A DNA stretch of 35,908 nucleotides from a virus, in IMG/VR virus record IMGVR_UViG_3300033143_002231, positions 1 to 35,908 of that record, one strand, 5' to 3'. The notes beneath the pieces were generated by a model. That model was given only the letters and a program-made list of their open reading frames with translations, made no database searches and was not told the DNA's origin. Of the stretch, positions 1 through 35,908 are shown in pieces (the stretch's first letter is position 1; every line of letters begins with the position of its first letter). A program made the translations under genes and the position numbers.

Positions 1-114
1 AGCTTTGCTACGACTTTTGGACTCTTTGACTTAGCTATATTTCTAGCTAGTTCTATGTCAATTTCCTTATATCGTTGCATTTTTATTTCTTTTATTCTTT
101 CTTTTAGATACTTA
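1..114. repeat. Left copy of terminal 114-bp overlap (circle closure)
   Basis: These 114 bases are identical to the last 114 bases of the window. A coding frame runs through the join without interruption, so the repeat is best read as the overlap left when a circular or circularly permuted genome was assembled as a linear contig. A genuine direct terminal repeat is less likely because the repeat lies inside a virion gene. The unit genome is then about 35,794 bp. Confidence 0.93.
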
Positions 115-917
115 TCTTCAACATCAACTTCTTTTAATCCAGACTTAAGCAAGTCACTTGCCTTTTTCTTAACTAGCGCAGATTTTTTTGCTTCTGCTGT
201 TAGCCTAGCATTGAGCCAAGATCCAAAATCATCTTGCCTACCCTGGAGTCCTGCACCAAGCCCAGATAAAAATCCTGCTATCATTAATGAAGTTCTGTTT
301 TTTTCTTTCTTTGGAATAGTTTTAGAATCCTCTTCAGCTTTTGAGCTAAGTGCTCTTCTTTTTTCTTTTATGTATCTATTTCTATTGTCAGTTAGCTCTT
401 GAACCTTATTATGTAGATCCTCAACGACAGCAAGCTTATTTTCCTGAGCACCTGACTCAAGATCGATTGCGCGCAACTCTGCCTCGGTTGCCTTTTGCTC
501 AAGTGCTTGTTGGTGCTTTGTAGCCTCTTTAATCATCGGCGCTACTTGAGCCCTATCTGTAATTAAGTCAGGCTCAGGTATAACTTCCGCAAAATCTGTC
601 TTTCTTGCCATTACTGGCTTTTCTTTATACGTCCCACCAATATCAATTGTAGGTGTTTCAATAACTTCGCCAACTTCTTTTATTGGAGATGTGTCAACTG
701 GCTCTGCTCTTCCTAGATCCAGCGTTGCCATTTCTTCAGCTGTTAACTGTCTCTCATCTGGCCTAGCAAGCATTTGAGGAGTAAACCCACTATTTTGAGG
801 TTCTTGCACACCAAGACCAGAAGCGTCCATTGCTGGCTCCCTTCCTACTTGCTCAGCCTGTCTTTGAAGATCAGCCTCTTTTATTACTTCATCTTCTTCT
901 AGTTCATCAATTATCAT
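1..917 (-). CDS. Internal virion (ejection) protein, N-terminal part; gene continues across the circle junction
   Basis: The gene starts at ATG 917 (protein begins MIIDELEEDEV), two bases after the stop of the 164-aa gene, with AAAGGTGG as ribosome site. It reads out of the window at base 1 and resumes at 35794, giving 527 codons on the circle. The first 100 residues are acidic and proline-containing. A charged coiled-coil stretch follows, then a short glycine-rich segment (GFLSGLGAGLQG, about residues 210-220), then a lysine-rich helical part. I see no enzymatic motif. Its place between a small alanine-rich protein and a 1034-aa protein, after the nozzle gene, matches T7 gp15 in order. The ejection role is therefore inferred from position and composition, not from sequence similarity. 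Confidence 0.75.
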   Translation of the reverse strand, partial: MIIDELEEDEVIKEADLQRQAEQVGREPAMDASGLGVQEPQNSGFTPQMLARPDERQLTAEEMATLDLGRAEPVDTSPIKEVGEVIETPTIDIGGTYKEKPVMARKTDFAEVIPEPDLITDRAQVAPMIKEATKHQQALEQKATEAELRAIDLESGAQENKLAVVEDLHNKVQELTDNRNRYIKEKRRALSSKAEEDSKTIPKKEKNRTSLMIAGFLSGLGAGLQGRQDDFGSWLNARLTAEAKKSALVKKKASDLLKSGLKEVDVEDKYLKERIKEIKMQRYKEIDIELARNIAKSKSPKVVAK

Positions 918-919
918 GG

Positions 920-1414
920 CTACATACCACCTTTCATTGCACTTCCAGCGCCCTGAAATATTGCGCCGACTGTCTTCTGTCTTCTCTGCCTCTTTTCTTG
1001 ATCTGCTTTAGAGATCAGTCCCTGCCTTGCTGCTTCAGCGGCTTGAGATCCACTTGCAGTTGCGGCAGCGTCACGTAGTGCCTGTTGTCTTTCTTTTAAA
1101 CCTGCAACCATTTGACTACCAGCTATTTGTGCTTGAAGCTTTCTTCCTTCTCCAGCTATTTGTCTTTGCTTTAGTCCAGAACTAAGCCCTTTTTGACTTC
1201 TTATTGCTGATGTTGCCCCAGCCAATGCCTGTTCACCAGCAATTTTTCCCTCTGCTCTTGAAATATCCGCACTCTGTGCTGACGACATTTGTCTCGTGAG
1301 TATTTCTGCTAATTCTTTCTTTTGAGTAAGTTCACCAACTGGCCTAGATTCACCTCCAGACAAAAGCCCAAAACCTTTTTTTACTAATCTTTCTGCACCG
1401 CTAAATAAACCCAT
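920..1414 (-). CDS. Small Ala/Gln-rich internal virion protein (gp14-like by position)
   Basis: This 164-aa protein is almost wholly helical and rich in Ala, Gln, Lys and Gly, with an amphipathic N-terminus (MGLFSGAERLVKKGFGLL) and a glycine-rich C-terminus. Such composition is typical of small podovirus ejection proteins (T7 gp14, P22 gp7), which leave the virion and line or cross the cell envelope during DNA entry. The start has a good ribosome site (AGGGGTCAAT before ATG). It lies 29 nt after the nozzle gene and two bases before the next ejection gene, so all are probably cotranscribed. Assignment rests on composition and gene order. Confidence 0.65.
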   Translation of the reverse strand: MGLFSGAERLVKKGFGLLSGGESRPVGELTQKKELAEILTRQMSSAQSADISRAEGKIAGEQALAGATSAIRSQKGLSSGLKQRQIAGEGRKLQAQIAGSQMVAGLKERQQALRDAAATASGSQAAEAARQGLISKADQEKRQRRQKTVGAIFQGAGSAMKGGM

Positions 1415-1443
1415 ATTGACCCCTAGTTCCTTAAATTTTACAC

Positions 1444-4170
1444 TTAAAATCTCTTATTATCTACTAACTTGTATTGTCCACGTTTGGAGGCAGCTCTTAA
1501 GCTCATTGATGCCATCTTGAAGCCCTCTTCAGTTGCTCCTGTGTCAACATCTTCGAATACAATTCTTATCGATTGCCCTTGCTGACGAGCAACATGCACA
1601 TTGTATTCATATACACCATCGTTTGATCCTGCATAATAATCTACATCTGCTGGCTTCACTGTCCTATTATAGTCTGAGGATCGTGGTATTAGCGTGTACT
1701 CGCTCGTAGAGTATTTTTCATAGTCATGGTAGGTCGTCACTTTTATGTTGTGATCGTCCATATACTCACCTGTGAGGCCAATTCTTTTAATCCTCTGCAT
1801 TGCTCCGACATTATTTACTTTGAGCCATCCAGTATCAACTTTTCTTGGAATAAATGCTCCATTGTCTCGAAAAGAGTCATGCTCAACTTCAACAAGTCCA
1901 TTTGCCTTCAAATGAGAGAATTTTCCATTATAATTTACAGATGCCTCTGCCTCATGGCTTACAAAAGTAGTCCATTGCTTATAGAAATAATTGTAAACCA
2001 TTGTTGTGCCTTCACGAGTAGTAAATCTTACTTCATTCTCGCCATCTAAGTGCACAACACCACTTATTGTTTCAGAGTTAAAGTCTTCTACTCCAGCTCC
2101 TATATAAACACTTTCCATTGCTCTTGTTAAAAGCCATATCCCCTTATTTGATTTATAAAAAATCCCCATAGATGTTAAAATTAACGATCTCGGCTCTATA
2201 CAACCATTATCAGTAGATATAATTTCTGGCTCTGTATAATCTGAATTTCCACCAGTATCGTCAGGCCCTTCACCGTAAAGAACTAAGACAGAATTATTCT
2301 TGAACATAATAAGCTTAGAATCCATCGACTGAACTGCTGTTAAATAATCAGCTTCTCTATCTTGATTATCTTCAATAACAAGATTAAATTCTTCTGGAAA
2401 TGCAACCCCTATCCCATGAACAAAATATTTTGAATGTCTTAATGTATTTCTCTTTGTTGCATCAATAAGAAAAATTCTTCCATTATGGAAACATCCACCT
2501 TTACTTGGTGGTGCTGGATCATTTTCAAGTTCTGATCCACTTGCACCATCTGAATAAATTAGCTTATTAGCTGATACATCTTCAAGCAAATCTCTCGTAA
2601 AAGAAATAAATCCTTCTGTTACATAATGATACTCTGTATCTGTTGAAAGTTTTCTGTATATTTCTATTTTTGGTTCTGTATCAAATTCATCCGTTGAGAA
2701 TGATGTTGGCTGATAAAACTCAAAATCAACATACAAGCTGTTTACTGTTACTACGTCGAATCCATCACTTATTTTTGACTCATACTTATTTCCTGCTGCG
2801 TCTGTGTACACATAGATTGCAAGATAGTTATAAGTCCCACTTACTGCACCACCACCAGTTATAGTTGACGATTTTAATATTGGTTTTTCATTAAACGGAA
2901 GAGGTAGCTCGTTTTTCCCATCACAAACTTTATAGTAAGATCCAAATATATTTTCAACGCCAGTAAACTCGATAGAATCAGAAACAAGAATATAGTCTTT
3001 ATCTAAGTATCTATCTTTGTCGATTCTTATAATGTCTGCATCTTCATAAATATTTTGCATTCTTCTTGGTGGATCTACATCTTCTGGCTCATCAACAAAT
3101 TGCTCAAGCTTTGTAACTGTTTTAAAAATTCCAGAATCTAATTCAGATAAAAGACTTAGGCCATTAGTATAGAAAACAAATTGCTGATTTGCGTAGGCTT
3201 CAATCTGACTATCAACTTTTCCATGTTTAACATCTGTAAGATTATTCGATGCAAATGTACCTGACCAAGCTGTAGTTTTCAATATTTTATCATCGTTGTG
3301 TATACCACTGTAAATAACCGTAAAATCAGTGTCGTTTGATACAGAAACAATTCTTGGCATTGTGTCCATAATCACAGTAGTGGGTATTGCCACGGGGAAT
3401 ATCTTTGTTGGAGCTGTTGTGACAAGAAGATCCTTGTCTAATTCAACTCCCCATAATTCAGGATTAGCATTTTGACTATAGAATATTTTTAATCTGTTAT
3501 CAGATACAGAAATAGATATTGATTTATCATTAACTGATCCAGCAGCAGCAACTACATAGAAACTAGACGAAGAAAGATCATTCGCGAACTTAAAAACTGT
3601 TATCTGGTCGCTATTACTAGAGTCAACAAATGCATAAAATAAATTTGTACCGTCGTAAACAATATCATGAGCATCATTTAATACGTTTGCAAAAAATGTT
3701 CCACTTGTATTTAAGACATTATCGTTTTCATCAGCCTTTATAAATATTGAGTTTGTTCCAGTTGGAGCAATTGCATAAGTCTCATTTCCAACAGTGTGTG
3801 AATCTCTGTACTCGTAAGCATTGTTACTGTCATCACTTTCCAGAACAAGATTGAATAATTTATGCTTTCCTCTTTGGTTCCAAAATGATCTTTTCGTATT
3901 ATATTGATACCAAAAATCTCCATCGTTCATATATAGATTTCGATTGAAGTTAAACATATATTTTCCAGCCGTAATAGTTGAAATATCTACGCCGAGGATA
4001 TCTTTTACTTGATTTGTTAGTGAGTCATGGCCATATCTTTTTCTTAATACTCCAGTTGTATCTATCCTAGCATTTTCAATTACCATTGGATCTTCTGAAA
4101 TTATGTCATTTACTTTGGTATCTACACCTTTTGAAAACGGAATTGAAACTACTCTATCTCTTGTTGCCAT
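1444..4170 (-). CDS. Tail nozzle / tail tubular protein B-like (stabilisation protein)
   Basis: This is a 908-aa beta-rich protein. Its N-terminus has the pattern of podovirus nozzle proteins: an FSKGVDTK opening, then ENARIDTTGVLRKRYGHDSL, corresponding to the 'G-D-T ... N ... G-x-L-x-K-R-x-G' start seen in T7 gp12-type and related tail proteins. The rest looks like a long beta-propeller chain with many YxxY/DxD strands and repeated 'IYEDAD', 'IRIDKDRY' type turns. It directly follows the connector gene and a small coiled-coil gene, and precedes the ejection genes, as expected for the distal tail tube. TAGGTAAAA precedes the ATG. The length is close to T7 gp12 (about 794 aa), slightly longer. 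Confidence 0.75.
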   Translation of the reverse strand: MATRDRVVSIPFSKGVDTKVNDIISEDPMVIENARIDTTGVLRKRYGHDSLTNQVKDILGVDISTITAGKYMFNFNRNLYMNDGDFWYQYNTKRSFWNQRGKHKLFNLVLESDDSNNAYEYRDSHTVGNETYAIAPTGTNSIFIKADENDNVLNTSGTFFANVLNDAHDIVYDGTNLFYAFVDSSNSDQITVFKFANDLSSSSFYVVAAAGSVNDKSISISVSDNRLKIFYSQNANPELWGVELDKDLLVTTAPTKIFPVAIPTTVIMDTMPRIVSVSNDTDFTVIYSGIHNDDKILKTTAWSGTFASNNLTDVKHGKVDSQIEAYANQQFVFYTNGLSLLSELDSGIFKTVTKLEQFVDEPEDVDPPRRMQNIYEDADIIRIDKDRYLDKDYILVSDSIEFTGVENIFGSYYKVCDGKNELPLPFNEKPILKSSTITGGGAVSGTYNYLAIYVYTDAAGNKYESKISDGFDVVTVNSLYVDFEFYQPTSFSTDEFDTEPKIEIYRKLSTDTEYHYVTEGFISFTRDLLEDVSANKLIYSDGASGSELENDPAPPSKGGCFHNGRIFLIDATKRNTLRHSKYFVHGIGVAFPEEFNLVIEDNQDREADYLTAVQSMDSKLIMFKNNSVLVLYGEGPDDTGGNSDYTEPEIISTDNGCIEPRSLILTSMGIFYKSNKGIWLLTRAMESVYIGAGVEDFNSETISGVVHLDGENEVRFTTREGTTMVYNYFYKQWTTFVSHEAEASVNYNGKFSHLKANGLVEVEHDSFRDNGAFIPRKVDTGWLKVNNVGAMQRIKRIGLTGEYMDDHNIKVTTYHDYEKYSTSEYTLIPRSSDYNRTVKPADVDYYAGSNDGVYEYNVHVARQQGQSIRIVFEDVDTGATEEGFKMASMSLRAASKRGQYKLVDNKRF

Positions 4171-4176
4171 TTTTAC

Positions 4177-4344
4177 CTACGGATGAAAGACTTCGAGAGC
4201 CTCGATTCTTAATAGTGCCAGAGCAAGTTGTTCTTCTAGCTCAGTAATTCTCCGATCCTTGCTTCTTAGCACCTCGTCAACATTCTGCTGAAGCTTATTA
4301 AGTTGATGATCTGGAAAATGTTCTTTCTTTAGTTTATCGCCCAT
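4177..4344 (-). CDS. Small coiled-coil protein between connector and nozzle
   Basis: This small gene encodes 55 aa, beginning MGDKLKKEHFPDHQLNKLQQ. Its ATG overlaps the stop of the connector gene by one base (TAATG), and it ends six bases before the nozzle gene, so translational coupling is likely. From about residue 18 it is a heptad-rich acidic/basic helix (NVDEVLRSKDRRITELEEQL, then LALALLRIEALE), which predicts a coiled coil. I do not recognise a family. Position between two tail genes suggests a tail assembly or structural accessory role, which is inference. Confidence 0.72.
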   Translation of the reverse strand: MGDKLKKEHFPDHQLNKLQQNVDEVLRSKDRRITELEEQLALALLRIEALEVFHP

Positions 4345-5033
4345 TAGTAGAAAAGTGAATCCATATAATAGTTATTAATTCTCGTAGAGTCTGTAACCCT
4401 GTGAGACATTCCAGCATCTCTATCTTGAGCTACTTTCTCAATTCTTCTCATAAGCTCTTGTTTGCGCGCCATAAGAACGCTAACATCATCTTCCTGCTTC
4501 TGCTTCATCTTGATTGCTACATCGACTACAACAAGCTCTTCGTAGCCGTTTACGCCTTCTAGCTCATCTACATCAAGTGCCAAATCTTCCATTACTGGAA
4601 TATACCAAAGTCTTATTTGGTTAGTTCCGTTAGTTCCTGGAGCCCAAGTGATCTGATTCCCATGAATACGGTATCTTAGAGGACTATTATTGTTAATTAG
4701 CAAGTTTGTAGGGCCATTAAACCTATTTCTTTCTGTGAACTCATAAGGCTTAAGTGTTACATAATTTCCACCGCCAACTAAGGCATCTACCCCAACAACT
4801 TTATAAAAATCGTCTGGCAGATCTTCTGGGCTTCCATCTGATGTAAATTCGTACGGATCTGGTAAGACATAATAATCTTCACCATAGGCCATTACTAAAA
4901 TATCGTACAGCTCTTGAGCTGAAGCGTTTATATATCTAATTAATTCTGGATCAGTAACAAATTGAGAGTGAATCATATCTGCCATTTCTCGGCATCTAAG
5001 CTTCAGATTTGATAAGGTTACAAGTTTAGACAT
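4344..5033 (-). CDS. Head-tail connector / adaptor protein (tail tubular A-like)
   Basis: This 229-aa protein has the features of podovirus adaptors (T7 gp11, P22 gp4 class). An N-terminal helical segment contains a 'ELIRYINASAQELYDIL' helix, followed by a short beta domain with 'DFYKVVGVDAL', a mid-region 'YRIHGNQITWAP' and 'IRLWYIPVMEDL', then a C-terminal helix. The 'F-x-KV-x-G-V-D' and 'LWYIP' patterns are widespread in this family. It would form the ring joining portal to the nozzle. Ribosome site GCGAGGTTAAAA precedes ATG. A hairpin separates it from the upstream small gene, and the downstream 55-aa gene overlaps its stop. Confidence 0.75.
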   Translation of the reverse strand: MSKLVTLSNLKLRCREMADMIHSQFVTDPELIRYINASAQELYDILVMAYGEDYYVLPDPYEFTSDGSPEDLPDDFYKVVGVDALVGGGNYVTLKPYEFTERNRFNGPTNLLINNNSPLRYRIHGNQITWAPGTNGTNQIRLWYIPVMEDLALDVDELEGVNGYEELVVVDVAIKMKQKQEDDVSVLMARKQELMRRIEKVAQDRDAGMSHRVTDSTRINNYYMDSLFY

Positions 5034-5050
5034 TTTTAACCTCGCAAATA

Positions 5051-5072
5051 AGCCCCTCGATTAAAAGGGGCT
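5051..5072 (-). terminator. Hairpin between the head and tail genes
   Basis: Six-base arms AGCCCC and GGGGCT enclose a 10-base loop. On the transcribed (minus) strand the stem is followed by TATTTGC, so the U tract is weak. The hairpin may be a leaky terminator or an mRNA-processing/stability stem between the capsid-end genes and the connector gene. Confidence 0.5.
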
Positions 5073-5077
5073 AGAAT

Positions 5078-5314
5078 TTATTTTTTCATTTTCATGTAAG
5101 AATATTCGTGAGCCTGTGAAAATGATTTCTTCAGTCTCTGAACGTCACCGCTTTTAAACGCTTCCATTAATTCACCGAACATTTCATCTTCCATATTGTT
5201 TTCTGGCTTTCTTTCTTCGTATGATTCAGAATACTGACCATCGTCTTTAGATCCACCACTTGAAACAATAGCTTGAGCTACTTTCTTTTTGTCACCACCT
5301 AATAAACCCATCAT
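5078..5314 (-). CDS. Small hydrophilic protein of unknown function, head module
   Basis: The protein is 78 aa, starting MMGLLGGDKKKVAQAIVSSG, with a charged middle (EERKPENNMEDEMF) and a C-terminal helix ending MKMKK. Ribosome site GAGGT lies nine bases before the first of two ATG codons. It follows the 124-aa structural gene with a five-base gap, so the two are probably translated from the same message. The family is not recognised. Location between the capsid and connector genes suggests a minor head component or assembly helper. Confidence 0.6.
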   Translation of the reverse strand: MMGLLGGDKKKVAQAIVSSGGSKDDGQYSESYEERKPENNMEDEMFGELMEAFKSGDVQRLKKSFSQAHEYSYMKMKK

Positions 5315-5319
5315 AACGA

Positions 5320-5694
5320 TTACCTCGCTATAGTGTCATTAAATAGTAATTCAATTCTTACCTGAGATCCGTTTGAAGGATCTGTATCAACACCAGCGGC
5401 ATGAGTAATAAAATCGATTGTTTTTGCACTAAGGTCAAAACTTTTTATTTGAAAAGTTAAGTCTTCAGCAGCAAGATCAATTAAAATTGCTCTCATTGTA
5501 ATAAATGAATACCACTTATCTTGTAATACTATTTGATACTGACCAGCAGCACTTCTAGTAACATCAGCTACGCCAAGACTTTCGGCAGCAACCAAAGTAG
5601 GAGCACCAGCGGCACCAACATTAAATACAAGATGAATTGAACACAGCTTCTTTAAAAACGAATAAAAGAACTGTACTAATGATCTGTTTGCCAT
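5320..5694 (-). CDS. Minor head / capsid-associated structural protein
   Basis: This 124-aa beta-rich protein has a pattern seen next to major capsid genes in many podoviruses: an N-terminal 'SLVQFFYSFLKKLCSIHLVF' strand, a 'GAPTLVAAESLGVADVTRSA' stretch, then 'AGQYQIVLQDKWYSF', which resembles the repeated 'G-x-Y-x-I-x-L-x-D-x-Y' motif of virion decoration or head-fibre-type proteins. Ribosome site AGAGGTAGAA precedes ATG. It sits just downstream of the capsid gene, beyond a stable hairpin, so its expression level may be set separately. Function as a decoration protein is inferred. Confidence 0.55.
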   Translation of the reverse strand: MANRSLVQFFYSFLKKLCSIHLVFNVGAAGAPTLVAAESLGVADVTRSAAGQYQIVLQDKWYSFITMRAILIDLAAEDLTFQIKSFDLSAKTIDFITHAAGVDTDPSNGSQVRIELLFNDTIAR

Positions 5695-5711
5695 TTCTAC
5701 CTCTAAAGATA

Positions 5712-5727
5712 GGGAGCCGGAGCCCCC
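5712..5727 (-). terminator. Stable UCCG-tetraloop hairpin downstream of capsid gene
   Basis: On the minus strand the RNA reads GGGGGC-UCCG-GCUCCC, a six-pair stem (one G-U) closed by a C(UNCG)G tetraloop. It sits between the capsid stop and the next gene. There is no clean U run after it, so it may be a partial terminator or a 3' stabiliser that raises capsid expression over the downstream genes. Confidence 0.55.
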
Positions 5728-5740
5728 GTTTTATTAAAAA

Positions 5741-6967
5741 TTAAAGAGAGATATGAGCATTCCATCCCGGAGCATTACACCCAAGAATTTTATATCCACC
5801 AACTCTTACTTCAACCGCATCTTCATCGTTCTCTCTAAGAACTTTATTTCCATCCAAATCAAGGATACGAATCATTTTCTTAAGTGAGAATAGTTGCCAA
5901 GTTTTCATAGTAAGCATAAATGCCGACCCTTCTGGACAATATGAATCTGCAAGAACTGTCATAGTTCCTTTGTTAGTATTTAACTGGATTCCTCTAAAAG
6001 AAATATCAGCTCTTCCTGCTGCCGTTGGCATAACATACTGAATCTTAGATCCAAGTGACGCCTCAAGATCAGAATACTTATCATAAGATAAGAATACATA
6101 ATCAGGATTTCCACCCTCTCTTTGTACTCTAGAAGCAGCCTTGATAAGAGCTTCTTCGATCGGCATTGCCGTACCGTCAAATCTAATACCACCAAGTCTA
6201 GTTGGATCTTTAGATCTGTCTACACCAAGAAAAGAAGTTACAGCAAGTGCATCTGTCTTTGGTAACCAAGCAGCAAATCCTGGCATCTTAGAGTCGTAAT
6301 CACCATCAACAAAGACAAAGTCATTAACAACAAAAGAAGCGGCTACAGCATCAGCATCAGAAACATGGAAATATCCAATATCTCTATTAACAGAAATTAC
6401 AGAAGCAGTTCCAGCTTTTACACCAGCTCCACCACCATCTGTTAAAGAAACAGCTAATGTCATTGCTTGCTCAAAATAAACAATATCCTCAGCACTTGAA
6501 AGTTGAACTTTCGTGTTACCTGAACCACCGTCATTTGGAGTAAGAACCGCGATTTGTCCAATTTTACCTGAACCAGTTCCAAACATATCAGAAGCAGCAG
6601 AGTTTGTTGCAGCCTGAAGAGCTCCATCAATTTCAACTGTCATTGCTTTAAGGAATGCACCTTTATCGTTTTCTGAAGCTTCAGCAGTTTCATTATCGAT
6701 AGAAGCAAGTGAGTAATCTTTAAAACGAGTTAAAGAAAATTTTGCTAATACAGATGATGTTTTATTTTGCTTTGCTTTCGCGAAGTTTGAAGATCTACCT
6801 TGTGGATTACCATAAATAGTTGGTAAAGGAAGATTGTCTCCGTAAAACATTTCCATTTTTTTGACCATTGCCAATGCTGGATGATCTTTGTAAACCATGT
6901 TCTCAACAGCAGTATTTGTGTAATACTCTTTTAAAGCTGGTGCGAACTTTGCCATATCTAGTGACAT
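5741..6967 (-). CDS. Major capsid protein (HK97-fold class)
   Basis: The 408-aa product starts MSLDMAKFAPALKEYYTNTA, and the 'ALKEYYTNTAVENMVYKDHP' opening is typical of podovirus capsid proteins. Later parts show the expected E-loop and P-domain style segments: 'KTSSVLAKFSLTRFKDYSLA' then 'DNETAEASENDKGAFL', and a C-terminal 'MIRILDLDGNKVLRENDEDA' with 'VEVRVGGYKILGCNAPGWNA'. It follows the scaffold gene by 21 nt with a strong ribosome site (AAGGGG). A stable hairpin lies after it. Order portal-scaffold-capsid supports the call. Fold assignment is from pattern and context only. Confidence 0.85.
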   Translation of the reverse strand: MSLDMAKFAPALKEYYTNTAVENMVYKDHPALAMVKKMEMFYGDNLPLPTIYGNPQGRSSNFAKAKQNKTSSVLAKFSLTRFKDYSLASIDNETAEASENDKGAFLKAMTVEIDGALQAATNSAASDMFGTGSGKIGQIAVLTPNDGGSGNTKVQLSSAEDIVYFEQAMTLAVSLTDGGGAGVKAGTASVISVNRDIGYFHVSDADAVAASFVVNDFVFVDGDYDSKMPGFAAWLPKTDALAVTSFLGVDRSKDPTRLGGIRFDGTAMPIEEALIKAASRVQREGGNPDYVFLSYDKYSDLEASLGSKIQYVMPTAAGRADISFRGIQLNTNKGTMTVLADSYCPEGSAFMLTMKTWQLFSLKKMIRILDLDGNKVLRENDEDAVEVRVGGYKILGCNAPGWNAHISL

Positions 6968-6988
6968 ATTAAACCCCTTAGTTAGTTA

Positions 6989-7915
6989 CTACAATTTAGC
7001 TATTGCTAGGGCCATTCTCTGTTCTTCTGTGAGATTGGTTCTATCAATAGGCGTGTTACTTGTTTGCGTAATCTCTGGCGTAATAGTCGTATGGCTTAAC
7101 TGATCCTGACTTGACTGGTCTTGAGTATTATCTCCCAAAAAACCTAGAATGAGATCCTTAAGATACCCATTCTTATCTGATTGTAATGCACTTTTCATTT
7201 CTGATGCAAGATGTTTTTCAACTAATTTTGCTGAATCGGCAATAGTTAGCATATTATCTTTGGCATATGCCTCACCATAAAGCTCTGCTTTCTGTTTATA
7301 GTCGTTCTCTATGACCTCGTATACCATTTCAGACTGTCCAAATGATGATGTAAGAGCAAATTCTTGCTTATCGCTGATTTCCGTAGCAATCTCTGCCTTA
7401 TAGTCAGTAATAAACTTCTCATCTTCCTTAACGGCATCTTTCTGCTTAAAATCTTCCATGATTTCATCTTTAATCTGTTGGCGCATTTCTTCTTGAGTCA
7501 ATTGTTTTGGCTCATCTTCGTCGCCTGTTCCATCTCCGCTAATAATTTTATCAATCATTGCATCGAGATCTTCATCAGAAGAATTTAGATAATCCCTGTT
7601 TTTAGATTTTTCAGCTTCAAACTGATCCTTCTCAACCTTAAGCGCTTGCCTATCAGCAAACATCTTTCTTTCTCTTTCCATAAAGTCATCAACAGAATTC
7701 TTACTCTCTGGTGGTGCTTGATGTTCTGGATTTTCAGGAGCTGGATCTTCTTGATTCTGCCCAAAATCTTGCTTTGGAGCTGGTTGCTGATTGTTTAAAT
7801 TCTCAGCAATTTGATCTAGTGATGGCCTACCATAATTGGCATCCATTAAGCCGCCTTCTTGCGCTGGTGCTGGTGCAGCCGGTACTGGTGCTGCCGCTGG
7901 TGCTACGTCTGACAT
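6989..7915 (-). CDS. Capsid scaffolding protein
   Basis: This 308-aa acidic, low-complexity, mostly helical protein begins with a Pro/Ala-rich segment (APAAAPVPAAPAPAQEGG) and continues with Gln/Asp/Glu/Lys-rich helices. A cluster of acidic residues (DEDLDAMIDKII, then DGTGDEDEPK) lies in the middle, and it ends LTEEQRMALAIAKL. Composition, size and position between portal and major capsid protein are those of scaffolds such as T7 gp9. ATG follows the portal stop by two bases, with the ribosome site AAGGATAG inside the end of the portal gene. No protease domain is visible, so removal without proteolysis is likely. Confidence 0.8.
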   Translation of the reverse strand: MSDVAPAAAPVPAAPAPAQEGGLMDANYGRPSLDQIAENLNNQQPAPKQDFGQNQEDPAPENPEHQAPPESKNSVDDFMERERKMFADRQALKVEKDQFEAEKSKNRDYLNSSDEDLDAMIDKIISGDGTGDEDEPKQLTQEEMRQQIKDEIMEDFKQKDAVKEDEKFITDYKAEIATEISDKQEFALTSSFGQSEMVYEVIENDYKQKAELYGEAYAKDNMLTIADSAKLVEKHLASEMKSALQSDKNGYLKDLILGFLGDNTQDQSSQDQLSHTTITPEITQTSNTPIDRTNLTEEQRMALAIAKL

Positions 7916-7917
7916 AT

Positions 7918-9759
7918 CTATCCTTGTGTTGGTTCTGGCAACATTGCCTGTTCTTGCTGTTGTTTAAGTGCTTCTTGCTCCATGATAACGGCCTCTTCCT
8001 CTTCCATTGCTTCTTGCTCTTCAACTTCTTCAGGTGTTGGCGGTGGATTGATGATATTTAATGCATCTTCGATCCATGTAGTCATTAACTCGAGTTTTTC
8101 TGGCTCTATATTCTGCCTCTTATATTTTAAGTAAGCAGATTGCATCATTGGTATTCCAGTTTCAAGATCCTGTAATTCGTCAGGTGCTTCATATTCACCA
8201 TCTTCAATTATAATCTCTATTGTTTTTTCAATATCTTCAACGGCTGCATTCATAAGAGAAGTCACGCCTTTAATATCTGGATAATCGAGCAGTTTTAAAG
8301 ATTGCTGTTGATCCAATAGACCTGCTTCCATCATCATCGTAACATCTGCAAGCTTTCCTTGTGGTGTACTTGATAGTAATGAAACAGGGTATCTCTTAAG
8401 AACATATGAATCTTCTTCAAGATTTACATCTTTCCAGTTTAGTCTTTTTGATCCATCGTCAGACATTGTTAAAACTGAAAACTCTTTAGAATCTTCAAAT
8501 GCAAGATCTGAGAAATCAACAATCTTACTTACTAATCTCATGTGGAATGATTCAAAGCCTTGAGAGACAATAGAAAATCTTTCGTTTTCCGTATCATTGT
8601 GCTCTCTAATGGCCTTACCACTTTCTAATCTATTTGGAACAGTACCAGAAACAGCTGGAGTGTTTAAACCAACTTGCTCAAATGCTTTATTGTATAGATC
8701 CCATAGCTGCTGGCTTAACTCTGGTGGTATCTTCATCAATACATCTGAAAAAGGTCTATCACCACGATAAGTAATGATTCCACCGATTTCGTTATTAAGA
8801 TGAGACTTAACAACTCCTGAACCTGCCTCAACCCATACTTTCGGAATTGATCCAAGATGCATAGCAATTTGAATAGTTCTTAAAAGTTTATTGATCTCAA
8901 ATTGAGTACCCGTAAGAACTTCAGAAATACCACGACCCCAAAAACCTATTGGCTTTCTGTTGTAGTGATAAAATTCAATTGGGAAAAAATCAGGTTTCCA
9001 TTCTTCATCTATGATAGTTTGATTCTGAACCGCGATAATATGACGGCCCTTAGTTTTTCCGCGTCCAAGTTTCCAGCCTTCTATTATTACAATGTTTCCA
9101 TCTTCAATAGGTGCATTCGACCATGCGGCATCAGGCGCGCCAACTTCTTCAATCTGTTTCTTTAGTTTTGGGTATTGTTCAGCGAGAGAATACTTGTTAA
9201 CAATTTTTACCTCGTATAACTGCCTAGGATTGCCATACATCGCCTCTGCTTCATCTACTATTAAATCCATTAAGAAACATCGCTTGGCCCTAACATAAGG
9301 CTTCTTGTTCTTTATTTCTATCCAAAACTTAACAGCACCAGATCCAAAGATCCCAGCGTCAAGAAATGCATCTTGGGCTTCTTCATAAAGTTCATTTTGA
9401 TAATAAACACCATCAACAAAACGCTCTAAATTCTTACCCCTACGTTGGAGCTGAAAGTTACCTTCATCCGTTAAGAATCTGCCCTTGGGCTTTGACTTGG
9501 CAACTCTAGCTTGCGCCGTATCTATCGCCATCTGAATGACGTTTAGAGTTATGCGCTCAGAATTCCCAGCCGACGTGTCGGAGAAAGTTCCTTGCTGGTT
9601 CATATTTCCATATAGTCTTAAGTGCTTTTTTCTTTGACCCATACTATGGGCATTTTTATCTTTTATGTTTTCGACATGAGCAAAGAGATCTGCAGCAACA
9701 GAGTCCTTTTCGCTATTCCACCAAAACTTGTCCATTGTTGGTAATGATCTTCCTTGCAT
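7918..9759 (-). CDS. Portal protein
   Basis: The 613-aa protein carries portal-like features: an N-terminal helical region (KDSVAADLFAHVENIKDKNA), a central 'FWIEIKNKKPYVRAKRCFLM' strand pair, 'FFPIEFYHYNRKPIGFWGRG' followed by a long helix 'FEINKLLRTIQIAMHLG', then the crown/clip part 'LNTPAVSGTVPNRLESGKAI'. The phrase 'FWGRGxSExLxGxQxExNKLL' is common to portals of podovirus type. The C-terminus is Glu/Gln-rich. It forms the dodecameric gate through which the terminase packages DNA. TTAGGGGATAAT precedes the ATG. It sits just before the scaffold gene. Confidence 0.85.
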   Translation of the reverse strand: MQGRSLPTMDKFWWNSEKDSVAADLFAHVENIKDKNAHSMGQRKKHLRLYGNMNQQGTFSDTSAGNSERITLNVIQMAIDTAQARVAKSKPKGRFLTDEGNFQLQRRGKNLERFVDGVYYQNELYEEAQDAFLDAGIFGSGAVKFWIEIKNKKPYVRAKRCFLMDLIVDEAEAMYGNPRQLYEVKIVNKYSLAEQYPKLKKQIEEVGAPDAAWSNAPIEDGNIVIIEGWKLGRGKTKGRHIIAVQNQTIIDEEWKPDFFPIEFYHYNRKPIGFWGRGISEVLTGTQFEINKLLRTIQIAMHLGSIPKVWVEAGSGVVKSHLNNEIGGIITYRGDRPFSDVLMKIPPELSQQLWDLYNKAFEQVGLNTPAVSGTVPNRLESGKAIREHNDTENERFSIVSQGFESFHMRLVSKIVDFSDLAFEDSKEFSVLTMSDDGSKRLNWKDVNLEEDSYVLKRYPVSLLSSTPQGKLADVTMMMEAGLLDQQQSLKLLDYPDIKGVTSLMNAAVEDIEKTIEIIIEDGEYEAPDELQDLETGIPMMQSAYLKYKRQNIEPEKLELMTTWIEDALNIINPPPTPEEVEEQEAMEEEEAVIMEQEALKQQQEQAMLPEPTQG

Positions 9760-9767
9760 ATTATCCC

Positions 9768-10064
9768 CTAATTAGCTGAGTGATACATAATCTCATCATT
9801 AATCTTAGCATCATGCTCCGCTTTCTCAAGTCTTTCTTTCTCTGTCAGTGCAACAGGTGGCTTCTCAGGCTCATAAAAGGCACTAGAATCAAGTTCAATC
9901 TCGAATCCATGTCCCTTAAGCGTTTTCGCTTTGTAAGTCTTCATTAACTTCAGGACAGAGGCTAAGTCCAAACTTTCCGAGCTCTTCTGTGTTGCCTCCG
10001 ACACCTTTTTCTTCACTTTCTTGCATACTTTTTTCGATGCTTTCTTTTTCTTTTCTAAGGTCAT
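9768..10064 (-). CDS. Lys-rich small protein upstream of portal
   Basis: This 98-aa protein has an extremely basic start (MTLEKKKKASKKVCKKVKKK), then a serine-rich linker and a conserved-looking C-terminal half: 'LDLASVLKLMKTYKAKTLKG' followed by 'HGFEIELDSSAFYE'. Small proteins of that shape often precede podovirus portal genes, though no function is established from sequence. AGAGGAATCAAGAA before ATG is a good ribosome site. Its first 149 bases overlap the C-terminal part of the preceding gene in another frame. The lysine tail resembles those of two other proteins in this module. Confidence 0.6.
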   Translation of the reverse strand: MTLEKKKKASKKVCKKVKKKVSEATQKSSESLDLASVLKLMKTYKAKTLKGHGFEIELDSSAFYEPEKPPVALTEKERLEKAEHDAKINDEIMYHSAN

Positions 10065-10308
10065 TTCTTGATTCCTCTGTTAATTCAACATATTTAACTT
10101 CTAACACTAAAACATGAGTATCTTTTATCGGTACGATTGCTTGAATGTCTCCAAACTCTTCACCTTCTTGCACGTTCTCAGCAATTACGGCCATACCTGA
10201 TAGATATTCTCGTGTTGCTGTATTGATGTATTCTTTGGCTGACATGTTCTCGTTAGCTTCTTGTTGTTCTTGCTTCATTCTTCTTTTCTTTGACTTAGTT
10301 TGTCCCAT
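9916..10308 (-). CDS. Hypothetical protein overlapping the next gene
   Basis: This 130-aa protein starts MGQTKSKKRRMKQEQQEANE and has a small folded-looking middle (AVIAENVQEGEEFGDIQAIV, then THVLVLEVKYVELTEE) and a charged C-terminal tail. Ribosome site GGGGAAAACC precedes ATG, and it overlaps the lipoprotein gene by 14 nt. The last 49 codons lie over the start of the next gene in a different frame. The middle beta portion looks genuine; the last 49 residues may be relatively unconstrained. Family not recognised. Confidence 0.55.
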   Translation of the reverse strand: MGQTKSKKRRMKQEQQEANENMSAKEYINTATREYLSGMAVIAENVQEGEEFGDIQAIVPIKDTHVLVLEVKYVELTEESRNDLRKEKESIEKSMQESEEKGVGGNTEELGKFGLSLCPEVNEDLQSENA

Positions 10309-10495
10309 GGTTTTCCCCTTGTGGTTTTATAGGTTTTTTTACGTCTAAATAAATTGCATCCTTATCACTCGTGCATTTAATATGCGGTTTTTTCCAGTAA
10401 ACTCCAGCACCTACCTCATCGACATAATACTCATTATTAATGCATTTTCTTGCAGAGCATCCCATGAGTAGAAACAATAGTATGATTAATTTCAT
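10295..10495 (-). CDS. Small lipoprotein
   Basis: The 66-aa protein has a very short signal sequence with a lipobox (MKLIILLFLLMGCSARK; Cys13), so it should be lipidated and placed in the periplasmic face of a membrane. The mature part contains two cysteines and a YYVDE-GAGVYW segment. Its ATG overlaps the large terminase stop (TAATG) with GAGGGG upstream. It is not proline-rich like Rz1-type outer-membrane spanins, so a spanin role is only a possibility. An alternative is a host-surface or superinfection function. Confidence 0.6.
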   Translation of the reverse strand: MKLIILLFLLMGCSARKCINNEYYVDEVGAGVYWKKPHIKCTSDKDAIYLDVKKPIKPQGENHGTN

Positions 10496-11916
10496 TAGTA
10501 ATACCCCTCATCTTCTTGATTTTCTAGCATCCGCTTTTCCATTTCTAGTGCTTCTTGCTTTTCTAATTCGTCCATATATTCGTTTGAGTTCTTATTATGC
10601 TTCTTTTCTGGTGCAACGTAAAGATAGTGTTTACAGTATCGCCAAGCATATAGAGCTGAGTCACTTGAGTGATTTTGGCAACGTGGATCTTCAACATCTT
10701 TCTGGTCAGTTTTCCACATTAAAGCCTGCCACTCCGTGAATAACTCGCCACAATCTTCATTATTCATTAGTACCAAACCTGTACTAATATCATCTTTCAA
10801 TAGTTGTAGCATCAGATCTTTTGTTGTCTTTTCAGCACTTTCTAGCGGTATCTTAAACCTTTTCTTAATTTCCTCAACACCTTGCTTATTTGCTCCATCA
10901 ATCCAGATCTTGGATATGTTGTAATCGCCCTGTATTTTCTTAATTTGCTGAGCAACTTCTGAGAATATAAGCTCTGGCATCTTGTAAGATTTAACAAAGT
11001 GAGTTTTATTAGACTTTGGAGAGAATGCACAAACAGTAAAGGCATTTGCATCGTTAAAGCCAACGTCAACACCTAGGACATAGATCCAGTCACTTGATTT
11101 TACATGGTCAACAAACTGTATTTTTCCTGCTGGAATAATTAATAGATCATCATCAGCGCACCACTCATTAAGGTAATGCGTTTTATACCATGAGGCATTT
11201 ACCACAAGCGGATTAGATTCAATCATTTCGTCTATTTCAGCTTTCCATTGCTCTCTCATGTATGGGTTATCGTATGCAGTCCACTTTCTTATTTTCCACG
11301 GAACATCTTTATCTTTTCCACTTGTCACAGCTTCAAAAAATGTATTCGGAATATTTTCTGGAGTTCCCAACAATGTTAGTGATGAATTGGGCCTATTATC
11401 TGCTAATGCTGGCTTAATCATCTGATAAACAAGTCTTTTCATGTTGATAGTTATAGATCCAGCTTCATCAATTGAAACTTTCATAAGCTTCTGGCCTAGA
11501 ACTTTCTTCATTTCCTTTTCAGAGTTATCAACCCCGAACATTCGACAAGTTGAGCCGTTAGGATGCACCCATATTCTTTTCTGTATTTTATATCTTAGGC
11601 CTATTTTAAACTTTTCGTTAATCGTATCGAAAATGTCATAAGTTATGGCTTCGGCTGAATCTGCCGTTAACGCTAGATAAAGATTTCTACATTTTGGGAA
11701 GTGCTGCATGTCGTTTATATGAGCAACGACCTCAGTAAATGACTTTCCAGCTCTACGTGTACACTGATGCGCCTTGTAACGATTCTCTTTGTCGTTAACT
11801 ATCTCATTTTGAAGATGAAACTCAGGATCATCGAAGTCGATCAACCCTGTAGCTTCATTTATAGATAGTCTCTTATAATATTCTTTTAAGAGCTCTTCTT
11901 CTTCTTTGGTGTACAC
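10495..11916 (-). CDS. terL: Terminase large subunit (packaging ATPase/nuclease)
   Basis: The 473-aa protein carries both terminase domains. The ATPase part has a Walker A-like motif CTRRAGKS (residues 52-59), Walker B 'LMKVSIDEAGS' with Asp150/Glu151, and a coupling motif 'LTLLGTPEN' at about 180-188. The nuclease domain has the RNase H-like acidic residues Asp284 (LGVDVGFNDANAF), Asp340 (IWIDGANKQG) and Asp419 (NHSSDSALYAWRY). It cuts and pumps concatemeric DNA into the prohead through the portal. It appears to start at GTG, overlapping the upstream gene by 31 nt, with only AAGAAG as a ribosome site, so coupling to the upstream gene is likely. Confidence 0.93.
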   Translation of the reverse strand: MYTKEEEELLKEYYKRLSINEATGLIDFDDPEFHLQNEIVNDKENRYKAHQCTRRAGKSFTEVVAHINDMQHFPKCRNLYLALTADSAEAITYDIFDTINEKFKIGLRYKIQKRIWVHPNGSTCRMFGVDNSEKEMKKVLGQKLMKVSIDEAGSITINMKRLVYQMIKPALADNRPNSSLTLLGTPENIPNTFFEAVTSGKDKDVPWKIRKWTAYDNPYMREQWKAEIDEMIESNPLVVNASWYKTHYLNEWCADDDLLIIPAGKIQFVDHVKSSDWIYVLGVDVGFNDANAFTVCAFSPKSNKTHFVKSYKMPELIFSEVAQQIKKIQGDYNISKIWIDGANKQGVEEIKKRFKIPLESAEKTTKDLMLQLLKDDISTGLVLMNNEDCGELFTEWQALMWKTDQKDVEDPRCQNHSSDSALYAWRYCKHYLYVAPEKKHNKNSNEYMDELEKQEALEMEKRMLENQEDEGYY

Positions 11917-12404
11917 TTCTTAGAAACCTTCTTCTTAGTTTTCTTCTTGGCTTTCTTTTTCATCTTTTTCTTGATCGAGTCATTGAATGCCTTGTTTGCA
12001 ATTTTTTCATTCTGATCCGCAATTGCTTGGTCAAGAGTAATTTGACTGCTAGTGTTTCCGTACTGAGAAGAGTTAATTAAGTCACTAGAATCATTGTCGC
12101 TATGACTTTCCGCAGCGGTTCCGATACTCTTATTTCTTTCAAGTGCCTTCTGCTTCTCATCTTCATTGCTCTCAGCCTTCTCAAACCGATAGTGCCTGAC
12201 GTTTGCCATGCCTACGCAATAAGAGTCTTTAAAATCTTTGTGGTTAATAACTATAGATTCGCCTTCTCTTGTGATTTCCACTCCAGGTAACAAAACTGTA
12301 TCAAGAGTATTGAAAGCCTTTCTGCCATTAATTGTCTTCTCGTGGAAAGTTATTGTCTGATAAAATGTTACGCTAACTATTCTATGAATCACGATAGTCA
12401 CCAT
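11886..12404 (-). CDS. Hypothetical protein with histone-like lysine tail, packaging module
   Basis: This 172-aa protein has a small beta-rich N-terminal half ('VTFYQTITFHEKTINGRKAF', 'TLDTVLLPGVEITREGESIV') and an Asn/Ser/Gln-rich linker. It ends in about 30 residues that are nearly all Lys (SIKKKMKKKAKKKTKKKVSK and onward). The tail should bind DNA or RNA nonspecifically. It overlaps the GNAT-like gene by 23 nt and large terminase by 31 nt. The function is not recognised. Position between the terminase subunits suggests a packaging accessory or DNA-compaction role, which is inference. A GTG five codons in is an alternative start. Confidence 0.6.
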   Translation of the reverse strand: MVTIVIHRIVSVTFYQTITFHEKTINGRKAFNTLDTVLLPGVEITREGESIVINHKDFKDSYCVGMANVRHYRFEKAESNEDEKQKALERNKSIGTAAESHSDNDSSDLINSSQYGNTSSQITLDQAIADQNEKIANKAFNDSIKKKMKKKAKKKTKKKVSKKCTPKKKKSS

Positions 12405-12924
12405 TTAGAAACATATATGGATTATATATAACTTCATCCCAATTCTTCTCGAATATCTTTGAATCGATTGAATCTTTAGTCTTGTGAGTAACAATAACCT
12501 TGTCTTTATTCTTGACCTGATTAATTAAAAGCTGCCCAATACCCTCATTTCTAAATCTTTCTTTCACGTAAAGGAAATGAACTACATCAATATAGCCAAT
12601 ACGTTGAGCAATAATAAACCCAGCATGCATATCTGTACCAGCCTTGTCGGTGGCAATATATACTCTTGAGTCCTGAACAACAGATCTTAAAAGCTTATGA
12701 TGCTCTTTCATGAATACAGTCTTAGGCGTTGTTCTTCCTAGTGCTGTGTTGTTCTGAGAAAATGCAAGGAATGAGCTAGAAATATAGTTAAAATCCTTTG
12801 GAGCGTATCCCTTGACCCTAAAATCTTCCAAGATACCTAACTCTTTTCTGGCCTTCAATGGCTTCTCTTTTTTGACAACCTTCTTAGTCGTCTTTTTTGT
12901 GGCCTTCTTCTTTGTGCTCGACAA
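12382..12924 (-). CDS. GNAT-family acetyltransferase-like protein with lysine-rich N-terminus
   Basis: This 180-aa protein begins with a basic tail (STKKKATKKTTKKVVKKEK) followed by a compact domain. Residues about 125-145 read 'DVVHFLYVKERFRNEGIGQL', matching GNAT motif A: a beta-strand, then R/Q-x-x-G-x-G/A that binds acetyl-CoA pyrophosphate. The C-terminal 'KNKDKVIVTHKTKDSIDSKI' and 'FEKNWDEVIYNPYMF' fit GNAT motif B. It appears to start at TTG 12924, preceded by the strong ribosome site AGGGGG. It overlaps the small terminase by 41 nt. The substrate is unknown; in this location it may acetylate a host or packaging protein. Confidence 0.6.
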   Translation of the reverse strand: MSSTKKKATKKTTKKVVKKEKPLKARKELGILEDFRVKGYAPKDFNYISSSFLAFSQNNTALGRTTPKTVFMKEHHKLLRSVVQDSRVYIATDKAGTDMHAGFIIAQRIGYIDVVHFLYVKERFRNEGIGQLLINQVKNKDKVIVTHKTKDSIDSKIFEKNWDEVIYNPYMFLNGDYRDS

Positions 12925-13528
12925 TTTCTACCCCCTGTCTGTTTAGTTCCAACTGTTTTAAACTTGCTATTTTCTTCTCTTTCTTCTTTTGAAGTATTTC
13001 CTGCACCCTTTGTTCGAGTTCTGACATTGGCATGTTCTCAACATTGTTAACGACAAGCTCGGAACGGTCTTTCCAATCTCTTGATGACATATTATTTAAG
13101 AAGTATTTTTGTGCATTTACATTTGGTGGGAAGTATTTCTCTTTGGCTAGCGTGTGAGTTATGCCTTCTTTGTCGACAACATCTTCATAGATTGTTTTCG
13201 AGAATCCATTGGCTGACATTAAAACAGAGTTCTCAACGCTCATTATCTTGACAGCTCTCCACTCATCTCGCAATTCTTCTGGAACTTGTTTTATAAGCGC
13301 AAAGTATTTATATTTGTCTATTTTTAGTGTGTCGATTGTTTCTTGCTGTGTGAATCCAGCCATTAAACATTTCTTATATCTAGACAAGAGGTCAATTGAT
13401 TGTATTGGGAGCGACTTGCCTGCTACTATCTCTGGGCAGTTTCCATCGGTGAGAATTTCGTTAATTGCTTCTCTTTCTTCTTTTTTAATACCCGTTGGCT
13501 TTGCTGGGTTTTTCCGTTTCTTTGCCAT
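12884..13528 (-). CDS. terS: Terminase small subunit
   Basis: The 214-aa protein shows the layout of small terminases. A helix-turn-helix-like segment (FTQQETIDTLKIDKYKYFAL, about residues 78-100) would recognise DNA. A middle section ends in the family signature 'FPPNVNAQKYFLNNMSSRDW' followed by 'KDRSELV', equivalent to the common 'xxxAxKFxLxNRxPxxWxDK' motif. A long charged C-terminal helix (QRVQEILQKKKEKKIASLKQ) probably serves oligomerisation. It would recognise the packaging site and load the large subunit, whose gene is two genes downstream. Weak ribosome site AAAGGA 13 bases upstream of ATG. Confidence 0.7.
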   Translation of the reverse strand: MAKKRKNPAKPTGIKKEEREAINEILTDGNCPEIVAGKSLPIQSIDLLSRYKKCLMAGFTQQETIDTLKIDKYKYFALIKQVPEELRDEWRAVKIMSVENSVLMSANGFSKTIYEDVVDKEGITHTLAKEKYFPPNVNAQKYFLNNMSSRDWKDRSELVVNNVENMPMSELEQRVQEILQKKKEKKIASLKQLELNRQGVEIVEHKEEGHKKDD

Positions 13529-13562
13529 AACTGGTGCAAATCCTTTTAAATGTTATTAACCT

Positions 13563-13823
13563 TTACTTTCCGTGTCGTAACTTGAATGCTTCACGCATTT
13601 CTTTTAACTGTTGTTTTCTTTCTGGAGAAGGATCTTTCTTGTATGAATCTAAAAAGTAACGCAACTTAATACGATCCTTTGACTCAGAGCTTTCTGGCTC
13701 CTTTTCTCCCTCAAGTGATATCCCACGCTTTTCTGTGTACTCGCGCATTGACGGAACTTTAATCTCAGCCAGTTGTGGCTTCTTTTCTTTGTTTTCTTTC
13801 AGTGCATTGGTAAAGTCTTTCAT
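13563..13823 (-). CDS. Small charged protein of unknown function
   Basis: The 86-aa protein is mostly Lys/Glu/Arg (MKDFTNALKENKEKKPQLAE ... QLKEMREAFKLRHGK) with a short 'DRIKLRYFLDSYKKDPSPER' helix. It has a fair ribosome site (AATAGG) before ATG 13823. It lies between the resolvase and small terminase genes with short gaps, and is probably cotranscribed. I do not recognise the family. It could be disordered in isolation. Confidence 0.55.
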   Translation of the reverse strand: MKDFTNALKENKEKKPQLAEIKVPSMREYTEKRGISLEGEKEPESSESKDRIKLRYFLDSYKKDPSPERKQQLKEMREAFKLRHGK

Positions 13824-13840
13824 AAATAAATCCTATTAGT

Positions 13841-14296
13841 TTAAGTAAATTGTTGCAAGTGCTTTTCTTGACTATCTGCATAAAGTTGCATCTCTATGTG
13901 AAAATCATCATCATGTGACACTGCTTTAATACCATACAGGTTAAATATAAATGAATCGTCAATACTTGGCATTCTTTTAAACACCACATCATTAATACTC
14001 TTAAATAGATTATCTATATCATATCTACGCTTCTTGAGCTTCCCGTTCTTGTTAATTATCAATGACTTAGGAAAATGAAAGATGTATCTAGCATTTATCA
14101 CCTGAGACTCTGGACAGAATGCCTTCTCAAAAGCTCTCAGCTCGCCCATAAGCTTGTTTAGCCTCTGATTGATAAGAATGGTAAAGACATCGTACTGCTT
14201 GCTCTTAAACTGCGTCTTACGCTTGCTGTTGAAATTATACTGGCTATTTACAGAAATCGGGCGCACATTGTCAAATTTCATACTGATTCTTTTCAT
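13841..14296 (-). CDS. rusA: RusA-type Holliday junction resolvase
   Basis: The 151-aa product carries the RusA-family core 'RRYDIDNLFKSINDVVFKRM' followed by a second acidic cluster 'PSIDDSFIFNLYGIKAVSHD'. This corresponds to the catalytic D-x-D-N-L-x-K and D-D residues (Asp93, Asp95, Asp113/Asp114) and a following conserved Lys (K124). RusA enzymes resolve branched DNA before packaging or during recombination. It is the first gene after the 14311-14344 hairpin and opens the late module, which fits a role in trimming replication branches ahead of the terminase. ACAGGT is the ribosome site for ATG 14296; ATG five codons in is an alternative. Confidence 0.8.
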   Translation of the reverse strand: MKRISMKFDNVRPISVNSQYNFNSKRKTQFKSKQYDVFTILINQRLNKLMGELRAFEKAFCPESQVINARYIFHFPKSLIINKNGKLKKRRYDIDNLFKSINDVVFKRMPSIDDSFIFNLYGIKAVSHDDDFHIEMQLYADSQEKHLQQFT

Positions 14297-14310
14297 AAGA
14301 TACCTGTAAA

Positions 14311-14344
14311 AGTTGGGCTAGAACTATCACAAACTAACCCAACT
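14311..14344 (-). terminator. Rho-independent terminator upstream of rusA
   Basis: Minus-strand arms AGTTGGGTTAG and CTAGCCCAACT make an 11-pair stem with one U-G and a 12-base loop, followed at once by TTTTACAGG. It lies 15 bases upstream of the RusA start and downstream of the small-gene leftward block. It should end or attenuate that transcript before the late genes, and would need read-through or antitermination for late expression. Confidence 0.78.
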
Positions 14345-14358
14345 AAACCAAACAGAGA

Positions 14359-14383
14359 GGAAAGTTATTAGCCTTCCCCTATA
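14359..14383 (-). repeat. Copy 1 of 25-bp noncoding element
   Basis: This element matches 15615-15639 at 20 of 25 positions, including an identical run GTTATTAGCC with its flanking A, and a shared CCTATA end. Both copies lie in intergenic DNA of the leftward block beside AT-rich stretches, so they may be promoter or operator sequences for leftward transcription. Confidence 0.6.
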
Positions 14384-14408
14384 TCTTACTATAATTTAAA
14401 ATAATATT

Positions 14409-14444
14409 CTAATAATATGATGGTGCTGGATTTTCGTGGTTCAT
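14409..14444 (-). CDS. Possible 11-aa peptide (tentative)
   Basis: This is a minimal ORF encoding MNHENPAPSYY. Its ATG overlaps the stop of the preceding 26-codon ORF as ATGA, the same coupling arrangement used by real genes here. There is no separate ribosome site. It is listed because of the chained arrangement; it may not be expressed. Confidence 0.25.
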   Translation of the reverse strand: MNHENPAPSYY

Positions 14445-14521
14445 GTGTGGCACGCATTCAGGATTCCAGCAGTAACCCTATCCCTTTGAGTTCTTACGAC
14501 GGTGCGGGTCTCGGTGGGCAT
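14441..14521 (-). CDS. Possible 26-aa peptide (tentative)
   Basis: The ORF encodes MPTETRTVVRTQRDRVTAGI and six more residues. AGGTG lies nine bases before the ATG, a plausible ribosome site. It occupies a patch that is noticeably richer in G+C than its surroundings and otherwise has no gene. It is either a short leader peptide or a structured noncoding segment. Confidence 0.35.
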   Translation of the reverse strand: MPTETRTVVRTQRDRVTAGILNACHT

Positions 14522-14539
14522 GTCCGTTATCACCTACAT

Positions 14540-14668
14540 TTAAAAAATAATCCTAATAATATGATATGGCCATAATAAAGCCATCTTTGCTTCACTTGTA
14601 ACGTCTTCGCCAGGTGCTATTGCAATGAACGCAAACATTCCTATAACGTACGCATATAATACTATCAT
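14540..14668 (-). CDS. 42-aa membrane peptide
   Basis: The ORF encodes 42 aa with a hydrophobic N-terminal span (MIVLYAYVIGMFAFIAIAPG), a short polar turn and an amphipathic C-terminal tail. One transmembrane helix is predicted by eye. The ATG overlaps the stop of the 99-aa gene (ATGA), indicating translational coupling. Family not recognised. Small single-span phage peptides can act in host takeover, superinfection exclusion or lysis control; none of these is shown here. Confidence 0.55.
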   Translation of the reverse strand: MIVLYAYVIGMFAFIAIAPGEDVTSEAKMALLWPYHIIRIIF

Positions 14669-14964
14669 TGTTCATCCTCAAGTGCTGATATTTTAAGCTC
14701 AAGGTCTTGTATTTCATAACCTTTGTTTTCTACTTCTTCCCTTAGCTCAATAAGTTCTTCTTCTTTCTCGGTAGACTCATTTACTGCTTCATCTAAATCA
14801 TCAGAATTAACTAAACCAAAATACTCCATGACTTTATCTTCTCCTATTGAGTCAAGTATTTCGTCAATATCGCAGTCCTCTATTTCTACGCTGATATTCA
14901 TTGAATAGTATCTTCCTGTTGATGTTATCGTTGCGCTATTGCACTCTATTGTTAAATCGCTCAT
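14665..14964 (-). CDS. Acidic coiled-coil protein of unknown function
   Basis: This 99-aa protein starts at MSDLTIECNSATI. The ribosome site AAAGGAATAGAG directly before ATG 14964 decides this start over an earlier in-frame ATG. The first half is beta-like with 'SMNISVEIEDCDIDEILDSI'. The second half is a heptad-rich helix (EEELIELREEVENKGYEIQD, then LELKISALEDEQ), predicting a coiled coil. The net charge is strongly negative, which would suit a protein-binding or DNA-mimic antagonist, but that is speculation. It overlaps the 42-aa gene. Confidence 0.6.
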   Translation of the reverse strand: MSDLTIECNSATITSTGRYYSMNISVEIEDCDIDEILDSIGEDKVMEYFGLVNSDDLDEAVNESTEKEEELIELREEVENKGYEIQDLELKISALEDEQ

Positions 14965-14974
14965 CTCTATTCCT

Positions 14975-15037
14975 TTACATCTGCCAATACATGGCAAACA
15001 TTATCCATAATATTATTAATAAAAGTACGTTACGCAT
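14975..15037 (-). CDS. 20-aa membrane micropeptide
   Basis: A 21-codon ORF encodes MRNVLLLIILWIMFAMYWQM, which is essentially one transmembrane helix. The ribosome site GAGGTG seven bases before the ATG is among the better ones in the window, and the start overlaps the end of the 98-aa gene by eight bases. Its end lies just ahead of the ribosome site of the next gene. The arrangement argues that it is translated. No function can be assigned. Confidence 0.5.
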   Translation of the reverse strand: MRNVLLLIILWIMFAMYWQM

Positions 15038-15326
15038 TTCTTAGCACCTCAATTACTTCTTTTTGAAACGCCGTTATTTCGTCGTGTATCCATGCAGATT
15101 CTATAGCGTTGAAAAGTGCTTGCTCAGTAACTTCAATTTTTTCTTCTTTGAAACTTGTTCCGAAAAATTGATTGAATAGACTATTAACTTTATCGTTATA
15201 CCTTATGAAGCACCCATCAACTCTTACAGTTTTGGTATCTGTGCCACCACCATTGTATTTTACTCGGTAACTTTTACCTTCTTTCAATTCATGCGCTTTT
15301 AAATTAAATCCGTTAGTGTTGTTCAT
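15030..15326 (-). CDS. Hypothetical protein
   Basis: The 98-aa protein begins MNNTNGFNLKAHELKEGKSY with a strong ribosome site (GGGGGAGCA before ATG). It has an N-terminal beta portion ('YRVKYNGGGTDTKTVRVDGC', resembling a small SH3-like barrel) and a C-terminal helical part. It sits nine bases after the 70-aa gene. Not a family I recognise. Its place in the leftward small-gene block suggests an early accessory function. Confidence 0.6.
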   Translation of the reverse strand: MNNTNGFNLKAHELKEGKSYRVKYNGGGTDTKTVRVDGCFIRYNDKVNSLFNQFFGTSFKEEKIEVTEQALFNAIESAWIHDEITAFQKEVIEVLRNA

Positions 15327-15334
15327 TGCTCCCC

Positions 15335-15547
15335 CTATAGTTCAAAGTCAACGACTTCAAACATATCGTGTTCATTGTTCATTCTTATTATGTCTAAGTC
15401 TTTTAGAGTTTCTACGTCATCACTTGAGAACTCTGAGTAGATAAGATCGATATCCATTAATTTGTAATAGTCTTTAATATCCATTAGTTTTTCTTGCAGC
15501 TTCTCGGCATGCAATTCTTCTTTTTGTTCTGCGATAGTTTTAATCAT
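15335..15547 (-). CDS. Small acidic protein of unknown function
   Basis: The product is 70 aa: an N-terminal helix (AEQKEELHAEKLQEKLMDIK) followed by an Asp/Glu-rich section ending FEVVDFEL. Ribosome site AAAGGATTAGAA precedes ATG 15547. A 96-base gap upstream holds one copy of a repeated element, so it may head its own transcript. The family is not recognised. Confidence 0.58.
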   Translation of the reverse strand: MIKTIAEQKEELHAEKLQEKLMDIKDYYKLMDIDLIYSEFSSDDVETLKDLDIIRMNNEHDMFEVVDFEL

Positions 15548-15614
15548 TTCTAATCCTTTTGTTTGGTTGATTAAAAATTAGCTCAATGGGCTTAACTTGT
15601 GAAATATAATAATT

Positions 15615-15639
15615 GGATAGTTATTAGCCAATTCCTATA
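15615..15639 (-). repeat. Copy 2 of 25-bp noncoding element
   Basis: Partner of 14359-14383 (20 of 25 identical). It sits just downstream of the HNH stop, overlapping a short inverted repeat (AATTGG ... CCAATT, 15611-15633) and next to TATAATTATTATA-like sequence. A role as an internal leftward promoter or regulator site is inferred. Confidence 0.6.
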
Positions 15640-15643
15640 ATAA

Positions 15644-16240
15644 TTATATGATTCCTTTCATCGCATTTATCTGTGCCATCTGATCGACAGTTGCACTCTT
15701 TTTGCTTGTCATAAGCTTTCCGTATTCTCCAGAATTTCTTTTTGTTGGCTTGAAAGTATCGTGTTTAATTTTTTTCTTGTGTTCTATTGCGGCCACCTCT
15801 TTTTTGAACTTGCTCTTTCTTTTTTGTCTAGTGATAACCTTCTTTGGCTTCTTAGCATATTTCTTTATTCCTAATACTTTTTTTGGGTTAGCAAATGGCA
15901 TCTTAGAAATTCTTGAGAGATCTACATTTTTAGAGAAATATTTAACAAACTTCTCAACTTCTTCGACAGTACGATAATCGTCACAATTATTATTACTCTT
16001 ATCAGAGTTGCATTCTTCACATAATATCTGCATATTCATAATATCAAATGTCTTACTTGGATCTATACTAACTGGAACAATATGATCTAGTTGCAGATTG
16101 TTAGTAGAATTACAGTTGATACATTTTTTACCATATACATGTAGAATATTAGCTTTTATGTATTTATAAGTTATTACTTCATTCTCTGTTAATCTTCTGT
16201 TTTTCAATCTTAAAAGTTTAACTTCTTTTGTTTGACTCAT
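15644..16240 (-). CDS. HNH endonuclease with basic C-terminal tail
   Basis: The 198-aa protein, with start chosen at ATG 16240 behind AAGGAAACGCT, has a classical zinc-supported HNH domain. It comprises Cys40-x2-Cys43, the catalytic strand 'LQLDHIVPVS' (Asp52-His53), Asn69 and a second pair Cys74-x2-Cys77 followed by 'NSDKSNN'. After the domain comes about 100 residues of basic, lysine-rich sequence (KKYAKKPKKVITRQKRKSKF and on). It may be a free-standing homing-type nuclease or a packaging-type nicking enzyme. Location at the head of the leftward block, far from the terminase, favours the former. Confidence 0.8.
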   Translation of the reverse strand: MSQTKEVKLLRLKNRRLTENEVITYKYIKANILHVYGKKCINCNSTNNLQLDHIVPVSIDPSKTFDIMNMQILCEECNSDKSNNNCDDYRTVEEVEKFVKYFSKNVDLSRISKMPFANPKKVLGIKKYAKKPKKVITRQKRKSKFKKEVAAIEHKKKIKHDTFKPTKRNSGEYGKLMTSKKSATVDQMAQINAMKGII

Positions 16241-16287
16241 AGCGTTTCCTTGATTTTGAACATACTTCACCTAAAGAGGTTATGAAT

Positions 16288-16413
16288 CTATTTAATTAAA
16301 AACTTGATTCTATAACCCAGAAAAAGAATCTCCAGAGTAAGCTGTTCCCCCATATTCTCTACGGGATTAAGTTCTTCCTCGATGTCTAGTATAACTATAA
16401 CCTTTCCCGTCAT
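16288..16413 (-). CDS. Small protein, first in leftward block (tentative)
   Basis: This ORF encodes 41 aa, starting MTGKVIVILDIEEELNPVEN and ending IKFLIK. It alternates hydrophobic strands with acidic turns, like a real small fold. It lies 47 bases upstream of the HNH gene in the same direction. The ribosome site is weak (GGTGTG), and an in-frame ATG eight codons upstream (16437) is possible. If real, it is the first gene of the leftward transcript and could be a regulator. Confidence 0.42.
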   Translation of the reverse strand: MTGKVIVILDIEEELNPVENMGEQLTLEILFLGYRIKFLIK

Positions 16414-16524
16414 CGTCACACACCACACCACCAACATGGCTAGAAAACTATAGAGCTAGGACTCAGTATTTCTAGTGGGCGTTGATCTACCCCTTCCTAA
16501 TTTACTTGGCCTTACATGATTGAT

Positions 16525-16552
16525 TTGCTAGAATAAATCTTGCTAGGATAAT
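16525..16552 (+). promoter_or_regulatory. Possible sigma70-type promoter within tandem repeat
   Basis: TTGCTA (16525-16530), a 16-base spacer and GATAAT (16547-16552) resemble host promoter hexamers pointing rightward. The same bases form the direct repeat TTGCTAGRATAA with a 15-base period, so a repressor could occupy it. This is a match by eye. Confidence 0.35.
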
Positions 16553-16597
16553 TAACCCTAGGCCAATTCTTATCTGAATGTCAATGGTCTAGGGTTA
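16553..16597 (+). terminator. 13-bp inverted repeat upstream of exonuclease gene
   Basis: Arms TAACCCTAGGCCA (16553-16565) and TGGTCTAGGGTTA (16585-16597) pair over all 13 positions with one G-U, with a 19-base loop, and are followed by TTCAATTTTTAG. It starts directly at the end of the possible -10 box, so it could be a leader terminator/attenuator or an operator for a dimeric protein. Each arm contains a CTAG. Confidence 0.55.
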
Positions 16598-16606
16598 TTC
16601 AATTTT

Positions 16607-16663
16607 TAGATACCTGGATCCTAGGTCTATATAATTTTTATATTATACACATTGCGCTTAATC
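16607..16663 (+). promoter_or_regulatory. Repeated promoter/operator element, copy A
   Basis: The core 16628-16663 matches 17758-17793 at 30 of 36 positions, and similarity extends upstream (TAGATA then TGGAT). It contains TATAAT-like boxes, the palindrome-like TATAATT..TTATATTATA and an invariant TACAC plus GCGC. It lies 40 bases ahead of the exonuclease start. A phage-specific promoter with an overlapping operator is the simplest reading. Confidence 0.7.
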
Positions 16664-16702
16664 CTTTACTTTATGTTTAACAACAAACAAAGGAAAATCA
16701 CA

Positions 16703-17740
16703 ATGAACGTTTATGAATCGTTAGCAAATAAATCAATTGAGGCCATAGATAAACCATCTAAGGCCTTCAAAAATCAAATGAAACTATATGGCAAGAAGGT
16801 TGAGGCAATGGCTAAGATCGATCCTGAACATGCTAGGGAGCTGATGGATTTCTGGCAAGTTCTCATAGCAAATAAGTTTAATGGGTTCTTTGATGTAGCC
16901 GATGAAATTTATCACTTATCTGCTGGATTAAATCAATCTTCTCTCAAGGATTTTAAAAGATCTCAAGGAAAGTATTTCCATAATAGATACGTGCAACCAA
17001 AGAAGTATAACTCACCTGCAATTGATGAAGGTTCTTTGATTCATGACTTAATTTTAACACCTGAGAACCTTGATAAATATTACAATGACGATGATCTTTG
17101 TAAGTGGGCTGAAGATGCCTACGAAGATGAGAAAGGAAAGAAGGCTGGAAAAATTAGATCTACTGCAATTTATAAAGAGCAAAGAACGGTAATTGAAAAA
17201 GAAGGGAAGAAATTAATTAAAGGTGAGTTATTTAACAACCTTGATTATTTAAAAAGAGAGATTCTTGATAACCAATTCTTCAAAAGTTTAATTCATGGTG
17301 CATTTATTGAAAAAGCTATGTATTGCATTTGTAAGCATTCAGGCCTTCTTATACGTGGTAAATGTGACCTTATTTCTAAAGATGGATATATCACAGACAT
17401 AAAAACAATAGATGAAACCTTTTCTTTAGATCCATTAGATATTGGTAGAAGAATGTTGAATCTTGGACAAAATCTTCAAGCTCCACACTATGAAAACATG
17501 TATGAACAAATCTTAAAAAGAAAGCCAAAGAACTTTATATATTTTCACATTGAAAGACGCGCGCCATTTGAAACAAATATTGGGCCATTGGATGAAGGTG
17601 CAGCGGATAAGTCTGAGCAGGATTATTTCAGTCTTCTACATGATGCTAAAATAGGTTATGAAGAAGATTTTAAGCATAGGCAAAAAGTAATTAAGATTAA
17701 TCCTATCGCTTTTCCCCACTGGGCTTTTAATGAAAACTAG
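16703..17740 (+). CDS. RecE/exonuclease VIII-like PD-(D/E)XK exonuclease
   Basis: This 345-aa protein starts at ATG 16703, since AAAGGAAAATCACA precedes it; an upstream TTG is ignored. It has the architecture of PD-(D/E)XK phage exonucleases: 'IDEGSLIHDLIL' (motif G-x2-IH, His114), an acidic residue Glu203 (HGAFIEKAM), the core 'GLLIRGKCDLISKDGYITDI' with Asp222 and Asp232-x-Lys234, and a downstream 'LNLGQNLQAPHYENMYEQI' helix (Q-Y motif). It would resect double-stranded ends to make 3' single strands for the neighbouring RecT. Element A lies just upstream. Confidence 0.82.
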   Translation: MNVYESLANKSIEAIDKPSKAFKNQMKLYGKKVEAMAKIDPEHARELMDFWQVLIANKFNGFFDVADEIYHLSAGLNQSSLKDFKRSQGKYFHNRYVQPKKYNSPAIDEGSLIHDLILTPENLDKYYNDDDLCKWAEDAYEDEKGKKAGKIRSTAIYKEQRTVIEKEGKKLIKGELFNNLDYLKREILDNQFFKSLIHGAFIEKAMYCICKHSGLLIRGKCDLISKDGYITDIKTIDETFSLDPLDIGRRMLNLGQNLQAPHYENMYEQILKRKPKNFIYFHIERRAPFETNIGPLDEGAADKSEQDYFSLLHDAKIGYEEDFKHRQKVIKINPIAFPHWAFNEN

Positions 17741-17793
17741 ATAGATTGGATGCGAAGTATATAATTATTATATTGTACACTTCGCGCCTAGTC
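17738..17793 (+). promoter_or_regulatory. Repeated promoter/operator element, copy B
   Basis: Second copy of the element at 16607-16663, in the gap after the exonuclease stop and 40 bases ahead of the next start. Order, spacing to the ATG and the conserved TACAC and GCGC parts are kept although the flanking genes differ. TATAATTATTATA forms a near-perfect palindrome here. Confidence 0.7.
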
Positions 17794-17832
17794 TTATAAA
17801 TTAGTTACATCAAAACAACTAAGGAAATAAGA

Positions 17833-17991
17833 ATGCAAAAAAACGAAATCCTAGAAAATGTAAGTCAAGAAATGATCGACTATTTTAATAAGTCGGTTTC
17901 AAATCAGCCAGCATTTCAAAATATGCAATTAGTATCTGACTGGATGGATGACAGTTATCAGATGGTTGAGGTGTCCAATGGGAAAAGTTAA
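17833..17991 (+). CDS. Small hypothetical protein
   Basis: This ORF encodes 52 aa (MQKNEILENVSQEMIDYFNK ... VEVSNGKS). AAGGAAATAAGA before ATG is a good ribosome site, and element B lies upstream, so it is the first gene of its transcript. It is acidic and helical at the N-terminus, with a 'DWMDDSYQMVEV' segment. No family recognised. It overlaps the next gene by 14 bases. Confidence 0.6.
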   Translation: MQKNEILENVSQEMIDYFNKSVSNQPAFQNMQLVSDWMDDSYQMVEVSNGKS

Positions 17992-18142
17992 ATTTAGAAG
18001 GTATCAATACCACATAGTGAAGCATAACAGGAAAAAATATCCTGCTTTGTGGACTGAGTGGACTGATAAACCTTGGCACGAACTAGAAAGAAAAACAAAA
18101 ACAAGAATATTAATAATAAAAACAGAAACAAAGGAAGATTAA
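17978..18142 (+). CDS. Small basic protein upstream of recT
   Basis: The product is 54 aa starting MGKVKFRRYQYHIVKHNRKK; GAGGTG five bases before ATG 17978 fixes this start over an upstream ATG. It is rich in Arg, Lys, His and Trp (WTEWTDKPWHELERK). Basic, aromatic composition suggests nucleic-acid binding. Its stop overlaps the recT start (TAATG), so it is translationally coupled to recT. Function unknown; a helper in recombination is a guess. Confidence 0.6.
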   Translation: MGKVKFRRYQYHIVKHNRKKYPALWTEWTDKPWHELERKTKTRILIIKTETKED

Positions 18143-18999
18143 TGACAGACCAACAAGAAAACAAATTAGAATTAGCGGTTACAAATCTTGGATCAAAGTT
18201 AATTACTGGCCCAACAGCAAAGAGAACATTTGAAGAGTCGTGGCTTCGTGGGTTCCTGATTGATAATCAAGGATTGAAAGAAAGATACCTGCTTGATTTT
18301 CTTCATAAGTCACAATTAACTGGAGCAAATCCAGCACTTGGACAAATATTTCTGACAACATTTTTCGATTCACAAAAAAACGAAAAGGTTGGAGTGACTT
18401 TATTTAGTTATGAATTTCTAAGGGCCAGAGCTGTTGACAATGGAATAGATATGAAAAGGCTTTCTTGTGAATATCACTCTATGGAAGATTTCAATCCAAT
18501 TAAAAAAGAAATGGAATTGGTTGCACTTGCAACAGCTAAATACACAAATAATGACGGTGTAGAAATTAAGTACAAGGCATATTTTGATGAGTACAACAAT
18601 CCTAGAAATCCATTGTGGAGATCCAAGGCAAAGAGAATGATTGAGAAATGCGCTGAGGCTGGAATGCTTAGGCGCTTATGCCCTCAGGCTATGGCAGGAA
18701 TCTTTATGCGTGAAGAAATGGAAAGAGAGAACGAGAAGCAAGTTACAGAGGTTGAAAATCTAAATGACTTATCGAATGATATTCTTGCTCCAGCAGAGGA
18801 GAAAGAATCAATTGCAATAGAGGTAAAATCTGCAAAACACCAGGAAGAGAAGACAGAAGAACCTGTGCAATATCAAGAGGTTACTGAGCCACTTTTTCAC
18901 GAAAGCGAATTTATGGAAAAAGGAAAAGCAAAAAAGACAACAAGGAAGAAGGCTGGAGATGTTAAGTTTTCACTAAACAAAGAGGAAAAATCAAAATGA
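18142..18999 (+). CDS. recT: RecT-family single-strand annealing protein
   Basis: The 285-aa protein starts at ATG 18142 behind AAAGGAAGATTA. Diagnostic segments are 'SQLTGANPALGQIFLTTFF' in the N-terminal half, then 'VGVTLFSYEFLRARAVDNGI', and the family core 'NPLWRSKAKRMIEKCAEAGM' followed by 'LRRLCPQAMAGIFMREEME'. This equals the 'NPxWxxxPxxMLxxKAxxxAxRxAFP..xxGxYxxxE' pattern of RecT/Bet proteins. The C-terminal 75 residues are acidic then lysine-rich (KAKKTTRKKAGDVKF). It anneals complementary strands exposed by the exonuclease two genes upstream, forming a Red/RecET-type pair for concatemer formation and repair. Confidence 0.85.
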   Translation: MTDQQENKLELAVTNLGSKLITGPTAKRTFEESWLRGFLIDNQGLKERYLLDFLHKSQLTGANPALGQIFLTTFFDSQKNEKVGVTLFSYEFLRARAVDNGIDMKRLSCEYHSMEDFNPIKKEMELVALATAKYTNNDGVEIKYKAYFDEYNNPRNPLWRSKAKRMIEKCAEAGMLRRLCPQAMAGIFMREEMERENEKQVTEVENLNDLSNDILAPAEEKESIAIEVKSAKHQEEKTEEPVQYQEVTEPLFHESEFMEKGKAKKTTRKKAGDVKFSLNKEEKSK

Positions 19000-19253
19000 T
19001 AAGAATACACAGAAAAACAAATAGAAAAATTTACATCTATGCAGACAAAGAACAGGGAATCGAAGGGAGAGATATTTCTCCGCTTGAGGTTCTTGAGCTT
19101 GCAAGATCTGGAGTCAAAATAGTTTATACAACTGACGTTCCGGAGATCACACTTTGCTATATTTTAATAAAGGGGTTATTGAGCGAGGTTCGAGAGGGGC
19201 ACGTTATACCAACAGAAGAGATACTATCTCTAAAATCGATAGCTAATATCTAA
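18996..19253 (+). CDS. PhaR-like (PHB/PHA accumulation regulator) DNA-binding protein
   Basis: The 85-aa protein resembles the PHB_acc_N DNA-binding domain of PhaR: 'IRIHRKTNRKIYIYADKE' parallels 'IxKYxNRRLYDTxxS', 'GRDISPLEVLELARSGVKI' parallels 'YVTLEDIAELVxxGxxxxV', and 'DVPEITLCYILIKGLLSE' parallels 'xGEDITRxxLxxIIxE'. In bacteria this domain represses polyhydroxyalkanoate genes; here it is free-standing with no other domain. Its ATG overlaps the recT stop (ATGA), and a hairpin terminator follows, so it closes the recombination operon. It is a plausible phage transcription regulator. The match is by eye. Confidence 0.5.
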   Translation: MIRIHRKTNRKIYIYADKEQGIEGRDISPLEVLELARSGVKIVYTTDVPEITLCYILIKGLLSEVREGHVIPTEEILSLKSIANI

Positions 19254-19267
19254 TAATTATACTTAAC

Positions 19268-19292
19268 AATGCTCTCGATAAAAGGGAGCATT
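19268..19292 (+). terminator. Terminator after the recombination operon
   Basis: AATGCTCTC and GGGAGCATT form a nine-pair stem (one U-G) with a seven-base GATAAAA loop, followed by TT then AAAG. It lies 15 bases after the PhaR-like stop and should stop or reduce rightward transcription before the next gene. Confidence 0.7.
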
Positions 19293-19336
19293 TTAAAGAC
19301 AGGTAGAACGGGGAATACCAATGAAAAGGAAAATAT

Positions 19337-19618
19337 ATGAAAAAAGTAATGATTAATACAGAGTGTGCAAGATGTTTCACTATAGAATTAGACGAGATCG
19401 CTAAATATAGGGCCAATATTTATCAAGACAGAGACGATACAACATTTAAAGAAGAATATGACTTCTTAATGAACGATGAATCGGAAGCAACTGACTGGTT
19501 ATTTAACAATATGGACTGGTACGAATGTAGAACACTGAAAGAAGTCACTCAGAAAGCGAGAGATTTAGACGAGTTAGAAGTTGATGATTACCACGTGTAT
19601 TCAGATACAAAACTATAG
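19337..19618 (+). CDS. Acidic hypothetical protein
   Basis: The product is 93 aa, strongly acidic (MKKVMINTECARCFTIELDE ... DLDELEVDDYHVYSDTKL), with a Cys-Ala-Arg-Cys pair near the N-terminus that may bind metal. AAAAGGAAAATAT before ATG is a fair ribosome site. It is the first gene after the terminator at 19268-19292. Not recognised. Confidence 0.6.
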   Translation: MKKVMINTECARCFTIELDEIAKYRANIYQDRDDTTFKEEYDFLMNDESEATDWLFNNMDWYECRTLKEVTQKARDLDELEVDDYHVYSDTKL

Positions 19619-19654
19619 AAGCAAGTAAACCAACTTAAAACAAGGGAAAGAGTA

Positions 19655-20341
19655 ATGGATATTAATAGCGTAATTCAAGAAAGTGTTAAGAGTATTAATT
19701 TTGAACAAATTGTTAAAGAGGCGGCAACTGAAAAGATTCAAGCCGCTGTAAAAAGTGCGGTCGCCGAACAATTTAGAAGTTATTCGGACTTCTCAAAAGG
19801 TCTAGAGGAACAAATTAAAAAAGAACTGGCCGTTGATTTTACAAAAATACAACTACCAGAATATAGAGATTTTTTAATAAGTAGCGTTAATAATTCTTTA
19901 GCATTACTAACAAATGAAGAACAAGCCCAAGAAATTGTTAAATATATAAATACAAAAGTCATTGGTGAAAACAGAGACAAGATAGAATTTTCTGATTTTT
20001 GGGACGAGTTAACGGAGATGGTTAACGAGGGTATAGACGAAGAAAATAGAGACGGAAGGTTTAATATTCAATGCACCAAAGACGAAAACTCTTACTCCTC
20101 GGACTATTTTAAAATTCGAATAACGGAAAACGAAGAAAGTAGTTTCTCAAGCAGAAAGAAAGAGAATGAAGTTATATATGCGGCCTTCTTGAATGGGAAA
20201 ATTTATCACATGAGAGATAACGGGGGGATACTGGAGAACTTTTCGACAGTAACAACATGGTTTAAAGCGTTAAAGTTTAGACAAACTACCATTAATGAAA
20301 TGAGCGAAGAAGAGCATTACTTTAATGAAAGAGATTATTAA
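19655..20341 (+). CDS. Hypothetical phage protein
   Basis: A 228-aa protein with an N-terminal helical part ('MDINSVIQESVKSINFEQIV', 'SYSDFSKGLEEQIKKELAVD') and a C-terminal beta part ('FKIRITENEESSFSSRKKEN', 'VIYAAFLNGKIYHMRDNGGI'). The N-terminal 'V-x-S-x-x-x-E-x-x-x-S-Y-S-D-F-x-K-x-L' pattern recurs in unrelated tailed phages as an unnamed family, so it is a genuine conserved gene of unknown role. Ribosome site AAGGGAAAGAGT before ATG. Confidence 0.65.
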   Translation: MDINSVIQESVKSINFEQIVKEAATEKIQAAVKSAVAEQFRSYSDFSKGLEEQIKKELAVDFTKIQLPEYRDFLISSVNNSLALLTNEEQAQEIVKYINTKVIGENRDKIEFSDFWDELTEMVNEGIDEENRDGRFNIQCTKDENSYSSDYFKIRITENEESSFSSRKKENEVIYAAFLNGKIYHMRDNGGILENFSTVTTWFKALKFRQTTINEMSEEEHYFNERDY

Positions 20342-20372
20342 AACGGTATAGATAAAACTATTGGAGAAAATA

Positions 20373-20696
20373 ATGGCAAGTAACGAATATTCACATTGTA
20401 ATAACTGTTTACATTGGGACAAAGAGAACCTTTTTTGCAATAAGCACGAGAACATGGCAACCAAAAAAGGATGGTGTGGTGAGCATATTGAAAGAAACCC
20501 ATTAGATGCAAACGACATAGGTGTTGAGTACAGACTTAGACGTGATCATATAATGCTAGAAATGCAACACGGCAAGGATAATGTAAAACCAGTTGAAGAC
20601 TTATTAAAATCATTTGGTTGGGACGGTGTTGAGAGATTAAAGCAAGGAAAATGGCCAGAAGAACAAAACACAAACAGTACACAGGATTCTATATGA
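20373..20696 (+). CDS. Small Cys4-type putative zinc-binding protein
   Basis: The product is 107 aa. TTGGAGAAAATA before ATG 20373 decides the start. The N-terminal half contains Cys9-x2-Cys12, Cys22 and Cys36 (HCNNCLHWDKENLFCNK and GWCGEH), an arrangement expected for a small zinc ribbon seen in many phage accessory proteins. The C-terminal half is helical. The stop overlaps the next gene's ATG (ATGA). Function unknown. Confidence 0.62.
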   Translation: MASNEYSHCNNCLHWDKENLFCNKHENMATKKGWCGEHIERNPLDANDIGVEYRLRRDHIMLEMQHGKDNVKPVEDLLKSFGWDGVERLKQGKWPEEQNTNSTQDSI

Positions 20697-21088
20697 GTTT
20701 TAGTTTACCAAAAGAAGACTTAGAGAAAATGGGCTTTGTGCCAAAGAAGCGCAAAAGCATCTCTAAAAAAGACAGAGAGGCGATAGCTAAAAAAACCAAT
20801 GATAAATGTGGGTATTGTGGGATTGACCTACCTAAAAGGTGGCACGTTGACCATGTAAAAGCATTTTACAGAGGTGGTGATTGTAGCGAAGAGAACTTTA
20901 TGGCCTCATGTCCACAGTGCAATATGTATAAAGGCCCTTTTAGTGTTGAACAGTTTAGAAGTCTTTTAAGGACACAAGTAGATAAGGCAAGGGATTACTC
21001 CGTTAACTTTAGGTTTGCAGAGAAATATGGACAAGTAGAAATAACAAATAAACCGATAGTGTTTTACTTTGAAGAAATACAACAGTAG
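20693..21088 (+). CDS. HNH endonuclease
   Basis: With start at ATG 20693, coupled by ATGA to the preceding stop, the protein is 131 aa; an upstream ATG at 20651 would add 14 residues but its AAGG is only three bases away. The HNH core is complete: Cys39-x2-Cys42, 'WHVDHVKAFYRGG' (His51, Asp53-His54), Asn68 and Cys73-x2-Cys76 followed by 'NMYKG'. It cuts or nicks double-stranded DNA. The C-terminal half continues with an unassigned beta domain. It may be a homing-type gene inserted among early genes. Confidence 0.82.
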   Translation: MSFSLPKEDLEKMGFVPKKRKSISKKDREAIAKKTNDKCGYCGIDLPKRWHVDHVKAFYRGGDCSEENFMASCPQCNMYKGPFSVEQFRSLLRTQVDKARDYSVNFRFAEKYGQVEITNKPIVFYFEEIQQ

Positions 21089-21113
21089 AAAACACACTAA
21101 CTAAAGGAATAAA

Positions 21114-21293
21114 ATGGAACCAATAACAGCACTAACACTAGCAACACTTTTAAAGATTAATGTATTTTGTTCTATGTTCATCGTAGAAATACCAGATTGC
21201 GAAAATGAAATACATCAATGCTTAACTGATGACATTTATACATTACCACAGTGTAAAACAGAATTTTTAATTGATAACTTTGGAGAACATTAA
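21114..21293 (+). CDS. Small cysteine-containing protein ahead of endolysin
   Basis: This ORF encodes 59 aa (MEPITALTLATLLKINVFCS ... TEFLIDNFGEH) with four Cys and a mildly hydrophobic N-terminal stretch. AAAGGAATAAA precedes ATG. It ends one base before the start of the NlpC/P60 gene, whose ribosome site lies inside its last codons, so the two are linked. It could be a membrane or secretion partner of the endolysin, or unrelated; the sequence does not decide. Confidence 0.6.
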   Translation: MEPITALTLATLLKINVFCSMFIVEIPDCENEIHQCLTDDIYTLPQCKTEFLIDNFGEH

Positions 21294-21294
21294 A

Positions 21295-21672
21295 ATGAAA
21301 CTTTCTACAATAGCAATGCTTTTTTTTGGAACACAGTACAAATGGGCTGGCAATAATCCTACAACAGGACTTGATTGCTCAGGTCTTGTTGTTGAGTGCT
21401 TAAGATCAATTGGAAAACATGGAAAATCTGACATGAACGCACAGATGATTTTCGATAAGTTTAAAGATGTTTCAAGTGTCGGTGAAATAAGAACCGATGC
21501 AATGCTATTTTTCGGCAAGGATTATCAGTCAATTACACATATTTCAATTGCAATAGACCATGAATTTATGGTTGAGGCAGGCGGAGAGGGTAGAGCTGAG
21601 TCAGACAGTGGTTACGTTAGAGTTAGGCCAATTAAGAATAGAAATGATTACTTAACTTCTATTAATCTTTAA
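21295..21672 (+). CDS. NlpC/P60-type endolysin (peptidoglycan endopeptidase)
   Basis: The 125-aa protein, starting at ATG 21295 (TTTGGAGAA upstream), matches the NlpC/P60 cysteine peptidase core. Catalytic Cys28 lies in 'YKWAGNNPTTGLDCSGLV', and His82 in 'SITHISIAID'. 'HEFMVEAGG' supplies the third polar position. It has no signal peptide and no cell-wall-binding domain, so it would need a holin to reach peptidoglycan, where it cuts the stem peptide. The family is usually 110-140 residues for the catalytic domain alone. The gene sits in the early block rather than with the holin candidates. The next gene overlaps its stop (TAATG). Confidence 0.78.
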   Translation: MKLSTIAMLFFGTQYKWAGNNPTTGLDCSGLVVECLRSIGKHGKSDMNAQMIFDKFKDVSSVGEIRTDAMLFFGKDYQSITHISIAIDHEFMVEAGGEGRAESDSGYVRVRPIKNRNDYLTSINL

Positions 21673-21911
21673 TGGCATTACTAATAAAGCAAATTGGAAA
21701 GCATAGATTCTTGAGAGTGACTTGCAGAAAAGCAAAATATTGTGATGTGTGCAACGGATTCATAAGAAGAAATGTTGACTATACTGCACATTGGAGAGGA
21801 ACTTCACAGAAGGGATCTTTTCATAACCAATGCGGAAAGAAAATAATTGAAGAACATGCTGATCGTGAAACAAGAATGGTCAGAATTAACAAGGATAATA
21901 AAATTGGCTAA
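21672..21911 (+). CDS. Small putative zinc-binding protein
   Basis: A 79-aa protein starting at ATG that overlaps the endolysin stop (TAATG). It contains Cys18, Cys24-x2-Cys27 and a C-terminal His-x2-Cys (FHNQC), the ligand set of a small PARP-type or treble-clef-like zinc finger. The rest is basic. The spacing Cys-x2-Cys ... His-x2-Cys is the main evidence. Function unknown. It overlaps the next reading frame by eight bases if that gene begins at TTG 21904. Confidence 0.6.
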   Translation: MALLIKQIGKHRFLRVTCRKAKYCDVCNGFIRRNVDYTAHWRGTSQKGSFHNQCGKKIIEEHADRETRMVRINKDNKIG

Positions 21912-22431
21912 TGTAATTAATGTTGTACATTTAAAAACTCATACAGAATTTAACTTGAGTAATAAGCCTGATCTTTTATGCAAAATCGACACAGAAGATT
22001 TCTACGAGCATATTGAACATCGAACTCATTGGTATATTCATCAATCGACAAAGGCAAATATTCAACGGTATTACATTAGGACAATTTGGGAAAAAGGAAA
22101 AGGCCATAAGCATCTACACAGAGAAGTTCTTGGCCTAGGTGAGTTTACTAAAGATAGTGTTGCAGATCATAGGATTAGTACAGAAACTCTCGACAACAGA
22201 AGAAGCAATCTTAAAGAGACAGACCACATAGGAAACTCAAGAAACAGGTACGACAGGAAAGAAAAGGATTACATAGATCCATATAGGGGTTGCGCAATAT
22301 GCCCTACCAATAAAGGTCACTATCAGGCACTTCTAAAATCTGTATACATAGCATCTAAAAATTCTATTAGCGAATTGCATGTAGCAATTGATATAAAGTT
22401 AGAACAACTTAAACAACAAGGGGAAATTTAA
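21904..22431 (+). CDS. HNH homing-type endonuclease
   Basis: The domain is a phage HNH nuclease: 'HKHLHREVLGLGEF' then 'SVADHRISTETLDNRRSNLK' and 'ETDHIGNSRNR'. The ADH and 'NRRSNL' parts give the catalytic His and metal Asn, and the C-terminus looks like an additional DNA-contacting helix. No ATG suits the context. The best start is TTG 21904 with AAGGATAATAAA directly upstream (175 aa); ATG 21856 would overlap the previous gene by 56 bases. Such enzymes nick double-stranded DNA and can act as free-standing homing endonucleases. Confidence 0.72.
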   Translation: MANVINVVHLKTHTEFNLSNKPDLLCKIDTEDFYEHIEHRTHWYIHQSTKANIQRYYIRTIWEKGKGHKHLHREVLGLGEFTKDSVADHRISTETLDNRRSNLKETDHIGNSRNRYDRKEKDYIDPYRGCAICPTNKGHYQALLKSVYIASKNSISELHVAIDIKLEQLKQQGEI

Positions 22432-22595
22432 TGATGCCAGAATATTATTCAAAAATAAATCAAGATGGTGATAATTGCATATATAAGAATGGTGAACTTA
22501 TGTTCATCTCTCTTGCAGTAATTGGAAAAAGATATTTTGATCGAAAGATTGAAGATCTTGGAAAGAGAAATATTCACGTAACGGACATGGACTAA
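22431..22595 (+). CDS. Small hypothetical protein
   Basis: This ORF encodes 54 aa from ATG 22431, or 53 from the second ATG 22434; the first overlaps the HNH stop (TAATG) and AAGGGGAAAT gives a fair ribosome site. The sequence (MMPEYYSKINQDGDNCIYKN ... KRNIHVTDMD) has a beta-hairpin-like middle and a helical end. Family not recognised. Confidence 0.55.
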   Translation: MMPEYYSKINQDGDNCIYKNGELMFISLAVIGKRYFDRKIEDLGKRNIHVTDMD

Positions 22596-22597
22596 CT

Positions 22598-22783
22598 ATG
22601 AATAATCAAAAAAGAAAGAAGCTAAATAAATCAAATCCAATGGCGCGAACTTTAAAGAGTTTTGTCCTGTATTATCCAGCACTTAGAAACGGGAAGACCG
22701 TGACAAGTATGCGCTTTAAGCATGATGGACTAAAGAAACATAACGATAAAAGGAAACAGGGAAAGGCATGTTTGGATAAATAA
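22598..22783 (+). CDS. Small basic protein
   Basis: The 61-aa protein is very basic (MNNQKRKKLNKSNPMARTLK ... HDGLKKHNDKRKQGKACLDK), with a 'SFVLYYPALRNGKTVTSMRF' core. It starts two bases after the previous stop with little ribosome site, suggesting coupling. A strong hairpin begins at its stop codon. It may bind nucleic acid. Not recognised. Confidence 0.55.
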   Translation: MNNQKRKKLNKSNPMARTLKSFVLYYPALRNGKTVTSMRFKHDGLKKHNDKRKQGKACLDK

Positions 22784-22810
22784 AGAAAGGGGCATCATGC
22801 CCCAATCTTT
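22782..22810 (+). terminator. Symmetrical hairpin, terminator or RBS-sequestering stem
   Basis: GGGGCA-TCA-TGCCCC (22789-22803) is flanked by AAAGA and TCTTT, which can extend pairing across an AA/AA internal loop. Downstream U-richness supports termination. The stem also hides the AAAGGGG and ATG of a 25-codon ORF, so it may instead control translation. Confidence 0.6.
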
Positions 22811-22874
22811 AAAACTTACGCATAAGCTAACAACAAAACCACAATTAAGTATAACAGGGATAAATATAAAATGA
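22797..22874 (+). CDS. Possible 25-aa leader peptide (tentative)
   Basis: This ORF encodes MPQSLKLTHKLTTKPQLSIT and five more residues. AAAGGGG lies four to five bases before the ATG, and the stop overlaps the next gene's start (ATGA). Because its start lies inside a hairpin, it could be a translational control leader for the 71-aa gene rather than a functional peptide. Confidence 0.3.
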   Translation: MPQSLKLTHKLTTKPQLSITGINIK

Positions 22875-23086
22875 AAAGAATTGATAGTATTACGCAACAT
22901 ATTGTAGATAGGTTAGATGAACTTAGAGAAGATCTTAAAACATGCGAAGATAAATTTGCAAGGGAGCCCGACATGGACAGAGTTACCTATATAAGAGGGA
23001 CTAAGGACTGTATGCAAGTAAACAATAACATTTACATAAAAAGAGTCGGAGAAAGCTATTTAAGACCTGATGAGATCATGCAATGA
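22871..23086 (+). CDS. Small hypothetical protein
   Basis: The 71-aa product is helical and charged (ITQHIVDRLDELREDLKTCE ... YLRPDEIMQ). AGGGATAAATATAAA precedes ATG. It is preceded by the hairpin at 22782-22810 and overlaps the next gene's ATG (ATGA). Family not recognised. Confidence 0.58.
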   Translation: MKRIDSITQHIVDRLDELREDLKTCEDKFAREPDMDRVTYIRGTKDCMQVNNNIYIKRVGESYLRPDEIMQ

Positions 23087-23694
23087 AAAGCTGGATAGAT
23101 AAAGACGGATTTATCCACACAAAAGAATTTCCATCTGTAGATCAGTCAGAGAACGGCCCGATGTTTACAGGTTTGTTGAGTGTATTTGAGAATGGTAGAG
23201 ATAGGGCAATGTCAACCATTTCAATATGGAGTATCAATGACAGATTCAGGGCTAATCGTAATAGAGAATTTGGAAGCCATTTCTCTCACGACAATATGAC
23301 AGGATTGTATTGTCTAAATAAAAATAGAACTGGTGGAGTAAGTGTCGCGTTGCCTACAGCTAGGTGGAATGGTCGCTGGTGGCTGCATCCTCGTGACGTA
23401 TTTTTCTACTTTTGGTGTCATAACCCAAGAATAGGACTGTTTTTTCTGTGGATTTCGTCATTAGCTATGATTATTTCATGCATACAAAAATACAAGGTTA
23501 GAAATGGTGTTAAGTATATTAAAACAGATGGCAAGCTATTGGCTTTTCTGCGTTGTCGTTCTTTTGATCTCAAGATTACTTATGCTATTTGTACATTTTT
23601 TATTGAGCGCCATAAATATTTCGATAGCTGGAATGATGTAGCAAAGAGATATTTCAAAGAAGAAGGCCATCCGTTGAGATCCTTAATATGCTAG
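23083..23694 (+). CDS. Membrane-associated protein of unknown function
   Basis: A 203-aa protein with an N-terminal soluble part rich in Asn/Arg/Trp (NRFREFG-type segments, 'WNGRWWLHPRDVFFYFW') and one hydrophobic stretch 'IGLFFLWISSLAMIISCI' at about residues 116-134, probably a transmembrane helix. The C-terminal part is basic. It begins by ATGA overlap with the previous gene and overlaps the CsrA-like gene by seven bases. Similar unnamed proteins occur in other tailed phages; role unknown. Confidence 0.6.
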   Translation: MKSWIDKDGFIHTKEFPSVDQSENGPMFTGLLSVFENGRDRAMSTISIWSINDRFRANRNREFGSHFSHDNMTGLYCLNKNRTGGVSVALPTARWNGRWWLHPRDVFFYFWCHNPRIGLFFLWISSLAMIISCIQKYKVRNGVKYIKTDGKLLAFLRCRSFDLKITYAICTFFIERHKYFDSWNDVAKRYFKEEGHPLRSLIC

Positions 23695-23882
23695 TTCTTA
23701 CACTAAGAGACTTTAACAACACAAAAGAGTATATTGAGATAACACACAAATCTGGTGACGTTATTAAGATCTGCGCAGCCGAAATTAAAAACGGAAAAGT
23801 GCTATTTGGTCACGATGCAGAAAAAGATGAGTTTGATATTTTAAGAAAGAAAGTTCACGTTGATGTGAACCATAACAAATAG
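23688..23882 (+). CDS. csrA: CsrA-like RNA-binding regulator
   Basis: The 64-aa protein aligns by eye with CsrA/RsmA over its whole length. 'MLVLTLRDFNNTKEYIEI' equals the MLxLTRRxGExLxI strand. 'DVIKICAAEIKNGKVLFG' equals the 'ITVxVLxVxGxxVRIGI' strands. 'HDAEKDEFDILRKKV' equals 'xAPKxVxVHREEI', keeping the Arg (CsrA R44) needed for GGA-RNA binding. Position 6 is Leu instead of the usual Arg. CsrA dimers bind GGA motifs near ribosome sites and repress or stabilise mRNAs. A phage copy could redirect host mRNA use. It overlaps the upstream gene by seven bases. Confidence 0.62.
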   Translation: MLVLTLRDFNNTKEYIEITHKSGDVIKICAAEIKNGKVLFGHDAEKDEFDILRKKVHVDVNHNK

Positions 23883-23889
23883 GTGAAAA

Positions 23890-24171
23890 ATGAGTAATTG
23901 GACAAGTAAGGAAAATTTATTAAGTGGATTTGAGAGATGTGAAAAAGAGATCACAGATCTTGGAGATGATAATAAGGCAATGTCAGCACAGCTAAATATT
24001 ATAGACAGACTTCTTAATGTTATTGAATCCCACAAGCCAACAGAGTACGGACTGACTAGTCGTGGGGATAGTGATATTTTGTATAATATTAGACAAACTA
24101 AAAAAGCTCTTGAGGACAGTATGCCATCAACTTCTTCTGATTGTTGTAAAGCAACTACCGCTTCTTTTTAG
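23890..24171 (+). CDS. Hypothetical protein, end of the rightward block
   Basis: This 93-aa protein is helical with charged heptads (LLSGFERCEKEITDLGDDNK and MSAQLNIIDRLLNVIESHKP) and a Ser/Thr/Cys-rich tail. AGGTGAAAA precedes ATG. It is the last rightward gene. Its 3' end overlaps the end of the convergent lipoprotein gene by 17 bases, and only a weak terminator-like stem is seen there. Not recognised. Confidence 0.6.
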   Translation: MSNWTSKENLLSGFERCEKEITDLGDDNKAMSAQLNIIDRLLNVIESHKPTEYGLTSRGDSDILYNIRQTKKALEDSMPSTSSDCCKATTASF

Positions 24172-24481
24172 AATAAAATTTCTTTAAAGCTTTCATTGTT
24201 GGAGTTATGTCAGTACCCCATGACTCCACGTGAAAGCCTACGGTATCAGTACATGATTCAGGGTTAAGACTAATGGTTTCTGATATTCTTGCTGGCTCAT
24301 TGAGAGAATACAGGTGGCTGGCGCAATAAACAGAGCAAATAAAAAAACCAATGTTGTCAGTATCTTCTTCGCAATCATATATTTTTACCAGTTTCCTTTC
24401 GTGATTTCTAAATTGTGGAGCCTGACAGCTAGTCAAGGTTATTGAAAGAACTATTAATATCACGAGCCGTACGATTTGCAT
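24155..24481 (-). CDS. Lipoprotein, lysis cassette (possible outer-membrane spanin)
   Basis: This 108-aa protein has a signal peptide with the lipobox LTSC at Cys19 (MQIVRLVILIVLSITLTSCQ). The mature part has five further cysteines and ends in a basic tail (FYSKKKR). AAAGGGTAATCC precedes ATG, overlapping the upstream membrane-protein gene. It is the last gene of the late module, where spanins are common, but it is not proline-rich and lacks a clear second membrane span. A spanin or an envelope lipoprotein of unknown role are both possible. Confidence 0.58.
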   Translation of the reverse strand: MQIVRLVILIVLSITLTSCQAPQFRNHERKLVKIYDCEEDTDNIGFFICSVYCASHLYSLNEPARISETISLNPESCTDTVGFHVESWGTDITPTMKALKKFYSKKKR

Positions 24482-24719
24482 GGATTACCCTTTGAGATTG
24501 TTTGCCACCAATTTTACGATCTATTTCACGACCACCAAAAACATCAACCATCTTTGAAGACCAATTATAAAACTTTGTGACCAGGGGGCGTATTATCCAC
24601 TTGATAGCGAATCCCCAAGCACCAGTTAAGGGAAGACCAACGGCACGAATAATCATGCCCATGATCCCCTTAATGGCTTCTTTTTTAATTAATTTTTTTG
24701 GATTAAGATTGAGCTTCAT
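24429..24719 (-). CDS. Small membrane protein, lysis cassette
   Basis: The 96-aa protein has two hydrophobic segments near the N-terminus (AIKGIMGMIIRAVGLPLTGA and WGFAIKWIIRPLVTKFY), with a short charged break between, followed by a basic soluble tail. This could be a two-span membrane protein such as a holin or a membrane anchor. It overlaps the 79-aa gene by 17 bases and the lipoprotein by 53 bases. The weak ribosome site suggests coupling. Holin activity is inferred from position and topology only. Confidence 0.5.
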   Translation of the reverse strand: MKLNLNPKKLIKKEAIKGIMGMIIRAVGLPLTGAWGFAIKWIIRPLVTKFYNWSSKMVDVFGGREIDRKIGGKQSQRVIHANRTARDINSSFNNLD

Positions 24720-24942
24720 TGTCGGCCGGATTGATTTTATCGATAAGGCCTTTCATTGTGCTATCCATAGATGCAACAACCATATCATCAATAACAAAAC
24801 CTTCTGTATGCTTAGCAACTAGCTTGATAACGTCCCATCCAACGAATGCAACATCTTCAATAAATTCAGATAAATGCTCTTTACCTTCACCCTTAACTAA
24901 AACTTTTGCATCTTCAATGAATGCTTCTTTGTTAAAACTCAT
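24703..24942 (-). CDS. Small hypothetical protein, lysis region
   Basis: The product is 79 aa (MSFNKEAFIEDAKVLVKGEG ...), with an amphipathic middle 'FIEDVAFVGWDVIKLVAKHT' and an acidic end. CAAGGGG before ATG gives a strong start. Similar short amphipathic proteins are found beside holins in many phages, without a defined role. It overlaps the next gene by 17 bases. Confidence 0.55.
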   Translation of the reverse strand: MSFNKEAFIEDAKVLVKGEGKEHLSEFIEDVAFVGWDVIKLVAKHTEGFVIDDMVVASMDSTMKGLIDKINPADNEAQS

Positions 24943-24972
24943 AAAATTCCCCTTGTTGTGGTTATGCCTTGG

Positions 24973-25281
24973 CTAAGCGCCTTTGGCGTAAAAGTGAACA
25001 TTTAGTGTACCAGTGTTGGCACCGAAATCATAAAAGAACCTAATGAATTTTGTTGTAAACTCAGTAAATTCAATGATTTCAAGATTTGATACTGCAACAG
25101 TAACTAGATCTTTATAGTTTATACCGTCATTTGAACCCTGAATAATAAAATTCCCTGTGGCCGTACCAACTCTATTTGCTTGAAAAGATCCCATATAGAT
25201 CTGATCTGTTTGGATAGGTACAGATGTAATATCTGCAACCATGTCTCCGTTTTCGATTAAGTGTTTTTCTGTAAATTGCAT
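24973..25281 (-). CDS. Beta-sandwich tail appendage protein, paralogue of 31587-31943
   Basis: With the ribosome site AAGGGTGGGAAT directly before ATG 25281, the protein is 102 aa; an upstream non-ATG start is rejected. Segments 'HLIENGDMVADITSVPIQTD', 'GNFIIQGSNDGINYKDLVTV' and 'KFIRFFYDFGANTGTLNVHF' match the 118-aa protein at 31587-31943 (HLVLDNGD, GSLTFEISDDKN, KYIRAKYNFTAGTGNIDITF). The 'GSNDGxNYxDL' and 'YxRxxYxxxxGTGxLxxxF' pattern is a known discoidin-like virion component of tailed phages. Probably part of the tail tip or fibre base. Confidence 0.65.
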   Translation of the reverse strand: MQFTEKHLIENGDMVADITSVPIQTDQIYMGSFQANRVGTATGNFIIQGSNDGINYKDLVTVAVSNLEIIEFTEFTTKFIRFFYDFGANTGTLNVHFYAKGA

Positions 25282-25294
25282 ATTCCCACCCTTT

Positions 25295-26809
25295 TTATAC
25301 GAATAAATCACCAAGTAGAATACTTGCTTGATTTGGTATTATTACCTTACCCTTAAATGTTTGTTTCTTTCCAGAGTTATCAGTGTAAGAGGCCTTAACT
25401 TCAACAAGTGTGTCAACTTCTCTTTCTCCAGAAACTAGATTTGTATAAGCTAATGATACTTCCATATAGCCAGTAGTATCTGTTGTAACTGTTTCATTTA
25501 TAGTTACAAGAGATCCATTACTTATAAACGGCTTTGAAGTAAATGTTATTACAACATCTGAAACATCTTCACAGTTATCTAGCACATGGCCGTAAACTAT
25601 ACATTGTTCACATACTTTTTCTTGTCCAAAAAAATCATATTCGAAAACTATATTTTCTATTTCTGGTGTATAAAGTCCGTCTTGAGAATGAATAATTGTG
25701 TCAAATTTTACAAGCCCACCAGATGAAAAATCAAAAGATAGAATATTTGCTTGCATTTCTGCTGTATTATTTGACTCTGCATAGGTTCCATTTGAAGCAA
25801 CCCAGTTTGCACCATCGTGCCAATACTGAACACCTTTAAAATTTGTTATAAAGTGAACATTTGTTCCTGGTGGATTTTCAACAACAACAGAAGATCCACC
25901 TGTTATATTATCGGTATTTATAGAGAGGCCAGTAGTAGGATCTGATGACGGGCTAATTAATTGAGAACCAACAAAATAGCGTGGTATAAGCCTAGGAACT
26001 TCAGATGAAAAATCATCACCAGAAACGTGAAGAACATCGTCAAATATTTGTATATCCCTAAATTTCATAGGGGCAGATGGGAATGTTAATGGCCCGTAGT
26101 AACTGCCGATAATAACTGAATTTGAAGTAGCTGCCCTCGCTATAGTTGATCCAGTTGAAAAACTAAAGAATGTTATACCGTCTATAAAAAATACATATTT
26201 CCCTGTATTGGTATCAATACTAAATTCTATCTCATATTCAGTCCCTGCCACTGGAACCCATACAGCAGCGAATCCTGTAAAGAGTGCACCACCTGCACCG
26301 TCTCTTACTACAACAACTAGGTTTCCACCAGTTGAATGATACATAGAAACTAGGTAGTTTAAAGATCCAACAGATTGAACGAGAGAAAAGATATATGCAC
26401 TTGATGTAGGGTTCCCAGAATACTCTGTAACAACCTTTCCTCTTATTGTTGCTCTACTCTGTATGGTTGATAAGGAAGATCCAGCAGCAACAGTGTACGA
26501 CCCAACTTCATATGGAGTAGGTATAGTTAAATATTGGTTTTCAACTGCACCAACATTAGATGGTATAAAATTACTAAGTGTTGCGTTACCAACTGGTATA
26601 AGAGAAGAGTTGTCATTAACATCTCTATCAACTTCGAATCCATCTATTACAGATGCAAGCAAAATCTCTGGAGAAGTGTTTGATAGCTTTTTAAGTCTTA
26701 CCTTATTACCTGCTCCGGAACCAGAGTCAAAATCAACAAGAAGGTTATCGAAAGTAAAATTTAGCCCATCTTCATCATAGTTTATTTGATGATTACTTAA
26801 TGCTGTCAT
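25295..26809 (-). CDS. Tail appendage protein with laminin-G/ConA-like lectin domain
   Basis: A 504-aa beta-rich protein. About residues 95-275 resemble a ConA-like (laminin-G) jelly roll: 'QSRATIRGKVVTEYSGNPTS', 'AGTEYEIEFSIDTNTGKYVF' and 'FFIDGITFFSFSTG' then 'MKFRDIQIFDD'. About residues 390-504 form an Ig/transthyretin-like domain ('CEQCIVYGHVLDNCEDVSDV', 'TTDTTGYMEVSLAYTN'), with a CxxC that may hold a metal or disulfide. This suits a receptor-binding or carbohydrate-binding appendage. AGGGGAAGCATAG precedes ATG. Confidence 0.65.
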   Translation of the reverse strand: MTALSNHQINYDEDGLNFTFDNLLVDFDSGSGAGNKVRLKKLSNTSPEILLASVIDGFEVDRDVNDNSSLIPVGNATLSNFIPSNVGAVENQYLTIPTPYEVGSYTVAAGSSLSTIQSRATIRGKVVTEYSGNPTSSAYIFSLVQSVGSLNYLVSMYHSTGGNLVVVVRDGAGGALFTGFAAVWVPVAGTEYEIEFSIDTNTGKYVFFIDGITFFSFSTGSTIARAATSNSVIIGSYYGPLTFPSAPMKFRDIQIFDDVLHVSGDDFSSEVPRLIPRYFVGSQLISPSSDPTTGLSINTDNITGGSSVVVENPPGTNVHFITNFKGVQYWHDGANWVASNGTYAESNNTAEMQANILSFDFSSGGLVKFDTIIHSQDGLYTPEIENIVFEYDFFGQEKVCEQCIVYGHVLDNCEDVSDVVITFTSKPFISNGSLVTINETVTTDTTGYMEVSLAYTNLVSGEREVDTLVEVKASYTDNSGKKQTFKGKVIIPNQASILLGDLFV

Positions 26810-27043
26810 CTATGCTTCCCCTATTAGTTTTGTTTTTATATAGTGCCATGCTGTCGTGAAAAACAAAGTTACAAATGGAACTACCATATTTATTTTTGTG
26901 CTAAGCCTTGCCATATCAACTCGAACTTCTGAAATTTCACTTTTCAGCTCTTCTTTCATCCTAGCGCTTTCTTTCTGTATTCTGAGCTGAGTTTCTAAAT
27001 TTTCAACTCTCATTTCTTTTATTTCTTTTAATATTTCATTCAT
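26810..27043 (-). CDS. XhlA/T7 gp17.5-like holin candidate (coiled coil plus one membrane span)
   Basis: The 77-aa protein is a charged coiled coil for its first 50 residues (MNEILKEIKEMRVENLETQL ... EISEVRVDMARLSTK), then a hydrophobic span 'INMVVPFVTLFFTTAWHYI' near residue 51 and a short cationic end (KTKLIGEA). This is the shape of XhlA-type and class II phage holin/antiholin proteins. It directly follows the fibre gene, as the T7 holin gene 17.5 does. AGGAAGAGTT precedes ATG. Function is inferred from topology and position. Confidence 0.6.
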   Translation of the reverse strand: MNEILKEIKEMRVENLETQLRIQKESARMKEELKSEISEVRVDMARLSTKINMVVPFVTLFFTTAWHYIKTKLIGEA

Positions 27044-27055
27044 AACTCTTCCTGA

Positions 27056-30000
27056 TTATTCCCTAAGTTCATGCCACCTTGTTAAACTACTTGATGCGTG
27101 ACCGATTGAAACAGAATATGTACTACCAACTGGTATTATTGCGGACACGCTATGGTGTATTTGATTACCAGAGTTCGACATTGCCAGATCAACAACAAGT
27201 CCATCTACAACTAAATTCAAGGTATTCCCGTTTATAACAACAGATGCACCAATTATAACCTGTATAGGGCTATTGGTGTCGTTTACATAGTCTGTGCTTT
27301 TAGCTCTACTTGCTAAAAGACTTTGCCAAGTTTGCGCAACACCAACACCGTATGCCATGTTACCCAAGAAGAATCCTTTGGGATCGTAGTTCTCGATGAT
27401 ACTTAAATGGTGAGTAGTAATATCATTATTTAGAGTAATTCCAGCAGACGACCTTATCGAAATTAGGTCACCCTCGACAGTATCTCCGATAGGTATTCTA
27501 TACGTGCCATTATGCAAAGTAGTGGCTAGTGCTTGCGAGATATTTTTATATATTAATCCATTTATATATATAATAAGCCTAGCACCTACGGCTACTGTAG
27601 ATGCCACACCAACGGACACATCTATAGTGGAACCATTTTTTTGCACAGTGTAACTATTGTCAGCTGAGCCATCTGCCCCACTTGTCCAACCAGCGCCAAC
27701 GCCATCGAATGGTATATTCTCCGTGAGAGCGGTTATCGCTCGTCCATCGTTTCCTGCTAGTGATATAGAATTAAGTCTCTCATTCGTCACAGGGACGCTG
27801 TATAGAGGATTAATAGCTTGCTTAGTGATTGAGATATTATGGTTAGAGGCATTATTAGAAAGCGTCTTAGTGTCAGTGAATCTGATATTTACCTGCTCTC
27901 CTTTAAGGAATTTTCTAGTAAAGGAGAACTCGTGAGACTGTTTTGTAACCGTATCGTAACCAATATACTCATCAGCAGTAGTACCGTCTGAACCTCTGTA
28001 AAGAATAACTGCACCTGCACTTGTAGCAGAAAAATATGTCCTACCTGTCCCCGTGTAAATACCATCTTCTGGTACTGTAAAGGTTGAGCCATCCCATGAA
28101 TCAGATGAGTCTATTGTTTCTATAAATGGTATTCTCGTGACGTACGCAGTTATCGCCTGTCCTGCATTGCCAACACCACGAAGCTCTATATCTTCTTCAC
28201 TTGTCGCCCCTTCAAAAACTACGTTATTAGAAGATGCTGATTCTACAATGTTAAAATAATGCTCAGTAGAGTCGTTCGACAGAGTTAGTGTAGTGGACAC
28301 TCTAATTGATAGAACGTCACCTGCATTAAACTCCCCTGCTGATCCTATGTATGCCCCACCAGTTGTTCTTGCATAATAAGTGCTTCTTGTAGAGTGTAAA
28401 ACTTTATATAACGATCCATTTTTATAAAGATGTGTCTCTCTACTCGTAGCTAACGTGTCTTCAACTTTAACAATTAGGCTTAGTTGTGAGTCATTAGACT
28501 GTACTGTGTACTCGTAAGCTGTGTCATCCCACCCAGTACCAGCTCCATTAAATACGACGTTTTCCGTGTTTGCCGTGATTGCTTCGCCGCCATTACCCTC
28601 TAGTTTAACTGAGTTAACCTCAACACTCTCAGCAGTCGGTAAAGGATTAGTAATGACTTCTAAATCATCAAATACTAATTCTGCACCAATATTTTCTTTT
28701 ACAACATGGAATCCGATCACTGCCTCTACTACAGGCTTTGCAACCATTCTTAAAAGCTCATCACCAGTTGTTGCAATTGAGTTGTGTTTTATTGGAGACG
28801 TTGCGAGAATATCACCAGATACACTATCTCTAACGTATGCGTTTATATCACCAGAGTCACCAGAGTATGCGTATGTTATGTTGTGACCTTTCAAGTCACC
28901 TTTACCTCTGTTAAATAGGTTTACAAATGGAAATTCAAATCTATCGTTTAGTGACCCAACAGCTTGAGTATATCCACCAGACTTAATCTTTCCTTCAATT
29001 GTTGTAGTAGCGTCTGCAAGTGTTCCTTGTAATGTACCACCACCGAGAGGAAGTGCAGAGTTACCTTTGTTTATTGCAAGTGCATCAACGTCTTCTACTC
29101 CATCAAAATCAATTAATGAAACGCTATCTTTGCCTAGCCTATCAACTGCTATCCAGTAGCCATGAGTTGCTGAATACATAAATATAGACTCTTGAACTCT
29201 TACTCTCATTCCATCTCTTGCATCAGCAATTAGTGGTAATGAGTTTGTAGAATATTCAGTTAGTGTGCTTTTTGTAACATCAAGCTCATTAAATACTACA
29301 TCATCTGTTGTTTTTACTGCTTGATCTTGCCCAGATAAAAACCCCTCTTCTGTTGCTGTTAAGTGATAGTATTCATCAGTAGTTCCACCCTGTAGGCTTG
29401 CTAGATCATTGTGGTTAGTTACTGTTGCAGCAGAGAAAGTAGTTGTAAAAACACTTTGAGCTTCTGCACCTGCAACACCTTCTTGAATCAAGTACCTACC
29501 TATGAGAGTACCAACTCCTGCTAGTGCAGGTGGTAATCCAGATGGTGCTTCTGCCAGTTCTGCCGATGCCTTATTGTTATATTGTGCAGTTCCGTAAATT
29601 AATGCCAGTGTGCTTGGTGAGTCGCTTACCATGTAAAGCCAATCAACTTTCCATTTGCCTGTACCTAGAGCTGTCAGTGTCCCAGCATTATCATAGTTTA
29701 CGTTATCTAATAATTTAACATCATCAGTAATTGTGTACGCACCGTAAATAGATGTGAATACATTAGCAGGAGCCGTTCCTGCAATAGAGGTATCAAAAGC
29801 ATCATGTGGTATAGGGTTTACACCATACCAGAATCGACCTGCTGTAACTGTAACATTTAATCCAGTTGCACCAAGTATAGATCCACCTTCTTTATGCAAG
29901 AAAGTTCCAAAGTCTTTAAATAATGTACCTGCTCTATTTGGAAAATCGACTGCTGCATTTCTAGCATCTATGATCTTTAAAATTGTTCCTCTTCTAGCAA

Positions 30001-30565
30001 CTATATATCCAAGAACTTTGTCAAGACCATTTGTAACTGTCTCAGATGTAGACACAGCCCATTGCGGAGTACCTGCATTATAGTCAATGTATAAGTAGTT
30101 TGCTGCATTATCAGTAAGTGCCAACACACCAGAAGCTACCAAGTTTACATGCAATAAGTTAGCATGTGAATCTGCAGTCGCTCTTAGTGAAACAGCACAA
30201 GCATCAATAGAAACAGTCCCGTCTGCATTATCAGTTAAATCGCCTTCATCACATACGCCAGAGCTTGAGAAGTGGGAATATATCTTTTGAAGATTGTCTA
30301 TGTGTGGTACTGGGCCGTTGATTTCATTTGAAGAATCAAATTTTGTATTCTCAAATGTTGGTGTAATATCAGTCCAGTTTGTTGTTGATCCTGCATCTTG
30401 TTTTATATATGCACTCTTACCAAACAAGGCAAGAGAATCCACAGGTGCATCATAAGCAACTGTGGTTGGGTTTGCTGATGGATAAACTATCTCAGCACCA
30501 TCTTTAAACGCAAGTTTATTTAAAAGGAATTGTACTTTATCGCTTTTCCAAAAATTAGTTCCCAT
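27056..30565 (-). CDS. Large tail fibre protein with three tandem jelly-roll repeats
   Basis: The 1169-aa protein has an N-terminal particle-binding region (MGTNFWKSDKVQFLLNKLAF), a long beta-rich shaft and three similar modules at about residues 655-780, 793-918 and 930-1058. Each opens with a 'V/ISLxGNxGxAITAxTENI' line and ends with 'LSIRxSxxxTLSNDxxxHxxxI'. They resemble C1q/TNF-like jelly rolls. Each module is roughly 125-130 aa. The last 105 residues form a separate tip domain (KSTDYVNDTNSPIQVIIGAS ... VPVGSTYSV ... WHELRE). Receptor binding is expected of it. Ribosome site GAAGGATAATAAAT before ATG. It is the largest gene, in the T7 fibre position. Confidence 0.8.
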   Translation of the reverse strand: MGTNFWKSDKVQFLLNKLAFKDGAEIVYPSANPTTVAYDAPVDSLALFGKSAYIKQDAGSTTNWTDITPTFENTKFDSSNEINGPVPHIDNLQKIYSHFSSSGVCDEGDLTDNADGTVSIDACAVSLRATADSHANLLHVNLVASGVLALTDNAANYLYIDYNAGTPQWAVSTSETVTNGLDKVLGYIVARRGTILKIIDARNAAVDFPNRAGTLFKDFGTFLHKEGGSILGATGLNVTVTAGRFWYGVNPIPHDAFDTSIAGTAPANVFTSIYGAYTITDDVKLLDNVNYDNAGTLTALGTGKWKVDWLYMVSDSPSTLALIYGTAQYNNKASAELAEAPSGLPPALAGVGTLIGRYLIQEGVAGAEAQSVFTTTFSAATVTNHNDLASLQGGTTDEYYHLTATEEGFLSGQDQAVKTTDDVVFNELDVTKSTLTEYSTNSLPLIADARDGMRVRVQESIFMYSATHGYWIAVDRLGKDSVSLIDFDGVEDVDALAINKGNSALPLGGGTLQGTLADATTTIEGKIKSGGYTQAVGSLNDRFEFPFVNLFNRGKGDLKGHNITYAYSGDSGDINAYVRDSVSGDILATSPIKHNSIATTGDELLRMVAKPVVEAVIGFHVVKENIGAELVFDDLEVITNPLPTAESVEVNSVKLEGNGGEAITANTENVVFNGAGTGWDDTAYEYTVQSNDSQLSLIVKVEDTLATSRETHLYKNGSLYKVLHSTRSTYYARTTGGAYIGSAGEFNAGDVLSIRVSTTLTLSNDSTEHYFNIVESASSNNVVFEGATSEEDIELRGVGNAGQAITAYVTRIPFIETIDSSDSWDGSTFTVPEDGIYTGTGRTYFSATSAGAVILYRGSDGTTADEYIGYDTVTKQSHEFSFTRKFLKGEQVNIRFTDTKTLSNNASNHNISITKQAINPLYSVPVTNERLNSISLAGNDGRAITALTENIPFDGVGAGWTSGADGSADNSYTVQKNGSTIDVSVGVASTVAVGARLIIYINGLIYKNISQALATTLHNGTYRIPIGDTVEGDLISIRSSAGITLNNDITTHHLSIIENYDPKGFFLGNMAYGVGVAQTWQSLLASRAKSTDYVNDTNSPIQVIIGASVVINGNTLNLVVDGLVVDLAMSNSGNQIHHSVSAIIPVGSTYSVSIGHASSSLTRWHELRE

Positions 30566-30570
30566 ATTTA

Positions 30571-31584
30571 TTATCCTTCAAAATTAACGTAGATTATTCC
30601 ATCTACTGAGTCTACATCAAGAGATGATATTTCGATTACATCAGTAGCTACACCAAGAAGAGAAATTTCCATTCCTACACCTTGACCAACTATGATTTCT
30701 TTTCCTGATGTTGCATTTCTTATTAGTAATTCGTTACCACCATTTTGAGTGATAATTAATTTCTTAATTGATGCAGTTAATGCTCTAAGAGTAACCCAAC
30801 CTGCAATAGTAGTTAGTGGTGTAGTTGAAAAATCTCTTTTATAATAATTCTCAACTACATCTTTATCTGCTGTACTTGCTTGAATTGCTGCCTGAATGGC
30901 CTTATCTTCTGTAGATTGAGTAACAGATAAACTTGCGACATCAGCTTTGCTTCCTAGTGTTGCAGGAAGTTTTGCGCTTTGAGCGGCAAGCGTTGCCTCT
31001 GTAGCCGCGCCAGCAGGCAATGGCTGAGAGGCTAACGAAACTGGCTGAGTCTCTGTTAAATCAGCTTTGAGCTGTAATTCAGTAAGAAGTAATGCCAGTG
31101 CTGTTTCAAGCTCTGTTGCTTTTACAAGTGCTTGCCCTGAAGCATTTACAATTAATAAATTTGTTCCGTCACCAACTCTTGTTGAGTCCCATGTATGAGT
31201 TAGCCCATCATGAGAAATTTCTACTCCAAGATCTCCAGTAGTTAAGTTTAATGTAACTGGCACCCCAGTTATATCTACAATCTCAACTGGTATAGGCCTA
31301 GTATTTGCAGGTGTTGCTGTATCTCTATTTACTGCCTCTATAACTCCATCTTTAACGTAGTAAAGTCCAGCAGGGAGAGGTTTTGAATTGTTTTCATTTG
31401 TTGAATCTTTATAAACTTGAACTGCGCCATTTTCATCTTCGAACCATTGTCCAGACGGTAATGCAATTGTATTTGATTGGACAGCTGTATCAATCTCTAC
31501 CTGGACAGGTATTCCATCTATCATAAACTCTATTGGTGATCCGGCAGAAACAGTCTGAAGTGGTGGATATATATATAAGCTCAT
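30571..31584 (-). CDS. Tail-associated structural protein
   Basis: The 337-aa protein begins MSLYIYPPLQTVSAGSPIEF. It has a beta-rich N-terminal half, a helical middle with alternating Ala/Thr/Leu ('ATELETALALLLTELQLKAD', 'AATEATLAAQSAKLPATLGS'), and a beta C-terminal domain ('LRALTASIKKLIITQNGGNE', 'IIVGQGVGMEISLLGVATDV'). The 'TQPVSLASQPLPAGAATEAT' stretch is a frequent linker in phage tail and baseplate-associated proteins. It lies between the 118-aa protein and the fibre gene, so it may link fibre to tail. AAGGGG ribosome site. Confidence 0.6.
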   Translation of the reverse strand: MSLYIYPPLQTVSAGSPIEFMIDGIPVQVEIDTAVQSNTIALPSGQWFEDENGAVQVYKDSTNENNSKPLPAGLYYVKDGVIEAVNRDTATPANTRPIPVEIVDITGVPVTLNLTTGDLGVEISHDGLTHTWDSTRVGDGTNLLIVNASGQALVKATELETALALLLTELQLKADLTETQPVSLASQPLPAGAATEATLAAQSAKLPATLGSKADVASLSVTQSTEDKAIQAAIQASTADKDVVENYYKRDFSTTPLTTIAGWVTLRALTASIKKLIITQNGGNELLIRNATSGKEIIVGQGVGMEISLLGVATDVIEISSLDVDSVDGIIYVNFEG

Positions 31585-31586
31585 AG

Positions 31587-31943
31587 TTACGCCCCTTGAG
31601 ATGCTGCTCTAAAAGTAATATCAATATTACCTGTGCCAGCCGTAAAGTTATATTTTGCTCTTATGTATTTAAAAGTGACTTGAGAGATCAGTACCTGATG
31701 CTCATCATTATCAACATTAACTGGAATAATTTGACCAAAATCAAGTTCTGTCCAGCTAGATGCATCGTTTTTATCGTCAGATATTTCAAAAGTTAAAGAT
31801 CCATTTATCCCAACAGAAGTCCATTTTGCTATATATAGCACCCTATCTGTTGATTTTACTTCTGAAGGTTGTGAAGTTAGATTTCCTGCAACATCTCCAT
31901 TGTCTAAGACAAGGTGTTCGCCAGCATAGTGTTTTCTCGACAT
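31587..31943 (-). CDS. Beta-sandwich tail appendage protein, paralogue of 24973-25281
   Basis: A 118-aa protein (MSRKHYAGEHLVLDNGDVAG ...) similar to the 102-aa protein at 24973-25281. Shared features are a 'HLxxxNGDxxxxxTSxP' start, a 'GxLxxxISDDKN' or 'GNFIIQGSNDG' strand, and a 'KxIRxxYxFxxxTGxxxxxF' end. The two probably arose by duplication and bracket the fibre, holin-like and lectin-domain genes. AAGGGCGG is the ribosome site. Likely part of the tail tip or fibre attachment. Confidence 0.65.
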   Translation of the reverse strand: MSRKHYAGEHLVLDNGDVAGNLTSQPSEVKSTDRVLYIAKWTSVGINGSLTFEISDDKNDASSWTELDFGQIIPVNVDNDEHQVLISQVTFKYIRAKYNFTAGTGNIDITFRAASQGA

Positions 31944-32019
31944 TTTCCGCCCTTGGTTATCGGTTAGGCATGGTTAGCCACTCAATAAGATTTTAACCGT
32001 TGTTTATATAATATACAAG
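31944..32019 (-). promoter_or_regulatory. 76-bp spacer with TAACC repeats, possible late regulatory site
   Basis: On the minus strand, TAACC occurs at 31976-31972, 31966-31962 and 31959-31955, and an opposing GGTTA at 31998-31994 could pair with any of them. TATATTATATAA lies just upstream, near the end of the 1034-aa gene. The pattern could be a promoter with operator repeats, or an mRNA hairpin. Evidence is pattern only. Confidence 0.35.
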
Positions 32020-35000
32020 CTATCTCTCTTGAAGTCTCTGTGCTTGAGTCAGAGAATTATTGTATCTTTTCTTTTGCATAGACTCTGTTGGAGCAGAAAC
32101 GCCTTGTTGTCTCTGTTGTTCCTGAGCATCAACTTCTTTATTTCTTAACTGAATCAATAGTTGTCTGTTTCCGTTTTCTTTTAATGTATCTGAGCCAGAG
32201 CCAAGAAATCTTAGAATTTTCCTTCTCTCTGTTCTGCTTACTTTTCCATTAGAAACTGTTACAGATAAATGTCTTAAAAATGTTTTATAAAGATTTGGGT
32301 ATATAGTCTGAAGAACCTCTCTTCCTTCTGGTGATATATATCCATCTTCTGCATTTTTTATAACTTTCATCGGATTAAGCGCAGCATTTCTATATCTATG
32401 ATATTTTCTTATTTCTCTGTCACTTGGAGTATAGTCAAAATCAAGACCATCATCATTATTTGACGTTGGAAGTTTTTCCGCTAAAAATTCAATGGCCATA
32501 TTAACTTTATCAAACATGCTATTTGAAACTTCTGGAAGTAGTGCAGACATTTGCTTATTGTTTTCCATAAACCTATCAAGAAGATCAGCTGGATCTTGAA
32601 TAGCTTGCTCAAGGTGCTCTTTGTCTGTCTCGTAAATTCTTTTTACACTATCGCCATCAATTTGTGATGTTATTGCAGATGTTCCAATTCTTTTGTTGAA
32701 GTTCTTAACAAATCCTATAGAGCTTTTTTTGATTGCTTTTTGAGTTGCAAGATTCGCCATTTCTTGTTGTCTGAAATAACTTGCCATTATCTCGTCACCA
32801 TGAGTTTTCATAAAATCGCGAGAAACTGTTGCAATTTTTCCTAGCATAAATGCTGGAGCAAATCCCATAGAAGAAGCAGAGGCACTTGTCATTACTCCAC
32901 TCATAAATGAAGTCATTCCAGCACCACCTTTAGCAGCTTCACCAGCAAGTTTAGCTTTTATTGACTTCTCAATTATTGTAGATAAATGATAATTCTTATT
33001 ATGCATTTTTAGTTCATCAGCAATTTTTCCTAGATTATTATTTCTTGCTAACTTTTCAATATGATTATTAAGTTCAAAATATATTTCTTTTAAAACTGCC
33101 TTATCAATACCTTGATCGTTTGTTTCCCATGTTTTTATTTTTTGTCCTAAATTTGTCTTAAACCTTCTTAGACTATTCATTGTAAATGGCTCATCAACAC
33201 CATCAACAAATCTTTGATCTCTAACACCGTCTGCAAACTCATTTATTTTTTTCCATGAGTTATTAAATATCGCATCAATGTTCCCAGTGTCAGGATCTGT
33301 CATTTCTCGTCTTGCAGATTTTAGGATTATTTTTCTTATGCTTGATCCAGTAAGTTTACGGTCTATAACTTTTTTTTCTAGCAAGTTGTTTTGGATTCTA
33401 TTTAAAGCATTATCAATTCCAAAAAGTGAATTGTTTTGCATTATCTCAATATTTTTATCGATATATCTACTATCAAGTGGAGTATGTCCGACTTCTCTTA
33501 TCTTTGATGTAAGAGATCTGTCTCCTTGCTTTCCTCGCAATTCGTAAACCATGTCGGCAATTTCATCTTTCTTTGCAATTCCGTACTTCTTAAATGCTGT
33601 CTTATTGAATCCAATTGCTCTTAACAGATGCTTAGTTGATTTTTTTCCTGCGTCTTCTGATGCTTCTCTTACAATTGCATTTATATGCTTATCTAAGATT
33701 TGTGGCCTTGTGACAAAAACCCTATCTTTTAACTTGAATCCATCAATTGTGTTAAATTCATCATCTAATAAATTAGAAAATTGTCTTTTCTTTGCCTTGT
33801 AGTCATTTATTGTTTCAGCATATCTATTAGATGTAAGTTTTTTATTTTCAAGAGTTCTTAATCTAGTTAATGCTCTGTTTGATCGTTTTACATTGTTTGC
33901 CAGTGCAGTTTTTAAATATTTGTCAGTTGGTTTATTTAAAATATCTTTTCTGAGCCTTGAGCCTATAGCAGTAGATTTTCCGATTTCACTGACTATTGCT
34001 TTTCTTTCGGCAAGCTTACCAACTTTTAACTCATCTGTTATTGCACCAAGATCAAAAAGCAACTCTTTGTCATACTGAGATGTTTTAACATCATTTATTA
34101 AATCAGTTATCCTTATAGATCCACCAGCTAGTGCTTCTCCAAGACTTGAATCTTTATAGATTTCATCATAGAAATTTCTTACTCCAAACTTATTCCCAAG
34201 ATTATTTAACTCTTCTCGGCTTGTCAGGTCTAAGAGGTTTGTATTTTGAGCAAACTCTGGACTTACAGCAATTCTACTTTTCCCCATTTGGTTGTAGAGG
34301 TTACCGTTTTCGTCAACATTTATGTTTACACCCTTAAGACCAAGAACTTTATCTTTTCTTGTCATCCCAAGAGAGTCAACTCCAAGATCTTTGAATGCTT
34401 CATCGCCTTCAAGAACTGAACCATGCTTATTTAAAACTTCTTTTATTTTCTTTGGTCTTTTTGTTAAAACTTTCCCAGCCGTAAAACCGATCGTTCCACC
34501 AATTAGTGCAGGAACGGCAGCTCTAGCCATTGCGCTCTCTGCATTCCACTCATCGTCATAAAGCTCAGTTTCACTATAGTAATCACCAAGCCCGCGCATA
34601 CCTGATTCTATGGCACCAAGGCCGGCATATTTAGCTGCTTTCCCTGTAAGTTGTTTGGCTCCATGCTTAACAGCTAGTTTACCTGCGCCTTTCGCTAAGG
34701 CTCCTAGTCCACCACCAAGCAAAAGAGATCCACCAATATCAGCAACAGTTGATGAAACTGGAAACGCTTTCTTTCTTAGAAAATATGACTCAGGATCAAT
34801 CACACCAGCTTTTGTTAAAACACCTGTGCTTATCCCAGCTGTAACACCTTCTAACGCACTTTCGGCTATTGCCTTTCCTTGCTCAACAACATCACTTTCG
34901 ACATCTGAAATTTTTTGTTGATACCTGTCTTCATCATCTGCAAAACTTGCACCATCTTGAAACATTTTTGATGCTACATCAGAACCAACTGTTACAACTT

Positions 35001-35124
35001 CATTATCTTCATTAATTACATCGTAATTTTCGCCAGCAACTAGGCCATGCGTCCCTTCAAATAATCTGTTTTCAAAATCTGCAACTTCTTCAACTTCATT
35101 TGTTTGCGCATTAACTAATTTCAT
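32020..35124 (-). CDS. Large internal virion (ejection) protein, gp16-like by position
   Basis: This 1034-aa mostly helical protein starts MKLVNAQTNEVEEVADFENR, followed by a short beta segment and a region of Gly/Ala-rich hydrophobic helices. These include 'STVADIGGSLLLGGGLGALA' near residue 130 and 'AAVPALIGGTIGFTAGKVL' near 210. A second hydrophobic segment (about 730-760, 'GGAGMTSFMSGVMTSASASS') could cross a membrane during DNA entry. The rest is charged coiled coil. Length and order after two smaller ejection genes match T7 gp16 (1318 aa); no lytic transglycosylase motif is evident. Ribosome site GAAGGTAATTA before ATG. Confidence 0.7.
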   Translation of the reverse strand: MKLVNAQTNEVEEVADFENRLFEGTHGLVAGENYDVINEDNEVVTVGSDVASKMFQDGASFADDEDRYQQKISDVESDVVEQGKAIAESALEGVTAGISTGVLTKAGVIDPESYFLRKKAFPVSSTVADIGGSLLLGGGLGALAKGAGKLAVKHGAKQLTGKAAKYAGLGAIESGMRGLGDYYSETELYDDEWNAESAMARAAVPALIGGTIGFTAGKVLTKRPKKIKEVLNKHGSVLEGDEAFKDLGVDSLGMTRKDKVLGLKGVNINVDENGNLYNQMGKSRIAVSPEFAQNTNLLDLTSREELNNLGNKFGVRNFYDEIYKDSSLGEALAGGSIRITDLINDVKTSQYDKELLFDLGAITDELKVGKLAERKAIVSEIGKSTAIGSRLRKDILNKPTDKYLKTALANNVKRSNRALTRLRTLENKKLTSNRYAETINDYKAKKRQFSNLLDDEFNTIDGFKLKDRVFVTRPQILDKHINAIVREASEDAGKKSTKHLLRAIGFNKTAFKKYGIAKKDEIADMVYELRGKQGDRSLTSKIREVGHTPLDSRYIDKNIEIMQNNSLFGIDNALNRIQNNLLEKKVIDRKLTGSSIRKIILKSARREMTDPDTGNIDAIFNNSWKKINEFADGVRDQRFVDGVDEPFTMNSLRRFKTNLGQKIKTWETNDQGIDKAVLKEIYFELNNHIEKLARNNNLGKIADELKMHNKNYHLSTIIEKSIKAKLAGEAAKGGAGMTSFMSGVMTSASASSMGFAPAFMLGKIATVSRDFMKTHGDEIMASYFRQQEMANLATQKAIKKSSIGFVKNFNKRIGTSAITSQIDGDSVKRIYETDKEHLEQAIQDPADLLDRFMENNKQMSALLPEVSNSMFDKVNMAIEFLAEKLPTSNNDDGLDFDYTPSDREIRKYHRYRNAALNPMKVIKNAEDGYISPEGREVLQTIYPNLYKTFLRHLSVTVSNGKVSRTERRKILRFLGSGSDTLKENGNRQLLIQLRNKEVDAQEQQRQQGVSAPTESMQKKRYNNSLTQAQRLQER

Positions 35125-35127
35125 TAA

Positions 35128-35908
35128 TTACCTTCGTGTAGCTTTTCTTGCCTTTCTCATTAGCCCTCTTGTTAGGCCTTTGAATCTCATTTCTGGTGGA
35201 AGTTGCCCTTGAGAAATTCCCATACCTTTCCATACATTTCTGTATACGTTTGAAGTATTTTGTAAAAGGTCACTCAGTATTCTTTTAGAGTGGATTCCAA
35301 TTCCAGTTGTTGCAATATCGCCCATTGCTTTTAAATCCCATTCCTGTAAAACACCAGCTGGATAAATACCAAGTCCACCATCTCTTTTAGCTTGCCCAAC
35401 AAGGCCGAGAAGTTGTTTTTGATATGACTTATATCTCGCAGCCTCTTCACTTGTGATCGGAAGTCTTTGAGTTAATTCAGTTGGCCCAACGGCACTTTGT
35501 ATTGCTAACATATTAAACATAATTTCTGACGCAGTTGCAACAGTTGGAAGGAATTGATCCATACTTTCTTTCTGTTTTTTACTATCAGTTACAATTCTAT
35601 CTTTTCCCCATCTGATCGTTCTGTCTCTTGTTGCCTGATCTTTTATAGGTGGGGCCTGTCTACGAATTACACCAGTTCGAGATCCTTCTTTAAATCTCTT
35701 CTTCTGCATGTCTTCATAACCCTTAATTTCGTATTTAACGGCATCTACCATGTCTTTGCTGTATTGTTTTTGAATTGCGGCTTGCGCCTTCTCAAGCTTT
35801 GCTACGACTTTTGGACTCTTTGACTTAGCTATATTTCTAGCTAGTTCTATGTCAATTTCCTTATATCGTTGCATTTTTATTTCTTTTATTCTTTCTTTTA
35901 GATACTTA
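35128..35908 (-). CDS. Internal virion (ejection) protein, C-terminal part; continues at base 1
   Basis: This segment is the continuation of the gene that starts at 917. It covers the C-terminal half of the 527-aa product (the 114 bases at the end repeat those at 1-114). It is basic and helical: a coiled coil ('SPKVVAKLEKAQAAIQKQYS'), a hydrophobic patch 'ATASEIMFNMLAIQSAVGPT', and a strongly basic end (GLTRGLMRKARKATRR). The stop lies three bases ahead of the 1034-aa gene. An internal ATG at 35874 is not the true start. Confidence 0.78.
   Translation of the reverse strand, partial: KYLKERIKEIKMQRYKEIDIELARNIAKSKSPKVVAKLEKAQAAIQKQYSKDMVDAVKYEIKGYEDMQKKRFKEGSRTGVIRRQAPPIKDQATRDRTIRWGKDRIVTDSKKQKESMDQFLPTVATASEIMFNMLAIQSAVGPTELTQRLPITSEEAARYKSYQKQLLGLVGQAKRDGGLGIYPAGVLQEWDLKAMGDIATTGIGIHSKRILSDLLQNTSNVYRNVWKGMGISQGQLPPEMRFKGLTRGLMRKARKATRR
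35795..35908. repeat. Right copy of terminal 114-bp overlap (circle closure)
   Basis: Identical to bases 1-114. It is the right-hand end of the overlap that closes the genome into a circle. For a non-redundant map, this copy can be dropped. Confidence 0.93.

What the first reader, a model, noticed from the sequence alone, without database searches (positions are those of the whole stretch)
23688..23882. CsrA-like global regulator encoded by the phage, with a changed RNA-contact residue
The 64-aa protein fits CsrA end to end and keeps the key C-terminal Arg, but has Leu in place of Arg at position 6. A phage CsrA could capture host mRNAs, compete with host CsrA for regulatory RNAs, or control phage mRNAs. 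Altered binding specificity is possible.
Basis: partly seen in the sequence, partly recalled or inferred. Interest (0 to 1): 0.7.

Follow-up and report, generated by a model that had tools for sequence, protein, structure and literature searches.

The report
Divergent phage CsrA-like RNA regulator
A small gene of an uncultured phage encodes a distant relative of the bacterial RNA-binding regulator CsrA that keeps its main RNA-gripping arginine but has lost both halves of a salt bridge that normally joins the two subunits, a variation on something already known in phages.

Summary
Pfam CsrA matches end to end (E 5.9e-5, 23.4 bits) yet below the curated cut-off (27). A broader phage-CsrA profile gives 24.4 bits, and 0 of about 100,000 shuffles do as well. 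The closest relatives found, two uncultured viral contigs (L177, L195), pass the Pfam cut-off (38 bits), share 37-39% identity with it, and share its odd features: Leu6, the motif R44-K-K46-V and a 4-aa insert after R7.

R6-E46 is the published subunit-subunit salt bridge. Among 134 phage CsrAs compared, all seven with Leu or Phe at position 6 also lack E46, against one of 126 with R6. This is suggestive only, because there are few independent lineages. L2, L4, R7, A36 and R44 are kept.

Phage CsrA is already known (98 phage records; one knockdown shrinks plaques). Most likely this is an early-operon, CsrA-like RNA-binding homodimer with a rebuilt subunit contact. RNA binding, dimerisation and targets are untested. 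New variant of a known kind.

The parts
23688..23882 (+). csrA-like gene, 64 aa
   Evidence: Pfam CsrA E 5.9e-5; 24.4 bits and 0 of ~100,000 shuffles with a wider profile
23703..23705 (+). codon 6, Leu in place of Arg6
   Evidence: alignment: R in 126 of 129 phage CsrAs
23709..23720 (+). 4-residue insert (DFNN) right after R7, matched in place by HGGD in L177/L195 only
   Evidence: alignment
23742..23753 (+). extended strand1-strand2 loop (THKS), an extension also seen in huge-phage CsrAs
23844..23846 (+). codon 53, conserved Arg (R44 of E. coli CsrA)
   Evidence: R in 129 of 129 relatives
23850..23852 (+). codon 55, Lys in place of Glu46, the salt-bridge partner of Arg6
   Evidence: E in 126 of 129 relatives; joint table with position 6
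23083..23694 (+). upstream gene (203 aa, unknown, apparently membrane-spanning) whose end overlaps the csrA-like start by 7 nt; coupling of translation is inferred
   Evidence: sequence; relatives
16652..24171 (+). run of + strand genes (RecE/Exo VIII-like, RecT-like, HNH nucleases, csrA-like, small ORF), read as the early operon

Best explanation
A phage-encoded CsrA-like protein made from the early (recombination) gene run. It folds as a CsrA-type homodimer, with the strand 1 / strand 5 surface binding GGA-type RNA through L2, L4, R7 and R44, and changes translation or stability of mRNAs in the infected cell (host mRNAs more likely than phage ones). The intersubunit R6-E46 salt bridge is replaced by Leu6/Lys46 and the strand 1-2 loop is lengthened. 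Shown: homology, retained and lost residues, gene position, relatives with the same changes. Inferred: dimer, RNA binding, early expression, host targets.
For: CsrA homology is beyond chance. Sister proteins in two unrelated GC-rich viral contigs (58% against about 36% GC) pass the Pfam cut-off at 38 bits and share L6, RKKV and the insert. L177 and L195 differ by 21 synonymous to 4 non-synonymous codons, so that form is under purifying selection. The eight best solved structures for a profile made only of these three proteins are all CsrA/RsmA, individually weak at E 0.03-0.1. Of the seven residues whose mutation hurts C. jejuni CsrA most (L2, A36, R44, E46, R6, L4, I42; PMC6692469), P0001 keeps five and loses only the salt-bridge pair. 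The gene lies in a run with RecT and Exo VIII-like genes. Precedent: knockdown of phage PTXU04's csrA homologue, which also lacks E46 (L103; L102), makes smaller plaques (PMC11879866).
Against: P0001 itself is below the Pfam cut-off. AlphaFold gave pLDDT 52-57 and no CsrA match by fold. R6A and E46A each impair other CsrAs. GGA motifs are not enriched in phage leaders, and no CsrB-like RNA was found. No related phage contig carries the gene at the same place. The host is unknown.
Confidence: 0.55

Rival explanations
1. Insulated regulator: replacing the intersubunit R6-E46 pair with Leu6/Lys46 stops the phage protein from forming mixed dimers with host CsrA, so it works as a private homodimer in a cell full of host CsrA.
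For: R6-E46 is an intersubunit contact in RsmA (PMC3791407); all seven phage sequences with Leu/Phe6 also lack E46; Lys46 would face host Arg6 in a mixed dimer (inference).
Against: Whether the host has CsrA is unknown; other phage CsrAs keep R6-E46; with correction for descent there are too few independent pairs to test (2 same way, 0 opposite, 1 no difference).
Confidence: 0.15
2. Decoy or dominant negative: it joins host CsrA or occupies CsrB-type RNAs without regulating mRNAs, freeing CsrA-repressed host genes.
For: The R44 RNA-contact residue is kept; R6 and E46 mutants of other CsrAs are impaired in regulation.
Against: Loss of the intersubunit pair argues against mixing with host CsrA; nothing in the window resembles a partner RNA.
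Confidence: 0.12
3. A CsrA-derived fold that no longer acts through RNA, for example as a protein-binding or virion part, or a decaying gene.
For: Two normally conserved functional residues are lost; the CsrA of phage JC1 was seen in virions by one peptide (PMC9144972); P0001 is on a long branch.
Against: R44, L2, L4, R7 and A36 are kept, and the L6/K46 form recurs in unrelated contigs under purifying selection.
Confidence: 0.15
4. Not a CsrA: chance resemblance of a small beta-rich ORF.
For: Below the Pfam cut-off, no PHROG match, uninformative fold model.
Against: Shuffle tests and bridging relatives L177/L195 with strong CsrA scores.
Confidence: 0.03

Closest known systems
CsrA/RsmA family (Pfam PF02599)
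   Same: Size, ML(V)LT(x)R start, L2, L4, R7, G33, A36, hydrophobic 42, R44; end-to-end profile match
   Different: Leu6 and Lys46 instead of the R6-E46 salt bridge, about 8 extra residues between strands 1 and 2, score below the curated cut-off
Lessievirus CsrA-like proteins (Burkholderia phages BcepIL02, BcepMigl, JC1; PHROG 8397)
   Same: Phage-encoded, Leu6, R7 and R44 kept, E46 lost (Pro) in BcepIL02/BcepMigl
   Different: No strand 1-2 insert; gene lies beside the major capsid gene, not in the recombination run
PTXU04 / Pondi CsrA homologue (gp28)
   Same: Phage-encoded, R44 kept, E46 lost, gene overlapping the end of a putative membrane protein gene (holin) at the end of a + strand run
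   Different: R6 kept, no insert; knockdown phenotype known (PMC11879866)
Huge-phage CsrAs (LR756511 and IMG/VR relatives L114-L140)
   Same: Lengthened strand 1-2 loop, about 33% identity to P0001
   Different: R6, K7 and E46 all kept
RsmN/RsmF of Pseudomonas aeruginosa
   Same: Rearranged CsrA relative with an insert and the conserved Arg
   Different: Its insert is a helix between strands 2 and 3, and it keeps the Arg8-Glu64 salt bridge (PMC3791407)

Membership tests
CsrA/RsmA (PF02599) | Score over the curated Pfam cut-off | tested here: not met
   23.4 against 27 bits; met by its nearest relatives L177/L195 at 38 bits. I therefore call it a divergent CsrA-like homologue, not a certified CsrA.
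CsrA/RsmA (PF02599) | Sequence homology beyond chance over the whole domain | tested here: met
   24.4 bits, 0 of ~100,000 shuffles
CsrA/RsmA (PF02599) | Conserved RNA-binding Arg44 in strand 5 | tested here: met
   R53; invariant in 129 relatives
CsrA/RsmA (PF02599) | L2 and L4 in strand 1 | tested here: met
CsrA/RsmA (PF02599) | R6-E46 salt bridge between subunits | tested here: not met
   L6 and K55
CsrA/RsmA (PF02599) | Five-strand, intertwined dimer fold | tested here: inconclusive
   AlphaFold monomers pLDDT 52-57, no PDB match by fold; no dimer modelling and no canonical control was possible
CsrA/RsmA (PF02599) | Binds A(N)GGA RNA and regulates translation | not testable with these tools
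   needs gel shifts and reporters
Self-regulating phage leader system | GGA motifs enriched in phage leaders | tested here: not met
   31 of 49 leaders against 26.7 expected, p 0.13; two or more ANGGA in 4 against 1.4, p 0.053

The most novel reading that the evidence does not exclude
A phage subfamily of CsrA has rebuilt its dimer contact (Leu6/Lys46 in place of R6-E46) so that it forms a homodimer insulated from host CsrA, a natural orthogonal CsrA.
Probability: 0.15. Interest if true: 0.65.

Novelty: new variant of a known kind. Interest (0 to 1): 0.4.

Why it matters
Phage CsrAs are common, but what they do is almost untested. This one belongs to a small group that keeps the RNA-gripping arginine and drops both halves of a subunit contact reported as indispensable in RsmE. 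It makes a clean test of whether that contact is really needed, and of whether phages insulate their regulator from the host's.

Tried and rejected
Direct relatives of P0001 by tblastn in phages, plasmids, IMG/VR and GTDB contigs: none. Presence of the gene in related phage contigs: none, but these are fragments with different early regions. Two AlphaFold jobs and a fold search: uninformative. A search with the MT837633 protein found nothing. Rfam found no CsrB-like or other RNA. The GGA leader test was negative. The tree is poorly resolved, so the position 6/46 association (Fisher p 7e-10 on 128 unique sequences) cannot be taken as independent evidence after correcting for descent. Chance resemblance was considered and rejected on the shuffle tests and the bridging relatives.

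Full report
The observation. The ORF exists as described. It starts with ATG, overlapping the end of the upstream gene by 7 nt, has no strong Shine-Dalgarno sequence of its own, and is followed 7 nt later by another small ORF. The window is an uncultured virus record of 35,908 bases, podovirus-like by its internal virion protein, head-tail adaptor and terminase matches. The gene sits near the end of a + strand run that starts with RecE/Exo VIII-like and RecT-like genes.

Is it CsrA? Pfam CsrA covers residues 1-59 with E 5.9e-5 and 23.4 bits, under the curated 27. NCBIfam is marginal and PHROGs silent. A profile built from 79 phage CsrAs put P0001 at 15.7 bits, reached by 1 of about 96,000 shuffles. 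Adding 50 CsrAs from further viral contigs, most of which share a lengthened strand 1-2 loop, raised it to 24.4 bits, reached by none of about 98,000 shuffles, and by 1 of 100,000 when residues 1-7 were fixed. Homology is therefore secure although remote.

Nearest relatives. A degenerate DNA pattern (M-L-x-L-T-L-[RK] ... G-x-x-A ... R) found four true CsrA-like genes in IMG/VR. Two of them, L177 and L195, read MLVLTLRHGGD...VRNGKVRVGIHAG.EVTVMRKKV. They score 38 bits with Pfam CsrA, are 37-39% identical to P0001, and share Leu6, a 4-residue insert after R7 and the RKKV motif. Their contigs are 58% GC against about 36% here, so this is not simply a close relative of the same phage. Between them 21 codon changes are synonymous and 4 not. 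A profile of only these three proteins finds CsrA/RsmA as its eight best solved structures.

What is changed. Position 6 is Arg in 126 of 129 other phage CsrAs and position 46 is Glu in 126 of 129; P0001 has Leu and Lys. Published work makes R6-E46 a salt bridge, between subunits in RsmA and within a subunit in RsmN (PMC3791407), said to be indispensable in RsmE (PMC6692469). Adding the four new sequences and P0001, the joint counts are R/E 125, R/P 1, S/E 1, L/K 3, L/P 1, L/S 1, L/R 1, F/A 1. Every Leu/Phe6 protein lacks Glu46. The association is strong as a raw table, but a tree offers only three independent pairs (typically two agree, none oppose, one shows no difference), so it is a lead, not proof. 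The search pattern selected Leu/Phe at position 6 but not the residue at 46. Of the seven residues most sensitive in C. jejuni CsrA, P0001 keeps five and loses only this pair.

How it probably works. The retained L2, L4, R7, A36 and R44 make a CsrA-type RNA-binding homodimer the most likely reading (0.55), acting in infected cells on host transcripts. This is inference: AlphaFold gave no usable model, and neither dimer nor RNA binding could be tested. The phage's own leaders show no excess of GGA motifs and there is no CsrB-like RNA. Rivals are an insulated homodimer, a decoy, and loss of RNA function.

Known context. Phage CsrAs are well documented: 98 records in the phage collection match E. 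coli CsrA, and surveys have been published (PMC7366521, PMC8450108). Knockdown of the PTXU04 homologue gives small plaques (PMC11879866); that protein (L103) also lacks Glu46, as its near-identical sister L102 shows in the alignment. Suggested roles include host reprogramming and suppression of CRISPR-Cas (PMC8450108). Leu6 itself has precedent in Lessievirus CsrA-like proteins. What is new here is the combined Leu6/Lys46 change with the insert in a small, conserved phage group.

Verdict.

Noticed in passing
window 23083-23694 +: 203-aa protein, apparently membrane-spanning, with a conserved FSHDNMTG...WLHP-DI-FY pattern; relatives only in uncultured viral contigs (L085 56%, L086, L087, L090 25-31%), no Pfam or PHROG match.
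   Followed up: partly
window 21271-21672 +: 133-aa ORF in the early run matches part of a minor tail protein family (PHROG 329, E 7e-14), an odd place for a tail gene.
   Followed up: no
window 15644-16270 -, 20651-21088 +, 21847-22431 +: Three HNH-type endonuclease-like genes in one 36-kb phage.
   Followed up: no
L130 with L164, and L116 with L149: Two large viral contigs (381 kb and 79 kb) each carry two different CsrA genes, one with the long strand 1-2 loop and one without.
   Followed up: no
L177 4821-5711 -: Papain-like cysteine protease gene in the contig that carries the nearest relative.
   Followed up: no
L193 5441-8595 -: A Phe6 CsrA-like gene lies about 2 kb from YqaJ exonuclease and ERF annealing-protein genes, echoing the RecT/Exo neighbourhood in the window.
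   Followed up: partly
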